Assembly: GCA_036490475.1 (NCBI GenBank)
Contig: DASXDT010000006.1
Coordinates: 558,001 to 622,000 of the forward strand
Direction of reading: 5' to 3'
DNA from: Candidatus Tumulicola sp.
GTDB lineage: Bacteria; Vulcanimicrobiota; Vulcanimicrobiia; Vulcanimicrobiales; Vulcanimicrobiaceae
DNA length: 64,000 bases
This document shows positions 1 to 64,000 of the stretch, one piece after another (the first letter of the stretch is position 1; every line of letters starts with the position of its first letter). The notes below the pieces were generated by a model. It had not been told where the DNA came from. It saw only the letters and a list, made by a program, of their open reading frames with translations, and did not search any database. Position numbers and translations under genes: made by a program.

Positions 1-454
1 GCCCGTATGGGTCGCTGATCATCGCCGCCTCGGCTCCACACATGTTCGGACCCTGCCCGATGATAATCGCCCCGGCTGCGCCATCGGGGTCGATCAGGTT
101 GCCCGCGCCGTCAACGGCAACGTTGTTGACGGAGCCGATCGAGAAGGGGACGGTGCAGATGGCGGGATCGTTGGATCGCTGTCCCTTCTTGTAGCCGAGG
201 ATGTTCGAGCCGGCGACTTGGCTAACGTAGATGCCGCGCTTGGCCGTGGCTGGCGCGGGCTTGCCGAAAAAGGGCATCGGTCCTCTGGTCCGCATTCCGT
301 GTGGAATCAGGCTGACGCGTGCTGACGACTGCGGGTTTTGAATGCCCGTTGCCGGGCCTACGGGAGCTACCTGCGACACGCCGCTACAAGCGGCAAGGAT
401 CGCGCCAACAGCCGTAATGCCGAGTACGCGTTTGGCCGAAGCGGAAAGACGCAT
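1..454 (-). CDS. NHL/beta-propeller-type lipoprotein, C-terminus beyond window edge
   Basis: An open frame reads leftward from an ATG at 454 and leaves the window without a stop, so only about 151 N-terminal residues are visible. The start is supported by a purine-rich Shine-Dalgarno (AAAGGGGG) about 7 nt upstream. The N-terminus is a lipoprotein signal peptide (positively charged MRLSASAKR, hydrophobic core, lipobox LAAC), so the product is probably lipid-anchored outside the cytoplasmic membrane. The stretch NNVAVDGAGNL resembles an NHL-repeat blade, as in three other lipoproteins of this window. Ligand and enzymatic activity, if any, are unknown. The next gene on the same strand is also a propeller-type lipoprotein, so the pair may be tandem paralogues. 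Confidence 0.7.
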   Translation of the reverse strand, partial: MRLSASAKRVLGITAVGAILAACSGVSQVAPVGPATGIQNPQSSARVSLIPHGMRTRGPMPFFGKPAPATAKRGIYVSQVAGSNILGYKKGQRSNDPAICTVPFSIGSVNNVAVDGAGNLIDPDGAAGAIIIGQGPNMCGAEAAMISDPYG

Positions 455-577
455 GCGTGTGCCCCCTTTGGGTAGTAGTGAGGACTATTCCGTGATTGGC
501 CCTCGCGGTATGTCGTCGAGCCAAATTTTTTTTTGCGCTTCGGCTCGGACCGCGGTCTGCAACTCTTGCGCGTAGCG

Positions 578-1525
578 CTATGGCCCGGTAACAACTCCCC
601 AGCATTGCTTGGAGCAAGCGCTCGCGACAGTGCCGTCGTCTTTGAGCGTCAGCTTTTCCGAACTGTAATGAAACGCATACAGCGCCGTCGGTCCGCCGCT
701 CGTAATCGGGTGAGCCGCTGCAACGAATAGGTGGTTTTGCGGGCGGTCCAACGCGATGTTACGCATAATGTACGAGACCTTATACGTCGCCGCCGCGTTA
801 CTGCTGCCTGCAGCGAAAATCTCGATCTGCGCGCGAGAAACGCCAGGCAAGTTGTCCGCAACCACGATGTTGCCGGCTTCGTCGACCGCGATACCCTCGA
901 TCACCGAAGCGTTTTGGCTGCCGAACTTGAGATTCAAGTTCTGCGGCGTCGACGAGCCACGCGGTATTTCAAATACCGCCGAACCGCTGGTGCCGACGGC
1001 AGCCACGTAGATGTTTCCTCCTCCGCCGATCGCTATTGCGTACGGAGAACTCGGCAACGAAATAGTTTCCTTCGCTTTGTTTTTTCCGCGCGGGAAAACA
1101 ACAATCGCTTTCTTCGTGATATCGGCGACGTAGATTTGACCGTCGTCGGATAAAACGTCGATCGGATACTTAAGGCCGTCCGAATACGTAAAGCTCGGCG
1201 AGGTCGCGCCGCTTTCGTATTCCACGACGTCATCTTCGTTCGCAACCAGAAGTTTGTGTCCGTCTAGGGATACACCGGCCGGCGCAACCAGACCAGACGT
1301 GATCGTGCCGGCCGGAGCGTACGGAGCCGCGGCCTCAAAAACATTGACGACGTTCGCCTTCTTATCCGAGACGTACAAGAGCTGGGGTGGCAGGTCAGTT
1401 CGCGCGTTTGCGGGAGCTGTCGCCCACAGTTCGTGCGCGAGTGGCGACCCTGCGCCTGAACATGCACTCAGTATCATCGCTGCGGTCGAAAACAGCGCTA
1501 CAGAAAATCCGCGTCGCTCGCTCAT
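578..1525 (-). CDS. NHL-repeat-type secreted lipoprotein
   Basis: A 315-residue protein with a lipoprotein signal peptide (MSERRGFSVALF, lipobox LSAC), so the mature chain should begin at Cys22. Repeated blades of the type YVSDKKANVVNVF, IYVADITKKAIVVF, IYVAAVGTSGSAVFEI and VDEAGNIVVADN point to an NHL or SMP-30-like beta-propeller. The ATG at 1525 follows an AAAGGA Shine-Dalgarno at a normal distance. Such propellers bind ligands or proteins, or act as lactonases; nothing here fixes which. It lies upstream of the partial lipoprotein at 1-454 on the same strand with a gap of about 120 nt. Related but divergent copies occur at 7595-8524 and 21416-22378. Confidence 0.8.
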   Translation of the reverse strand: MSERRGFSVALFSTAAMILSACSGAGSPLAHELWATAPANARTDLPPQLLYVSDKKANVVNVFEAAAPYAPAGTITSGLVAPAGVSLDGHKLLVANEDDVVEYESGATSPSFTYSDGLKYPIDVLSDDGQIYVADITKKAIVVFPRGKNKAKETISLPSSPYAIAIGGGGNIYVAAVGTSGSAVFEIPRGSSTPQNLNLKFGSQNASVIEGIAVDEAGNIVVADNLPGVSRAQIEIFAAGSSNAAATYKVSYIMRNIALDRPQNHLFVAAAHPITSGGPTALYAFHYSSEKLTLKDDGTVASACSKQCWGVVTGP

Positions 1526-1620
1526 GGCGATTCCTTTCGCCGGAGAAGCATGCTAAACTTTCTACAGGCTGTTCGAACGCGACGCATCGGGACCGATCTG
1601 AACGCCGCTTAGAGTAACAC

Positions 1621-1789
1621 CTTGGCCGCGACGAAGAAGATTTGAGGTTCAATCGTTCCGATGAACTCCTTGGGAGCCACTCGCATTTCGTTGCGATTCA
1701 CCGACCCGTGGAAACCGCGTCACGAGGACTAGGCCATGTGGCGTGTACTATCACGTCGCATCTACGCCCACGTCGTCGAATCGCTTCAG
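1621..1789 (+). pseudogene. fragment of a second tyrosine recombinase (integrase) gene
   Basis: This stretch aligns at nucleotide level with the C-terminal part of the integrase pseudogene at 3813-4630. Positions 1621-1702 match about 4249-4331 (frame LGRDEE...LRF), and 1710-1789 match about 4427-4506 (LGH...ITS...Y...AVESLQ region). Roughly 100 bp that would encode the HxxR box are deleted between the two blocks, and a 2-nt gap near 1760 breaks the frame before the tyrosine. The last 40 bases differ from the other copy by one substitution and that gap. It is therefore a dead remnant of a related element. It abuts a copy of the tRNA-Glu 3' end at 1796, just as the larger integrase abuts the copy at 4662. 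Confidence 0.75.
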
Positions 1790-1795
1790 GTTTTG

Positions 1796-1809
1796 TGGTA
1801 GCGCCAACG
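1796..1809. repeat. att-like remnant, 14-bp copy of the tRNA-Glu 3' end
   Basis: TGGTAGCGCCAACG is identical to the complement of the last 14 nt (including CCA) of the tRNA-Glu gene at 5567-5641, and to the copy at 4662. It directly follows the integrase remnant and directly precedes the truncated DUF985 gene. That is the expected position for an attachment-site scar. The match ends after 14 bases, whereas the copies at 4662 and 5567 share 23. Confidence 0.6.
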
Positions 1810-1811
1810 CT

Positions 1812-2088
1812 CCCAACGACGAGCCGGCGGTGATGGCCATCACTTTCGATGATCTCTATCGAGATTGGCGAGCCGCGATAATAATACCAGATCTCATCGG
1901 ATTCAAACGATGGAATGCTGAGAACGTGTCATCGGAAGCAGATAGTAAATCGACGTAACGGCATTTCGCCTGGCTTCGGATGTCGCCACTGCAATATCGC
2001 TCCGATACACTTCGCAGTAAAATCCGCCTTCCGGATGAGGTTTGAGTTCAAGCGCCCTAACGAGCCGCTCTGCTTCTTCGTGCATCAT
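1812..2088 (-). pseudogene. cupin-like DUF985 family protein, truncated and frameshifted
   Basis: The first 50 or so codons from the ATG at 2088 give a clear DUF985 (cupin_5) N-terminus: a PHPEGGFY motif and then TSIYYLL. The frame stops at 1903. In other frames of the same strand the family sequence continues (SAFHRL, then SDEIWYYYRGSP and DGHHRRLVVGS), so at least two small indels near 1905-1930 disrupt it. Homology ends at about 1812, exactly where the att-like tRNA fragment begins. The rest of the domain (family length about 140-170 residues) is missing. The 5' end and its purine-rich leader look intact, so a short peptide could still be made, but the gene is best read as dead cargo cut by recombination. 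Confidence 0.7.
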
Positions 2089-2234
2089 TCCCCAGTTTTA
2101 AATCATCGCTTCTAGCGCGCCCACCGGCCTCCCGATCCATTCGGCGCCCAACCTAACAAAGAATGGCGTCGTACGATCAGAGTTTTTACAACGCCCGCCG
2201 ACGTGGCCATGGACGTCGGCGGCGGCGTGTAAGC

Positions 2235-3596
2235 TTACTTCTCTAGCTCCCACGCATCTTTGAGCGCTTCTACGGTCGGGCGAGCAGTTAACGTGTCGAG
2301 AAACTTCTTGCTGCCTGGCGAGATCGCGTTGAGGCCGAACCAGGCGTGGTCGTAGGCGCATCCGGGGAAATGGCCCGTGAACACCCGGTCGCCCACATGC
2401 TCGCTCGCATAAGCTGGATTGTTACTATCCGCTTTCCACCACTCGTCGGTCCACTCAAAGTAAAATCCGCCCGACACTACACCGTCCTCGTTGTATCCAT
2501 CGGAGATGAGCTTGGAGTTATTCGAAACGAGGTCGACCATGCCGTCGATCCCTGGATTGCCTGAGGCCGGCAATTCTGCGGCGTTGCGGTTTACCGGACC
2601 ACTTGGCTGCGTCGGATTACAGCTGCCCGGGCCGTTAAGATTCTTCGGATACTTGTAGGTGTTTGACCAATCGGGGTGATAGGAGGCCGGCGCACCGTAT
2701 TCCGTTAGCAGAACGGGCTTCGTCGTTTCCTTACGAATCTGTGTGAACAAACCCGATGGGCCCTGGCCAAATGAGCGGCCACGATACGGGTTGTCGCCCC
2801 ATACATCGACTTGCGCGTGGTAAAGCTCACCGTAGTGAATAACGAGCAGTATTTTGCCGGTGGGATCGACCGAGTCGTGGTTAGACGTTGCGATGATTTT
2901 GTTTGCATTTCCACCGGCCGCGAAGCCGGCCTTTGCGGCCTTCGCGACCTCGTTGAAATTATTCCACCAGTGAGCGTTGGTCCATGACGGCGCATGGAAG
3001 ATCTCGTTGCTAATGGTCACGCCCATCACGGCGGGATACAATGCGTACTTCTTGTCCATATCATAATACTGCGTGGCCAGGTCTTTTGCAGAGGCGTCGT
3101 TGTCCAATGCGCTACCGTCGAAGTAGATGGTGAGGAGCGCATAAATCGGATCGCTTCCATCGCCCCACGCTGCATCGAGGAAGTTGGAAATTGGTCCGGT
3201 ATCTTTGTCGTACGGCGGCGGCACGACGTTGTAGACCCGGATGGCGTTGGCTTTCATTGCGTGCAACAACGACAGGTCGCGCTCCCAGATTTCCGAGTTG
3301 GCGTTACGAAGCGGATCGTTCATGAGCGGCGCGCCCCAAGGGTACGCACCGATGGGCGTCGGTCCATAGTCAACGCCCTTGACGAAGAACTTTTTGGCCG
3401 ATGCCCCGTTCTTGCTAAGGTAGATAAAGCGTCCTTTTACCGTAAAAGCGGTGAGCGTCGCGTTGGGACGCGCAGCCGCATTCTGCTGCGTCGTTGGTGG
3501 CGCACCGGGCTGGCCCTGCGATCCGGCGCACCCCGTGAAAAAAAGAGAAACCGTGCAAACAGCTGTTGCGAAACGGCAAAAATTCGAAGCTTTCAT
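2235..3596 (-). CDS. lipoprotein clan-A-like glycoside hydrolase/glucanosyltransferase
   Basis: The ATG at 3596 is preferred over the longer frame (to 3665) because it follows an AAGGA Shine-Dalgarno and begins a lipoprotein signal (MKASNFCRF, hydrophobic core, lipobox FTGC). The roughly 450-residue chain has the look of a TIM-barrel glycosidase: FVKGVDYGPTPIG, then NAIRVYNV on an early strand, a NEIF segment carrying the probable acid/base Glu, and LLTEYGAP carrying the probable nucleophile Glu. Resemblance is strongest to GH72-type beta-glucanosyltransferases and related GH2/GH5-fold enzymes. The substrate is therefore probably an extracellular beta-glucan, which is inferred. It lies between two att-like repeats and may be island cargo. 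Confidence 0.65.
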   Translation of the reverse strand: MKASNFCRFATAVCTVSLFFTGCAGSQGQPGAPPTTQQNAAARPNATLTAFTVKGRFIYLSKNGASAKKFFVKGVDYGPTPIGAYPWGAPLMNDPLRNANSEIWERDLSLLHAMKANAIRVYNVVPPPYDKDTGPISNFLDAAWGDGSDPIYALLTIYFDGSALDNDASAKDLATQYYDMDKKYALYPAVMGVTISNEIFHAPSWTNAHWWNNFNEVAKAAKAGFAAGGNANKIIATSNHDSVDPTGKILLVIHYGELYHAQVDVWGDNPYRGRSFGQGPSGLFTQIRKETTKPVLLTEYGAPASYHPDWSNTYKYPKNLNGPGSCNPTQPSGPVNRNAAELPASGNPGIDGMVDLVSNNSKLISDGYNEDGVVSGGFYFEWTDEWWKADSNNPAYASEHVGDRVFTGHFPGCAYDHAWFGLNAISPGSKKFLDTLTARPTVEALKDAWELEK

Positions 3597-3812
3597 AGTG
3601 CTTTTCCTTGCAGCGAGAGGGCGCCTTACATATGGGGAGACGGCGAACCGATTTGGACTAATCATACGCTTAGCCGGCCGTCCTGTAAACAGGCTGGGCC
3701 CGGCGGTCGATCGTTCAGTCGGATCACGTGCTGATCGAAGGTTGAAACGACTGCCGGCAGCCTGGGCGACCGGTCCTCGTTCTGACCAAAACGCAAAGAA
3801 CGTATATCAGGG

Positions 3813-4630
3813 CACACAGTCGCGCACATTTACAACACTCTGAAGACGATCATGCGCTGGGGTATTCGGATGGGAGCGCTGGCTCGAAATCCGGTTGATG
3901 CCGTTCCGCCGCCCCGGTTTGCGCAACGTGAGATGGAGGTGTTGGATCCGACTGCTCTATCGGACTTATTACGCGCCGCTGAGGGTTTGGAGCTACATAC
4001 GCCGATAGTCGTCGCGGTTGGTACCGGTTTAAGAAGACGTGAACTGTTGGGCCTGTGATGGAGTGATCTCGACCTTCACGAAGGCCGTTTAGCGGTAAGA
4101 CGATCGATCGAAAGCGTTAGTGGAGCGAGACGTATCAAACCTCCAAAAACCAGACGCAGCGCTCGGACAATCTCGCTACCGTCTTTCGTTATCGAAGTCT
4201 TACGCCGAGAACACATTGCCCAGGCCGAGACCAGGTTGGTTGCTGGGTCTCGGGCGCGACGAAGAAGGCTGGGTGTTCACTCGTGGCGACGGGTCGCCTT
4301 GGGAGCCGGGCGCTTTTTCGTTGCGATTCGCTCGCCTTGTGAAGGGCTCAAAGCTTCCACATATATCATTCCACGGCTTACGGCATTCTTTCAGCACCAT
4401 GGCTCTTGCTTCGGGCGTTGATCTTCAGACCGTTTCGCGCGCGCTGGGCCATGAGTCGTCTGCGATCACGTCGCGTATCTACGCCCACGCCGTCGAATCG
4501 CTTCAGCAAGAGGCCGCGTCAAAAATCAACGATCATTTTTCTGACGCCGTAAACGGCTCGGTCGATCGGGCATTTAACGCGGTTCGAGGATCGTCTGTGC
4601 CACAACGGTGCCACTCACCGGGTGAGGATG
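3813..4630 (+). pseudogene. tyrosine recombinase/phage-type integrase, disrupted
   Basis: Homology starts near 3813 (HTVAHIYNTLK, then RWGIRMG..ARNPVDAV, the end of a core-binding domain). The arm-binding N-terminus is missing. The first frame holds the catalytic Arg box (GTGLRRRELLGL), is broken by an in-frame TGA at 4056-4058 where an Arg codon would fit, and then continues in the same frame (WSDLDLHEGRL...) to about 4240. There a one-base shift moves the rest (LGRDEEGWVFTRG onward) into another frame. HGLRH, LGHESS and IYAH supply the remaining catalytic His, Arg, His and Tyr, all intact. The third segment has lost its stop and stays open to 4818 through the terminator. The gene reads toward the tRNA-Glu-derived repeat at 4662, the usual layout for a tRNA-targeting integrase. 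Confidence 0.8.
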
Positions 4631-4659
4631 AAAAAAAAGCCCACGACCATGGGCTTTTT
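4631..4659. terminator. bidirectional rho-independent terminator after the integrase
   Basis: An A-run, then GCCCA, a 6-nt loop and TGGGC followed by TTTTT. The A-run and T-run extend the stem and make the hairpin functional in both directions. It lies just downstream of the conserved end of the integrase and just before the att-like repeat. Confidence 0.75.
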
Positions 4660-4661
4660 CA

Positions 4662-4684
4662 TGGTAGCGCCAACGGGAATCGAA
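4662..4684. repeat. att site, 23-bp copy of the tRNA-Glu 3' end
   Basis: These 23 bases are identical to 5567-5589, the 3' end (CCA through T-loop) of the tRNA-Glu gene on the minus strand. Beyond that point the match falls off, and no D-arm or anticodon arm can be folded from the flanking bases, so this is not a second functional tRNA. It forms a direct repeat bracketing the higBA segment (about 0.9 kb) and is the likely attachment site of the adjacent integrase. Confidence 0.75.
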
Positions 4685-4850
4685 TCCCTCTCCTGCGGTT
4701 CCGGCCGATCCCGAGCAGTGACAAAAACGCTTATTTGATAAGGATTCCGGCGCTTCGCCGTTCCAACCGGTTCCGACCCTTACCGGGGCGATTCGGCCGC
4801 TCCGCGACAGATTTGTGACAAGATTGGAACGTTAAACCCGTTGGTGCAAC

Positions 4851-4867
4851 GCATCCCACTGGGATGC
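4851..4867. other. inverted repeat upstream of higBA
   Basis: GCATCCC-ACT-GGGATGC is a perfect 7-bp inverted repeat with a 3-nt loop. There is no T-run, so it is not an obvious terminator. It lies 30 bp upstream of the higBA -35 box in an otherwise featureless stretch (about 4690-4897). It could be a protein-binding site or only a hairpin. Confidence 0.4.
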
Positions 4868-4897
4868 AGATAGACAAACGTCGGTCTGCTTTATCGC

Positions 4898-4930
4898 TTG
4901 ACGATTTTATCGCCACGTGATAATATCACG
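4898..4930 (+). promoter_or_regulatory. higBA promoter with overlapping palindromic operator
   Basis: TTGACG at 4898-4903, a 17-bp spacer and TAATAT at 4921-4926 make a near-consensus sigma-70 promoter. The -10 box lies inside a perfect palindrome, CGTGATA-A-TATCACG (4916-4930), which is well placed as an operator for autoregulation by HigA or the HigBA complex. The predicted transcription start falls at about 4932-4934, on the higB ATG itself, so the transcript may be leaderless. Confidence 0.75.
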
Positions 4931-4931
4931 C

Positions 4932-5222
4932 ATGGACTTCGCGGATCGTGGAACACGCGACCTCTACAACGGCGTAGCTTCGAAGGCGGCGCGCAGAATC
5001 GTCCCAGCCGCTTTGCGCCAGAAGTCCATTGACAAGTTGACGCTGCTGGACGCAGCAGTGAGCCTGCTGCAGCTCCGCATCCCGCCGGGAAATCGGCTGG
5101 AGGCACTCCACGGGAATCGAGCGGGCCAGCACTCGATCCGCATCAACGATCAATACCGCATCTGTTTTCGCTGGACGGAGGCAGGCCCGGTCGATGTCGA
5201 GATTGCCGACTACCACAGTTAG
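4932..5222 (+). CDS. higB: HigB-type toxin (RelE superfamily)
   Basis: A 96-residue protein with the signature of plasmid-maintenance/HigB toxins: KAARRIVPAALR, a central PPGNRLEALHGNRAG, and the C-terminal SIRINDQYRICFRW followed by VEIADYH. The family cleaves mRNA on the ribosome. The ATG at 4932 fits the family N-terminus better than the in-frame GTG at 4917, which lies within the operator. No Shine-Dalgarno precedes it, in keeping with a leaderless message. The antitoxin gene follows 8 nt downstream in the toxin-first order usual for higBA. The pair is the only intact content between two direct repeats of the tRNA-Glu 3' end, so it may serve to stabilise the locus. Confidence 0.92.
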   Translation: MDFADRGTRDLYNGVASKAARRIVPAALRQKSIDKLTLLDAAVSLLQLRIPPGNRLEALHGNRAGQHSIRINDQYRICFRWTEAGPVDVEIADYHS

Positions 5223-5230
5223 GAGATAAA

Positions 5231-5551
5231 ATGTACCGCCCATTGACAATCCCAAGCCGGCGCCGGCCAACACCCCCGGGCGAGATTCTTCTGCGCGAGT
5301 TTCTTGAACCGCTCGGTCTGACACAGACGGCTTTTGCCAAACACATCGGCGTCACGAACGCGCGTTTGTCCGAGATCATTCATGGGAAGCGGCCCGTGAC
5401 GATGGACTCTGCGCTTCGCTTTGAGCGAGCCCTGGGATTCAGCGCCGAGTCATGGATGCGGATGCAGATGACGGTCGATATGTTCGATGCCCTGAACGGT
5501 CGTGTAGGCAAAGCCGTTGGCCGTATCAAGCTGATCGGGCGCGCGTCGTAA
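5231..5551 (+). CDS. higA: HigA-type antitoxin (XRE-family HTH)
   Basis: A 106-residue protein beginning at an ATG preceded by a strong AGGAGA Shine-Dalgarno. Residues about 16-75 form a HigA/VapI-type helix-turn-helix: PPGEILLREFLEPLGLTQ, then AFAKHIGV and LSEIIHGKRPVT, followed by ALRFERALGFSAESWMRMQ. It should neutralise the upstream HigB toxin and repress the shared promoter through the palindrome at 4916-4930. That is established for the family and inferred here. The gene ends 15 nt before the tRNA-Glu 3' end on the opposite strand. Confidence 0.92.
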   Translation: MYRPLTIPSRRRPTPPGEILLREFLEPLGLTQTAFAKHIGVTNARLSEIIHGKRPVTMDSALRFERALGFSAESWMRMQMTVDMFDALNGRVGKAVGRIKLIGRAS

Positions 5552-5566
5552 TGTTCTCCTCGCGGA

Positions 5567-5641
5567 TGGTAGCGCCAACGGGAATCGAACCCGTCTTTCC
5601 GCCTTGAAAGGGCGATGTCCTAACCGATAGACGATGGCGCC
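5567..5641 (-). tRNA. tRNA-Glu (anticodon UUC)
   Basis: The minus strand folds into a full cloverleaf: acceptor GGCGCCA pairs with TGGCGCT (one G-U), anticodon loop CTTTCAA gives UUC, the T-arm is ACGGG-TTCGATT-CCCGT, and the CCA is encoded. Its 3' end is duplicated at 4662 (23 bp) and 1796 (14 bp). It is therefore the integration target of the island to its left. Confidence 0.95.
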
Positions 5642-5687
5642 GCGTAGGCAGGGGTTCGCAGTCCACCCCGCTTTTCCGCCGCCCGGC

Positions 5688-6206
5688 CTATGAGGCGGTG
5701 TGAAGAAAGTCAAAGGCCGGTTCCTGGCGCTCGAGATCGAGCAGGACCGCCTTGCTATGCAAGCCGCCGCCGAATCCAGTCAGCTTTCCGGAGGCGCCGA
5801 TCACGCGATGGCACGGCACGACGATCGCGATGGGGTTGCTTCCATTCGCGAGGCCCACGGCGCGGCTCAGCTTCGGGTCGCCCAAACGGTGCGCAATATC
5901 TCCATAGCTGCACGTTTCACCGAACGGAATCTGCAACAACTGCTTCCACACGCGCTTTTGAAAGTCGGTCCCTTCGAGCTGCAACGGCAGATCGAACGCG
6001 CGACGTTCGGCCGCAAAATATTCTCGCAGTTGGCCGATAGCAAACGTCAACAACGGATGCGCGGCGTCTTCGTGGGCGCAGCTGTCGCGCTTAGGGCGCC
6101 GGCTCGACGCGAACGAGAGCCCAACTAGCGCGTCACCGGCCGCCGTTAGCGTTAACGTGCCAACTGGTGACGCCATCGTCGCGAAGACCCGTTCGAAACC
6201 GGACAT
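5688..6206 (-). CDS. ogt: methylated-DNA--[protein]-cysteine S-methyltransferase
   Basis: A 172-residue suicide alkyltransferase that reverses O6-alkylguanine and O4-alkylthymine. The C-terminal domain carries DFQKRVWKQLLQIPFGET, YGDIAHRLG, a recognition helix with SRAVGLANG, and the active-site PCHRVIG (acceptor Cys132), followed by GFGGGLHSK. The ATG at 6206 is chosen over an in-frame GTG four codons earlier; neither has a clear Shine-Dalgarno. It is a stand-alone repair protein, distinct from the Ada fusion 3 kb to the right, so the cell has both constitutive-type and inducible-type alkyltransferases. Confidence 0.95.
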   Translation of the reverse strand: MSGFERVFATMASPVGTLTLTAAGDALVGLSFASSRRPKRDSCAHEDAAHPLLTFAIGQLREYFAAERRAFDLPLQLEGTDFQKRVWKQLLQIPFGETCSYGDIAHRLGDPKLSRAVGLANGSNPIAIVVPCHRVIGASGKLTGFGGGLHSKAVLLDLERQEPAFDFLHTAS

Positions 6207-6247
6207 AGCGTGTACCACGACACAGACTTGTTTCGAGGGGTTGCCGC

Positions 6248-6925
6248 TCAGACGCCGCCGCCAACGTCCACGGCGACAAGCCTGCCGTCCCTGAACAAGA
6301 AGCCCAAGTAGGCGATGACTGCAACGTTAGCCGACGTCTTAAAATCCTGATTGTACGTGAGTAGCTGGTAGCCACCGTTCGAGCGGAAGGTGCCCGGACC
6401 GTCGATCGCTTTGACCTGTGCAACCGTCATTCCGACGCGCACGCCATTTCGCGTTTGGTTGGGCGCCGGATGGATCGAGAGTCCGGTGGGTGCGTTAGAA
6501 ACCGTGGTCACGGTGAGGTCGGACGCCGTGCCGTACTGAGAGTAGATCAACGCCGTCTTCTGGGCCGAATCGTAGAAGCCCGATAAGCAACGCCCGTTGC
6601 CAACACCCTTAGGGTAGTGCTTCATGGTCTTGTACCATGTAGCTTGGTCGTGCGAAAGCGGGAACGCAGAATAGTCGAGTATGGTATCCGGCTTGCGCGG
6701 TCGCGCCGACTTCCCGTAAAAGTTGTTCGTCGAGTTCAGGGCGAGTTGCGAACCAGGCTGCGCGGCAAACCAGCGCTGAGCGGCTTCACAGTCGGTGTTG
6801 CTCGACCCGACGACACGGGATGACATAATTGCCGCGACCGCTGCTAACGATGGAGACTGCGTTAACTCGGCTGTAAGCGCGAACGCGATCAGTAACGATG
6901 CCATAGTGGCGCGGACGATTGCCAT
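6248..6925 (-). CDS. secreted protein of unknown function with BamE-like C-terminus
   Basis: The ATG at 6925 is preceded by a GGGAGG Shine-Dalgarno, whereas the longer frame to 6982 has none. The product of about 225 residues starts with a Sec-type signal peptide (MAIVRATMASLLIAFAL) with a cleavage region near SLAA. The last 65 residues, from RVGMTVAQVKAIDGPG through YLGFLFRDGRLVAVDVG, resemble the BamE/SmpA pattern in which a small domain opens with GMT..QV and ends with a strand of the form F.DGRL. The middle has four cysteines that may form disulfides. No enzymatic motif is visible, and the BamE comparison is a fold-level guess. Confidence 0.6.
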   Translation of the reverse strand: MAIVRATMASLLIAFALTAELTQSPSLAAVAAIMSSRVVGSSNTDCEAAQRWFAAQPGSQLALNSTNNFYGKSARPRKPDTILDYSAFPLSHDQATWYKTMKHYPKGVGNGRCLSGFYDSAQKTALIYSQYGTASDLTVTTVSNAPTGLSIHPAPNQTRNGVRVGMTVAQVKAIDGPGTFRSNGGYQLLTYNQDFKTSANVAVIAYLGFLFRDGRLVAVDVGGGV

Positions 6926-7103
6926 GATTCGAGCCTCCCTGAAGAACCAAAAATTCACAGTTATGCTGCATAGCTTTTGCAAAGCGTTGCCGATCTAAAA
7001 ACGGTATCAACGGCGCTCGGACACAACTCCATGAGCTCGTTGACTTCATCGAAAAGCGCGGGCTAAATCGTCGGTTTGTCCGAGTAGACGAGTGTTTTAG
7101 GTT

Positions 7104-7175
7104 TGGGCCTGGTAGGATTCGAACCTACGCGCAACCAGTTATGAGCCGGCCGCTCTACCGCTGAGCTACAGGCCC
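7104..7175 (-). tRNA. tRNA with CAU anticodon (elongator Met or lysidine-type Ile)
   Basis: The minus strand folds into a cloverleaf: acceptor GGGCCTG pairs with CAGGCCC, D-stem GCTC with GAGC, anticodon loop CTCATAA, T-arm GTAGG-TTCGAAT-CCTAC, discriminator A. The CCA is not encoded, unlike the tRNA-Glu gene. The anticodon alone cannot tell elongator tRNA-Met from tRNA-Ile2, which depends on TilS modification. The acceptor stem is not that of an initiator tRNA. Confidence 0.9.
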
Positions 7176-7244
7176 CCGCCGATGCCGCAGCAATGACCAT
7201 TTCGCGCCCGGCCGCAAGCCTCCGCCCACAGCCCCAGCGCCAGG

Positions 7245-7589
7245 CTATCCGAAACGCCGGACGACCGCAATCTCCCCAACGATGTGCGCGTTAAACGCAT
7301 CTAGATCTTCCGCTGGAATCCAATACTCGAGATGCTCACGCCCGCCCACCTGCTGCACCTCGTAGCGAGCGAGAAACGACGCATCGACATCGAAGCGCGT
7401 TACGAAGCCCAAAGCATCCGGCTCGCGAGCATTCCAGTCGCGGGCAATTTGCACGGCGTACGACTCGTTGAGTACGGGATAGAAAATCGGTTGTTCTGGA
7501 AGACGAGGCGGGAACGCGCGGAACCCCAGCCCTTCGATCAAATCGAGTTCGGCCTTGCCAACCGGACGAAACAGCGTAACCGCAGCCAT
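7245..7589 (-). CDS. small conserved protein, often labelled ADP-ribosylation/crystallin J1
   Basis: A 114-residue soluble protein with the conserved FRPVG..EL start, GFRAFPPRLPEQPIFYPVLN, YAVQIARDWN and GGREHLEYWIPAEDL. I recognise these as a short bacterial family usually annotated ADP-ribosylation/crystallin J1, although it is far shorter than true ADP-ribosylglycohydrolases and shows none of their metal-binding motifs. The name is inherited and the function unknown. The ATG at 7589 lies 5 nt after the stop of the upstream lipoprotein gene, so the two are almost certainly co-transcribed, as the last part of the ada-alkB run. Confidence 0.7.
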   Translation of the reverse strand: MAAVTLFRPVGKAELDLIEGLGFRAFPPRLPEQPIFYPVLNESYAVQIARDWNAREPDALGFVTRFDVDASFLARYEVQQVGGREHLEYWIPAEDLDAFNAHIVGEIAVVRRFG

Positions 7590-7594
7590 GCGGA

Positions 7595-8524
7595 TTATTT
7601 GGGGGGAGGCTCGCTTACGACGGCGCTGTACGGCTTAAAGATTTGGTCCGAAATCGACGAAATAAGAGTGCCGTCGCTTGCGCTGTAAACGCGCACCGCA
7701 TCGTGATAGAAGTCTGGAACGATGACGTTACCCGCTCGAAAAGCGAGTGTTAGCGCTTCTTCGGTACCGGCGAACGGTATGATTGAGTCCACCTGCGCGA
7801 CCCCGTTCGCAACCGTCATCTTGTACCCGACACCCTCGTTGTTACTCCCTACGGCCGCGACCAGTAAGTACGGGTTGGTGAATACGATCCCGAGCGGATA
7901 TTCCAGCGTTCCTCCGTTGATGGAGAGCTGCTCAAACTCCGATCCGTGCAAGGCAAGCTCGTACAAGTGGCCCTGCGAACTCGTGACGAATAGATTTCCT
8001 TGGTTATCATAGGCGAGTGAAAACGGCGTGTCCACTCTTGATAACTTGTACGCTTTGCCCGTGTGCTTGTCGGCGGGGAAGATGCGAACGTTTCCGTGCC
8101 AATTCTGATGGTTTGCCACAGCGAGTTCGGCGGTGACCGGACTAACCGAACAACTCGAGGCCCTTTCCATGCCGGGCTCGTGAATCGTCCGGTAGGGGAC
8201 GTTACCGCCATGGTGATAGCGGAAGATCTTGCTGTAGCCGCTATCCGTGATAAAAACGTCGCCGTCTTTATTGGTGCACATCCCATTCGGACTCCGGAAA
8301 GCGTTCATGCCAAAAACTTTCTGCCCGATATGCCCGTCGCTATAGGCGTAGACGTTGACTTCGGCAGACTGCTGCTCGGAAATGTACAGTAAATCGTTTT
8401 TTGCGGGTCGCTCGAAAGACGCCGGTTTCGCGTTATCGAGACCGCTGGTTGACGACGCCGGAAGCGCCGAGCATCCCACGAGCAGGCTCGCTACTATTCC
8501 GAAAGCCAGAACTCGAACGCGCAT
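7595..8524 (-). CDS. NHL/beta-propeller lipoprotein downstream of ada-alkB
   Basis: The ATG at 8524 follows an AAGGAG Shine-Dalgarno and starts a lipoprotein signal peptide (MRVRVLAFGIVASLL, lipobox LVGC), which is why the longer frame to 8581 is rejected. The roughly 309-residue chain has propeller-like blades: LLYISEQQSAEVNVYAY, NKDGDVFITDSGYSKIFRY, AYDNQGNLFVTSSQGHLYEL and a final PDFYHDAVRVYSASDG. It begins 11 nt after the alkB stop on the same strand, so it may share the alkylation-response transcript. No catalytic residues can be assigned. Confidence 0.78.
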   Translation of the reverse strand: MRVRVLAFGIVASLLVGCSALPASSTSGLDNAKPASFERPAKNDLLYISEQQSAEVNVYAYSDGHIGQKVFGMNAFRSPNGMCTNKDGDVFITDSGYSKIFRYHHGGNVPYRTIHEPGMERASSCSVSPVTAELAVANHQNWHGNVRIFPADKHTGKAYKLSRVDTPFSLAYDNQGNLFVTSSQGHLYELALHGSEFEQLSINGGTLEYPLGIVFTNPYLLVAAVGSNNEGVGYKMTVANGVAQVDSIIPFAGTEEALTLAFRAGNVIVPDFYHDAVRVYSASDGTLISSISDQIFKPYSAVVSEPPPK

Positions 8525-8535
8525 TTTTCGCTCCT

Positions 8536-9105
8536 TCAAACAACCCGCCTGAATGTCAGATTTAGACGTTCGCCCGTGCAACGCTCTTTCGGTACTCGAT
8601 GCGCGTAACGATGCTGGCTCTTGACCGTCATCACGAGCAGGCTGCCGTGCGGCAAGGCAACCGACAAAGGCGGACCTTTCCGCCCTTCACGCAGTTGAAA
8701 CGTGCGCTCGACTCCTAACGTCACCGAGACGATCGCATCGCGAAGCTCGGGCTCTCGATCCGAATGCCAGCCCATCGAGTCGTCGCCGTTGCGATACCAG
8801 TTGGCCAAACACGAATTTACATCGATGCACAGCGAATCGCGCAGTTCGTCGCGCAAACGGCGCAGCGACGGCGTCCAAGCAACCGGTTCGTTTCGCAAGC
8901 GGCTGTAGGTGTACGTCCCGCCGGGATCGCCGTACCAGCCGGTCAGTCGCGGCATCGCAACGTCTCGGCCGAAAAACTGCAAGAATTCTTGACGCACGTC
9001 AAGCTCGCAACGCAACGCTTCGAACAATGCGTCGGCGTCGGGAACAGCCGCGCGATACAGCGTCATGCCCTCAACCAACGGCGATCCGCTAGAAAGATCG
9101 ATCAC
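8536..9105 (-). CDS. alkB: AlkB-family 2OG-Fe(II) DNA/RNA dealkylase
   Basis: A 189-residue dioxygenase that oxidatively removes methyl groups from 1-methyladenine and 3-methylcytosine. The GTG start at 9105 overlaps the ada stop in the sequence GTGA. It includes the family's conserved PLVEG lead-in, whereas the first ATG (9066) would drop it. Iron ligands are visible as His114 and Asp116 (WHSDREPEL) and His169 (YAHRV). RLNLTFR holds the 2-oxoglutarate-binding arginines. PRLTGWYGDPGGTYTYS and NWYRNGDDSMGWH are typical of AlkB/ALKBH2-like proteins. A longer open frame to 9957 exists only as an antiparallel-frame artefact across ada. Confidence 0.95.
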   Translation of the reverse strand: MIDLSSGSPLVEGMTLYRAAVPDADALFEALRCELDVRQEFLQFFGRDVAMPRLTGWYGDPGGTYTYSRLRNEPVAWTPSLRRLRDELRDSLCIDVNSCLANWYRNGDDSMGWHSDREPELRDAIVSVTLGVERTFQLREGRKGPPLSVALPHGSLLVMTVKSQHRYAHRVPKERCTGERLNLTFRRVV

Positions 9106-10172
9106 GAAGCGCGTTCGCGCTCGGCCAACATTTGCTTGCGATGAACGCCCCACGCGTAGCCGCCGGCGCTTGCATCGGCGCGGACGACGCGATGGCATGG
9201 AATCGCCACCGCCAACGCGTTCGCGGCACATGCAGCCGCGACGGCGCGTGCAGCTTTTGGCGCGCCGATGCGCGATGCGATTTCCGAATACGAAGCCGAA
9301 CTGCCGGCCGGTATCGCCTGCAATGCGTTCCACACGCGTTGTTGAAACGCGGTCCCGCGAACATCGAGCGGCAGGTCGAGGCCGATTCGCGGGTTTTCGA
9401 CGAATCCGACGACGCGAGCGACCAGACGCTCGTACTCGCGGTCCCCGCCAACCAACGTCGCCCTCGCAAAGCGGTCTTGCAAATCGCGTACGAGCTGCTC
9501 GGGATCGTCGCCTAATAGAATCGCAACGACGCCGCGCGCGCTCGACGCGACCAACACCGAGCCGAGTTGCGATTCTCCAACCGCGAATCGGATGGTTTCG
9601 CCGGCGCCACCGTCGCGATAACGCGCGGGCGTCATACCGAGCAGCTGCGTCGACCGTTCGTAGAAGCGGCCGCTCGAATTGAACCCCGCGTCGAAAATCG
9701 CTTGGGTTACCGAAGATTTTTGCTGCAGCGAATCGCGAACGCGCTCGGTTCGATGCGCGGCCGCGTATTCGCGCGGTGAAACGCCGGTTACGGCTTTGAA
9801 CGTACGCTGAAGATAGCTCGGGCTCAAACGCGCCGCATCGGCCAGTTCTGCCAGCGACGGCGGCGTTTCTGCACGTTCGATCGTTCTGCAGATTGACGCG
9901 ATCAACGTAGCCCGCGCGTCGGCGATCGAGCGTCCATCCGGGCGGCAGCGCCGGCACGGGCGAAACCCAGCCGCCCTCGCAGCAGCGATCGACGCGTGGA
10001 AGGCGACGTTGCGCGGGTTAGCGGCGCGCGATGGGCAGGATGGACGGCAAAAGATCTTCGTCGTCGCCACCGAGTACCAAAACGTGCCGTCGGCGCTCGC
10101 GTCGCGAGCCAATACGCGTTTCCAGCGTGCGTCGTCTTCAAGCATCATCGTAGGTGCGTTCCTTGTGTTCAT
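9102..10172 (-). CDS. ada: Ada: bifunctional alkylation sensor, activator and alkyltransferase
   Basis: A full-length 356-residue Ada. The N-terminal zinc domain has Cys42, Cys46, Cys73 and Cys76 (FCRPSC and CRRC), the site of phosphotriester methyl transfer. An AraC-type helix-turn-helix spans about residues 90-185. The C-terminal Ogt-like domain carries PCHRV with Cys326. Methylation of the N-terminal cysteine turns the protein into an activator in studied Ada proteins, and the GTGA overlap with alkB gives translational coupling within an adaptive-response operon. The divergent neighbour at 10291 is a COG3826-type oxygenase, so the 118-bp intergenic region may hold a shared Ada-regulated promoter. 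I could not identify an Ada box with confidence. Confidence 0.96.
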   Translation of the reverse strand: MNTRNAPTMMLEDDARWKRVLARDASADGTFWYSVATTKIFCRPSCPSRAANPRNVAFHASIAAARAAGFRPCRRCRPDGRSIADARATLIASICRTIERAETPPSLAELADAARLSPSYLQRTFKAVTGVSPREYAAAHRTERVRDSLQQKSSVTQAIFDAGFNSSGRFYERSTQLLGMTPARYRDGGAGETIRFAVGESQLGSVLVASSARGVVAILLGDDPEQLVRDLQDRFARATLVGGDREYERLVARVVGFVENPRIGLDLPLDVRGTAFQQRVWNALQAIPAGSSASYSEIASRIGAPKAARAVAAACAANALAVAIPCHRVVRADASAGGYAWGVHRKQMLAERERAS

Positions 10173-10290
10173 GACCCCGTCAGTATGACCGGCGTTGCGC
10201 CAAGCAACACTCCGACGCTTGCGCTCGAATCGAGAGAGAGCCGATTTGACAGCTGAATTCGGATGGTCGTGACCCTGTCTCTGCGGTAAT

Positions 10291-10971
10291 ATGGAAACGA
10301 TGGAAACCGACGCTCTGCGGAACGCAATCGATACCGACGGTTTCGCGCTCGTTCCCCGGCTGGTAGGGCCGGAAGCGGCCGAGGCGCTGCGCGCGCGGTT
10401 CGACGACGAAGCGTCATTCCGTAAGACAATCTCGATGGAACGTCACGGCTACGGTCGAGGTACGTACCGGTATTTCGCGTACCCGCTTCCGGCGGCAGTG
10501 CAAAAACTACGCGAGGACCTGTATGCCGCGCTGGCTCCGATCGCCGGCAAGTGGGCCGAACGCCTTGGAACCGACACTCGTTATCCGGCCACGCTCGATG
10601 AAATGATCGCTCGCTGCGCGGCTGCAGGTCAACTGCGGCCGACGCCGCTCTTACTGCGCTACGAGACCGGCGACTTTAACGCGCTGCATCAAGACGTTTA
10701 CGGCGACGTTGCGTTCCCGTTCCAGGCAACAGTTTTGCTAAGCCACCCGAACGACGAGTTCGCCGGCGGAGAGTTCGTGCTCTACGAAACGCGAGCGCGT
10801 AAGCAGAGCGTCGCTCGCGTCGTGCCACTGGAGTTCGGCGATGCCGTGATTTTTCCGAATGCGTTTCGTCCGAACGCAAAGGGCGGAAGATCGCAATTTC
10901 GCCACGGCGTTTCGGTCGTGCGTGCGGGCTGCAGGACGACGCTCGGCGTCATCCTGCACGACGCGAAATAA
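10291..10971 (+). CDS. 2OG-Fe(II) oxygenase of the COG3826 type
   Basis: A 226-residue protein with the double-stranded beta-helix signature of 2-oxoglutarate oxygenases: LLRYETGDFNALHQDVYGD (His133, Asp135), FAGGEFVLYE, GDAVIF, and a distal RHGVSVV (His205) followed by RTTLGVILHDA with the co-substrate arginine. COG3826 members are uncharacterised and tend to occur next to ada or alkB genes. Here the gene is transcribed divergently from ada. A role in alkylation or oxidative DNA/protein repair is therefore an inference from context. The start is the ATG at 10291, but a second ATG three codons on is equally possible. Confidence 0.8.
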   Translation: METMETDALRNAIDTDGFALVPRLVGPEAAEALRARFDDEASFRKTISMERHGYGRGTYRYFAYPLPAAVQKLREDLYAALAPIAGKWAERLGTDTRYPATLDEMIARCAAAGQLRPTPLLLRYETGDFNALHQDVYGDVAFPFQATVLLSHPNDEFAGGEFVLYETRARKQSVARVVPLEFGDAVIFPNAFRPNAKGGRSQFRHGVSVVRAGCRTTLGVILHDAK

Positions 10972-10972
10972 C

Positions 10973-12741
<1,769 letters not shown>

Positions 12742-12807
12742 AGGAGCGCGCAATACGGCCCCCCGCGGGGGTAAGCCTGCGGCCCCCGGCCAACGCTAGA
12801 CGCTCGC

Positions 12808-13581
12808 ATGGATTCTCCAGCGCATGCGTACGCGCGCGTTTCACACGACCTGGCCGGAACCGCGTTTAGCGATATCGCGTACGTCGACCAAACCGACAGC
12901 ACCAACGCCGACGCAGCCTCACTTTTGGGCGATCCCCGTCACGCCGGCTTCAGCATTGTAGCCGGGCATCAGACCGCGGGTCGCGGTCGCAAAGCGCGCG
13001 AGTGGATCGACGCCCCGGGCTCGGCGCTCCTCGTTACGACGGTTCTTCCGCGACCGATTGCAGCGTCTAGCCTGTGGGCTGCGCCGTTTTGGGTGGGTCT
13101 GGCGTTGCGCGAGGCGCTGGCGAGGGTAGGCGTCGAGGCGGCGCTGCGATGGCCGAACGACCTGTTACTCGACGGCCGAAAGGTCGCTGGAATCCTATGC
13201 GTGTCGCGCGTTACCGGCGGGGAGGCCTGGATCGCTTGCGGAGCCGGCGTCAACGTTCACCGGCCCGCCTCCACCTTGCCGGTCGATCCACCGCCGGCGT
13301 TTTGCGACGACGCCACTTCCGTTGACAGTAGCGCGTTGCTTGGCGCGCTCTTGCGCGCGTACGACGCATCGCTCGGACTACTGGACTGGCCGCAACGGAT
13401 CGCCGAACGATGGGAACGCGCTGCCGGAATTCGCGGAAGCCGTTACGTCGTGCTCGAGGATGGTTCGACGGATGCGTTTGAGGCGAACGCGATCGGACTT
13501 TCGGGGGACGGCGGACTCAACCTCGAGCAGAACGGCATCGTGCGTACCGTTTCGTTAGCCGACGCGCGCGTGCTGCGCTAG
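12808..13581 (+). CDS. birA: biotin--[acetyl-CoA-carboxylase] ligase, without repressor domain
   Basis: A 257-residue biotin protein ligase that makes biotinyl-AMP and attaches biotin to the carrier protein of acyl-CoA carboxylases. The catalytic core opens with YVDQTDSTNADA and has HQTAGRGRKAREW (biotinyl-AMP loop, about residues 54-66), RWPNDLLLDGRKVAGIL and ACGAGVNV. There is no N-terminal helix-turn-helix, so it should act only as an enzyme and not repress biotin genes. The small C-terminal SH3-like domain is present. The gene is monocistronic and convergent with the archaemetzincin gene, with 3 nt between the stops. Confidence 0.94.
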   Translation: MDSPAHAYARVSHDLAGTAFSDIAYVDQTDSTNADAASLLGDPRHAGFSIVAGHQTAGRGRKAREWIDAPGSALLVTTVLPRPIAASSLWAAPFWVGLALREALARVGVEAALRWPNDLLLDGRKVAGILCVSRVTGGEAWIACGAGVNVHRPASTLPVDPPPAFCDDATSVDSSALLGALLRAYDASLGLLDWPQRIAERWERAAGIRGSRYVVLEDGSTDAFEANAIGLSGDGGLNLEQNGIVRTVSLADARVLR

Positions 13582-13584
13582 CGT

Positions 13585-14130
13585 TTATTGCCGTTCGTTT
13601 CGCGCGCGGTTGATGCGGCGGTCGCACGCTTCGCAAAAATGCGACATTTTGTTGTCCGTCTCGAAGATCGAGTTAGAATAGTACATCGCGCAGCGCATGT
13701 TGTAACAATGCTTGAGGCCAAACGCATGTCCGAGCTCGTGCACCGATTCCTTGAGCGCGCGTTGAAACAGCAGATTCGTATCGGCTTCTTCGCCATAAAA
13801 ATCCGAGCGCAGCCGATGCAACGAAACGGCGGCAAAACCTTGGGTGTCGTCGGCATCGCCGAAAATGAACCGATGCGACGTTTTGTAAAGGTCGAAGTCG
13901 GTGACTGCGAGCAGCACGCCGTCGCCGTCGGGATGCGCACGCTTCACCTTGGTCGTTAGCGTCGTCGCAAACAACTGTTGACGCGTGACGTTCAGCGCGC
14001 TGCGGGGAAGCACCAGTGCACGCTCGACTCGCGCGGTCGACAGAAACCGTTCTTCGAGACACAAAGCAAGCCGATCCAGAAATCGGGGGTCGATAGCGTT
14101 GATCGGAACGATGCGTATCCGCGAGTTCAT
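13585..14130 (-). CDS. amzA: archaemetzincin-type zinc metalloprotease
   Basis: A 181-residue protein carrying the complete archaemetzincin signature: HELGHAFGLKHC (zinc ligands His131, His135, His141; catalytic Glu132), then Cys147 and Met149 in CxM, and a second CxxC pair at Cys166 and Cys169 that binds a structural zinc. The ATG at 14130 gives the usual N-terminus (MNSRIRIVPI), and the longer frame to 14196 is not supported. There is no signal peptide, so it is cytosolic. The family is common in archaea and patchy in bacteria, and its physiological substrate is unknown. Confidence 0.9.
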   Translation of the reverse strand: MNSRIRIVPINAIDPRFLDRLALCLEERFLSTARVERALVLPRSALNVTRQQLFATTLTTKVKRAHPDGDGVLLAVTDFDLYKTSHRFIFGDADDTQGFAAVSLHRLRSDFYGEEADTNLLFQRALKESVHELGHAFGLKHCYNMRCAMYYSNSIFETDNKMSHFCEACDRRINRARNERQ

Positions 14131-14226
14131 GGCGACGCGGACGATTTTCGACGCCCTCCACATAAACCCCGGCGAGCCGCGGCGGCGACAAGGCAAAAAA
14201 TCCGTTGGTAAGAAGTCGTGATATGC

Positions 14227-14589
14227 ATGATTTTGGGTATTGGCATCGATCTAGCGGAAGTCGAGCGCTACCGGTTCGGTCCGCGCGAGCTCGAATGGTT
14301 CGCGCGCAAGATCTACACCGATGAAGAGATGCGCTACGCGATGCGCAAACGCCACTGGCCCGAACGGTTGGCCGGCTTCTACGCCGCCAAAGAAGCAACG
14401 CGCAAAGCGTTCGGGCATGCCATTCCCTGGCGCTGGATCGGCGTCGGCCATAAGCCGAGCGGCGCCCCGACGATCGAGTTCTTCAATAAAGCCATCGCTC
14501 TTCCCGAACGGCGCGGCGTTACGAACGTTCACCTGACGATCACGCATTCGGCCACGACGGCATCCGCTGTCGTTATCTTAGAGCGATGA
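14227..14589 (+). CDS. acpS: holo-[acyl-carrier-protein] synthase
   Basis: A 120-residue phosphopantetheinyl transferase that activates ACP for fatty acid synthesis. It shows the AcpS pattern: GIGIDLAEVERY (metal-binding Asp8), the FYAAKEATRKAFG block with the catalytic Glu and Lys, and a C-terminal LTITHSATTASAVVI. The ATG at 14227 fits the family better than the GTG three codons earlier. Its stop overlaps the start of the next gene (ATGA), and acpS beside nnr is a widespread arrangement. Confidence 0.94.
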   Translation: MILGIGIDLAEVERYRFGPRELEWFARKIYTDEEMRYAMRKRHWPERLAGFYAAKEATRKAFGHAIPWRWIGVGHKPSGAPTIEFFNKAIALPERRGVTNVHLTITHSATTASAVVILER

Positions 14590-16115
14590 TCGTCGTCCTC
14601 ACCCCCGAGCAGATGCGCGCAGTCGACGCGCAGGCCGTCGCGGTCGCAGGCGAAGACGCGTTGATGACGGCGGCGGGAACGCGAATCGCCGAGCGCTTGC
14701 GCTCGATGTTACGACCCGGTGGCCGGGTCGCTGCCTTCGCTGGGCCGGGCAACAATGGCGGCGACGCATTCGCCGCACTCGCGCTGCTCGAACCGCAACA
14801 CGAACGAGTCGTCTATGTCGCCGACGCGGAGAGCGGGTCCGCTGCGCGACGCGAAGCGATGTGGCGGGCGCGTGCGGCCGGGGTCGACGTGCGACCGCTT
14901 CCATCGGATGACACCGAACTGGCCGACGCGCTACGGGCTTCACTCGCAGTCGACGGGCTTTTCGGAACGGGAGCTCGGCTGCCGATCGCTCAGCCCTATG
15001 CGGCGATCTGCCGCGCGCTCGACGCTCGACACCGTACCGTGCTGGCGATCGACATCCCGAGCGGCATCGATGCTCTTACCGGAGCCGTTAGCGACGACGC
15101 GGTACGCGCGACCGTAACCGTGACGATTGGTGCCGCGAAGCCGGGCCTCTTCTTCGAACCGGCACGCGAATACGTCGGCGAGTGCTGGCTGGCATCGATC
15201 GGGATCGATCCCCCGCTCCTGGCCGCTCAACCACAAACGTTCGCCGCGCTCGACGACGATGCGTTCCTGCGCATGCTGCCGGTGCGTCCGGCAAATGGCG
15301 ACAAACGAACTTCCGGAGCGCCGCTGATTATCGCCGGCTCGGGGCAGTTTCCCGGAGCGGCCGTTCTATGCTCGCGCGGTGCGGCACGCGCCGGTGCGGG
15401 TTACGTGACGGTTGCGACGCCGGCAACCGTTGCGCCGACGCTTCGGGCGCACCTCGTCGAACAAGTCGTTGTGGAAATCTCGAACGACGCTTCGCCGGAG
15501 GATGTCGTCGACCAACTGATCGACATTTCGAGCCACAACTCGGCGGTCGCGATCGGACCGGGGCTTGGCCTCGACGATCGCACCGGAGCGATCGTTACCG
15601 GATTTCTGGCGCGAAACGAACTGCCCGTTGTGGTCGATGCCAGCGCGCTCTTTCACTTGTCCAAACACCTCGACGTATTGCGCGGCAAGAAAGCCGTCGT
15701 TACGCCGCACGCCGGCGAATTCGCGCGACTTTCGGGTAAGGGCACGATCAAGCCGGGCGAGCGCGTGGACCGGTTGCGCGAGTTCGTGTTGCGGACCGGT
15801 ATCGCGACGCTGCTCAAAGGCAGCGATACGCTCGTGTACGACGGCGCATCGATGCACATTAATTCGACCGGAACCAGTGCGCTCGCCACGGCGGGCACCG
15901 GCGATGTGCTGAGCGGCATCATCGCAACGCTGGCGTCGCAAGGATTGCCGATCGCCGATGCAGCGCGAGCCGGCGCGTATTGGCACGGCCTAGCCGGTCG
16001 TCACGCCGCATCCATCCGCCGCGTGGGCGTCGTAGCCGGCGATATTGCGGAATCGCTCGCAGCGGCGTTACCCGAAGGCCAAACGCCGGACGACTCGCTG
16101 CGCCGCCTGTTCTAA
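14586..16115 (+). CDS. nnr: bifunctional NAD(P)H-hydrate repair enzyme (epimerase plus ADP-dependent dehydratase)
   Basis: A 509-residue fusion that repairs hydrated NADH/NADPH. The N-terminal YjeF-type epimerase domain (about 1-215) has GPGNNGGDAF at residues 53-62 and a LAIDIPSGIDALTG block. The C-terminal ribokinase-fold ADP/ATP-dependent dehydratase (about 230-509) has GSGQFPGAAVL, RAGAGYVTVA, VTPHAGEFARLSG, LKGSDTLVYDG and the phosphate-binding GTGDVLSG with the catalytic Asp. It starts by ATGA overlap with acpS and is followed 24 nt later by the next gene on the same strand. Confidence 0.95.
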   Translation: MIVVLTPEQMRAVDAQAVAVAGEDALMTAAGTRIAERLRSMLRPGGRVAAFAGPGNNGGDAFAALALLEPQHERVVYVADAESGSAARREAMWRARAAGVDVRPLPSDDTELADALRASLAVDGLFGTGARLPIAQPYAAICRALDARHRTVLAIDIPSGIDALTGAVSDDAVRATVTVTIGAAKPGLFFEPAREYVGECWLASIGIDPPLLAAQPQTFAALDDDAFLRMLPVRPANGDKRTSGAPLIIAGSGQFPGAAVLCSRGAARAGAGYVTVATPATVAPTLRAHLVEQVVVEISNDASPEDVVDQLIDISSHNSAVAIGPGLGLDDRTGAIVTGFLARNELPVVVDASALFHLSKHLDVLRGKKAVVTPHAGEFARLSGKGTIKPGERVDRLREFVLRTGIATLLKGSDTLVYDGASMHINSTGTSALATAGTGDVLSGIIATLASQGLPIADAARAGAYWHGLAGRHAASIRRVGVVAGDIAESLAAALPEGQTPDDSLRRLF

Positions 16116-16139
16116 CGAGCCGGTTGGAGGTGCATCGAC

Positions 16140-16784
16140 GTGACCGCACAGTACGTTTGGGTCGCGCTGTTTCTGCTAGGTTGCTACCACGGCATTAATC
16201 CAGGAATGGGCTGGTTGTTTGCCGTTGCGCTCGGTTTTCAGGAACGCAGTGCCGCTGCTGTTGTGAAGGCGATCGTGCCGCTCGTTCTGGGCCACTTGAT
16301 TTCGGTCGCCGCGATCGTGTTCGTCGCGACGGTCGCGGCAGCACAACTGCCACATCCGCTCGTGCACGAAGCGAGCGCCGCCATTCTGATCGGGTACGGC
16401 ATCTATCGCTTGATTCGAGTTCGCCATCCACGCTGGGTCGGGATGCGCGTCGGATTTTGGGGACTCGTGTTCTGGGGCTTCTTAATGTCGAGCGCGCACG
16501 GTGCGGGTTTGATGCTCTTGCCATTCATCGCGTCCGCACATACAGCGGCGCCGGCCATGGCCGGCATGCCGGCGATGCCCTCGGCGCCATATGGCATAGG
16601 GATGGGAACGAGCCTTCTGTATGTTGCCGTTCATACGCTCGGGTACGTTACAGCGTTAACGGCAGTCGCACTCGTCGTGTACTGGAAAGTCGGCGTGAGC
16701 TTCTTGCGAACCGGCTGGCTAAACGTCGATGGTGTATGGTCGATAGCGCTGGTCGTGACGGGCGTTATCGCTCTCTTTACCTAG
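16140..16784 (+). CDS. polytopic membrane protein paired with SBP56, possibly metal-related
   Basis: A 214-residue integral membrane protein with about six hydrophobic segments, starting at a GTG preceded by GGAGG. Unusual polar motifs sit at membrane edges: CYHGINPGMGWLF near residue 16, SSAHGAGLMLLPF near 118, and VAVHTLGYV later. Between two helices is a Met/His/Pro-rich loop (HTAAPAMAGMPAMPS..GIGMG) of the kind seen in copper-handling proteins. I do not recognise a named family. It lies 48 nt upstream of the SBP56 gene on the same strand. Because bacterial SBP56 methanethiol oxidases need copper, a role in metal supply to SBP56 is a reasonable but untested inference. Confidence 0.6.
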   Translation: MTAQYVWVALFLLGCYHGINPGMGWLFAVALGFQERSAAAVVKAIVPLVLGHLISVAAIVFVATVAAAQLPHPLVHEASAAILIGYGIYRLIRVRHPRWVGMRVGFWGLVFWGFLMSSAHGAGLMLLPFIASAHTAAPAMAGMPAMPSAPYGIGMGTSLLYVAVHTLGYVTALTAVALVVYWKVGVSFLRTGWLNVDGVWSIALVVTGVIALFT

Positions 16785-16832
16785 GATAGAAGGGCGACAG
16801 GAGACGGCTCGGGACGGGGGAAGCTGCCCGGC

Positions 16833-18233
16833 ATGCAGCTCAAGCCCGACCCCACCTTTTATGCCTCCGCCAAAGACGCGATGCAAGCGCCGCCGGAGAA
16901 GCTCGCTTACGTCGCGCTCTTAAGCGCGAGCGGTAATCACGTTCCGGATGCGCTCGCAGTCGTCGACGCCGATCCGACTTCATCGACGTATGCGAGCGAA
17001 ATCGGCCGCGTCGAATTGCCGAATACCGGGGATGAGTTGCATCACTTCGGTTGGAACGCGTGCAGCGCCGCGCTGTGTCCGTTCGCACCGCGCGCGCATG
17101 TCGAGCGCCGCTATCTGATCGTTCCGGGATTGCGTTCGTCGCGCATCTACATCATCGACACGAAGCCGGATCCGACGAAGCCGCGCATCGTTCGGACCAT
17201 CGAAGCGCAAGACATTCTCGAAAAGACCGGCTACACGCGGCCGCACACCGTGCATTGCGGGCCGGACGCGATTTATGTCAGCGCTTTAGGAAATGCCGAC
17301 GGCGAAGGTCCTGGCGGAGTGTTCATGCTGGACTGCGACACGTTCGATATTATCGGAAAGTGGGAAGCCGATCGCGGTCCGCAGTACCTCGCGTACGATT
17401 TCTGGTGGCATCTTACGCACGATGCGATGGTAACGAGTGAGTGGGGCACGCCGAATATGATCGAAGGCGGCCTGAATCCCGAGTTGTTGCTCGCGGGCAA
17501 GTACGGGCATCAACTCCATTTTTGGGATCTGCGCAAGCGAAAGCACGTGCAGTCGATCGACCTCGGAGCCGAGCAACAAATGGTGCTCGAGTTACGTCCT
17601 TCACACGATCCGGCGAAGACGTACGGTTTCGTCGGCGTCGTCGTTTCGTTAAAAGATTTGTCGGCATCGATTTGGTTGTGGTATCGCGATAACGACAAGG
17701 ACACATGGGCAATCAAGAAGGTGATCGAAATCCCGGCCGAGCCGGCCGATCCCGCACAGCTACCCGACATGCTCAAAGGCTTTTCGGCCGTACCTCCGCT
17801 CTTGACCGACATCGGGCTCTCGCTGGATGATCAATACTTGTACGCGTCTTGCTGGGGCACCGGCGAGCTACGTCAATACGACGTGAGCGACCCGTTCAAC
17901 CCGAAACTCGTTGGTTCGGTCCATATCGGTGGCATCGCTCGTCGCGCTCCGCATCCGCGTAACCCTGAAAAGCCGCTGCTCGGGGGACCGCAGATGGTCG
18001 AGATCAGCCGCGACGGTAGGCGCGTCTACTTCACGAACTCGCTGTATCGCAGCTGGGACGATCAATTCTATCCCGAGGGCGTCGACAGCTGGATGGCCGG
18101 CTTGGACATCGCAGAAGACGGCACTATGCGCTTCGACGAGAACTTCTATCTCGAATTCGATAACAATCACCGCGCGCATCAAGTGCGACTGCAAGGTGGC
18201 GACGCGTCGTCGGATTCATACTGCTTTTCTTGA
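16833..18233 (+). CDS. selenium-binding protein SBP56 / methanethiol oxidase family
   Basis: A 466-residue cytosolic-type protein (no signal peptide) that is recognisably SBP56: ELHHFGWNACSAALCP, YLIVPGLRSSRIYIIDTKPDP, RPHTVHCGPDAIYVSALG, VTSEWGTPNMIEGG, HFWDLRKRKHVQSIDLG, DDQYLYASCWGTGELRQYDV, GGPQMVEISRDGRRVYFTNS and LYRSWDDQFYPEG. Bacterial members oxidise methanethiol to formaldehyde, sulfide and hydrogen peroxide with copper. The His-rich and Cys-bearing motifs are conserved here. The ATG follows a GGGGGAAG Shine-Dalgarno. Many characterised bacterial versions have a Sec signal, and this one does not, so its location may differ. Confidence 0.92.
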   Translation: MQLKPDPTFYASAKDAMQAPPEKLAYVALLSASGNHVPDALAVVDADPTSSTYASEIGRVELPNTGDELHHFGWNACSAALCPFAPRAHVERRYLIVPGLRSSRIYIIDTKPDPTKPRIVRTIEAQDILEKTGYTRPHTVHCGPDAIYVSALGNADGEGPGGVFMLDCDTFDIIGKWEADRGPQYLAYDFWWHLTHDAMVTSEWGTPNMIEGGLNPELLLAGKYGHQLHFWDLRKRKHVQSIDLGAEQQMVLELRPSHDPAKTYGFVGVVVSLKDLSASIWLWYRDNDKDTWAIKKVIEIPAEPADPAQLPDMLKGFSAVPPLLTDIGLSLDDQYLYASCWGTGELRQYDVSDPFNPKLVGSVHIGGIARRAPHPRNPEKPLLGGPQMVEISRDGRRVYFTNSLYRSWDDQFYPEGVDSWMAGLDIAEDGTMRFDENFYLEFDNNHRAHQVRLQGGDASSDSYCFS

Positions 18234-18239
18234 TGAGAA

Positions 18240-19433
18240 CTAATGTGATTGAGGAAAAGTACCCGGTGCCAGTGCATCGGCTAACGCGCGAAAGACGGCG
18301 GTAGCGCCTAAACCCGCATTGCCTTTATCGTCGTACGCGCCCGAACCGTTCGTCGCTTCGACCGCAATCGTCAGCTTGCTGCTCGGGAGGTAACCGACGG
18401 CACCCGACGCGCCCGCAAAGCCGAGCGTCTGCGCGATCCAAGCGCCGGATCGAATGACACCCAGGCCATAGCTAAACGTTTCGTCGTTCGCTCGACACGC
18501 CGGACACCCGCTCTGTGCGTGGCCGAAGCCAATCAAGCTCGGCGCGAGTTGCGCCGCCGACGACTCCTTTGACAACAGCTTTCCATTCGAAACGGCTTCG
18601 ATCGAAAGCGCCAAATCGTGGATGTCGGTCGTTTCAACTGCGCCATCTATGGTCGTCCACGATGGATTCCAGAATGTCGCCTCTTCATAGAACGGCGTTC
18701 CCGGCGCGATGCCGAGCGTTTCGCGACGCTCGGAGCTGAACGTATGTAAAACCGGCGAGGGGATCGATGCGCCGGCGTTCGTCTGCGTTTGCGTCAATCC
18801 GATCGGGTGCAAGACATTGTCTCGAATTGCATCGGCGAGCGGCACGCCCGCGATCTTTTCAAGCACCCGTCCTAAGATCACGTAGTTCGTGTGCGAGTAG
18901 CCCCAGTTCGTGCCCGGCGCGAACTGCAGCGGCTTCGAAACACCGATGTGGATGAGTTCGTCCGACGTCCACTTGCGAAACGGATCGCGATACGTGCCGT
19001 CGATCGTTTCGGGCTGATACACATAGTCGGCGTATCCCGACGTCATCTGCGCCAGATTCCGAAGCGTTATCCGGTTCGCATCTGGAAGATTCGGAAAGTA
19101 CTTCGAGAGTTTTGTATCGAGCGAAACTTTCTTTTGGTCGACGTACTCGAGCAACAGCGTCGCCATAAAGCTGAACGCGATCGCTCCGTTGCGGAAATGC
19201 ATGTCCGTAGTAGCCGGCACTCCCGTCATCGATTCGCCGAACGCGCCGTTATAGATCGTTTTACCGTTCGACCGCACCTGTACGATGAGCGCTCGAAGGT
19301 GATTGGCCGCCATAGATGCCCGGGCGACGTTTCGAACCGTCGTCGCCACAGGCACATCGGCTCGCGCACTTGCAAGACAAGATGTGGCGGCCGCGGTGGC
19401 AAGCACCCCACCCAGCAAGAAACGCAAACGCAT
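18240..19433 (-). CDS. beta-lactamase/DD-peptidase-fold protein lacking catalytic residues
   Basis: A 397-residue secreted protein (signal peptide MRLRFLLGGVLATAAATSC) with the overall plan of class C beta-lactamase-type serine hydrolases: LDTKLSKYFPNLPDANRITL, LAQMTSGYADY, FAPGTNWGYSHTNYVILG. All three active-site motifs are altered. In the expected SxxK box, in the context FRNG....SFMAT, the residues are A84-I-A-F87, with neither Ser nor Lys. The YxN motif reads Y179-S-H. The H/K-T/S-G triad near the C-terminus reads FAG. The fold is probably kept for binding and not for hydrolysis. It lies 26 nt downstream of the glutathione peroxidase gene in the sigma-factor cluster. Confidence 0.8.
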   Translation of the reverse strand: MRLRFLLGGVLATAAATSCLASARADVPVATTVRNVARASMAANHLRALIVQVRSNGKTIYNGAFGESMTGVPATTDMHFRNGAIAFSFMATLLLEYVDQKKVSLDTKLSKYFPNLPDANRITLRNLAQMTSGYADYVYQPETIDGTYRDPFRKWTSDELIHIGVSKPLQFAPGTNWGYSHTNYVILGRVLEKIAGVPLADAIRDNVLHPIGLTQTQTNAGASIPSPVLHTFSSERRETLGIAPGTPFYEEATFWNPSWTTIDGAVETTDIHDLALSIEAVSNGKLLSKESSAAQLAPSLIGFGHAQSGCPACRANDETFSYGLGVIRSGAWIAQTLGFAGASGAVGYLPSSKLTIAVEATNGSGAYDDKGNAGLGATAVFRALADALAPGTFPQSH

Positions 19434-19459
19434 CGGAATCGATCGATGCCGCCGGTTTG

Positions 19460-20011
19460 TTACGCGCCCTTGCGTGAAAGTTCGCGTTCGATCGACTCGC
19501 GAAGACGGTTGTCATCCGGCTTGACATCGGGTGAGAAGCGATCGACGACGGTGCCGTCGCGACCGATCAGAAACTTCTCGAAGTTCCACAGTACTTCGGG
19601 CGCCGGATTCGGAGTAACGCCAAACTTGACCAGACCTTCGCGAAACTTTTCGGTGTCGGGCACCTCCGGACGTTGCTCGATCATTTCGGCGTACAGCGGG
19701 TGCTTGTTCTCACCCACAACCGCGATCTTCGAAAACATCGGGAAATCGATCGCGTAGTTGGTCGAACAGAAGTCCGCGATCTCGGGCTCGCTGAGAGGCT
19801 CTTGGCCGGCGAAGTCGTTCGACGGAAAACCCAATACCTCGAGGCCTTTATCGCGATACGTCTTGCTGAGCGCCTCGAGCCCTTCGTATTGTGGCGTCAG
19901 GCCGCATTTCGAGGCCGTGTTTACGACGAGCAACACCTTGCCGGCATACTCGCCCAATGTTGTGTCGCGCCCGTCGATGGTCGTAATCGGTATTTGTTGT
20001 AAATCGTTCAT
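19460..20011 (-). CDS. glutathione peroxidase family (thioredoxin-dependent type likely)
   Basis: A 183-residue peroxidase reducing hydrogen and lipid peroxides. Signature blocks are VVNTASKCGLTPQY (peroxidatic Cys36, not selenocysteine), LGFPSNDFAGQEP with the tetrad Gln, and WNFEKFLIGRDG with Trp and Asn. A second cysteine in IADFCSTNYAIDFPMF fits the resolving Cys of thioredoxin-dependent GPx proteins. The ATG at 20011 gives the normal N-terminus. It sits downstream of a sigma/anti-sigma pair on the same strand with a 54-nt gap, which suggests peroxide-stress regulation by inference only. Confidence 0.93.
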   Translation of the reverse strand: MNDLQQIPITTIDGRDTTLGEYAGKVLLVVNTASKCGLTPQYEGLEALSKTYRDKGLEVLGFPSNDFAGQEPLSEPEIADFCSTNYAIDFPMFSKIAVVGENKHPLYAEMIEQRPEVPDTEKFREGLVKFGVTPNPAPEVLWNFEKFLIGRDGTVVDRFSPDVKPDDNRLRESIERELSRKGA

Positions 20012-20065
20012 AACACGTACCGCCTTCGGCGGGCGTGCCCCACTGCCTTCGACCACCGAGCTCAG

Positions 20066-20824
20066 CTACGGTGCCACATACATTTTCTGGACAGAATGGC
20101 GCAGAGGAGGCCACACCCCAACAATGGGAGTGCCGCGCATCGACGAACGAATCGCGTTGATTTCGGATTTAGTGATCCCATCGCCGGTGATCGCCGTCAT
20201 CACTTGATCTCCGTTTCGCCATGCGAACTTATCGTGGACGATGTAGACGTGGCGGCCGTTACGTTCGTCTCCTTCCTCGACGATATACTTCGACGGCGGC
20301 CCTCCGTGCGGATCGAAAGCGGCTGCCATCAGCTGAAACGAAGCGCCACGCCGCCGGCGATACGTGAACCAGACGTTGGCAGTTCCAACGCTCCACGCGC
20401 GCGCAGATAAGGAGTAATCGGCGCCGGGCATGGTCGCAATAGTTTCCAACGTTACATCTTTTGGAAGCCCGACCGGTGCGACGATGGTGAATTTCACCAT
20501 CGACTGTGCCTTCGCGAGCGTGCCGGTTTGCGAGCGCAACGCTGCAACGAGCGAAGCAGACGGCGGAGGAGGCGGACTCCAGCGCAGCACCGTCTCGACG
20601 ATCCGCGATTCGAGGCGCTGGACGAAAGCGGGAGCAACGATGGGAAGTACCGCGAGCGCAATCGCCGTTGCTGCCGCAACGGTTACATAGAAACTGGTAC
20701 GCGTTATGGGTTCGCGCGCAGGTCGTCCCATTCGGTACCGAATGGTTGCTAGAGAAACCGGGGGTACTTCGATATCCCGCACCATGCAGTGCAGGCCTTT
20801 GGAAATTCGAGCGTCACCGTACAT
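20066..20824 (-). CDS. single-pass membrane protein, probable anti-sigma factor
   Basis: The ATG at 20824 follows a GAGGGAG Shine-Dalgarno and lies inside the last codons of the upstream ECF sigma gene (overlap of 11 nt). That tight coupling is the main reason to call it an anti-sigma factor. The protein of about 252 residues has a short cytosolic N-terminus of about 40 residues, one transmembrane helix (SFYVTVAAATAIALAVLPIVA), a proline run (PPPPPSAS) and an extracytoplasmic domain with strands such as YSLSARAWSVGTANVWFTYRR. No zinc-binding HxxxCxxC motif is present, so it is not a ZAS-type anti-sigma factor. I cannot name the family. Confidence 0.65.
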   Translation of the reverse strand: MYGDARISKGLHCMVRDIEVPPVSLATIRYRMGRPAREPITRTSFYVTVAAATAIALAVLPIVAPAFVQRLESRIVETVLRWSPPPPPSASLVAALRSQTGTLAKAQSMVKFTIVAPVGLPKDVTLETIATMPGADYSLSARAWSVGTANVWFTYRRRRGASFQLMAAAFDPHGGPPSKYIVEEGDERNGRHVYIVHDKFAWRNGDQVMTAITGDGITKSEINAIRSSMRGTPIVGVWPPLRHSVQKMYVAP

Positions 20825-21359
20825 CGAGAAGAACTCCCTCGGTCGGCTGCGCCGCATCGGCGACGGCAAGTGCTTTTCGCAACGCCGCACGAGCGCGCAT
20901 CAAGTGAAAACGAACGGTCACGGGCGCGATCCCGAGCGCGGCCCCGATCTCTCCGCTATTCAAACCACCGTAGTAGTGCAAGAGTATCGTTGCGCGTTGG
21001 CGTGGCTCTAGGGTTCCGAGTGCCTCGTTGAGATCGAAGGCATCACCACTGTCGATGTGTGTTTTCACGCGGCGCACTTCATCGAGGCTTGCCGAGGCAG
21101 GCCGCGAGCGGACGGTGTCGAGCGCCCGGTTCGTTATAATCTTATAGCTCCAGGCGGTGAAAGCACCGGAATCTTTGAGGGAACTCAAGCGGCGCGCGAT
21201 GGTGGCGCAAGCTTCTTGCGCCGCGTCTTCGGCAAGGCCACGATCGCGCACGATTGCGAAGGCGACTCGATACGCGTCCGGCCAAAGCCGAACGATGAGC
21301 GCCTCGAGAGCCTCGCCTCCCAGCCGCGCCGCTTCCACGGCCTCACGTTCGATCAGCAT
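20814..21359 (-). CDS. ECF-type RNA polymerase sigma factor
   Basis: A 181-residue sigma-70 family protein with only regions 2 and 4. Region 2 (about residues 20-85) contains AYRVAFAIVRDRGLAEDAAQEA and AFTAWSYKIITNRALDTVR. Region 4 (about 110-165) contains LEPRQRATILLHYYGGLNSGEIGAALGIAPVTVRFHLMRARAALR, the -35-binding helix-turn-helix. The acidic first residues and the linker are ordinary. It is the first gene of a minus-strand run sigma, membrane protein, glutathione peroxidase, inactive serine hydrolase. No target promoter motif could be established from this window. Confidence 0.93.
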   Translation of the reverse strand: MLIEREAVEAARLGGEALEALIVRLWPDAYRVAFAIVRDRGLAEDAAQEACATIARRLSSLKDSGAFTAWSYKIITNRALDTVRSRPASASLDEVRRVKTHIDSGDAFDLNEALGTLEPRQRATILLHYYGGLNSGEIGAALGIAPVTVRFHLMRARAALRKALAVADAAQPTEGVLLDVR

Positions 21360-21415
21360 AGCAATACAGACGCGGCGCGAGGCTCAAGTGTTAGTGGCGA
21401 TGCGACCGTTGCGGC

Positions 21416-22378
21416 CTATTTGGGCGGAGGCCAGAACGCGACGCCGTCCGGCCAGGCGTACTTACTCCATTGATCGGACTGAACCGTTCCTATCATTTTG
21501 ACCTTAGGATACGAGAATATCTCGACGTCGAAGTTCTCGAAATTCGAAACGAACAGCAACGATCTGTCGGTGTTAAATGCCAAGCGATAGGGGATGCCCG
21601 GAACGTTGAAAGAGCCGCGTGCTTTGCCCGTTTGTGAGAAAATGTTGATTACGCCACCACCGGCCGCCAAGAGATTTCCCTTCCCGTCCTCGGCGATTCC
21701 CCAGGGCGAACCGTACGTAACGCCGAGATCGATTGCGGGCGGTTTGCCATGCACGAAACCTGCGATATGGCCTTTGTTATCGTTGGTGCTATACGTGGCG
21801 AACACGTCTTGATTGTTGGGGTCGCGAACGATACCGAGCGCCTGAAATGAATTAGGAATAACCGTCGTTCGCAACGGAATGTCTTTCGTGCGTCCATACG
21901 CAGAAACCGAACCCGGTCCGAAATATCCGTCCGGACCGAAGTTTGCTGCGAACAGTTTGCCGTTCGCAGACGGTGCGACGTCGGCGATGTTGTAACCGGG
22001 AACAATCAACCGGCTTGGGCTCGCGGCGCCCGGTGCATATACCGCGATGTCCCCGACACCGGGACCCTCCGTTCCGAGACCCTGGTCGGCAACGTATAAA
22101 TTGCCGGCCGCATCGGTGTGTAGGCCTTCGGGACCGTTGGAATCTTCAATCTGCCGTTGCAGTTCGTACTGTCCTTTGACCAAAACGAAGACGTCGATTC
22201 TCCCGATGTTCGAATTGCCGACGAACAGCAGCGATTTGGCCTTCGGCTGCGCGCCAACGGCCGAGATCGCGGCCGGCGCCGTTGGAACGGTTCTATTTCC
22301 GCCGGCGCATCCGCAACTCACCATAGTAAGAGCAAAAGCGCCGATTCTACTAGCGACACGGTTAGGGCGATGGTTCAT
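21416..22378 (-). CDS. NHL/beta-propeller secreted lipoprotein
   Basis: The ATG at 22378 follows an AGGAG Shine-Dalgarno and is preferred to the TTG two codons earlier. The 320-residue chain has a lipoprotein-like signal (MNHRPNRVASRIGAFALTMV, with cysteines in SCGC). Propeller blades include LLFVGNSNIGRIDVFVL, TDAAGNLYVADQGLG, SANGKLFAANFGPDGYFG, AEDGKGNLLAAGGGVINIF and LLFVSNFENFDVEIFSY. It is the third full-length member of this family in the window. It is encoded upstream of the sigma factor on the same strand with a 56-nt gap, and divergently from the small secreted proteins at 22522. Confidence 0.8.
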   Translation of the reverse strand: MNHRPNRVASRIGAFALTMVSCGCAGGNRTVPTAPAAISAVGAQPKAKSLLFVGNSNIGRIDVFVLVKGQYELQRQIEDSNGPEGLHTDAAGNLYVADQGLGTEGPGVGDIAVYAPGAASPSRLIVPGYNIADVAPSANGKLFAANFGPDGYFGPGSVSAYGRTKDIPLRTTVIPNSFQALGIVRDPNNQDVFATYSTNDNKGHIAGFVHGKPPAIDLGVTYGSPWGIAEDGKGNLLAAGGGVINIFSQTGKARGSFNVPGIPYRLAFNTDRSLLFVSNFENFDVEIFSYPKVKMIGTVQSDQWSKYAWPDGVAFWPPPK

Positions 22379-22521
22379 GAGCAATGCTCCTCATTAAGCG
22401 CCTGGTCGATCGCACTCGCGGGCGATAATAGTACCCTCGTGAAGCAGCACAAGCAAGCCTATGGATCCGCGATACGACAGACAGTGGAGGGCAGCGCTTG
22501 CTTGGACGCAAAAGGCGAGAT

Positions 22522-22869
22522 ATGCGTGTATTTGCCATTCTCGCGCTCGCGTTGGTTTGCGCGGCGCCGGCCGCCGCCGCGATCCTCAATCAATCGGACG
22601 CGGTCGCCCTTTCCGAAGTGGTGCAAGAGCGTCTGAACGCGACGGATATTAACGTGAGTATGGTCGCGGAACTGCCGTACGCGATAGCACATTGGCCCGC
22701 CGGCAATGGCTACGGTGGAGGCCAAGCCCTAACCAAAAAGATTGACGGAAACTGGACCATCGTCAAGATGACCAACGCGTCGTTCGATGCATCGAAACTA
22801 GAAAAGCTCGGCGTTCCGGTCGCCAAAGCGAAAGCATTGGCAGCCGATCTGAAAGTAGCCGGACAATGA
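22522..22869 (+). CDS. small secreted protein of unknown function
   Basis: A 115-residue protein from the ATG at 22522 with a clear Sec signal peptide (MRVFAILALALVCAAPAAAA). The mature part of about 95 residues has no cysteine and contains SDAVALSEVVQERLNATD and a GNGYGGGQALTKK segment, and ends in a lysine/alanine-rich helix. I do not recognise the family. Its stop overlaps the next start (ATGA), so it is translated together with the NTF2-like secreted protein that follows. The longer frame from 22498 would push the signal peptide inward and is less likely. Confidence 0.6.
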   Translation: MRVFAILALALVCAAPAAAAILNQSDAVALSEVVQERLNATDINVSMVAELPYAIAHWPAGNGYGGGQALTKKIDGNWTIVKMTNASFDASKLEKLGVPVAKAKALAADLKVAGQ

Positions 22870-23336
22870 ACGTGCGCATCGTTACCTTCGGTCTTGTGCT
22901 GGCGCTCGCTCCGCTGAGTGCGCTGGCGCAGACGAAGGCGATTCCGCCGCAAGCGATCGTCAAACTCGCAAATGTGGTCGTTAACGTCGGCAACACGAAC
23001 GACGGTTCATCGCTATCCGGGATTTTTACGTCCGATGCGGTTGTCGTGGATGAAAATGCGCCGTTCGTCTGGCGCGGCGCGAACGCCGGCACGGAGTGGT
23101 GGAACGGTCTCACCGTGCTCATGAAACGCGCCCACATGGGTCATCTCCACGTTGGAGCGGTGCGGGTCGGCGAATACCGGCAATCACCGACCGACGCCTA
23201 TCTCGTCGATTCGATGGTCATAACCGGCACCCAAGCCGGCAAGCCATTTGCCGAATCGGGAACGATGACGTTCACCTTTCATAAAACCGGTGGACGGTGG
23301 CTGATCTCGACTGAAGTTTGGTCAACAAAACCGTAG
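22866..23336 (+). CDS. secreted SnoaL/NTF2-like protein
   Basis: A 156-residue protein with a signal peptide (MNVRIVTFGLVLALAPLSALA). The mature domain fits the cone-shaped NTF2/SnoaL fold: a helix with VVVNVGNTNDGSSLSGIFTSDAVVVDENAPFVWRG, a segment with EWWNGLTVLM, and final strands ESGTMTFTFHKTGGRWLISTEVWS. Such domains act in polyketide cyclisation, isomerisation or ligand binding. No catalytic residue can be picked here. It overlaps the upstream secreted-protein gene by 4 nt and the downstream DoxX gene by 19 nt, forming a compact three-gene unit. Confidence 0.6.
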   Translation: MNVRIVTFGLVLALAPLSALAQTKAIPPQAIVKLANVVVNVGNTNDGSSLSGIFTSDAVVVDENAPFVWRGANAGTEWWNGLTVLMKRAHMGHLHVGAVRVGEYRQSPTDAYLVDSMVITGTQAGKPFAESGTMTFTFHKTGGRWLISTEVWSTKP

Positions 23337-23689
23337 CGACGGTCCTACTCGGAGCGCTCTTTATTGCCGCGGGCGCAAACCACTTCGTGCACCCGGCACT
23401 CTATCAACATATCGTTCCACCATCATTTCCATCTCCGGCGCTGCTGGTCGTCATCAGCGGCGTTGCGGAGATTGCGGGTGGTATCGGCGTTCTCATCGCG
23501 CGGACGCGCAAGGCTGCGGGAATCGGGCTCGTTTTGCTGCTCCTTGCCGTTTTTCCGGCGAACGTGTACATGGCGCAGCACCCGGAGCTCTATCGTGACA
23601 TGGCTTCTGCGACGGCACTGTACATCCGGTTACCGTTGCAAGCCGTTCTCATCGCGTGGGTGTGGTGGGCGTGCTTCGGCCGCGTTTAG
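23318..23689 (+). CDS. DoxX-family membrane protein
   Basis: A 123-residue protein with four hydrophobic helices (TVATVLLGALFIAAG, LLVVISGVAEIAGGIGVLIA, AGIGLVLLLLAVFPAN, YIRLPLQAVLIAWVWWA) and the DoxX-like ANHFVHPALYQHIVP and PANVYMAQHPELY motifs. The family includes quinone-linked or redox-associated membrane proteins of mostly unknown role. The only usable start is TTG at 23318, inside the end of the previous gene. The 3' end overlaps the convergent WYL regulator gene by 41 bp. Confidence 0.75.
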   Translation: MVNKTVATVLLGALFIAAGANHFVHPALYQHIVPPSFPSPALLVVISGVAEIAGGIGVLIARTRKAAGIGLVLLLLAVFPANVYMAQHPELYRDMASATALYIRLPLQAVLIAWVWWACFGRV

Positions 23690-24656
23690 GAACGCGCTTC
23701 TTTTCGTAGAGTTCGGCGGTCGCTCGAGCTGTGCTCGCAATCCGTTCGCGCAGCTCTGCGGGAGCGAGCACCTCGACCGAATCGCCCAACGCCAACAGGT
23801 CGCGAGCCGCTCGTTCGATCGACTCGATGGGCACGGTCACGATTGAAGAATCGCCCTTTGACGGCTGGGCCGGACCCGGTCCGATGCGATGCAAAAGTGG
23901 CAACGCACCCGGCGTACAACGCACGGTTGCCTCGCCGCGGACGAGGCTTCGTTCGAAGCGCTGCGTCGACGACTCCCAATACGCTCGCAAATTAAAATCG
24001 TTGCTCGTCACGAACGTTGCGTCCAACGGCTGTACCGATGCGATTTCGCCGACCCGATATGTCCGCAGTTTGCCGTCACATCGAGCGACGAGGTACCAGG
24101 TCGCGTTTTTGAGCACGAGTCCGTGTGGCTCGACGTCGCGCTTCGCGCGTTTCCGCCAACTCTGGTACTCGATTCGCAACTTGCGCAAGTCCCAAACGGC
24201 GCGCGCGAGCGCCGGAAGATGGGCCGGCATTTCGGCGGGTGCGTACCATCGCGCGAGATCGACGTGCAAGCGTTCGTGCGTGCGCCGCGCGCTTTCCGCG
24301 GTAGCACGGGGCAACGAAGCCAGTAACTTTCGTTGAGCGCCGGCCGCGGCCGATCCGATTCCGAGCGCTTCGGCGATCGTCGTCCACCCAGCCAGTCCCA
24401 ACGCTTCGGATTCTGGAAGATCGAGACCGGTCAACCGCATTCGGTATCCATCGACGATTCGGATTCCGCCGCCATTGCCGGCTTCAGCGTAAATCGGAAC
24501 GCCCGCATCGTGCAGCCGCTCGACATCGCGATAGACGGTGCGCACGGAGACGCCCAGCTCGTCCGCGAGTTCGGGAGCGCTCGCGCGCCCGCGAATCTGG
24601 AGCAATAACAGCAGCGATATCTGACGACCGGCCGACAAACTCGACGATTTCGCCAC
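23649..24656 (-). CDS. YafY-type HTH/WYL-domain transcriptional regulator
   Basis: A 335-residue regulator starting at GTG. Residues 12-66 form a DeoR/HTH_11 domain (SLLLLLQIRGRASAPELADELGVSVRTVYRDVERL), then a short GIRIVDGYRMRLTGL wing. The central WYL-type domain starts near residue 155 (KLRIEYQSWRKRAKRDVEPHGLVLKNATWYLVARCDGKLRTYRVGEI). A C-terminal WCX-like domain follows. WYL domains sense ligands such as nucleotides. It is divergent from the DUF1579-like gene, and a perfect inverted repeat lies between them, so it probably represses both itself and that gene. Confidence 0.88.
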   Translation of the reverse strand: MAKSSSLSAGRQISLLLLLQIRGRASAPELADELGVSVRTVYRDVERLHDAGVPIYAEAGNGGGIRIVDGYRMRLTGLDLPESEALGLAGWTTIAEALGIGSAAAGAQRKLLASLPRATAESARRTHERLHVDLARWYAPAEMPAHLPALARAVWDLRKLRIEYQSWRKRAKRDVEPHGLVLKNATWYLVARCDGKLRTYRVGEIASVQPLDATFVTSNDFNLRAYWESSTQRFERSLVRGEATVRCTPGALPLLHRIGPGPAQPSKGDSSIVTVPIESIERAARDLLALGDSVEVLAPAELRERIASTARATAELYEKKRVPKRGRSTPTTPTR

Positions 24657-24670
24657 CCGTAAAAAAGAAC

Positions 24671-24689
24671 CCTGACATTACCTGTCAGG
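24671..24689. promoter_or_regulatory. probable operator of the WYL regulator
   Basis: CCTGACA-TTACC-TGTCAGG is a perfect 7-bp inverted repeat with a 5-nt spacer. It sits in the 54-bp gap between the divergent WYL regulator (start 24656) and the DUF1579-like gene (start 24711). Its position supports binding by the neighbouring regulator. I saw no second copy in the window. Confidence 0.65.
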
Positions 24690-24710
24690 TTTGGCTGCTA
24701 CACTCGAGAC

Positions 24711-25298
24711 ATGAAGAGGGCCTTGATGACACTCCCGATCGCGGTGCTGGTCGCGTTGCATGGAACGCCGGCCGCGCTCGGCCAGACGCTCGCCCCAAAC
24801 CGGCCTGCAGTCTCGCAGCGAGACGGCAGCCACGACTTCGACTGGCTCGCGGGCAAATGGCACATGACGTTTAAACGGCTCCGCAAGCCGCTCACCGGAT
24901 CGCACGATTGGTATTCGTTCGAAGGGTCCGTTGAGAATCGATCGCTCTGGAACGGAGGCGGCAACTTCGAATCTGGCCGCCTCAACAGCCCGCTTGGGGC
25001 GATCGATTTCGCGACGTTACGTTTGTACGATGCAACGAAGCGGGCGTGGAGCATTTATTGGGTGACGGCCAAAAACGGCCTCGGCCTGCCACCGGAGGTT
25101 GGATCGTTCGACGAGCACGGCGTTGGAAAGTTCTATTGCTGGAACGATTCCTACGAAGGACGCCCGATCGCAAGCCGTTACATATGGACGCCGGTCGATG
25201 CCCCAAAGCATTATCACTTCGAACAAGCATTTTCCACCGATGGCGGCAAGACGTGGGAAGTGAATTGGATTTCGGACGTGTACCGAACGTCCGACTAG
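24711..25298 (+). CDS. secreted DUF1579-like protein
   Basis: A 195-residue protein with a signal peptide (MKRALMTLPIAVLVALHGTPAALG). The mature part opens with HDFDWLAGKWHMTFKRL, typical of DUF1579/lipocalin-like domains, and continues with strands such as NRSLWNGGGNFE, ATLRLYDATKRAWSIYWV and KFYCWNDSYEGRPIASRYIW. It is probably a small ligand-binding barrel outside the membrane. It is divergent from a WYL regulator, with an inverted-repeat operator in between, and is likely its main target. The 3' end meets the ligA stop 3 nt away. Confidence 0.7.
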   Translation: MKRALMTLPIAVLVALHGTPAALGQTLAPNRPAVSQRDGSHDFDWLAGKWHMTFKRLRKPLTGSHDWYSFEGSVENRSLWNGGGNFESGRLNSPLGAIDFATLRLYDATKRAWSIYWVTAKNGLGLPPEVGSFDEHGVGKFYCWNDSYEGRPIASRYIWTPVDAPKHYHFEQAFSTDGGKTWEVNWISDVYRTSD

Positions 25299-25301
25299 TG
25301 T

Positions 25302-30277
<4,976 letters not shown>

Positions 30278-30292
30278 AACTCTACCGAAACC

Positions 30293-31015
30293 TCAGGGGT
30301 AGGCCTGAAGGATGCGCCCCGCTTCTTCAATTGTCGAGCACTCCGCGTCGGGCGGCCGGACGCCCGCGGGCAAGGGCTCGTTCCGTACGTTCAGCCAGAT
30401 GGTCGCCAGCCCGGCCTCGAGCGCTCCGGACATATCGCGGTCGTACCGATCTCCCACCATTGCCGCGTGCGCGGGCGCAGTTTCCAGCGTGCGGCACGCG
30501 TGCGCGAACAACAGCGGGTCGGGCTTGACCATGCCGACTTCGTCGGCGATGAAAATCGCATCGAAGAACTCGCCCAAACGCAGCAGCTCGATCTTCTCTC
30601 GATGCGTTTCCGAAAAGCCGTTCGTGACCAGACCCAGGCGGCGGCCTCGGCCGCGCTCGGCGGCCAAGACGGCGGCCGTCTGCGGAAACGGAACGTAGCG
30701 CTTCTTTCGATAGTCGTGATATCGTTCGGCCGACCGCAACGCCAATGCGGGGTCGGCGATGCCGACCCGGTCGAGCGCGTTGCGCCACAACCGCCGTCGC
30801 ACGCCTTCCATCGTCTCTTCCAACGCATCGGGGGAAAGGCGGTGCCAGAAACCCTCGGCTTCGGCCACGTAGGCCGCCGTCAGCGCGACGGCGTCGATGC
30901 CGCGCTCGACCGCGATCTCGCGCGCGACCTCTTCGGCGGCATCGCGGTATGCGAACGTATCGTCGTGCAGCGTGTCATCGAGGTCGAACAGCACGGCACC
31001 TAAGCGCCGCGTCAT
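30293..31015 (-). CDS. HAD-superfamily hydrolase
   Basis: A 240-residue phosphatase-like protein. Motif I is LFDLDDTLHDD (nucleophile Asp and general acid Asp), motif II lies in LGLVTNGFS, motif III is the Lys of GMVKPDP, and motif IV is MVGDRYDRDMSGA. A helical C1-type cap of about 90 residues sits between motifs I and II, as in phosphoglycolate phosphatase or pyrimidine 5'-nucleotidase types. The substrate cannot be told. It overlaps the GH38 mannosidase stop by ATGA and precedes uvrA by 15 nt. Confidence 0.88.
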   Translation of the reverse strand: MTRRLGAVLFDLDDTLHDDTFAYRDAAEEVAREIAVERGIDAVALTAAYVAEAEGFWHRLSPDALEETMEGVRRRLWRNALDRVGIADPALALRSAERYHDYRKKRYVPFPQTAAVLAAERGRGRRLGLVTNGFSETHREKIELLRLGEFFDAIFIADEVGMVKPDPLLFAHACRTLETAPAHAAMVGDRYDRDMSGALEAGLATIWLNVRNEPLPAGVRPPDAECSTIEEAGRILQAYP

Positions 31016-33474
31016 CGAAAGCGCACCCGAAACGACCGCAACGCATATGCTCCGACCGTCCCCACGATCGCTTCGGCGTCAATACCTGCGGTTTCATCCA
31101 GCGGTCGCTCTAATGCGTCGACCGCGACAGCAGAACGCATGCGGGCGCCGCAGCGCAAACGCATCTCGCGAGAAACGCCGTCGCATTCACGCACGCGAAC
31201 CACCACGCCGTCCCCGTCCTCGGCCGGCTTACACGCTACGACGACGATCGATTCATCGTCGGAATCGAACAGCGGCACGCCGGAAAGGCGTGCGAACCGC
31301 CTCCACACTGCTTCGAGGGCGCCAAGGCTGGCATTCCGCGTTGGAGCGACGGCCCACGTGAGGAGGTGCTCGCCGCGATCGGCATCGGGGTCGGGCCATA
31401 CCGTGCCGCGTAGGAGCGAGTGACCGAGCAACATTGTTTCGTTCTTCTCCATTCGGCCGCTCCAGCCGTATGTGTCGAGTGCAAACGACGCAAAGCCGTC
31501 CCCTCGCTCGTCGCACACATAGGCGAAGCGTTGGCCCGGCACCTCAAACCGCGCGCGCTCGGCTGGTGTCTCGAACCGCGTGCTACGCCGAACCACCCCA
31601 TGCGGCGCACCGTAGATCGCTTCGGACGTGGCGACGTCGAGATCGTGCTCGACCCGCAGCAGCCGGCGGCGCTCGTGCCAATCGATCGCCATCTCGACGC
31701 GCACGAACGGATCGCCCTCATGTAACGATACGCGCATCGTGGCGTGCGACGAACGCCCAGCGTCGAGCCGAATTTCTAACGCCCCATCGACGATCGCGGC
31801 TTCGTGCGCCTTGAGCGGTCGCGCCGAATTCCAATAGCCGGCGTCGACGTTCCAGGCTTCCCATTTACGCGGACGATCGCGATAGATCGTCGGCACGTTG
31901 GCGTGCCGTATGACGTTGCGGCCGCCGGTGACATGCGCATCGACCAGCGCACCCGCCGGCGTCACGGTTGCGGAGAGCGACGCGTGCTCGAAGACATAAT
32001 TGGAGCCGTCACGCCGCACGGCGCACACCTTCGGCTCGAGTGCGGGCCGGGCGCGAGGAAGCATCGCGCGCAGCGCGGTTTCGGCGCTATCGAGCAACGC
32101 TTCGGCGCCCGCGTAACCGGCGCGCGCGTCGACATACACTTCCGGTATCGACGTGCCGGGCAACACGTCGTGGAACTGATTGCGAAGCGCGATCTCCCAA
32201 ACGGCGTTCGTTGCCGCGACGATGCGCTCGATCGCGGCTTGCGGGACGCCTAACGCGACACACCAGGCCGCGGCAGTTTCGATTTCACCGAGCTGCCGTT
32301 CGAGACGTGCGTTTGCAGCCTTGACGTCGCGGTGGGTCGTGAAAACGCCCCGGTGATATTCCAGATACAATTCGTCGTCGTGAACGGCGAGTTGTTCGCG
32401 ATCTGCGGCCAGACGTTCGAACCATACGCGCGGCCGTTCCCAGCGACCAACGGCCGGCGCCTCGTTGAGTTCCTTGGCGGTCGGTCCACCGCCGCCATCG
32501 CCATATCCGACGACTAGCGGCTCGTTGCGTTCGCGCGCGGCGGCGACGCGCCACGGCGCAAAACCGCCGTCCATGCCGCGTAGCGAGGCTGCGACGACTT
32601 CGGAGCCGTCGGGCCCGCGCCACCGAAACTGGCGTAACGGAAATTCGGTGGTATCGTTCCAGTACAGCTTGGTCGTCGCAAAATACGGTACGCCCGCGTG
32701 GGCAAGAAGCGTCGGAAGCGTGCGCGCGAAACCAAACGTGTCGGGCAGCCACGCAATGGTTGGAGACGTACCGAAATGTTCGCGACAATATCGATTTGCG
32801 AACAGGAGCTGGCGTAGCAGCGATTCGCCGGACGGAATATTGCAATCCGGCTCGACCCACATGGCCGCAATATCGGGGTCGAAACGACCGCGCACGGCGA
32901 GTTCGCGAACGCGCGCAAACAGTTCTATGTCGGCTTCTCGCACGTAGTCGTACAACTGCGGTTGGCTTTGCGCGAATACGAAGGTTTCGTCGCGTTCGAG
33001 CAGCGCGACGGCCGTCGCGAAGGTGCGCATCGCCTTACGACGCGTCGCGTCGAAGCTCCACAACCACGCAACGTCGAGATGGCTATGCCCCCACAAACGC
33101 AACGGATCGGAAGACTCGGGCTGACGCGCAAGGTCAGCGGTCGGTACCAGCGTGGCATGTTGCGGAGGCGCGGGCGCGGCGTGACCGAGCATCCAGCTCC
33201 ACTTTAGGCCGGGACCGGCCGGCAAACCGTTATTCGGTAACGAGCGGCGCTCGACCTCAAGCAGTAACGCGCGTTCTCGCTCGCACGCCTCGATATCCAG
33301 CGACGAATGCTCGCGATCGAACGCACCCCGTGCGATGCCGTCGATGCGAATCAATGCGCCGGCCGGGGCTTCGCAGTGCAGCGCGCGTGCGTCCGCGAAG
33401 GCGGGAAGTCGCGTTTCGATAAGCGCAACGGCCGCATCGCCGCCGGCGTCGGCCAGACGCAAGCGCGAAATCAC
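31012..33474 (-). CDS. GH38 alpha-mannosidase
   Basis: An 820-residue retaining alpha-mannosidase. The catalytic barrel starts near residue 125 with WGHSHLDVAWLWSFDA, giving zinc ligands in HSHLD (His132, Asp134). The block MWVEPDCNIPSGESLLRQLL follows, then AWLPDTFGF with the nucleophile Asp245, and a helical middle domain with LRNQFHDVLPGTSIPEV. The C-terminal beta-sandwich is present. At 820 residues it is shorter than the roughly 1000-residue bacterial forms, with most of the loss in the N-terminal domain. There is no signal peptide, so it is cytosolic. The GTG start overlaps the DUF4239 stop. It sits between uvrB and uvrA in one tightly packed run. Confidence 0.93.
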   Translation of the reverse strand: MISRLRLADAGGDAAVALIETRLPAFADARALHCEAPAGALIRIDGIARGAFDREHSSLDIEACERERALLLEVERRSLPNNGLPAGPGLKWSWMLGHAAPAPPQHATLVPTADLARQPESSDPLRLWGHSHLDVAWLWSFDATRRKAMRTFATAVALLERDETFVFAQSQPQLYDYVREADIELFARVRELAVRGRFDPDIAAMWVEPDCNIPSGESLLRQLLFANRYCREHFGTSPTIAWLPDTFGFARTLPTLLAHAGVPYFATTKLYWNDTTEFPLRQFRWRGPDGSEVVAASLRGMDGGFAPWRVAAARERNEPLVVGYGDGGGGPTAKELNEAPAVGRWERPRVWFERLAADREQLAVHDDELYLEYHRGVFTTHRDVKAANARLERQLGEIETAAAWCVALGVPQAAIERIVAATNAVWEIALRNQFHDVLPGTSIPEVYVDARAGYAGAEALLDSAETALRAMLPRARPALEPKVCAVRRDGSNYVFEHASLSATVTPAGALVDAHVTGGRNVIRHANVPTIYRDRPRKWEAWNVDAGYWNSARPLKAHEAAIVDGALEIRLDAGRSSHATMRVSLHEGDPFVRVEMAIDWHERRRLLRVEHDLDVATSEAIYGAPHGVVRRSTRFETPAERARFEVPGQRFAYVCDERGDGFASFALDTYGWSGRMEKNETMLLGHSLLRGTVWPDPDADRGEHLLTWAVAPTRNASLGALEAVWRRFARLSGVPLFDSDDESIVVVACKPAEDGDGVVVRVRECDGVSREMRLRCGARMRSAVAVDALERPLDETAGIDAEAIVGTVGAYALRSFRVRFR

Positions 33475-34256
33475 GGAACGGTCGGCAAATGCCGCAGCAA
33501 CATCAGCCAGCCGTCCGACGAAATGCGTACGGACCCGCCGAAGGGCCGGTCGAACTCCGCAATCACGATGAATAGAATTCCGATCAGCCCCGCTAAAATT
33601 GCCGTCATCACGAGCTGCGCCCCACTATTTTCGACGCCAAAAAGAAACGCGAATGCGAGCACGGCTAGCGCGCCGGCAACCAAGGCAAACCACAGCACCA
33701 ACGGAACCGATGGACCCGATTCGTAGACGCGCGACCGCCGCGCATCGAATAACCGCTCTAACTGCGTCATCGCCATCTGCTGTACGTTGGACTCACCCAG
33801 CGACGCGGGCTTGAACCTGTCGATGTGCTGCCCGATATCCTCGAGGTGCGGCATGTCGCGTTGCACGGAGAGTCCTTTGCGCATTTGCGGCCACTCGGTT
33901 CGCAGCACGCTATGCGCGTACCCAAGCAGTTGGGAACGTATGTGTCCGCGCAGCGGTTCGGGCACGCCGCCCACCGTGCGGTACAGGTCCGAAACGGCGG
34001 CGATTTCCGTTTCGACGTTAGACAACGTCGCGTCATACTTTTCCCAGACGACGATGACGACGAAGCCGAGCACGACCGCATAAATGACCCCGACCGCGGA
34101 AAACAAGAACCCAGCCACGTCGTTGTGCTTGCGTAGAACCTCGCTACTAAAGCGCCGCCGCCACAGCGCATGCAGCCCGACGCAGAACGCCGCGATGACG
34201 ACGACGATGAGGAGCTCGCCGATGACTTGTGACACGTGCATCGTCGTATGCGTCAC
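33471..34256 (-). CDS. DUF4239 membrane protein
   Basis: A 261-residue protein with two N-terminal transmembrane helices (IGELLIVVVIAAFCVGLHALW and VAGFLFSAVGVIYAVVLGFVVIVVW), a soluble middle part containing ETEIAAVSDLYRTVGGVPEP, and two C-terminal helices around LVLWFALVAGALAVLAFAFLFG. This matches DUF4239 (bestrophin-like) proteins of unknown function. The start is GTG at 34256 with a GAGGAG Shine-Dalgarno; an ATG five codons later is possible. It lies 25 nt after uvrB and overlaps the mannosidase start (GTGA). Confidence 0.85.
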   Translation of the reverse strand: MTHTTMHVSQVIGELLIVVVIAAFCVGLHALWRRRFSSEVLRKHNDVAGFLFSAVGVIYAVVLGFVVIVVWEKYDATLSNVETEIAAVSDLYRTVGGVPEPLRGHIRSQLLGYAHSVLRTEWPQMRKGLSVQRDMPHLEDIGQHIDRFKPASLGESNVQQMAMTQLERLFDARRSRVYESGPSVPLVLWFALVAGALAVLAFAFLFGVENSGAQLVMTAILAGLIGILFIVIAEFDRPFGGSVRISSDGWLMLLRHLPTVP

Positions 34257-34281
34257 GATAGGCGAACTCCTCGCCGGAGTG

Positions 34282-36327
34282 TCAGCCGCCGACTAATTCT
34301 TGCAGCGCACGATCGAAAATCTTGGGCGCTTTACCCGCAAAGAGAAGCCCTTCGTTGCCGCCGATCTGCTTGCGCAGCTCGACCAGTTCGTCCCGCAGTG
34401 CCGCCGCCTTCTCGAACTCGAGGTTGGCGGCTAACTCCCGCATCCGCCGGTCCAGGTCGGCGGCGGTCTTCAAGGCGATCTCGCGCGGCAGCTTGTCGTA
34501 CTTGAACTTCTCGGTGTTTTCGCGGGTGGCGCCGACCATCCCAAGGATGTCGCGCACTTCCTTGCGGATCGAGCGCGGCTCGATGCCGTGCTCGGTGTTG
34601 AAGGCCACTTGCAACTCCCGGCGCCGCTTCGTCTCGCCGATGGCCCGCGCCATCGACTCGGTCATCACATCCGCGTACATAATCACCTTGCCCTCGACGT
34701 GACGGGCGGCACGTCCGATCGTCTGAATCAGCGAGGTTCCGCTGCGCAGATACCCTTCCTTGTCGGCATCCAAGATGCCAACCATCGACACCTCGGGCAA
34801 GTCTAGCCCCTCGCGCAGCAAATTGATTCCGACCAGCACGTCGAACGTACCGATACGCAGATCGCGAAGGATCGCCACGCGCTCGAGCGTGTCGATTTCG
34901 CTGTGCAGATAGCGCGCGCGCAATCCCATTTCGAGTAAGAAGTCGGTCAGATCTTCGGCCATCTTTTTGGTGAGCGTCGTCACCAGAACGCGTTCTTGAC
35001 GATCGGAGCGCACGCGAATTTCTTCCATGAGATCGTCGATCTGATTGCGCGTCGGACGCACGTCGACTTCGGGGTCGACCAAACCGGTCGGGCGGATGAT
35101 CATCTCGACGACTTGGCTGCTACGCCCGGTTTCGTACGCTCCCGGCGTCGCCGAAACGTAGATCGCCTGCTTCACATGATCGTCGAACTCTTCATATGTA
35201 AGCGGCCGGTTATCCAACGCACTCGGCAAGCGGAATCCGTGCTCGACCAGCACTTCTTTGCGCGAGCGATCGCCGCCGTACATGCCGCGGACTTGCGGCA
35301 ACGTGACGTGCGACTCGTCGGCGAAAAGAAGCCAGTCTTTGGGGAAAAAGTCGATCAAGCACGACGGCGTCGATCCGGGCTCGCGGCCGGTAAGATGTCG
35401 CGAGTAGTTTTCGATCCCGTTGCAGTAGCCCACCTCGCGCAACATGTCGAGGTCGTAGCGGGTGCGCATCTCCAAACGTTGTGCTTCGAGAAGCTTTCCG
35501 TGCGCCCGAAAATACTTTAAACGATCGGCCAGTTCGGCTTCGATGGAGTCGACGGCGCTCCGCAATTTCTCGTCGGGCGTGATGAAGTGTTTGGCCGGAA
35601 AGATGTGCAATTCGTCTTTGCTCTCGACGTACTCGCCGGTCATGATGTTGACGACGTTGATGGCTTCGATTTCGTCGCCGAAAAATTCGATGCGATGCAC
35701 CAGCTCTTCGTCCACGGCGACGAACTCCAACACGTCGCCGCGAACGCGGAACGTCCCTCGCACGAGGTTGAGGTCGTTGCGACGGTATTGCATATCGATC
35801 AGTTTGCGCAAAAACACATCCCGGTCCAACGAATCGCCGACCCGCACCCGTACCGACATCTCCATATAATCCGAGGGCGACCCTAAACCGAAGATGCAAG
35901 AGACGGATGCGACGATCAGCGTGTCGGGACGCGTCAATAGCGATTGGGTGGCCGAATGACGCAGGCGCTCGATCTCGTCGTTGACCGAACTGTCTTTTTC
36001 GATATAGGTGTCGGTCGATGCGACGTACGCCTCGGGCTGGTAGTAGTCGAAGTACGATACGAAATATTCGACCGCGTTCTTTGGAAAAAAATCGCGGAAC
36101 TCGGCGCACAGCTGGGCGGCCAGGAGCTTGTTGTGGCACAGTACGAGGGTCGGCTTTTGGACGAGCTCGACGGTGCGGGCCATCGCCATCGTCTTACCGC
36201 TGCCGGTCACACCCAGCAGCGTCTGCGTCCGATCGCCGCGCTCGACGCCTTCGGCGAGCGCCTGGGTGGCTTTGGGTTGATCGCCGGCGAGACCGAAGGG
36301 GGCAACCAGCTCGAATCGTTGAGACAT
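34282..36327 (-). CDS. uvrB: UvrABC excinuclease subunit B
   Basis: A roughly 681-residue DNA helicase-like subunit that verifies damage and recruits UvrC. It shows [12 protein letters not shown] (Walker A), the beta-hairpin region [34 protein letters not shown] (DEAD-like box), the helicase motifs [18 protein letters not shown] and [23 protein letters not shown], and a C-terminal UVR domain ([25 protein letters not shown]). The ATG at 36327 is chosen over the GTG two codons earlier. It heads the minus-strand run that also holds uvrA and ligA, and is divergent from prs. Confidence 0.98.
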
Positions 36328-36449
36328 TACCACTACTCAACCGCCTCCGGCACCGAACCGATTCAGCTCGGGCGCTCTTCGCGAGGAGCCCGGCCGGGCT
36401 CGCGTGAAAGCCAGCGGTTCGCTGCTGCTCTCGCCCACCGGGGGAGTCC

Positions 36450-37436
36450 GTGAGCCTCACTCCACTCATTTTTAGCGGAACTTCGAATCCGCAACTCGCT
36501 ACAGACATCGCTAGACGTCTGCGGCTCAACGTCGGCAAGGCGCTTGTCGGCGAGTTTCGCAATGCGGAAACCCGGGTCGAAATCGGCGAGAACGTTCGCG
36601 GCGCCGAAGTCTTCGTCGTGCAATCCATCTGCCGCACGCCGCAAGGCAAGAGCGTCAACGACGCGCTGATGGAACTGCTCCTGATGATCGACGCATTACG
36701 CCGGGCATCCGCCGCGCGGATCACCTCGGTCATACCGTATTACGGGTATGCGAAGCAAGACAAAAAAACCAAAGGTCGCGAGCCGATCTCGGCCAAGGTC
36801 GTGGCCAACCTGCTCAAGGTGACCGGCTCGAAGCGCATCGTGACGATGGACTTGCACGCCGCGCAGATTCAAGGCTTTTTCGATATCCCGGTCGACAACT
36901 TGGTGGCGACGCCGGTGCTCTGCGAATACCTCAAGAAGCAAGGACTGTGCGATGGAAACGTCACGATCGTCTCGCCCGATGCGGGCGGCGTGCATCGCGC
37001 CGAAATCTTCGCAAAGCGCCTGAACTCCTCGCTGGCGATCGTCTTTAAGCGCCGTCCGGAACCAGACGTTTCGGAAGTCACCGACATCGTCGGCGATGTC
37101 GCCGGACGCGCTGCGGTGATCGTCGACGACATGATTTCCACCGGCGGCACGCTCGCGAAGGCGGCCGAAGCGATTAAAGCCCGCGGCGCGACCCGCGTGT
37201 TTACGGTAGCGACGCACGGTATCTTCGCCGGCGAAGCGGTCGACGTACTCGAACGATCGGACATCGAGAAAGTGATCGTCACCGATACGGTTCCGTTCGC
37301 GAACGTTCCGGAGCATCCAAAGTTCGTTCAACTATCGATCGCGCAGACGTTTGCCGATGCGATCAACCGGATTACCACCAACCGCTCGGTGTCCGAGCTC
37401 TTCGGCGACGATCAACCGTTGCCGCCGGCTGCCTGA
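36450..37436 (+). CDS. prs: ribose-phosphate pyrophosphokinase
   Basis: A 328-residue PRPP synthase, the entry to purine, pyrimidine, histidine and NAD synthesis. The blocks LIFSGTSNPQLATDIA, VFVVQSICRTPQGKSVNDALMELLLMIDA, IPYYGYAKQDKK, MDLHAAQIQGFFDIPVDNL, SPDAGGVHRAEIFAKRL and the PRPP-binding VIVDDMISTGGTL are all intact. The GTG start follows a GGGGGAG Shine-Dalgarno. It leads a plus-strand group with rplY and pth, a common bacterial arrangement. Confidence 0.97.
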   Translation: MSLTPLIFSGTSNPQLATDIARRLRLNVGKALVGEFRNAETRVEIGENVRGAEVFVVQSICRTPQGKSVNDALMELLLMIDALRRASAARITSVIPYYGYAKQDKKTKGREPISAKVVANLLKVTGSKRIVTMDLHAAQIQGFFDIPVDNLVATPVLCEYLKKQGLCDGNVTIVSPDAGGVHRAEIFAKRLNSSLAIVFKRRPEPDVSEVTDIVGDVAGRAAVIVDDMISTGGTLAKAAEAIKARGATRVFTVATHGIFAGEAVDVLERSDIEKVIVTDTVPFANVPEHPKFVQLSIAQTFADAINRITTNRSVSELFGDDQPLPPAA

Positions 37437-37487
37437 GCGCACGGCGCAAAACTTTTACCCGTCTAGAAAGCAGAGGATTTACACAAC

Positions 37488-38132
37488 GTGGCGACCGCAG
37501 ATTTCAACCTCTCCGTCGAAAAGCGCGTAAAGCCCGGCACGACCGGCTCGAACGCGCTACGCCGGCACGGCAAAATTCCCGCCGTTCTCTATGGGCACGG
37601 GTCGCAACCCGAATCCATCGCGATCGACGCGAAAGCCTTCGCAGAACTTTTGCACCACGGCGCGCGGAATGCGATCGTGACGCTCAAGCCGGACGGCGGT
37701 CCCAACGAAACGGCCCTCGTTCGCACGATTCAATTTCATCCCGTCAGCCATCGCATTCTGCATGCCGATTTTCAGCGCGTTTCGGCCAACGAAGCGATCG
37801 TTGCGACGCTCGACGTCGTAACCGCGGGCGTCGCGCCGGGCGTCAAGGATTCCGGCGGCGTGATGGACGTCGTCATGCATCAACTGGAGATCCAGGGGCC
37901 GGCCAGCCAAATTCCCGAGCATCTCGAAGCTGACGTATCGAAGCTAGGCCTGTACGAGCACGTGACCGCCGGCGACATCAAGCTACCCGAAGGCTTCACG
38001 ATGATCACTCCGGCCGACACGATCGTCGTCAGCGTCGAAGCGTCGCGCACCGAGCGTCAGGTTGAGGAAGCCGCGACCGGACCGACCGCAGCGGCCGAGC
38101 CGCAAGTCATCGGCGCTACCGACGAAAAATAG
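37488..38132 (+). CDS. rplY: 50S ribosomal protein L25/general stress protein Ctc
   Basis: A 214-residue long-form (CTC/TL5) bL25 that binds 5S rRNA. The N-terminal domain (about 1-95) has RVKPGTTGSNALRRHGKIPAVLYGHG and FHPVSHRILHADFQRV. The C-terminal beta-domain contains GVKDSGGVMDVVMHQLEIQG and KLGLYEHVTAGDIKLPEG. An alanine/glutamate-rich tail follows. The start is GTG with an AGAGGA Shine-Dalgarno. Its TAG stop is only 3 nt before the presumed CTG start of pth. Confidence 0.95.
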   Translation: MATADFNLSVEKRVKPGTTGSNALRRHGKIPAVLYGHGSQPESIAIDAKAFAELLHHGARNAIVTLKPDGGPNETALVRTIQFHPVSHRILHADFQRVSANEAIVATLDVVTAGVAPGVKDSGGVMDVVMHQLEIQGPASQIPEHLEADVSKLGLYEHVTAGDIKLPEGFTMITPADTIVVSVEASRTERQVEEAATGPTAAAEPQVIGATDEK

Positions 38133-38135
38133 CCT

Positions 38136-38738
38136 CTGACCGATCGCGAATCAATTCGGCTGGTAGCCGGACTCGGGAACCCCGGCAAAGAGTATGCGGC
38201 GACGCGACACAACGCCGGGTTCATGGTCGTCGACGAAGTGGCGCGGCGCTACGCCGTGACGCACTGGAAGAAGAAAGACAGCGCCGAGCAGGCATTCGAT
38301 GCCGCCCGGCGCGTCGTTTTCGTTAAACCGACGTCGTTCATGAACCTGAGCGGAGCGCCGTTGCGGCTCATTTCGTCGTGGTATAAGACGCCGCCGGGCG
38401 GCGTGCTGGTGGTGGTCGACGAAATGGACGTGGCATTCGGAAAACTTCGGATGCGGCCGTTCGGCGGGCACGGCGGTCACAACGGCTTGCGCTCGATCAT
38501 CGCTACCATCGGCGACACGTTTCCGCGCTTGCGGATCGGTGTCGGGCGGCCGAGCTTCGCGTCGGTAGATCACGTGTTATCCCCGTTCGACGCGTCCGAA
38601 CGCGAGCGATTACCCGACGTCGTGGCAGCGGCAGCCGACGCGGTAGACCTGTGGTTGCGAGAAGGGCTCGAAGCTGCGATGCAGTTCGCGAATAACTGGC
38701 AGATAACGCCTACGGACACCCCGCCGGAATGCGATTGA
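38136..38738 (+). CDS. pth: peptidyl-tRNA hydrolase, non-canonical start
   Basis: A complete Pth: LVAGLGNPGKEYAATRHNAGF (catalytic His25), KPTSFMNLSG, DEMDVAFGKLRMRPFGGHGGHNGLRSI and the C-terminal LRIGVGRP. The essential N-terminus lies upstream of the first ATG (38223), which would delete the active-site His. Between the in-frame TAG at 38130 (the rplY stop) and the conserved block there is no ATG, GTG or TTG. The best start is CTG at 38136, with ATT (38154) and CTG (38160) as lesser options. The resulting 200 residues match the family length. Coupling to rplY termination probably drives initiation. Confidence 0.92.
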   Translation: MTDRESIRLVAGLGNPGKEYAATRHNAGFMVVDEVARRYAVTHWKKKDSAEQAFDAARRVVFVKPTSFMNLSGAPLRLISSWYKTPPGGVLVVVDEMDVAFGKLRMRPFGGHGGHNGLRSIIATIGDTFPRLRIGVGRPSFASVDHVLSPFDASERERLPDVVAAAADAVDLWLREGLEAAMQFANNWQITPTDTPPECD

Positions 38739-39975
38739 TCGCCGCAATTCTCGCCGACGCGTCGGGACGATTGTTGAGGAAGAGACGCGCTCCGAGCCCG
38801 GGACACGCTTCCTGCATTTGTTGATCGGTCGCGCGAACGATCGAGCGTATGGCGGCGGCCGGATCCCCGCCGATCGACACCGCGTAACGGTCGGCGTCGA
38901 AATCGTACGAGCGCAACGCAGCATTCCGCACCGGAACGGCGCCGATATACACGAGCGCGAGCAACGCTCCGACCAGCGCTAGACGCGATAGCGGATCGTC
39001 GTCGCGCCGGAAACCGCACCGGTCTGCCAAGACCACGGCCAACGCAGAAAAGATGATGATGATACCGCCCTCGATGAGGGCAACGAACAGCGGATCGGCG
39101 TGAATCGCATGAGCGGTTTCGAAGGCGGCATCGTACACCGCTTCCTCGGGCGTGCTGGCGGCGACAACGCCACCGTCGAGCACGACTCGGTGCTGCAATC
39201 CGCCGAGCATCACCGCGCCCGCGAACGGCGAGCCGCTCGGACGCTGCGTGTAGGCCGCTACATCGTGAATTCCCCCTCGCGCCAGCGCTGCCGAAATTTG
39301 TTGCGCCAATACACCGCTGACGGGCTGCAGCACCGACTGTTGGGGAACCTCGAAGTATGGACGCGCGTATGCCCACGAGATGCTCACGCCCAAAATGGCA
39401 AGGATCGTGTAGATGTACCACTGGTGTGTGCGCTCGACAAGCCAGAGGATGAGCGCCGCCGCGATGCCGGCGACGGTCATGGCCAACGCCGTATGCAGCA
39501 CCCAAAATCCGAACCATTGGCGCGTCAACTCTCCCGATAAGCCCATGGTTCGCTCGACCCGATACAAATAAAACGCCGGCAACAGCGCGGCGACGCGCGC
39601 GATCAGCGCCAACGCAGCGCCGAATGCGAAGCGCACCGACCAGCGCGTTTTCCAGCGGCGTCGCAGCCAATCGCGCAAACCCGCGGCGCGGCCCGAACTC
39701 CAAAAATACGCCAGCGCCAGTGCCTCGAACAGCACCATTACGAACCAACCGGGCAGTTGAAACGCCGTTAAGCGCCGCGCTACGACTTGACGGTCGGAAT
39801 CGACCAAGGCAGACGCCGGTTTGGTAAGGAGATCGCCGCGCGGAATCGCGTCGACGATCCGATCGGTCTGGTTCGGGCGAGTCGCCGCAGCATCGGCACC
39901 GGCAAAGCCGAACGCGCCGAAGAGCGTTAACGCGACGATCGTTCCGAGAACGATTCGGCGGATCGCTCGTCCCAT
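38710..39975 (-). CDS. M48/Ste24-like membrane protein with degenerate zinc site
   Basis: A roughly 421-residue protein from the ATG at 39975 with a signal-like N-terminus and several hydrophobic helices. The arrangement matches CAAX-type M48 metalloproteases: a VVLDGG segment, STPEEA, the helix AAFETAHAIHADPLF, two more transmembrane helices, SYDFDADRYAV, and a late PDASARIAAI. The zinc motif HExxH reads FETAH, so the first His is Phe, and the third ligand Glu of the ExxAD motif is Asp. It is probably inactive as a classical M48 peptidase. Its start lies inside the end of the GGDEF gene and its end overlaps pth by 29 bp. Confidence 0.7.
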   Translation of the reverse strand: MGRAIRRIVLGTIVALTLFGAFGFAGADAAATRPNQTDRIVDAIPRGDLLTKPASALVDSDRQVVARRLTAFQLPGWFVMVLFEALALAYFWSSGRAAGLRDWLRRRWKTRWSVRFAFGAALALIARVAALLPAFYLYRVERTMGLSGELTRQWFGFWVLHTALAMTVAGIAAALILWLVERTHQWYIYTILAILGVSISWAYARPYFEVPQQSVLQPVSGVLAQQISAALARGGIHDVAAYTQRPSGSPFAGAVMLGGLQHRVVLDGGVVAASTPEEAVYDAAFETAHAIHADPLFVALIEGGIIIIFSALAVVLADRCGFRRDDDPLSRLALVGALLALVYIGAVPVRNAALRSYDFDADRYAVSIGGDPAAAIRSIVRATDQQMQEACPGLGARLFLNNRPDASARIAAINRIPAGCP

Positions 39976-41051
39976 CGTCGGGAGGTTCGCGGGTTTAGCA
40001 CCGCGGCCTCCGGTAACACCGACGCCCAACGACCCGCTGCCAGCGAAAACGAAACGCGATTGCGACCGGTGTGCTTACTGTAGTACATCGCGCGATCGGC
40101 CGCATCCAGCAGCTCGCCCGGCGTTGAGGCGTCGTGCGGGTAGGCCGCGACGCCGATGCTCGTCGTCACACCGGCAAGCGCAAATGCATGCCGATTGACC
40201 GCGGCGCACAAGTCGTGCGCTCGTTCGATCGCGCGCGCTTTTCCAGTTGCGCGCGCCAACAGGCAAAACTCGTCACCGCCGGCACGCGCCGCCACATCCA
40301 GTCCGGCGACGGCTTGCGCGCGTAAGAGCGATGCCAGCGTTCGCAGCACGCCGTCACCGGCTCGATGCCCGAGCCGGTCGTTGACGTCCTTAAATCCGTC
40401 GACGTCGACGAACCACAGACACATCGGAGCCGGCGGACGACGCGAAGAAGCGTGGCGAATTTCATCGTCGAGCCTGCGCCGGAATGCGCGAGCCGTCAGC
40501 AGTCCGGTGGATTCGTCGATCTCGGCTTCGGTACGCACCGCCTCACGTTCGCAGGCGGCTGCGAATGGAGCGGCCGACATCGCGATTGCCGGCAGTGACA
40601 TTTCGGCACCGGGATAGATGGACGATGCATATGCAATCGCCGCCAGCGTGCTGCCGTCCATCCACGGGACGGCGACGGCGCTGCGGTCGGCGAGCAACAA
40701 CCCGCGGCCGTCACGCGGCATCGTTGCGCACACCTGTGTGGCGGCAGCGCGAGCAACCAATCCTCGACCGTCGCCAAACGGAAGACGCCATCCCTCGAGA
40801 TAGCTCGCACGATGACCACGAACGTGTGCGCACCTGAGTTCGCCGTCCTCGACGACGAAAACGGCCAACACGTCGGCGCCGCGTTCGACCTGCGAAAGCG
40901 TCTGCGCGATCGCGTCGACGACGTGTGACGGCGATCGCCGAGAGGCGTCGAGCAGCGACGTCGCAGCGTGGAGTAGCCGCGCGTCGCTCGACACGCGCGA
41001 CGGCCGTCGTTTCACCGTGAAAGTCGCCAAAAAATCCGCCACGCTCACCAC
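39927..41051 (-). CDS. GAF-like plus GGDEF diguanylate cyclase
   Basis: A 374-residue cytosolic protein starting at GTG. Residues about 25-165 form a GAF-like sensor (LLHAATSLLDASR, then ADVLAVFVVEDGELRC). Residues about 185-345 form a GGDEF domain with DESTGLLTARAFRRRL, FVDVDGFKDVNDRLGHRAGD and an intact ARAGGDEFCLLA signature. It should therefore make cyclic di-GMP. No RxxD inhibitory site precedes the signature. No EAL domain is present. It lies 39 nt downstream of glmU and overlaps the M48-like gene. Confidence 0.9.
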   Translation of the reverse strand: MVSVADFLATFTVKRRPSRVSSDARLLHAATSLLDASRRSPSHVVDAIAQTLSQVERGADVLAVFVVEDGELRCAHVRGHRASYLEGWRLPFGDGRGLVARAAATQVCATMPRDGRGLLLADRSAVAVPWMDGSTLAAIAYASSIYPGAEMSLPAIAMSAAPFAAACEREAVRTEAEIDESTGLLTARAFRRRLDDEIRHASSRRPPAPMCLWFVDVDGFKDVNDRLGHRAGDGVLRTLASLLRAQAVAGLDVAARAGGDEFCLLARATGKARAIERAHDLCAAVNRHAFALAGVTTSIGVAAYPHDASTPGELLDAADRAMYYSKHTGRNRVSFSLAAGRWASVLPEAAVLNPRTSRRWDERSAESFSERSSR

Positions 41052-41090
41052 GCAGCGGTTAGTGCCCAGCCGAGCCGCGCTTGCTGAAAC

Positions 41091-42431
41091 CTAGTGAGAA
41101 CGATTTGGGAGCGGACGCGCCGGATTTCCGGCAACGCGTTCGCCGGGCGGCACGTCGCGCGTCACGACCGAACCCGCGCCGGTTAGGGAGCCGTCTCCCA
41201 GCGTGACCGGTGCGATCAACGAGGTGTTGGATCCGATCGAAACGTCGCGGCCGATCGTCGTTTGATTTTTCTGTCGCCCATCGTAGTTGCAGGTGATCGT
41301 GCCGGCGCCGATGTTGGCTTCTTCTCCAACGACCGCGTCGCCGACGTAGCTGAGATGTTTCGCTTTGGAACCGGCGGCGAACGCCGATTTCTTGATCTCG
41401 ACGAAATTGCCGATTTGCACTTCATCGCCGAGATCGGCCTTGTCGCGAACCTGCGCGTACGGGCCAACCGTGACCCCGCGGCCGATGGTGCTGTCGACGA
41501 CGATGCTGTCGCGAATCTCGGAACCATCGCCGATCTTGGCGTACGACACACGGGCGTTCGGACCGATCACACAACCTTCACCGATCTCGCTCAAGCGCGA
41601 GATCGTGGTGTTCGGATAAATAACGGTATCGCGACCGATCATCAGTTCGGGCTCTAGATAGGTCGTCGCAGGGTCGACGATCGTCACCCCGTCGCGCATA
41701 TGTTGCTCGCAGATCCGTTCGTTCATCGCGCGCCGGGCGCGGGCCAATTCGACACGATCGTTGATGCCGATCGCATCCTCGTGTTTGGGCGCTGAAACGG
41801 CGTGAACGCGCTTGCCGGCCTCGACCAGCCCGCGCACGGTATCGGTCAAGTAGAACTCGCCCTGCGCGTTGTCGGCGCGTAGGCCGCCGATTGCCTGGCG
41901 CAGGGCCGGCTCCGAAAACGCATAGACGCCCGCATTCACTTCGTCAAGCGCGAGCTGTTCGGGCGTCGCGTCGCGCGCCTCGACGATACCCTCGACCGCG
42001 CCGTTGCGCCGTACGATTCGCCCGAAACTCGACGGGAGCGGCATCTTCACGGTAACGAGCGCGAGGTCGACGCGTTCGCCGTCCAGCTCACGGAGCACGT
42101 CGCCGAAGATCGATCCGGAGATCAGCGGCATATCGCCACTCGCGATCAGGATGCGGCCGCTCGCGTTTTCGGGCATGTCATCTAACGCGGCTCGCACGGC
42201 ATCGCCCGTTCCGCGCTGCTCGGTCTGTACGACGGTACGCACGCCGAACGAAGCGATACGCTCCCGAACGTCGGCCGCCACGACCACCACGACGTCATCG
42301 ATGCCGGCTTCGCGCAGGCCGTTCAGCACGTACCACAACATCGGACGTCCGCACAGATCGTGGAGCACCTTGGGTCGCGAGCTTTTCATCCGCGTACCCT
42401 TGCCGGCCGCCAACACGATGGCGCGAATCAT
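41091..42431 (-). CDS. glmU: bifunctional UDP-N-acetylglucosamine pyrophosphorylase/glucosamine-1-phosphate acetyltransferase
   Basis: A roughly 446-residue GlmU making UDP-GlcNAc for peptidoglycan. The N-terminal uridyltransferase has IVLAAGKGTRMKSSRPKVLH, QTEQRGTGDAV, ASGDMPLI and a VNAGVYAF block. The C-terminal left-handed beta-helix shows hexapeptide repeats (IGEGCVIGPNARV, IGRGVTVGPYAQVRD) and the acetyltransferase residues in KKSAFAAGSKAKHLSYVGDAVVG and AGTITCNYDG. The ATG at 42431 overlaps the gltX stop (ATGA), and the extended frame to 42479 is rejected. Confidence 0.97.
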   Translation of the reverse strand: MIRAIVLAAGKGTRMKSSRPKVLHDLCGRPMLWYVLNGLREAGIDDVVVVVAADVRERIASFGVRTVVQTEQRGTGDAVRAALDDMPENASGRILIASGDMPLISGSIFGDVLRELDGERVDLALVTVKMPLPSSFGRIVRRNGAVEGIVEARDATPEQLALDEVNAGVYAFSEPALRQAIGGLRADNAQGEFYLTDTVRGLVEAGKRVHAVSAPKHEDAIGINDRVELARARRAMNERICEQHMRDGVTIVDPATTYLEPELMIGRDTVIYPNTTISRLSEIGEGCVIGPNARVSYAKIGDGSEIRDSIVVDSTIGRGVTVGPYAQVRDKADLGDEVQIGNFVEIKKSAFAAGSKAKHLSYVGDAVVGEEANIGAGTITCNYDGRQKNQTTIGRDVSIGSNTSLIAPVTLGDGSLTGAGSVVTRDVPPGERVAGNPARPLPNRSH

Positions 42432-43933
42432 ATACTTCCCTCTTGCGGTCGAAGCGCCGTGTCGAAATCGCGACGCCAATCATCTTGCTCGCGCTTGCTG
42501 GGCGCACCGAGCAGTTCGAGCGCGCCACGCAAGCGTTCGCGCGTCATGTCCCGCCCCAGTAATTCCATCGAGTCGTACAACGGAATCGACGTCGCGCTCC
42601 CGGTGACCGCGACGTACAGCGGACGCGCGATCTCGCGCGGTTTGCGTCCCATTGCACCGGCGACCCGGTCGATCGCGAACTCGATGCCGCCCACGGAAAA
42701 CTCCGTCAACGTTTCGAGCGTCCACATCGTCAACGCCAGCACTTGCCGCGTCTGCAGTTCGTCGAGCTTTCCCGAAACGAGCGCCTCGCGGCTCACCTTC
42801 AAACGGCCAGCCAGTAAAAATGCCAGCAGCGGGGCGACGTCGCTCAAACGTTCGACGCGCGGTTGTGCCAGCGCGGCGATACGGTCCCAACGATCGGTTC
42901 CGGCACCGGCCCATGCACGCATGCGCTCCGCAAACGTTTGCGGCGTTAATCGCTCGCGCAAGTAGCGGCCGTTCACCCAGTCGAGTTTAGCCGTATCGAA
43001 AATTGGGCCGCCGACCGGAACGTGCTCCAACTCGAAACGCTCGACCATCTGCTGCAAGTCGAGAATTTCCGATTCGCCTTCACGCACCGGATTCGAGAGC
43101 AATCCCAAGAAGTTCATCAAGGCTTCGGATACGTACCCCATCGCCCGGTAAAATAAAATGCCTGTCGGATTCTTACGTTTGCTGAGTTTACTCTTGTCCG
43201 GATTGCGCAGGAGCGGCAGGTGGAGCAAGGCCGGCGGCTCCCAGCCAAAATAGCCATACAACAGCAAGTGTTTGGGAGCGCTCGACACCCACTCCTCGCC
43301 GCGCAGCACGTGGGTGATCTGCATCAGGTGATCGTCGACGACGTTCGCGAGGTGGTACGTCGGCATGCCGTCGGACTTGATCAGCACTTGCATGTCGACC
43401 GACGTCCATTCGAATTCGATGACGCCGCGACGCAGGTCGTTTACTTGGCAGACGCCTTCATCCGGAACGCGAAGACGAACGACGTGCGGTATGCCGGCCG
43501 CTTCTTTTTCAGCGATCTCACCGGGAGCGAGCGTTCGGCATAAGCCATCGTACCGCGACGGCTTTCCGGCGGCACGCTGGGCCACGCGCATCTCTTCCAA
43601 ACGCTCGGGCGTGCAATAGCATTTGAAAGCGTTGCCGGCGTCGAGCAGCTTGGCGGCGTATTCGGCATAGATCGAGGAGCGTTCGCTCTGACGGTAGGGT
43701 CCGTACGGACCGCCGACATCCGGCCCTTCATCCCACGTGAGACCGCACCAGTGCAACGCATCCAGGATCGCGCGCTCGCTCTCAGGCGTGCTGCGCGCGC
43801 GGTCGGTGTCCTCCATGCGCAGGATAAACTGGCCGCCGTTGCGCTTGGCAAAACAGTAGTTGACCAGCGCAACGTAGGCCGTGCCGACGTGCGGGTCGCC
43901 CGTCGGAGACGGCGCGATTCGGGTTCGGACCAT
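42428..43933 (-). CDS. gltX: glutamyl-tRNA synthetase
   Basis: A 501-residue class I synthetase. The true start is the ATG at 43933, which places [20 protein letters not shown] with its HIGH-like HVGT at the N-terminus; the frame is open to 44107 without family similarity. The KMSKS-like [19 protein letters not shown], a [10 protein letters not shown] block and the C-terminal anticodon-binding helices are present. It is therefore GluRS, not GlnRS. It lies 7 nt after the mutase small subunit and overlaps glmU by 4 nt. The cognate tRNA-Glu is encoded at 5567-5641. Confidence 0.96.
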
Positions 43934-43940
43934 CGAAGCG

Positions 43941-44354
<414 letters not shown>

Positions 44355-44360
44355 AATGAG

Positions 44361-46073
44361 CTAAAACACCGACCGTTCGGTGTAGCGGCCGTACACCACC
44401 ACCATCGCTTCGACGATCTCGCCTTCCGTACAGTACGCGTTAACGCAATCGATCAGGTGCGGCATAAGGTTGTCTTTCGGGTCGCGACATGCGGCCTGCA
44501 GACGCTCGAGGGTCTGCGTAACGGCATGGCCGTCGCGGCTGCCGCGAACGTCGGCGACGCTGCGCGCTTGCGCGCGCTCCATCTCCTCGGTGATCTTCAG
44601 CAAATCCATCTCGATCCGTTCGTCGTCGTGCACGAAGGCGTTGACGCCGATGATCACGCGGTCTTTGGCCTCGATCGAGCGCTGATAGCGGTAACTCGCC
44701 TCAGCGATTTCCTTTTGGAAGAAGCCCGACTCGATCGCTTCGATGACGCCGCCATATTCTTCGATCTGGTCGAAGTACGCTTCAGCTTGGCGTTCCATCT
44801 CGTCGGTCAGTGCTTCCACGAAGTACGACCCGCCCAACGGATCGACGACGTTGGTAACGTTGGTTTCGTAGGCCAGAACTTGTTGGGTGCGCAATGCGAT
44901 CTCGACCGATTTTTCGCTCGGAAGCGCTAGCACTTCGTCCATCGAATTGGTGTGCAGCGACTGCGTTCCGCCCAATACCGCTGCCATGGCTTCGTACGCG
45001 ACGCGTACGATGTTGTTTTCGGGCTGCTGCGCCGTGGCGCTGCATCCGGCAGTCTGCGTGTGGAAGCGAAGCTGCCACGATTTCGGGTCTTTGGCGCCGT
45101 ACTTCTCGCGCATGTGCCGCGCGTAGATACGGCGGGCCGCGCGAAACTTGGCGATCTCTTCGAAAAAGTCGATGTGCGAGTTGAAGAAGTACGAGAGCCG
45201 CGGTGCGAACGAATCGACGTCCATCCCGGCTGCCATGCAGGCTTCGACGTACGCAAAACCATCGGCCAGTGTGAACGCCAACTCTTGCGCCGCAGTGGAT
45301 CCGGCCTCACGAATGTGATAGCCCGAAACCGAAACCGTGTTCCACTTGGGCATCTCGGCCGTGCAGAACTTGATCATGTCGACGATGATGCGCATGTGCG
45401 GACGAGGCGGAAAGATCCACTCTTTTTGGGCGATATATTCTTTGAGGATATCGGCCTGAATCGTCCCGCCGAGTTTGGCGCGCGGAATGCCCTTTTTTTC
45501 GGCGGCAGCGATGTATTGCGCCACGGCGATGGCGGCCGGTCCGTTGATCGTCATCGAGGTCGTGATGTCGCCCATGTCGATGCCGTCGAACAGCGTTTCC
45601 ATATCGGCCAGGGAGTCGATCGCGACGCCGCACTTGCCGACCTCGCCGCGCGATTGCGGGGCGTCCGAGTCGTAGCCCATGAGGGTCGGCATGTCGAACG
45701 CCACCGATAGACCGTGCTGGCCTTGCGCCAGCAGGAAATGATAGCGCTCGTTGGTCTGTTTAGCCGATCCAAAGCCGGCGAATTGGCGCATCGTCCACAG
45801 GCGGTCGCGATAGCCGTTTGGATGGATGCCGCGGGTGTACGGATATTGTCCGGGCCACGCCAGGTCGCGGGGTAAATCGAGAAGCTCGACATCCTTCGGA
45901 GAGTAGACCGTTTGGAGCGGGACGTCGGATAGCGTGCGGTCGGTCGCGCCCGAACCCGGACCGCTACGGCGCTTGCCGCGCTGAGACGCAGCCTCCCAGA
46001 CCCGCTCCTGCTCGAGGAATTCGAGGCTTGGGGGCATGCCCAATCCGCTGGGGCGATCGATCATCTTAGCCAC
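44361..46073 (-). CDS. methylmalonyl-CoA mutase, catalytic (large) subunit
   Basis: A 570-residue TIM-barrel subunit starting at GTG with an AAGGA Shine-Dalgarno. Conserved blocks are YPYTRGIHPNGYRDRLWTMR and QFAGFG (the substrate-contacting Tyr lies in NGY), GLSVAFDMPTLMGYDSD, MTINGPAAI, VSGYHIREAGSTAAQE, RLSYFFN, FHTQTAGCSATAQQP and TQSLHTNSMDEVLALP. The cobalamin-binding domain is supplied by the next gene. MeaB is encoded 45 nt upstream. The residues I can see favour methylmalonyl-CoA over isobutyryl-CoA, but related mutases cannot be excluded by eye. Confidence 0.95.
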   Translation of the reverse strand: MAKMIDRPSGLGMPPSLEFLEQERVWEAASQRGKRRSGPGSGATDRTLSDVPLQTVYSPKDVELLDLPRDLAWPGQYPYTRGIHPNGYRDRLWTMRQFAGFGSAKQTNERYHFLLAQGQHGLSVAFDMPTLMGYDSDAPQSRGEVGKCGVAIDSLADMETLFDGIDMGDITTSMTINGPAAIAVAQYIAAAEKKGIPRAKLGGTIQADILKEYIAQKEWIFPPRPHMRIIVDMIKFCTAEMPKWNTVSVSGYHIREAGSTAAQELAFTLADGFAYVEACMAAGMDVDSFAPRLSYFFNSHIDFFEEIAKFRAARRIYARHMREKYGAKDPKSWQLRFHTQTAGCSATAQQPENNIVRVAYEAMAAVLGGTQSLHTNSMDEVLALPSEKSVEIALRTQQVLAYETNVTNVVDPLGGSYFVEALTDEMERQAEAYFDQIEEYGGVIEAIESGFFQKEIAEASYRYQRSIEAKDRVIIGVNAFVHDDERIEMDLLKITEEMERAQARSVADVRGSRDGHAVTQTLERLQAACRDPKDNLMPHLIDCVNAYCTEGEIVEAMVVVYGRYTERSVF

Positions 46074-46118
46074 AGATCTGTTTCCTTATCATTCCGCACC
46101 CCGATTTTCGACGGTCGC

Positions 46119-47048
46119 TTATTCCTTACCCACACCAAACGTTTCGAGCAACCGGTCGGCGGCGGCATACGGGTCGGTCCCGCCATCGCTCGTTTCACGC
46201 AGCCTTTGGTCCAGCCGCCGTTCGAGTCCGCCGAGCGCCAGCTGGCGAACCTGATGAACGAACGTCTGCCGGAGCTTATCGCCGTATTTTCCGCTGGCGT
46301 GCAGGTAGGCCGCGTGGCTTTCGATCGCCGTCCAGAGGTCGTCGATACCCTGGCCCGTGAGCGCCTGCGTCATGGCCAATTCCGGAACCCAGCCTGGAAA
46401 ACTGAGCATTTCCATCATCGAGCGAATCTCGCGGCGCAATTGATTCGCCATTGGATGATCGGCTTTGTTTATTACAAAGACGTCGGCAATCTCCATGATG
46501 CCGGCTTTAAGCACTTGTATCGAATCGCCGCTGCCCGGTTGCAAGGCGACCAGCACCGTCTGCGCCAATTCGGCGACTTCTATTTCGCTTTGCCCTACGC
46601 CGACGGTTTCGATCAGCACGACGTCCATGCCGAACGCGTCCATTAGCAGCACTGCGTCGATTGTCGCACCCGCGACGCCGCCCAAATGGCCGCGACTGGC
46701 CATCGAGCGGATGAAAACGTTGCGATCCGTAAAGTGTTCGGTCAGCCGAATGCGATCGCCAAGTAATGCGCCGTGCGAAAACGGTGACGTCGGGTCGACA
46801 GATACGACGCCGACGCTTTTTCCCAGCGACCGCGCTTTGCGCACCAGCGCCGACGAGAGCGTCGACTTTCCGACGCCGGGCGGACCGGTCAACCCGATCG
46901 TCTGGGCGCGGCCCGTGCTCGCGTACAAGCGATGGAATAGCTCCGCACCGCGCCCCGATTCGGCCCACGAAATCGCTCGCGCCAACGCCCGCGGTTTGCC
47001 CGCAAAGAACTCGCTCACGAGTGTGTCGGGTGTGTAGGATTTTACCAA
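46119..47048 (-). CDS. meaB: MeaB/ArgK-type GTPase chaperone of methylmalonyl-CoA mutase
   Basis: A roughly 309-residue G3E-family GTPase that protects and reactivates the B12 mutase. It has IGLTGPPGVGKSTLSSAL (P-loop, Lys61), VVSVDPTSPFSHGALLGDRIR, FIRSMASRGHLGGV, DVVLIETVGVGQSE and VINKADHPMANQLRREI. The start is uncertain: TTG at 47048 gives the longest form, while GTG at 47018 would also suit the family. It leads the mutase operon and is divergent from the GH125 gene. Confidence 0.94.
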   Translation of the reverse strand: MVKSYTPDTLVSEFFAGKPRALARAISWAESGRGAELFHRLYASTGRAQTIGLTGPPGVGKSTLSSALVRKARSLGKSVGVVSVDPTSPFSHGALLGDRIRLTEHFTDRNVFIRSMASRGHLGGVAGATIDAVLLMDAFGMDVVLIETVGVGQSEIEVAELAQTVLVALQPGSGDSIQVLKAGIMEIADVFVINKADHPMANQLRREIRSMMEMLSFPGWVPELAMTQALTGQGIDDLWTAIESHAAYLHASGKYGDKLRQTFVHQVRQLALGGLERRLDQRLRETSDGGTDPYAAADRLLETFGVGKE

Positions 47049-47056
47049 AGCGTAGC

Positions 47057-48463
47057 TTGATTGCGAGCCGCCTGCCGCCCGGCCCTGCCCGGCGCTTTAT
47101 CGCAGCGCTGGTCGTGGTGCTCTTTGCAATCGCACCGCTGAACGCCGCCGCACAGGCTCTGATCGTTCCGTTAACCGGTCGCAGAATTCACGATCTGCAA
47201 GCCGCTCAGCTGTTTCACACCCTTTTCAGCGATTTTTTCTACGAACGAGACGGAACCACGTACGTGCAGACCGGCGACATTCCGGCGATGTGGCTGCGCG
47301 ATTCGTCGGCGCAGACCATCCCCTACATCCGATTCTACCGCGAGTTTCCGCAACTCCGCTCGCAGTTCGACGGCGTAATTCAGCGCAACGCGCGAAACGT
47401 TATCAAAGATCCGTATGCCAACGCGTTTCAGGCCAGCTATCACGTGTGGGAGCGCAAATGGGAAATCGACTCGCTGGCTTGGCCGGTCGTTCTTGCGTGG
47501 GTATACTGGCGGCAAACCGGCGACCGGCGCGTCTTTACGCCGCAGTTTCACGTCGCGTTGCGCAAGATCGTCGACACCTATGCCTGCGAACGCAATCATC
47601 CGCGATGCGGGCGATACAACTATCCGTATCACGTTTCGAGCAGCGACCGATATGCCGCTACGGGCATGATTTGGGGCGCGTTCCGGCCGTCCGACGACGC
47701 GGTACGATATCGCTTCAATATTCCGCAAAACGCATTGGCCGTTGTGGCGTTACGCGAAATCGACGTTCTCGCGCGCGTCGGGTATCGCGACGCCCGCTTG
47801 TCCGACGATGCGCGGTCCATGGCGGCCGGTGTCATGCGAGCGATCGAATTTTACGGCCGCTACTACGACTCGTCGCAGCACCAATGGACGTACGCATACG
47901 AAACTGACGGGTTCGGCCGGTATGCGGTATTGGACGATGCGAACATTCCCAACCTCATCACCCTGCCGTACATCGACTGGTGTTCCGCGCACGACCCGAC
48001 ATATCTAGCAGCGCGCGCCATGTCGCTCAGCCGGCGCGATCCGGATTATTACGAGGGGCGGTATGCCGCCGGCCTCGGGAGCGCGCATACGCCACCCAAC
48101 TACGTGTGGCCGCTGGGCATCATCGGCCGCGCCCTTACCGCCACGAGCTCGGGCGAAGTCGCTGAAGCCGTCACGACCTTGGCCGAAACGGACGGCGAAC
48201 TCGGAACGATTCACGAGAGTTTTTACGACGACGGATACTGGCGCTACACCCGCGACGAATTCGGATGGGCCAACGCCTTGGGCGCGGAGTTAACGTTTCG
48301 AACCCTCGCCGGTTACGGCTCGACGCAGTTCGATCCGGGCGGTCCGGTCTTGCCGCTCCAAACGCGCAGCGTTACTCCCGCACTCGTAACTCGACCCTAC
48401 GAACAACTGCGGAATGCTGCAAAAATCGTAACGGCCCTCGGTCAACTGCTGCACCACCGCTAA
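47057..48463 (+). CDS. secreted GH125-family exo-alpha-1,6-mannosidase
   Basis: A roughly 468-residue member of GH125 (formerly DUF1237). The signature GDIPAMWLRDSSAQTIPYIRF and the following FDGVIQRNARNVIKDPYANAF are diagnostic. KWEIDSLAWPVVLAWVYW and the late NYVWPLGIIGRALTA and HESFYDDGYWRYTRDEFGWANALG also match. The N-terminus is a signal peptide (RRFIAALVVVLFAIAPLNAAAQA). The only reasonable start is TTG at 47057, without a clear Shine-Dalgarno; the frame is open further upstream across meaB but lacks similarity there. With the cytosolic GH38 enzyme, it suggests mannan or mannosyl-glycan use. Confidence 0.88.
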   Translation: MIASRLPPGPARRFIAALVVVLFAIAPLNAAAQALIVPLTGRRIHDLQAAQLFHTLFSDFFYERDGTTYVQTGDIPAMWLRDSSAQTIPYIRFYREFPQLRSQFDGVIQRNARNVIKDPYANAFQASYHVWERKWEIDSLAWPVVLAWVYWRQTGDRRVFTPQFHVALRKIVDTYACERNHPRCGRYNYPYHVSSSDRYAATGMIWGAFRPSDDAVRYRFNIPQNALAVVALREIDVLARVGYRDARLSDDARSMAAGVMRAIEFYGRYYDSSQHQWTYAYETDGFGRYAVLDDANIPNLITLPYIDWCSAHDPTYLAARAMSLSRRDPDYYEGRYAAGLGSAHTPPNYVWPLGIIGRALTATSSGEVAEAVTTLAETDGELGTIHESFYDDGYWRYTRDEFGWANALGAELTFRTLAGYGSTQFDPGGPVLPLQTRSVTPALVTRPYEQLRNAAKIVTALGQLLHHR

Positions 48464-48509
48464 CGGCCAGAATGAGGCGGCCGACCCCATCGCCAAGTGC
48501 CGTAGCGAC

Positions 48510-51500
48510 ATGGATCAAGGATATTATCGCTATCCGACTATTGCCGGAGGCCGGATCGTCTTCGTGTGTGAGGACGACATATGGAGCGTTCCCGCCGGCG
48601 GGGGAACGGCCGCCCGCCTAACCGCCAGCTTTGGAAGTTGTTCGTTCCCTAGGCTGTCACCCGACGGCAGTACGATCGCGTTCGTTTCGACCGATGACGG
48701 TACGCCCGAAGTGTATTCGATGTCCGCGGACGGCGGCCAAGCGCGCCGTTTAACCTTTCTTGGATCCTCCTACGCCTCCGTATGCGGATGGAGCGTCGAC
48801 GGACGCGAGATCTACTTCCTGGCTAACCCGACGACGTGGGACGAACAGCCGCGCGCGTTCGCAGTCGTTGCGGGCGAGTTACCGCGCGAACTGAATCTCG
48901 GACACGTGCGATCGATTTTACCGATCGGCGAAAAAGGCTTCGCGATCGGGCGCAACGCGACCGACCCGGCGCGTTGGAAGCGCTATCGCGGTGGAACGGC
49001 CGGCGAAATTTGGGTCGACGCCGAGGGAAGCGGAACGTTCTCGAAACTTCCCTTGCCGAACGGGAACCCGACCTGGCCGATGCCGGTCGCCGATCGCATT
49101 TACTTCTTAGCCGATCACGAAGGCATCGGCAACATTTATTCGTGCGCGTTCGACTGTGCCGACGTTCGCCGGCACACGCACGAGCCCGAATATTACGCTC
49201 GATTCCCCTCTACCGACGGCGAGCGCATCGTGTATTCGGCCGGCGGTGAGATCGCGTGTTTGGACGCCGCGACCAACGAAGTGCGCCGCATTTCGATCTC
49301 GACGCCCTCGACGGCGCCTCAAACGATTCGCCGCTTCGAAGAGGCCTCCGAATCGCTCGAGCATTTCGCACCGCATCCCGACGGAACGCGCTTGGCCTTC
49401 GTGTCGCGTGGCCAAGCGTTTGCGATGCCACTGTTCGACGGCGCGGTAACGCATCACGGGCCGGGAAGCAAAGCGCGGACGCGTCTGACCGAGTGGCTAC
49501 ACGACGGAAAGCGTTTCGCCACCGTGACGGATATTAACGGATACGAACAGATCGCCATTTACAATACCGGCTCGACCGGCGCACCGAAATTGGTCACGAC
49601 CGGGGACATCGGTCGCGTTACCGATCTCAAGTGCTCGCCGACATCCGACGTGATCGCCTTCGCAAATCACCGGCACGAGCTGTGCTTCGTGGATGCCGAC
49701 GACGGTAAGGTGCGCGTGGTCGATACGTCCCCGTCGCGTCGTATCCTAGACTTGGCGTTTTCGCCCGACGGCCGCTACCTAGCGTACGTATGGTGGCCGG
49801 CGCCCGAAACCTCGATCCTCCGCGTCGTGAAGGTGCGTTCGGGCAAAGTTCGCGACGTGACGACGGCGTTGCGAACGGACAAGTCTCCCTCGTGGGATCC
49901 CGAGGGCAAGTATCTGTATTTCATCTCGACGCGCGATTTCAATCCGGTGTACGACGCGCTGCAATTCGAGTTGAGCTTCCCGCAGGCGGGCCGCCCGTTC
50001 GCGGTGACCTTGCGCGAAGAAGTGCCGTCGCCGTTCGTGCCGGCGGCCAAACCGATCCATCGCGACCACGAGCACGATCGCGACGACAAAAAAGTAGATA
50101 AGCCGGCCGATATCGACATCGATTTCGACGGCATCACCGGACGCGTGTTAGGCTTTCCGGTCGACGAAGCCGATTACGGGCAGATCGTTGCGGTGCGCGG
50201 ACGCGTGTTATTCACGCGCTTCGACATCAACGCGATCAAGCCGGTGCGACGCGAGGACCTCGATGACGATTCGAGCGGAACGTTACTGGCATACGACTTC
50301 GAGCAACAGCGTTCGGCGACGATCGCGACGCAATGCGACGAGATCCGGTTGGGAGCCGATGGGCGTACGTTGATGTATCGCGGCGACGATAAGCTGCGCG
50401 CGATCGACGCGCTCGGGGACTTACCTGAAGAAGGCGACGAGCCGAAGCCACCGTCGGAGCCTGGTCGCAAGAGCGGATGGATCGACTTAGAGCGCGCGCA
50501 CGTCGAAATCGAGCCGCGCGACGAGTGGGCGCAAATGTACCGCGAAGCGTGGCGGCTGCAGACCGAACAGTTCTGGGTCGAAGACATGAGCGACATCGAT
50601 TGGGACCGCGTGTTCGACCGCTACAATGCGGTGCTGCCGCGCGCTCGTACCCGTGGCGATCTGTCGGATCTCATCTGGGAAATGCAAGGCGAGCTCGGCA
50701 CGTCGCACGCATACGAGTACGGTGGCGACTATCGCGTACCGCCGCAGTATCAGCGCGGCTTCTTGGGCGCGGATCTAACGTGGGACGACGATCGCGACGG
50801 ATACCGGATCGACCGGATCTATCGCGGCGACTCGTGGAATCGCGAAGTCGATTCGCCGCTGGCCGAACCGGGCTTAGCGATTCACGAAGGCGACACCGTC
50901 GTCGCAATCGGCGGCAAACGATTGTCGCGCGATGTTCCCCCCGGGCGGTTACTCGTGAACGCGGCCGGCAAGCACGTGTCGCTGAGCATCGCGCCGCGCA
51001 AGGGCGACGAGCGCACCGTGCTGGTCAAGGCGCTCGAACGCGAAAATGCGTTGCGCTATCGCGCCTGGGTCGAAACGAATCGTGCGTTCGTACACGAGCG
51101 CACCAACGGTCGCGTCGGGTACCTCCACATTCCGGATATGGGTCCGTGGGGGTTCTCCGAGTTTCATCGCGGATATCTCGGCGAGTTCAACCGCGATGGT
51201 TTGCTCGTGGACGTGCGCTTCAACCGCGGCGGGCACATCTCGCCGCTGTTGCTCGAAAAACTCGCGCGCAAGCGCGTGGGATACGATCTGCCGCGCTACG
51301 GCGCCCCGGTTCCGTATCCGCCCGAATCGGTTGCCGGCCCGATCGTTGCGATGACCAATCAATACGCGGGTTCCGATGGGGACATCTTCAGCCACTGCTT
51401 CAAGCTGTACAAGCTGGGGCCGCTCGTCGGCAAACGCACCTGGGGTGGCGTTATCGGCATCGATCCGTACCATCACTTGGTCGACGGTACGTTGACCACG

Positions 51501-51725
51501 CAACCCGAATACTCGTTCTGGTTCGTCGACGCCGGATGGGGGGTCGAGAACTACGGAACCGATCCGGATTACGACGTCGACATCGCACCCCACGACTATC
51601 GCGACGGCAACGACCCGCAAATGGAGCTAGCGCTGCAACTGATGGAGAAGGCGCTCGGAGAACGGCGTGAAGTGAAGCCCGACCTCTCGACGCGTCCGTC
51701 GCTGCCGTTGCCGACTCTGACGTGA
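48510..51725 (+). CDS. tricorn-type protease (family S41)
   Basis: A 1071-residue cytosolic protease homologous to archaeal tricorn. Residues about 1-300 and 300-640 are beta-propellers (blades such as YRYPTIAGGRIVFVCEDDIWSV, FPRLSPDGSTIAFVSTDDGTPEV, DLAFSPDGRYLAYVWW). A core domain has DLIWEMQGELGTSHAYEYGGDY (catalytic His), a PDZ-like domain follows (IHEGDTVVAIGGKRL), and the S41 active site is TNQYAGSDGDIFSHCFK with nucleophile Ser and oxyanion Asp, then GKRTWGGVIG. It trims peptides downstream of the proteasome or other proteases in known cases. The stop overlaps the next start (GTGA). Confidence 0.95.
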   Translation: MDQGYYRYPTIAGGRIVFVCEDDIWSVPAGGGTAARLTASFGSCSFPRLSPDGSTIAFVSTDDGTPEVYSMSADGGQARRLTFLGSSYASVCGWSVDGREIYFLANPTTWDEQPRAFAVVAGELPRELNLGHVRSILPIGEKGFAIGRNATDPARWKRYRGGTAGEIWVDAEGSGTFSKLPLPNGNPTWPMPVADRIYFLADHEGIGNIYSCAFDCADVRRHTHEPEYYARFPSTDGERIVYSAGGEIACLDAATNEVRRISISTPSTAPQTIRRFEEASESLEHFAPHPDGTRLAFVSRGQAFAMPLFDGAVTHHGPGSKARTRLTEWLHDGKRFATVTDINGYEQIAIYNTGSTGAPKLVTTGDIGRVTDLKCSPTSDVIAFANHRHELCFVDADDGKVRVVDTSPSRRILDLAFSPDGRYLAYVWWPAPETSILRVVKVRSGKVRDVTTALRTDKSPSWDPEGKYLYFISTRDFNPVYDALQFELSFPQAGRPFAVTLREEVPSPFVPAAKPIHRDHEHDRDDKKVDKPADIDIDFDGITGRVLGFPVDEADYGQIVAVRGRVLFTRFDINAIKPVRREDLDDDSSGTLLAYDFEQQRSATIATQCDEIRLGADGRTLMYRGDDKLRAIDALGDLPEEGDEPKPPSEPGRKSGWIDLERAHVEIEPRDEWAQMYREAWRLQTEQFWVEDMSDIDWDRVFDRYNAVLPRARTRGDLSDLIWEMQGELGTSHAYEYGGDYRVPPQYQRGFLGADLTWDDDRDGYRIDRIYRGDSWNREVDSPLAEPGLAIHEGDTVVAIGGKRLSRDVPPGRLLVNAAGKHVSLSIAPRKGDERTVLVKALERENALRYRAWVETNRAFVHERTNGRVGYLHIPDMGPWGFSEFHRGYLGEFNRDGLLVDVRFNRGGHISPLLLEKLARKRVGYDLPRYGAPVPYPPESVAGPIVAMTNQYAGSDGDIFSHCFKLYKLGPLVGKRTWGGVIGIDPYHHLVDGTLTTQPEYSFWFVDAGWGVENYGTDPDYDVDIAPHDYRDGNDPQMELALQLMEKALGERREVKPDLSTRPSLPLPTLT

Positions 51726-53230
51726 TCCCGGCCCGGCCCACAGGCGATGCGACGCGTTTGCGTCGCCTGTGCGGCTTGGCGGCGTTCCTGCTACCGGCGA
51801 TCGCCTATATCGCCGGCGCTTCGCACGAGCCCGCCGCGTGGGACACAGCCGAATTACAAGGCGTGCCCTATATCATGGGCATCGCGCATCCGACCGGCTT
51901 CCCATTCTACGTTTTACTCGGGTATGTATGGTCGCACGTGCTCGCGTTCGACTCGATCGCGTTCCGTCTCAACGCTTTGTGTGGAGTCGCCGGTGCGATT
52001 ACCGCGTTAGCGGGCTATCTGGTCGCGCTCGAATTCGATGCGTGGCCACCGGTTGCGATGGTCGCTGCGTGGTGGTTTGCATTCGTCGAAGTCGTTTGGT
52101 CGCATTCGGTGCGTGCCGAAGCGCAGGTCGTTGCGGTAACGTGCGCCGCGCTCGCAATGCTGTCGTTCTTGCGATGGATGCGCAGCGGATCGGCAGCCGC
52201 GTTCGTGATGGCGTGGCTGCTATTCGGACTTGGCGTCGCATCCCATCCGAACGCGATATGGATCGCACCGGCGATGGTCGTGGGATGTTGTATCGCAGCG
52301 CAAAGGCCGTCGGGGCGACTCGCTTTGCTCGGTGGCGCAGTGGCGATCGCCGCCATCGGGCTATATCTGTATCTACCGTTACGCTCGGCGTATGTCGTGG
52401 CGCACGGACTCGATCCGACGCACGTCTTACGCGGTGCTGCCGGCGGTATTTTTTGGAATTACAACGATCCCAGCACCGCGACCGGCCTGTTCGCCGAGTT
52501 GAGCGGAAGCCAGTCCGGTGCGCCGGGGTATGCGTTGGCGTCGCTCAATCCACTGCGTCTGCAAGACGCGCTCTTGGCGTTTTTTGAAGCGATCGGCACA
52601 GGCTTCGGAGCGTTCGCGCTGATCGCGGTCGCTGTGGGCGCGGTCGCGATGTGGAAGCGCGATTGGAAAAGAACTGCCGTCCTCGTCTTCGCATGTTTGG
52701 CGGCGCTCGTTTTCTCCGTGACGTATGCGAACGAAGCCGATGTGTTCCGTTACCGGTTGTTGGGTACTTGGCTCGCCGTACCGTTGCTCGCGGCCGCATT
52801 GCCGAACCCGGTCGCGGCCGGCCGGCGATACGCGCTGCTGGGCGTTGCATATCTCGTTTTTCTATCGATCGGCGCCGGCAACGCGCTGTACGCGCGACGA
52901 AGTTATTTTCAGCACCGTAGTGGCGAGGGCGGCCGGTGGATCATCAACGCAGTGCGTCGGTACGTTCCACCCGGAGGTGTGGTGATCGTCGACGGCTGGT
53001 TGGACGCGACATCGTTAGGATACGGCGCCTACGCCGACCGTTCGCTGCCCGGACGCATCGTCGTTTCGGGTTATAACGCAGGGGACACGGGCCTCTATAC
53101 CGTGTGGGCGAGCCAACGACCGGTGTTCGTTCTGACGAATCCGCAGAATATACCGCTCGTTCCGGGCGCGATCGGCGTCGCCCGGCTCGACGCGTATCAC
53201 GAGCTGTTCCGCATCCGGCACTTACCATGA
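51722..53230 (+). CDS. DUF2723-family membrane protein (GT-C-like)
   Basis: A 502-residue protein with about ten hydrophobic segments. Its N-terminus has the DUF2723 pattern: a first-helix exit with AAWDTAELQGVPYIMGIAHP, then TGFPFYVLLGYVW, where the acidic DxxE-like pair after the first membrane helix mirrors GT-C glycosyltransferases. Later loops carry LYLPLRSAYV and VWASQRPVFVLTN. It probably transfers a sugar or mannosyl group from a lipid carrier at the outer face of the membrane, which is inferred. It overlaps tricorn upstream (GTGA) and the GT39-type gene downstream (ATGA). Confidence 0.85.
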   Translation: MIPARPTGDATRLRRLCGLAAFLLPAIAYIAGASHEPAAWDTAELQGVPYIMGIAHPTGFPFYVLLGYVWSHVLAFDSIAFRLNALCGVAGAITALAGYLVALEFDAWPPVAMVAAWWFAFVEVVWSHSVRAEAQVVAVTCAALAMLSFLRWMRSGSAAAFVMAWLLFGLGVASHPNAIWIAPAMVVGCCIAAQRPSGRLALLGGAVAIAAIGLYLYLPLRSAYVVAHGLDPTHVLRGAAGGIFWNYNDPSTATGLFAELSGSQSGAPGYALASLNPLRLQDALLAFFEAIGTGFGAFALIAVAVGAVAMWKRDWKRTAVLVFACLAALVFSVTYANEADVFRYRLLGTWLAVPLLAAALPNPVAAGRRYALLGVAYLVFLSIGAGNALYARRSYFQHRSGEGGRWIINAVRRYVPPGGVVIVDGWLDATSLGYGAYADRSLPGRIVVSGYNAGDTGLYTVWASQRPVFVLTNPQNIPLVPGAIGVARLDAYHELFRIRHLP

Positions 53231-54741
53231 GGCCACGAACGGACCGCATTGCATGGATCGCGGCCGCAATCGTGTTCGTCGTGCACGCGGCCGGCAATCC
53301 GCACTACGGCTTCTTCCGCGACGAACTCTATTTCATTATTTGCGGGTTCCATCCAGCCTGGGGCTATGTGGATCAACCGCCGCTAACGCCGTTGCTAGCC
53401 GCCGGCTCGCAGTCGTTCGGGCACTCGCTGTTTCTCTTGCGTTTGATTCCAGCGGCGTTCGCCGGCGCCGGCGCTTATGTGACGTGCCGCCTCGCAGCCG
53501 AGTTAGGAGGCGACGCGTTCGCCGAGGCCGTGGCGGCGCTGACATACGGCTTTGCGGGCGTGCTCATGGCCTTCGGCACGAAGGTCGGCCCGGACATGGC
53601 GGGCCTGTGGCTGTGGCCGCTCATCGCACTCTACGCGATACGCATCGTCCGCGGCGTAGATCCACGCTGGTGGCTGGCGGCGGGCATCGCAGCCGGCGTA
53701 GCGTTCGAAACAAAGTACACGGTGGTGTTTTTTGCGCTCGCGCTCGTCGTGGGATTGTTACTCACACCGCACCGGCGCGTGCTATTTACGGGCTGGTTCG
53801 CCGCCGGCATCGGCGTAGCTGCGTCGATCGGATTGCCGAACGTTGCATGGCAAGCGTTCCATCATTTTCCGATGTACGAGTTGCTCAAGAACGGCCACGA
53901 CGACAAGAACGTCCACGCGTCACCGGTTCTGTACGTCTTTCAACAGCTGCTGATTACGAATTTGCTTCTGTGGCCGGTGTGGGTCATCGGATTGATCGCG
54001 CTACTTCGCGACGCCGGCGTCCGGTTTCTCGGATACGCCTACGTGCTGCTGATGTTGATGATGCTCGTACTCGGCGGCAAAGACTACTATCCCGGCGACA
54101 TCTATCCGATCCTGATCGCGGCGGGTGCGGTGGCGATTGCGGGATGGGTGCGACGGCCGGTTTGGCGCGCGGTCGTCGTGGTCTACGTCGTCGCCGGCGG
54201 ACTGATCTTCACGCCGTTCAGCTTGCCGATACTGCCCGAGAATGCGATGGCGGCGTACGATGCGCACGTCGAAAACGCTCTCGGAGTTCATAAGTCGATG
54301 CTGCAAAACGAGAAAGGCGCGACCGCGACGCTCCCAAACGATTGGGCCGATATGCACGGCTGGCCGGAGCTCGCGCAGCAAGTCGCCACGGTGTATTACA
54401 GTCTGCGATCTGACGAGCAGGCGCGTGCCGGCATTTTTGCGAGCAATTACGGAGAGGCGTCCGCGATCAACTTCTTCGGACCTGCGTATGGACTGCCGAC
54501 CGCAGTCTCGGGTCATAATAATTACTGGCTCTGGGGTCCGCACGGCTACGACGGCTCGGTGCTAATCGAAGTAGGCGGACACTGTTTCGCCGACGGCCAT
54601 ATCTATGCCAGCGCCATCGAAGCCGGACACTTCGACAACCCGTGGACGATGTCGTACGAGCAACACCAGCCGATCACCATTTGCCGCCGCCCCACGATGA
54701 CGCTCCAAGCGTTGTGGCCGCAACTGAAAAACTACAACTAG
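53227..54741 (+). CDS. GT39/ArnT-like membrane glycosyltransferase
   Basis: A 504-residue polytopic protein from the ATG at 53227, which overlaps the upstream stop. The first luminal loop has NPHYGFFRDELYFIICG with the RDE metal/sugar-phosphate acid, and YVDQPPLTPLLA follows, which is the pmt_2 (dolichyl-phosphate mannosyltransferase-like) signature. Membrane helices continue to about residue 370, then a C-terminal soluble domain (AGIFASNYGEASAINFFGPAYG, SGHNNYWLWGPHGYDG). It is probably a polyprenyl-phosphate-sugar transferase acting on a lipid, glycan or protein. With the DUF2723 protein it makes a two-enzyme pair. Confidence 0.9.
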   Translation: MRPRTDRIAWIAAAIVFVVHAAGNPHYGFFRDELYFIICGFHPAWGYVDQPPLTPLLAAGSQSFGHSLFLLRLIPAAFAGAGAYVTCRLAAELGGDAFAEAVAALTYGFAGVLMAFGTKVGPDMAGLWLWPLIALYAIRIVRGVDPRWWLAAGIAAGVAFETKYTVVFFALALVVGLLLTPHRRVLFTGWFAAGIGVAASIGLPNVAWQAFHHFPMYELLKNGHDDKNVHASPVLYVFQQLLITNLLLWPVWVIGLIALLRDAGVRFLGYAYVLLMLMMLVLGGKDYYPGDIYPILIAAGAVAIAGWVRRPVWRAVVVVYVVAGGLIFTPFSLPILPENAMAAYDAHVENALGVHKSMLQNEKGATATLPNDWADMHGWPELAQQVATVYYSLRSDEQARAGIFASNYGEASAINFFGPAYGLPTAVSGHNNYWLWGPHGYDGSVLIEVGGHCFADGHIYASAIEAGHFDNPWTMSYEQHQPITICRRPTMTLQALWPQLKNYN

Positions 54742-54805
54742 ACGGGACGAGCGTTCCAGCGCGAGGTGCCAGGCCTTTCGCGGCTAGCCCTAAAACGAAC
54801 CAATC

Positions 54806-55183
54806 GTGCGATATCTTCTTTTGGCGATGCTGGCGGTTGGCGTGGCGACCGCGTTCGCGAGCGCCGACCCGGATCAAACCGCGGGATCGAACATCACGGT
54901 GACGAGCTGCCATGCGCAACTCGACCCGCCGCCGTTGCGTATCATCTATAAAAATACGGCTCCGCAAACCGTTACCGAAGTCGACTTCGACGTGCGCACT
55001 CCGGTCGGTCTCCTTACGTCGGTGCGCGACAAAGGCAAGATTGCCAACGGCGCGACCATCAATCACGTGTTCGCGTTGCCGAACGGAAGCTCGCCGCTCG
55101 GCTTGAGCCAGGTGAAATGCGAGGTCACGCTCGTGAAATACGCCGACGGCACGGTTTGGCCGAGCCCGTCACCGTCGCCCTAG
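54806..55183 (+). CDS. small secreted protein with Pro/Ser tail
   Basis: A 125-residue protein starting at GTG with a signal peptide (MRYLLLAMLAVGVATAFASA). The mature beta-rich part has two cysteines (TVTSCHAQL and VKCEV) that may pair, a NTAPQTVTEVDFDVRTPVG strand typical of small immunoglobulin-like domains, and ends in WPSPSPSP. I do not recognise a family. It is 64 nt after the GT39-type gene and 33 nt before tag on the same strand. Confidence 0.6.
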   Translation: MRYLLLAMLAVGVATAFASADPDQTAGSNITVTSCHAQLDPPPLRIIYKNTAPQTVTEVDFDVRTPVGLLTSVRDKGKIANGATINHVFALPNGSSPLGLSQVKCEVTLVKYADGTVWPSPSPSP

Positions 55184-55216
55184 ATAACGCGCAAATCGTC
55201 GTGAATGGGAGCCGTC

Positions 55217-55849
55217 ATGGACGATCTACAGCGCTGTAGCTGGGCGCGCAGCGACGAGATGAAGCGCTACCACGACCTGGAATGGGGCGTCCCGGTCCGC
55301 GACGATCGAACGCTGTTCGAGTTCCTTACGCTCGAAGGCGCGCAAGCCGGTTTGAGTTGGGAAACGATCTTGCGCAAACGCGACCGGTACCGCACCGTCT
55401 TCAACGAATTCGAACCCGAACGCGTCGCGCGTATGCGATCCACAACGATCGAGAAGATCCTCACCGATCCGGGTATCGTGCGCAATCGTGCCAAGGTGCT
55501 TTCGACCGTTTCGAATGCCAAGGCGTTTCTGGAGGTCGCACGCGAGCACGGTTCGTTTGCCGCCTTCGTTTGGCCGTTCGTCGGCGATCGCACGCAAGTC
55601 AACGCACCAGAAACATCGGCCGATCTACCCGTCACCAGCGACGAGGCGATCGCACTGAGCAAAGCGCTTCTTTCGCTTGGTTTCAAGTTCGTCGGTCCGA
55701 CGATCTGTTATTCGTTCATGCAAGCCGTCGGGCTCGTCAACGACCACCTAACGTCGTGCTTTCGCTTTGCGGAGCTGACGGATCGATCGAGTGCAGCAGT
55801 TGCTGGTACGCGCGGGCGGAAAGGCCGCCGGGGCGCAGCGGCTCGATAA
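55217..55849 (+). CDS. tag: DNA-3-methyladenine glycosylase I
   Basis: A roughly 210-residue Tag that excises 3-methyladenine. It keeps the four zinc-snap ligands (Cys7 and His19 near the N-terminus in RCSWA and YHDLEWG; His177 and Cys181 in GLVNDHLTSCF), FLTLEGAQAGLSWETIL and KFVGPTICYSFMQAVG. The ATG at 55217 follows a GGAG Shine-Dalgarno and is preferred to the in-frame ATG at 55205. The basic C-terminal tail (GTRGRKGRRGAAAR) extends past the usual end and overlaps the convergent esterase gene by 113 bp. Confidence 0.95.
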   Translation: MDDLQRCSWARSDEMKRYHDLEWGVPVRDDRTLFEFLTLEGAQAGLSWETILRKRDRYRTVFNEFEPERVARMRSTTIEKILTDPGIVRNRAKVLSTVSNAKAFLEVAREHGSFAAFVWPFVGDRTQVNAPETSADLPVTSDEAIALSKALLSLGFKFVGPTICYSFMQAVGLVNDHLTSCFRFAELTDRSSAAVAGTRGRKGRRGAAAR

Positions 55850-56621
55850 TATCGTGCGATAGCGGCAAGCCGCGAATCGTTTCCCATTCCACCGCGTCGG
55901 GACGACGCTCGGACCAACGGTCGAAGAGCGTTCGAGTTGCACGGTTGTTGACGCTGGTCTCGCTCAGGTTGTTCACCAAAAGGATTCGCGCCGCTCGAGG
56001 GGCGCTACTTGCCGCGTCGCGTAGAACCTCCGACGCGATGTTCAACGCGTACGCGATCGAGTGCGTCGCGTAGCGCGGATATCCGTGCTCCGGCGTGTGA
56101 CGGCCGCGCTGAATGGGATCCCACCATGCGAAGAAATTCGGGAGGCGAAGGACGAGTGCGCTCAGCGTCGGCGTCAGTGCACGCGGAAGCCACGCGATGC
56201 CGAGAAACGGTGCGATCGCAACGCATCGTTCGACGTCGAACCGCTGCGCCGCCCAAGCGGTCAATAAACCGCCGAGCGAAAATCCCGCAATCGTGACGCG
56301 CGACCCCAGTTCGCTTGCGACCGCGACGCACTCCGCGACGGCCTCCAACAATTCGTCAGGGCGAAGCCGTTCGAGCGACGTCGACATGCGATCGGCGTGT
56401 CCGTGGCGCGGCAGCCGCGGAACAACGACGTTATAACCCCGCGCGTGCAGGCCGTCCGCATAACGTACGAACTGCGCCGGGGTTGCGGTGAGACCGTGGA
56501 GCAACAACGCCACGCGCTCGCGCGGACCGTCGTGCAGTCGCACGATCGTACGGCCGTTCGTTTCGACGGCGGCGTGATCGCGCTCCAACAGGCGTTCGAG
56601 TCGTGGCCAAGAGGTGGGCAA
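55737..56621 (-). CDS. alpha/beta hydrolase (esterase/lysophospholipase-like)
   Basis: A roughly 294-residue hydrolase. VALLLHGLTATPAQF forms the oxyanion region, YNVVVPRLPRHGHAD follows, and IAGFSLGGLL is the nucleophile elbow. A candidate acid lies in ILLVNNLSETSVNN and the His in GLPLSHDII. The start is taken as TTG at 56621, which has an AAGGA Shine-Dalgarno, because the longer frame to 56765 would run past the rocD start. Substrate is unknown. Its C-terminal 113 bp overlap the 3' end of tag on the other strand. Confidence 0.85.
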   Translation of the reverse strand: MPTSWPRLERLLERDHAAVETNGRTIVRLHDGPRERVALLLHGLTATPAQFVRYADGLHARGYNVVVPRLPRHGHADRMSTSLERLRPDELLEAVAECVAVASELGSRVTIAGFSLGGLLTAWAAQRFDVERCVAIAPFLGIAWLPRALTPTLSALVLRLPNFFAWWDPIQRGRHTPEHGYPRYATHSIAYALNIASEVLRDAASSAPRAARILLVNNLSETSVNNRATRTLFDRWSERRPDAVEWETIRGLPLSHDIIEPLRPGGLSARAYQQLLHSIDPSAPQSESTTLGGR

Positions 56622-56730
56622 GAGGGGCGTCCTTAAGTCAAAACACTCAGTGTTCCTCGAACGCGGGCGCAGCGCGCCCCCGCGGTCCCGGCCGACCAGC
56701 CGGTAAACACAAGCGGCGCCACGGAACGAT

Positions 56731-57942
56731 ATGGACACGATTTCAAGCCGCAGCCGCGAATTCATCGAACTCGAAGACCGCTATGGGGCCCACAATTACG
56801 AGCCGCTCGACTTGGTCGTCGACCGTGCCGAGGGCATTTGGCTGTACGACGTCGATGGAAAACGCTATCTCGACTGCGTGAGTGCGTACTCTGCCGTCAA
56901 TCAGGGGCACGGACACCCGCGGATCCTCGCCGCGCTTGAGGCGCAAGCGCGCAAAGTAACGTTAACCTCGCGGGCGATGCGTAACGATCGGCTGCCGGGC
57001 TTCCTCGAAAAATTGACGCGCCTATGCGGATTCGACATGGCGTTGCCCACCAACACCGGCGTCGAGGCGGTCGAAACCGCCATCAAACTCGCTCGCCGCT
57101 GGGGCTACGACGTCAAAGGCATCGAGCCGGATGCGGCTGAGATCGTCGTCTTTTCGAATAATTTTCACGGGCGTACGATGTCGGCGATCAGCGCCAGTAC
57201 GACGCCGCAGTATCGCAAGAGCTTCGGACCATTCGTCCCCGGCTTCGTGTCGGTGCCGTTCGGCGACATCGACGCGCTCGAACGCGCCCTTTCGCCGCGC
57301 ACGTGCGCCGTACTGATCGAACCGATTCAAGGCGAAGGCGGCGTCAACGTTCCGCCCGACGGATTTATCAAGCGTGCTTGGGCCTTATGCCGCGAGCATC
57401 AAGCGTTGCTGCTCGCCGACGAGATCCAAACCGGATTCGGTCGAACCGGCGACATGTTCGCCTTTGCGCACGATAACATCAAGCCCGATGTCTTGATCGT
57501 CGGGAAAGCGCTGGGCGGCGGATTTTACCCGGTGTCGGCTACCCTTGCTTCGGAACCGATCATGAGCTTGTTCGGTCCGGGCGATCACGGCAGCACATTC
57601 GGCGGCAACCCGTTGGGCTGTGCGGTCGCCGAGGCGGCACTCGACGTCATCGTCGACGAAAATCTCGCCGCTCGTGCACGCTATGCCGGAGCGTCGATCA
57701 TGCAGGGCTTGCGCGCGATGCGCTCGCCGCTGATCGTCGAAGTTCGCGGACGCGGGTTGTTGATCGGGATCGAGTTAACCATTCCGGCGCATCGCGTGTC
57801 GGATGAGCTGCTCGAACGTGGCATCGCTGCAAAAGACACGCAGGAAACGGTCTTACGCATCGCGCCGCCGTTGGTGATCGACGATGCCGCCGTCGAGTTG
57901 CTGCTCGACGGCGTCCACCAGGCACTCACGGCGCTGGCCTAA
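56731..57942 (+). CDS. rocD: ornithine aminotransferase
   Basis: A 403-residue PLP-dependent class III aminotransferase converting ornithine to glutamate-5-semialdehyde. NYEPLDLVVDRAEGIWLYDVDG and YSAVNQGHGHPRI are typical of ornithine aminotransferase. The cofactor region shows PTNTGVEAVETAIKLAR, NNFHGRTMSAISAS, ADEIQTGFGRTGDMFA and the Schiff-base Lys in VGKALGGGFYPVSA. HGSTFGGNPLGCAVA completes the active site. N-acetylornithine aminotransferase is less likely from the N-terminal block. Confidence 0.94.
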   Translation: MDTISSRSREFIELEDRYGAHNYEPLDLVVDRAEGIWLYDVDGKRYLDCVSAYSAVNQGHGHPRILAALEAQARKVTLTSRAMRNDRLPGFLEKLTRLCGFDMALPTNTGVEAVETAIKLARRWGYDVKGIEPDAAEIVVFSNNFHGRTMSAISASTTPQYRKSFGPFVPGFVSVPFGDIDALERALSPRTCAVLIEPIQGEGGVNVPPDGFIKRAWALCREHQALLLADEIQTGFGRTGDMFAFAHDNIKPDVLIVGKALGGGFYPVSATLASEPIMSLFGPGDHGSTFGGNPLGCAVAEAALDVIVDENLAARARYAGASIMQGLRAMRSPLIVEVRGRGLLIGIELTIPAHRVSDELLERGIAAKDTQETVLRIAPPLVIDDAAVELLLDGVHQALTALA

Positions 57943-57953
57943 AGCCACGCCCC

Positions 57954-59819
57954 CTACGTCTTTGGCTTGATCACTTCCGACAAACGGTCTGTCGTGCCGT
58001 CGATGCGCACTAAGTGCGGATAGCGCGGCCCGTCGTAGTACGGAATGGAAATGGTGCGATACGTATCGCCATGCAGCAGCAGCAGATCGACCGGGCTGCG
58101 GTTGGTCCGCGCGGTTTGTAACGCATCGTAGAGTGCATCGCTCGAATACGAGCGACCGTTGACGGCGATGACTTTCGTATCGACTCCCAACCCCGCCGTC
58201 CACGCCGGCGATCCGAGACGAACGTCGTTGACCAGGCCGTCCGTGTTCGCTCCGAAGCCGAGCGAGAACCAAAAATTTCCCTTCGGCACGTCATGCGACG
58301 GAGTCGCAGTGTACACTAATTTCCAACCCTCGGCAGTAAAACCGTCCGGCGGATGCACGGCGATATCGTCGATCCAGGTCTTGAAGAAGCCGGCCCAATC
58401 GTAGGGCGCAACCGCATTCAAACCGGCGATGACGTCGTCGCGATCGTACGTTACGACGTCCGGCCCCGTGTCGCCGCCATTTCCAAAGAAGGCCTTCGCG
58501 AACGTGTCGAGTGACGATTTGTCGTTGGTTTGCTGACGGATGATGCTATCGACCTTAAGCCACATCAACTCCGCTTCGCTATAGAAATCTTCGCCGCGGC
58601 GTTCGGCACCGTAGCCGCGCGGCGCGCTATAGATAAATGGTCCGGACGTCGCGTCGTCGCCCAGCGAACGCCACTGCCGGCCCGGCTGATTATCGTAATA
58701 CGCATAGAGTTGCGCGATGTGATCGGCGTACGTATCGGGTTTACGAATGCCGTCGCGCCACGACATGACGTTGCCGTAGTATTGCGTCATGCCTTCATAC
58801 ACCCACAGCAGTGAGTCGTCGTACGGAATCTGCAAATTCGACGGATATAATCCGGCCGGCATGCGGTACTTGCCGTCCCACGAATGATTGAATTCGTGCG
58901 ATAGCAAATCGCCGCCGCGCTCGAATGCGACCGGGTTGGTGAGATAGTCGCCACCACCGCCGTCATCGCTCGACTCGTGATGCTCGATGCCTTCGCCCGG
59001 CAGCACATCCGACAGCGTCAACAAAAAGTTGTAGTTGCGCCAATGGCGCGCCCCATACATCGCAAGCATCTCGGCAACGAGCTTGCGATAGTGCGCGATC
59101 GTCGCGTCTGAAACGTTTAACTCTTCGGGCGTATCGGCAAACGCATTGAGATAGGCGCTTGCGTTTCCATTCTGCCACAGCAACCAGCGCCGATAATTGA
59201 CGCCCGCATCCAGCGGCGCGTCGATCAGGTGCTCGAGCGAGACGTCAGCAAACGTCACGGCGTTCCCATCGCGACGTCCGCCCGGGAGCGCGGTCGCATA
59301 TTGCCAGTTGGACGCGGGCAGCACGATCGTCGGCCGGAAGATCGTGTTCTGGATCGTGCCGGTGGATGGGTAGAGCAAGTTCTCATCCCACGTAACGACC
59401 AGCATGTTCGACGTCGCGACGCGCGACGACGAGTATCGTCCGAACGTCGCACCAAGGTAGGTGTCGTTGATTTCGATAGAACTAACACCGGCCGGCACAT
59501 CGACGTCGATGGCGTACAGGTCGAGCGGCTGGCGTCGCCACGCCAGGTCCGTCCCACCGGCCCGAATCGTGAGTCCGGACAGATTTGCGATCGGGCCGAC
59601 CGGCTGATGCTGTCCGGGAAGCCACTTCGGATAGTATAGTGTCAGCTTTCCGGGCCGAACCGGGATGATCTCGCGCGTCGTGACCACGTTCTGCGATGGT
59701 GCGGCCGACGTGTCCACCCGCAGAACGATTGGTTCGCCGGCCGCCTGAGCGCGTGCGGCGGCAAACGAAAAGACGACTGCAAAGGCGACCGGGACAAGGA
59801 AACGGCTAATACATCGCAT
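57954..59819 (-). CDS. secreted M61-family (glycyl aminopeptidase-type) metallopeptidase
   Basis: A roughly 621-residue exported protease from the ATG at 59819 with a signal peptide (MRCISRFLVPVAFAVVFSFAAARAQA). The zinc site is LLSHEFNHSWDGKYRMP (HExxH), with the third ligand Glu in LLWVYEGMTQYYG. GIEHHESS just before is typical of M61. The C-terminal PDZ-like domain (about 520-621) has GLGVDTKVIAVNGRSYSSDAL. It probably cleaves Gly/Ala-rich peptides in the periplasm or outside. Confidence 0.93.
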   Translation of the reverse strand: MRCISRFLVPVAFAVVFSFAAARAQAAGEPIVLRVDTSAAPSQNVVTTREIIPVRPGKLTLYYPKWLPGQHQPVGPIANLSGLTIRAGGTDLAWRRQPLDLYAIDVDVPAGVSSIEINDTYLGATFGRYSSSRVATSNMLVVTWDENLLYPSTGTIQNTIFRPTIVLPASNWQYATALPGGRRDGNAVTFADVSLEHLIDAPLDAGVNYRRWLLWQNGNASAYLNAFADTPEELNVSDATIAHYRKLVAEMLAMYGARHWRNYNFLLTLSDVLPGEGIEHHESSDDGGGGDYLTNPVAFERGGDLLSHEFNHSWDGKYRMPAGLYPSNLQIPYDDSLLWVYEGMTQYYGNVMSWRDGIRKPDTYADHIAQLYAYYDNQPGRQWRSLGDDATSGPFIYSAPRGYGAERRGEDFYSEAELMWLKVDSIIRQQTNDKSSLDTFAKAFFGNGGDTGPDVVTYDRDDVIAGLNAVAPYDWAGFFKTWIDDIAVHPPDGFTAEGWKLVYTATPSHDVPKGNFWFSLGFGANTDGLVNDVRLGSPAWTAGLGVDTKVIAVNGRSYSSDALYDALQTARTNRSPVDLLLLHGDTYRTISIPYYDGPRYPHLVRIDGTTDRLSEVIKPKT

Positions 59820-59926
59820 GCGCCAATCTTCACGCTCCACCCGCTCCGTCCCCGGGCTTCGGTTCTCGCGCTACCCTAAGCGCGGGGCGGTCGTCCGACC
59901 GGGCAGCACCGCTCCCACTCGACGAG

Positions 59927-60856
59927 CTAACCTCGTTGTATAAGCGTTAAGAGCTTGGCCCGGTCTAAAAGATAAATGTGTCCGGCCTGCCGGCGTACGG
60001 CACCGAAAGCTTCCATCTCCGCCAACGCTCGACTGACGACTTCCTTTACGGTACCGGCAGAGGTAGCCAAGTCTGTTTGCGTCATCGACGGCAAATGCGC
60101 CGAGGCGAGGGTCAAACCATCGCCGGGAGATGCAAACGGCAACAACGCCGAAGCGACGCGTGCCGTTGAAGAAAGCTCGATGTGTGTGGTGTAACGCTCG
60201 ATGGTTGCGCGCGCGTGTTGCGCTGCAGCTTGCTCGATATTTTTGGCGACGCACCGCTCGCGCTGCATAACCGCACGAAAGCGGTCGATCGGGATGAGCA
60301 ACACCGCGGTTCCGGCGAGCACTGCGACGAACCGCAATGCGATTGCGCCACGGTCTAGCAACGCAAACTCGCCGAACGTATCGCCGGGAAACGCGTCGTA
60401 GACGGCTTGCGAGCGGCCCGTCGCGGTCGGAATTTGCGCCTGCACCATACCTCGATCGACCAGACCAATGTACGGCCAGTTGATGCGTTGCTCGACCACG
60501 CAGTGGTGTCGCTTGATGACGGCTCGGCGGGTGTAGTGCGCCAGATCGAGCACGGTGGCCTCACCCGCTCCAGCAAGCATGTTACTCTGCCGTAGCGTGT
60601 CCGCAATAGAATCGGCTATGTGAGCGACGCGTTCGATTCGCGCTTCCCACCGGCCGTCACCGATCTGTCGCTGGTTCCAAACGGTTTTCCCAGGGTAGCG
60701 TTGAGCGAACTCGGCTCGAAGCGGGCGCGGCTCGTGGTCGCTTACGACGGTGAGCGTGCGGCCTGGACTTAACGACTCGAACGTCGCAAAGATTCGTGCG
60801 TGACGCTCTTTCACTGGAATCGATCGTACGTCCAGTCTAACTTCCGCTTCGCCCAT
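59927..60856 (-). CDS. DUF2249-CRP/FNR fusion transcriptional regulator
   Basis: A roughly 309-residue protein from the ATG at 60856. Residues about 5-75 form a DUF2249 domain (RLDVRSIPVKERHARIFATF, then VVSDHEPRPLRAEFAQRYPG). Residues about 100-220 form a cyclic-nucleotide-type beta-roll (FPGDTFGEFALLDRGAIALRFVAV). Residues about 245-309 form a Crp-type winged helix (LPSMTQTDLATSAGTVKEVVSRALAEMEAFGAV). No cysteine cluster like FNR is present. DUF2249 proteins accompany nitric oxide and heme-copper oxidase genes, so a redox or NO signal is likely by inference. It is divergent from the ferredoxin gene. Confidence 0.85.
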   Translation of the reverse strand: MGEAEVRLDVRSIPVKERHARIFATFESLSPGRTLTVVSDHEPRPLRAEFAQRYPGKTVWNQRQIGDGRWEARIERVAHIADSIADTLRQSNMLAGAGEATVLDLAHYTRRAVIKRHHCVVEQRINWPYIGLVDRGMVQAQIPTATGRSQAVYDAFPGDTFGEFALLDRGAIALRFVAVLAGTAVLLIPIDRFRAVMQRERCVAKNIEQAAAQHARATIERYTTHIELSSTARVASALLPFASPGDGLTLASAHLPSMTQTDLATSAGTVKEVVSRALAEMEAFGAVRRQAGHIYLLDRAKLLTLIQRG

Positions 60857-60878
60857 TATTGCTTTTGTCGCCGTAGAT

Positions 60879-60902
60879 TGCAAGCACCGGTCGCTGCAAG
60901 CA
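60879..60902. promoter_or_regulatory. tandem octamer repeat in the regulator-ferredoxin intergenic region
   Basis: TGCAAGCA occurs at 60879-60886 and again at 60895-60902, 16 bp apart, in the 72-bp gap between the divergent CRP-type regulator and ferredoxin genes. The pair also offers TTGCA and TGCAA as inverted half-sites. It may be a binding site for the adjacent regulator; chance is not excluded. Confidence 0.3.
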
Positions 60903-60928
60903 GTCGCTGCTCGGCGTATCGTGAGGAT

Positions 60929-61180
60929 ATGCCGTACGTGATAACGGAACCCTGCATCGGTACCAAGGACCGCGGGTGCGTCGACGTGTGTCCGGTCGAC
61001 TGCATCCAAGGCGGAGACGCGGACGAAATGCTCTACATAGATCCCGCGGTTTGCATCGACTGTGGCGCGTGCGTGTCTGCCTGCCCGGTCGAAGCCATTT
61101 ATGCGGAAAGCGACGTCCCGGAACGTTGGACGCCCTTTATCGAAAAGAACGCCGCCTACTTTCGCGACCGCCCGGGTTAG
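60929..61180 (+). CDS. 7Fe-type ferredoxin (FdxA-like)
   Basis: An 83-residue ferredoxin from the ATG at 60929 (the frame is open upstream without similarity). Cysteines at 9, 17, 21, 25 and at 42, 45, 48, 52 (CIGTKDRGCVDVCPVDC and CIDCGACVSACP) follow the spacing of [3Fe-4S][4Fe-4S] ferredoxins of the mycobacterial/Thermus kind. It carries electrons at low potential; the partner is not evident. It precedes the membrane protein gene by 6 nt and so is probably co-transcribed with it. Confidence 0.93.
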   Translation: MPYVITEPCIGTKDRGCVDVCPVDCIQGGDADEMLYIDPAVCIDCGACVSACPVEAIYAESDVPERWTPFIEKNAAYFRDRPG

Positions 61181-61186
61181 CTAGCC

Positions 61187-62440
61187 GTGCGCGCGTGGAT
61201 CCCGCCGCTTCCGCTCGTTTTCGGTATCATGTGTTTCGGGTTGTCGTGGCCGTTGCTCTTTGCGATCGCTCGATCTGGAACGTTCGGTGTGTCGTTTCTG
61301 GTGCTATCGTGGTTGCATCTCATCGCGTTGGGATGGATTACGTCGATTGCATTTGCAATTTTATTGCACGCCCTTCCGGCGTTCCTAGACGTACGGTGGA
61401 AGACGGCGACTGTCTGCCGAGCACTGCTGCCGCTATTCCTACTGGCCGTGTTTGTTTTGGTCGCCGGCTTCGCGAGCGCCGATCTGCGTTTGGTCCAATA
61501 TGGCGCCGTGGCGACGGCATGCACCGTATTGGCATACCTGTCGTTGACGTTCGAACCGCTGGCTCGCGGAATTCGAAAGGGCGGCGCGACGGCGCTGGTG
61601 GCGCGCGCTTTTGCGGTGCCGTTCCTATGTCTGACCGCGACCGCCATGCTGGGCGGAATACTCGCGAATGCGCTGACCGGCCGATTGCCGCCGCACTTGC
61701 TACTACGCCTGCCCGCGGTTCATGCGCTGCTCGGCATCGGCGGGTGGCTAACCCTGTTGCTCCTAGGCGTGTGGGCACGCACGCTTGTCCCGATCGCCGA
61801 CCCGAGACGCCGCTTCAAACCGTTGCACGTCGCGTCAGCGACGTTGTTGTTGACCGGGATCCTTTGTGCGGTGGTTGGCGCCGCCGTTGCGTCGGCGGCA
61901 ATCGTGCGCGTGGGCCTGGGAATAGTGTTGGTCGGTCTGCTCTTTTTTGCGATCGACGTTGTGTACGTCGTGGCGCACGCGACGGTGCGCCACCGGCCGC
62001 CACAAGTGCTTATGGCGACGTCGGCCGTATGCGCAGTCGCCGCGGGCGTTTTCGCCTTAGTTGGCGGATGGTTCTCACCGGCGTACTCGGTCGCCGTCTA
62101 CATCGCTCTAACTGGTCTCCTGGGTTGTGCCGTTATCGCGCACATCCACCACATCGGCGTGCGCGTGCTGCTGACGCTCGTTCTCGGAGATGATGACGAC
62201 ACGCGCCCGGATTGCGTACTGGATGGCAGATTGTCGTGGATTACCGTTGGCGCGTACCAGGCCGCCGTGCTAGTCGGTGCGGCGGGGGTTGCCCGTGCGA
62301 ATGCCGCACTGCTCGAAGCCGCTTCCGTCACGGGCTTCGCCGCCTTCGTTTGTATCGTAGCGAACGCGGTCGTTGCATATCGGAGTGCGAAAACGCGGCG
62401 AAGGATCTCAAGAAGCGCTAAAGACGTTTGTCTGAATTAG
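61187..62440 (+). CDS. polytopic membrane protein with conserved-looking histidines near oxidase genes
   Basis: A 417-residue integral membrane protein, about eleven to twelve helices, starting at GTG 6 nt after the ferredoxin stop. Histidines are set in helix contexts that recall heme-binding membrane proteins: SWLHLIALGWITSIAFAILLHALPAF, LRLPAVHALLGIGGWLTLLLLG and AVIAHIHHIGVRVL. An acidic loop (GDDDDTRPD) follows. The pattern is loosely like NnrS or heme-copper-oxidase-related proteins of NO metabolism, but I cannot name a family. Its position between a ferredoxin and oxidase subunit I supports a respiratory or NO-linked role. Confidence 0.6.
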   Translation: MRAWIPPLPLVFGIMCFGLSWPLLFAIARSGTFGVSFLVLSWLHLIALGWITSIAFAILLHALPAFLDVRWKTATVCRALLPLFLLAVFVLVAGFASADLRLVQYGAVATACTVLAYLSLTFEPLARGIRKGGATALVARAFAVPFLCLTATAMLGGILANALTGRLPPHLLLRLPAVHALLGIGGWLTLLLLGVWARTLVPIADPRRRFKPLHVASATLLLTGILCAVVGAAVASAAIVRVGLGIVLVGLLFFAIDVVYVVAHATVRHRPPQVLMATSAVCAVAAGVFALVGGWFSPAYSVAVYIALTGLLGCAVIAHIHHIGVRVLLTLVLGDDDDTRPDCVLDGRLSWITVGAYQAAVLVGAAGVARANAALLEAASVTGFAAFVCIVANAVVAYRSAKTRRRISRSAKDVCLN

Positions 62441-62491
62441 AATAGGACGGGAGTCAATGCTGCACCTCGCTGCGAGCGATACTCTGGGAGT

Positions 62492-64000
62492 ATGATCGCC
62501 ACGGCGCCGGTACAGATTGAGGGACACGTTCATCCGGAACCGGCCGGGTTTATTCGCCGCTACGTTTTTTCCACCGATCATAAAATCATTGGAATTCAAT
62601 ACATCATAACCGGATTGATCTTTTTCGCACTTGGCGGCCTGCTCGCCGAAACGATCCGGACGCAGCTGCTGCATGCCAACGGCGGGTTCGTATCGACCGC
62701 CACGTACAACGAAGTGTACACCATTCACGGAAGCACGATGGTTTGGCTGGTCGTCATTCCGCTGCTGACCGGGGGTTTCGGCAATCTCATCATGCCGTTG
62801 CAGATAGGCGCGCGCGACGTCGCGTTCCCATGGCTTAACATGCTGGCCTTCTGGATATTTCCCGTCGCCGGACTGATGCTGTATTCGTCCTTCCTGATCG
62901 GAGCGCCGACCGCGGGATGGACCGAGTATCCGCCGATCTCGCTGCAAGGCGGTGCCGGCACCTCGATGTGGGCGGCGGCAATTTTCTTAGTTGGAATCGG
63001 TTCGACGATGACTGGCCTAAACTTCATCGTCACGATTCTCAAACTGCGCGCCCCGGGAATGACCTTAACGCGAATGCCACTCTTCGTATGGGGACAGCTC
63101 GCAACCGCGCCGATGTTGATGATTGCAACCACCGCGTTATCCGCGGCGTTGGGCGCATTATTTCTCGAACGGCAGTTCGGCATTCCATTTTTCGATCCGG
63201 CAAAGGGCGGAAGCCCCGTACTCTGGCAACACATGTTCTGGTTTTATTCGCACCCGGCCGTCTACATCATGATTATCCCGGCCTTCGGAATGATATCCGA
63301 GATCCTCCCTACGTTCTCGCGTAAGCCGATTTTCGGATACAAGCTCATCGCGTTTTCCTCCATGGCGATCGCTTTGGCCAGCTTCTTGGTTTGGGCGCAT
63401 CATATGTTTACGTCTGGGCTGGCGCCGTACTTGCAGTTGCCGTTCATGATCATCACCTTTATCATCGGTATTCCGACCGGCATAAAGATCTTCTCTTGGA
63501 CGGCGACCTTGTGGGGCGGCAAACTGCATTTCACGACCGCGATGCTCTTTGCGATCGGGTTCGTGGCGCTGTTTACCTGCGGCGGCATCACGGGTGTCTT
63601 TTTGGCGGCCGTTCCCTACGATTTAGACGTGCACGGTACGTATTTCGTCGTCGCCCATTTCCATTACGTACTGGTCGGCGGAAGCATGATGGGCATCTTT
63701 GCCGGCATGTATTATTGGTTTCCGAAAATGTCGGGTCGACTGCTGAATGAAACGATTGGCAAGTGGCACTTCGCGCTATTCTTTCTCGGCTTTAACGGCA
63801 CGTTTCTCCCCCAGCATTGGCTCGGCGTGATGGGCATGCCGCGGTGGGTGGCCACGTACGATCCGCAGTTCGAGTTTTGGAATCGCTTTTCGTCGATCTC
63901 CTCGTACGTTATGGGCGTCGGCGTGCTGTTGTTTTTTGCGAACCTCGTCTGGAGCGTACGGTACGGCAAGAAGTCCGGCTCCAATCCGTGGGGCGCCCGC
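62492..64000 (+). CDS. ctaD: heme-copper oxidase subunit I, A2 type, C-terminus beyond window edge
   Basis: The first 503 residues of an aa3/caa3-type terminal oxidase subunit I. Visible metal ligands are His79 (TIHG; low-spin heme), His254, His303 and His304 (CuB: YSHPAVY and WAHHMF), and His389 and His391 (VAHFHY; both hemes). The active-site Tyr is Tyr258. The D-channel Glu of A1 enzymes (HPEVY) is absent. Instead Tyr252-Ser253 precede the His, the YS motif of A2-type oxidases such as Thermus caa3. The chain has no stop inside the window. No subunit II gene lies immediately upstream. Confidence 0.95.
   Translation, partial: MIATAPVQIEGHVHPEPAGFIRRYVFSTDHKIIGIQYIITGLIFFALGGLLAETIRTQLLHANGGFVSTATYNEVYTIHGSTMVWLVVIPLLTGGFGNLIMPLQIGARDVAFPWLNMLAFWIFPVAGLMLYSSFLIGAPTAGWTEYPPISLQGGAGTSMWAAAIFLVGIGSTMTGLNFIVTILKLRAPGMTLTRMPLFVWGQLATAPMLMIATTALSAALGALFLERQFGIPFFDPAKGGSPVLWQHMFWFYSHPAVYIMIIPAFGMISEILPTFSRKPIFGYKLIAFSSMAIALASFLVWAHHMFTSGLAPYLQLPFMIITFIIGIPTGIKIFSWTATLWGGKLHFTTAMLFAIGFVALFTCGGITGVFLAAVPYDLDVHGTYFVVAHFHYVLVGGSMMGIFAGMYYWFPKMSGRLLNETIGKWHFALFFLGFNGTFLPQHWLGVMGMPRWVATYDPQFEFWNRFSSISSYVMGVGVLLFFANLVWSVRYGKKSGSNPWGAR

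Follow-up and report, generated by a model that had tools for sequence, protein, structure and literature searches.

What can a protein do that has the fold of the S12 serine hydrolases and lacks the residues with which these enzymes cut? The question is raised by a gene found on the minus strand of the window, the 64,000-nucleotide stretch of Candidatus Tumulicola sp. DNA. The original prediction for this gene was a secreted pseudoenzyme in which all three catalytic motifs had been lost, possibly acting as a sensor or decoy for peptidoglycan or beta-lactams. The features of the gene and its product are the following:

18240..19433, minus strand: coding sequence of a Lys-less S12-fold pseudohydrolase of 397 amino acids (open reading frame, PF00144, AlphaFold2 model, structural neighbours)
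19356..19433, minus strand: signal-peptide-like N-terminus, amino acids 1-26 (charged start, hydrophobic stretch, ARA)
19173..19184, minus strand: former SxxK box, A84-I-A-F87 (DNA and alignments)
18891..18899, minus strand: former YxN motif, Y179-S-H181, with Tyr kept and Asn replaced by His (DNA and alignment)
18657..18659, minus strand: Trp259, the equivalent of Trp233 in the R61 DD-peptidase (phmmer alignment)
18495..18506, minus strand: C310-P-A-C313, a Cys pair within an insertion that is characteristic of the core family (alignment columns)
18423..18431, minus strand: true column of the third motif (HxG/KTG), Q335-T336-L337 (MAFFT, hhalign)
18411..18419, minus strand: F339-A-G341, end of the HxGxxxG loop after the third motif (family alignment)

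The frame is uninterrupted over its 397 amino acids, in agreement with the prediction that it is intact, and a Pfam search with its translation gave a PF00144 match over residues 34-365 with an E value of 5.1e-44. The AlphaFold2 model, for which the input was a 45-sequence alignment, had a pLDDT of 89.0 and a pTM of 0.87, and its structural neighbours had Z scores of 30-39 among the 50 matches listed. The nearest solved folds were those of D-stereospecific hydrolases and of the R61 DD-peptidase (Z 37-39, rmsd 2.3-2.6, 324-328 residues), with the top Z scores belonging to 4y7p (38.7), 3wwx (38.4), 9s7k (38.1), and 1ikg (37.5). Structure prediction, which had been proposed as a check, therefore returned the S12 fold, and the window protein is related to the PF00144 and MEROPS S12 serine hydrolases by profile homology as well as by fold; the expectation that the rest of the serine-hydrolase fold would be preserved was correct. 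Among the best 25 of 37 NCBIfam matches no model reached its cut-off with the window protein, and the class C beta-lactamase model NF033085 scored 37.8 bits against a cut-off of 415, which places the protein outside that class. Residues 1-26 were modelled with low confidence, as expected for a signal peptide (pLDDT below 50 at residues 1-11 and 14-26), and from the look of this N-terminus the protein is probably exported.

All three catalytic motifs have indeed been changed, but the catalytic tyrosine is kept and the third motif had been misplaced. Motif 1 reads AIAF, with both the Ser and the Lys of SxxK absent, and motif 2 reads YSH instead of YxN, with Tyr179 retained. The third motif, [KH]-[TS]-G or HxG, had been located at FAG. 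This placement was ruled out by MAFFT and by an hhalign profile-profile comparison of separately built alignments (probability 100), both of which put the motif column at Q335-T-L, so that the column is occupied by QTL in the window protein.

The substitutions are not peculiar to the window copy. An alignment of 109 S12-fold rows (88% non-redundant, including the window protein) was used for motif counts on 107 of them, those without L022, described below, and L071, a two-domain protein in which the third motif was not placed by the alignment. The 107 rows comprise 67 that are Lys-less and 40 that are Lys-bearing, 39 of the latter with SxxK and one, L018, with AxxK. YxH, in the form of YSH, YAH or YCH, is found in 67/67 Lys-less rows versus 0/40 Lys-bearing rows, which have YxN in 39 cases and YSD in one. 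For the third-motif column data were available in 66 Lys-less rows, of which 62 have Gln (the others A, A, T, and M), and the 40 Lys-bearing rows have HxG, YxG or TNG there. Hence the window protein and 66 other rows combine the lack of Lys at the SxxK Lys column with YxH, and the association between the two is far beyond chance. Position 84 is Ala in 59 of the 67 Lys-less YxH rows, Gly in 3, Ser in 3, Phe in 1, and Gln in 1. No Lys is invariant across 45 aligned members, and the lost SxxK therefore has no conserved substitute elsewhere in the protein; the check for another Ser-x-x-Lys in the active site came out in favour of the prediction.

Ala and Ser are found at the nucleophile position as if interchangeable: L136, L140, and L104, which lie apart in the tree, are Lys-less and have Ser there (GSVAI, GSVGI). 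L136 is nested among Ala members, so that a serine in the absence of the lysine probably does not serve catalysis. Locus L018 (898-2718), from the same bacterial family as the window, has Ala at the nucleophile position (GALTK) and keeps the Lys, YNN, and HNG; it is possibly another inactive line. Outer Lys-less members from the window's phylum (L008, L009, L096, L097, and L100) have GFVGW/GAMGW or GGIS[EQ] boxes and YSH, and no Cys pair.

Besides the motifs, a set of residues is near-invariant in the 58-member core and rare in the Lys-bearing rows, namely M78, N82, Y134, H181, E235, R236, E250, C310, C313, Q335, and T361. Gln335, for instance, is present in 58/58 core members versus 0/40 Lys-bearing rows, 32 of which have His at this place. 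Three residues are common to the core and to the active relatives: Tyr179 (58/58 core, 9/9 outer, and 40/40 Lys-bearing rows), Trp259 (58/58 core members and 21/40 Lys-bearing rows), and the generally conserved G341 (58/58 and 40/40). The Trp233 of R61 with which Trp259 aligns has a role in the pocket. Both Cys columns are invariant in the core (45/45 and 58/58 members), with a spacing longer by one residue in L064 and by two in L104, and the pair is absent in L123-L125 and the remaining outer members. Haem binding through a CxxCH of the c-type cytochrome kind was considered and rejected: the window protein reads CPACR, and the His that follows CxxC in some members (e.g., L004, L007, L037, and L085) is not conserved.

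In a tree calculated without the motif columns a single branch (SH-aLRT 99) separated the YxH rows, 51 of 87, from all others, and this was still so when the tree was repeated with L022 included (51 of 88 rows, SH-aLRT 98). Both were quick trees with several long branches; the 87-row tree left out L022, L071, and the incomplete L068, and rows of more than 72% identity were thinned. The Lys-less YxH rows are thus one clade, apart from their Lys-bearing relatives. The loss of the Lys alone is not unique to this clade. L022 (1285-2604), from another family of the window's class, has a full PF00144 match and is Lys-less but has no YxH, its motifs being GAVTE, PSP, and ERG. Its nearest relative, at 43%, is the Lys-bearing L030, and since it groups among Lys-bearing proteins it represents a second, separate loss of the Lys and a counter-example to the rule that Lys-less means YxH.

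Purifying selection acts on the clade. Nei-Gojobori dN/dS was below 0.5 in 50/50 pairs of relatives with at least 78% BLAST identity, and between 0.11 and 0.30 where the compared frame was no longer than 470 codons; these pairs consist of relatives only, the window copy having none close enough for inclusion. Higher values came from longer stop-to-stop frames, which probably extend upstream of the true start. The term pseudoenzyme used in the original prediction is well supported by the existence of one clade, the purifying selection in relatives, and the absence of an alternative SxxK.

The genome of the window and those of its relatives, 60 in total, include six orthologues, one from the same genus and five from other genera of the family, which are 73-56% identical to the window protein and have the same motif substitutions with the exception of YCH for YSH in L003. 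A scan of GTDB genome contigs yielded 43 loci, most of them clear members. L071-L073 are not, being other S12 proteins or weak matches, and neither is L070, where the copy is broken. The broken copy (L070 8001-9708, G162) adjoins an intact-looking S12 gene. The scan is biased to motif-less members because one of the two peptide patterns includes part of a changed motif; no such motif-containing patterns were used in the whole-genome searches. Members were found in Eremiobacterota (Vulcanimicrobiota in the NCBI nomenclature), in MAGs labelled Verrucomicrobiota and Chloroflexota, in Actinomycetota (Arthrobacter, Sinomonas, Rhodococcus, Mycobacterium/Mycolicibacterium, Pseudonocardia, Microbacterium, and others), and, as a single member from Pseudorhodoferax, in Pseudomonadota. 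With the labels taken at face value, these substitutions were thus found by genome scans in five phyla, mycobacteria included, and their recurrence indicates that the motif loss is no decay.

The distribution of the pseudohydrolase family is patchy and mostly single-copy. Members were detected at an E value of 1e-90 in 40 of the 301 genomes sampled from the family to which M. aurum and R. ruber belong; four of the 40 have matches at about 1e-99, and the three of these that were inspected are all without the Cys pair. In the Arthrobacter family members are carried by 7 of 245 genomes (E 1e-90). Of 149 genomes from the window's phylum, 22 have a match at an E value of 4e-101 or lower; the number rises to 29 at 1e-40, a threshold that also admits outer members and some Lys-bearing relatives. 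Copies from Verrucomicrobiota, Arthrobacter, and Pseudorhodoferax lie in or beside the Eremiobacterota group in the tree, which suggests transfer or misbinning. Four copies are in MAGs labelled Verrucomicrobiota (L042, L043, L046, and L069), and the two of them that are in the tree, L042 and L043, fall inside the Eremiobacterota group. Phage records with an S12-like match numbered 1,047, of which 1,033 are named Mycobacterium; among the 20 matches listed the proteins are annotated as minor tail protein or D-Ala-D-Ala carboxypeptidase. The phage tail proteins were rejected as family members on the one that was examined, L105, which keeps SxxK, YTN, and HPG.

The strongest hint of function comes from gene order, which links the clade to intact S12 genes. 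Adjacency was scored at 48 of 72 distinct core members, those for which 2 kb or more of sequence was known on each side, and a SxxK-bearing S12 gene was found within 2 kb at 12 of the 48 loci, 9 of 28 from the GTDB scan and 3 of 20 others, which include hand-picked loci. The expectation was 0.6 of 48 against a background of 192 PF00144 matches in 20 genomes, with a binomial p of 1e-12 at the mean background rate and of 4e-8 at the highest single-genome rate; these p-values are overstated because the loci are related, many of the 20 loci from outside the GTDB scan were hand-picked, and some background genomes were chosen after the adjacency had been seen. The loci not being independent, only the direction of the effect is safe. 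Among the 24 members left out for having less than 2 kb on either side, an S12 neighbour is likewise present at L045, L063, L117, and L032, and at 36 of the 48 scored loci no S12 neighbour was present within 2 kb.

In nine of the 12 cases the partner is directly upstream on the same strand, the matched domains being 14-200 bp apart. The Pfam domain DUF3471 is present in six of the nine partners (L050, L051, L057, L059, L126, and L132), which come from Sinomonas, Granulicoccus, a Chloroflexota MAG, and two genomes of the Mycobacterium and Arthrobacter families; by their coordinates, G194 and G204 have the same arrangement, with a relative of the L050 partner at 42% identity. Other partners belong to separate S12 groups in the tree, in which some branches are long (L047/L133; L031/L033; L040; L064). 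As the partners come from several separate S12 groups, the pairing probably arose more than once. Genes for S12+DUF3471-like proteins were also more frequent in genomes with the pseudoenzyme, as raw counts that ignore genome size and kinship: 30 of 40 with it versus 123 of 261 without it in the M. aurum family (p 8e-4), and 5 of 7 versus 9 of 238 in the Arthrobacter family (p 6e-6). The window copy has no adjacent paralogue, there being no other S12 gene within the 64 kb, and no close DUF3471-type partner was found in its genome, where the best matches had 25% identity and an E value of 1e-11; PF00144 matches in this genome number 18.

Two local arrangements were observed in mycobacterial and related genomes. 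Locus L126 (2382-13142, M. aurum family) includes four S12-fold ORFs within 11 kb, consisting of one SxxK enzyme with DUF3471, two core pseudoenzymes in opposite directions, and one Lys-less outer member. In two mycobacteria (L052 9117-9851 and L066 9132-9866) a frame with a GATase/peptidase C26 match starts 4 nt after the pseudoenzyme frame, which may be plain synteny among relatives; five further frames downstream in L066 had no Pfam match.

In the window itself the surroundings of the gene are different, and include:

19460..20056, minus strand: glutathione peroxidase (PF00255), 26 bp upstream of the pseudohydrolase gene and on the same strand
20814..21359, minus strand: ECF sigma-70 factor, at the head of the same-strand run
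16833-18233, plus strand: SBP56/methanethiol-oxidase-like gene, converging on the pseudoenzyme gene

The same-strand run also includes, upstream, an ORF without a Pfam match that is a possible anti-sigma factor. The gene thus sits behind an ECF sigma/anti-sigma/peroxidase set as the original prediction had it, with the anti-sigma assignment a possible one. A conserved ECF/peroxidase operon was not supported by tblastn: at an E value of 1e-8 the window glutathione peroxidase had no match at the other fetched loci, many of which have flanks of 1.5-8 kb, and the ECF gene matched only L095, weakly (31% identity). Since this context was not found elsewhere, it is not used for deducing function beyond the window genome. 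The SBP56-like gene is present in L142 with 81% identity, about 4 kb from a family member, and L142 is the only one of the fetched loci that shares both this gene and a 214-amino-acid ORF with the window.

Taken together, we consider the window protein to be probably an exported, non-catalytic member of an old clade of S12-fold proteins, which most likely binds a D-amino-acid peptide or wall fragment and partners active S12 hydrolases, a proposal that we believe to have an even chance of being right as a whole. The ancestor of the clade would have lost the Ser-Lys pair of nucleophile and base, the Asn of YxN would have become His, and HxG would have turned into Q-x-x or similar. The fold and a pocket rebuilt around Tyr179, His181, Trp259, and Gln335, as deduced from the sequence alignment, would have been kept under purifying selection, with a new conserved set in the pocket that may include E235-R236, E250, and the Cys pair. 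A peptide containing D-amino acids, or a related wall fragment, would be bound and left uncleaved, and the pseudohydrolase could then serve as a regulatory or substrate-holding subunit of the active S12 hydrolases that are adjacent in a quarter of the loci examined. In a more general form, secreted pseudo-D-peptidases from different phyla could act on active S12 hydrolases as their obligatory or allosteric partners, forming an extracellular module of enzyme and pseudoenzyme that was assembled repeatedly with different S12 subfamilies and is liable to be miscalled 'serine hydrolase'; this extension is tentative, and we lean against it.

The main rival explanation is that of a neofunctionalised enzyme, with the pocket rebuilt for a different chemistry that would use Tyr179 together with His181, Gln335, Glu250 or the Cys pair. 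A new chemistry would be consistent with the near-invariance in the core, and rarity in Lys-bearing rows, of H181, Q335, E235, R236, E250, C310, C313, and T361, with the presence of Tyr179 in every core and outer row, and with the selection that holds the gene in relatives. We regard it as unlikely, however, given a nucleophile position that can be Ala, Gly, Phe, Gln or Ser, with the Ser of L136 nested among Ala members, the lack of an invariant Lys, and the absence of the Cys pair from the outer YxH members. A sensor or decoy, as originally suggested, here for beta-lactams or muropeptides and feeding the adjacent ECF sigma/anti-sigma pair, would agree with the same-strand run that the gene shares with the ECF sigma, the possible anti-sigma ORF, and the peroxidase located 26 bp away, and its fold is that of penicillin-recognising enzymes. 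On the other hand, the ECF/peroxidase context lies beside no other fetched member except for the weak ECF match at L095 (many flanks being short), and the acylating Ser-Lys pair is gone. BlaR1 is a covalent sensor, and the loss of this pair makes a BlaR1-like covalent sensor unlikely. The evidence fits better with a partner or regulator of active S12 hydrolases, since a gene for such an enzyme is adjacent in 12/48 loci, and we consider the sensor or decoy quite improbable.

That the protein is an ordinary active S12 hydrolase, with an unusual arrangement of motifs that the alignment misplaced, might be argued from a PF00144 score well over the cut-off and from a public record in which a 43%-identical relative is called 'serine hydrolase domain-containing protein'; yet all 109 rows have a residue in the columns of motifs 1 and 2, the profile-profile alignment agrees, and no alternative SxxK is conserved, so that this explanation is very improbable. 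Least credible, to the point of being nearly negligible, is a decaying pseudogene. One relative does have a broken copy, L070, which is in pieces with a stop, but the window frame is intact, orthologues at 56-73% identity have the same motif substitutions, and a dN/dS far below 1 in 50/50 pairs of relatives contradicts decay for the family.

Since the cutting parts are lost, and the clade is present in genomes labelled as five phyla and sometimes encoded beside an intact relative, the label 'serine hydrolase' is probably misleading, and the window protein, homologous to S12 as it is, ought not to be classified among the S12 serine hydrolases or the beta-lactamases. A profile search by PF00144 alone counts such proteins as beta-lactamase family. 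If the proposed partnership with active S12 hydrolases is true, it would offer a directly testable case of control of an enzyme by a pseudoenzyme outside the cell.

Comparison with characterised systems places the protein close to active peptidases. It resembles the alkaline D-peptidase of Bacillus cereus (4y7p), 9s7k (dHy1), and 3wwx (Streptomyces 82F2) in fold (rmsd 2.3-2.4 across 324-327 residues, 24-25% identity, Z 38-39), with the motif-2 Tyr aligned. These three enzymes differ from the window protein, with its AIAF, YSH, and QTL, in having SxxK and YSNT, and 4y7p in also having HGG; the position of Trp259 is not Trp in 4y7p or 3wwx. The Streptomyces R61 DD-peptidase (1ikg, 3pte) is similar as well (Z 37.3-37.5, rmsd 2.5), and the equivalents of its Tyr159 and Trp233 are retained as Y179 and W259, while Ala, Phe, and His are aligned in place of its Ser62, Lys65, and Asn161. 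The third motif of R61 is HTG, in place of which the family alignment puts QTL. An S12 fold is also found in a structural setting, the tail tip of Bxb1 (9d93, Z 36.9 to the window model), and gp19 of phage NormanBulbieJr is a mycobacteriophage minor tail S12 protein; unlike the window protein, L105, the one phage protein examined for motifs, has all three.

Judged by title or abstract, none of the papers listed in searches of open-licence PubMed Central text dealt with the Lys-less YxH clade. The three motifs of the superfamily are given in PMC2266909, in the part consulted. A 2008 paper (PMC2605481) recognised inactive S12 homologues as a class, counting 9 of 254 in 91 genomes, and in the portion consulted they are not grouped as a clade with shared substitutions. 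Another parallel is a group of inactive beta-lactamases that includes 5IHV of Burkholderia ambifaria, for which two structures are described with the nucleophile and base replaced (PMC12073871). The group is similar to the window clade in that proteins of beta-lactamase fold have had both residues replaced. According to the sections consulted, it differs in that the pair was compared with the class A enzyme CTX-M-14 and keeps a KAG third motif, and those sections mention neither a clade that spans phyla nor an active paralogue as a pairing partner. As far as the parts of the literature consulted go, inactive proteins of the penicillin-recognising fold are scattered cases, whereas those described here can be considered as one clade in which all three motifs have been swapped together.
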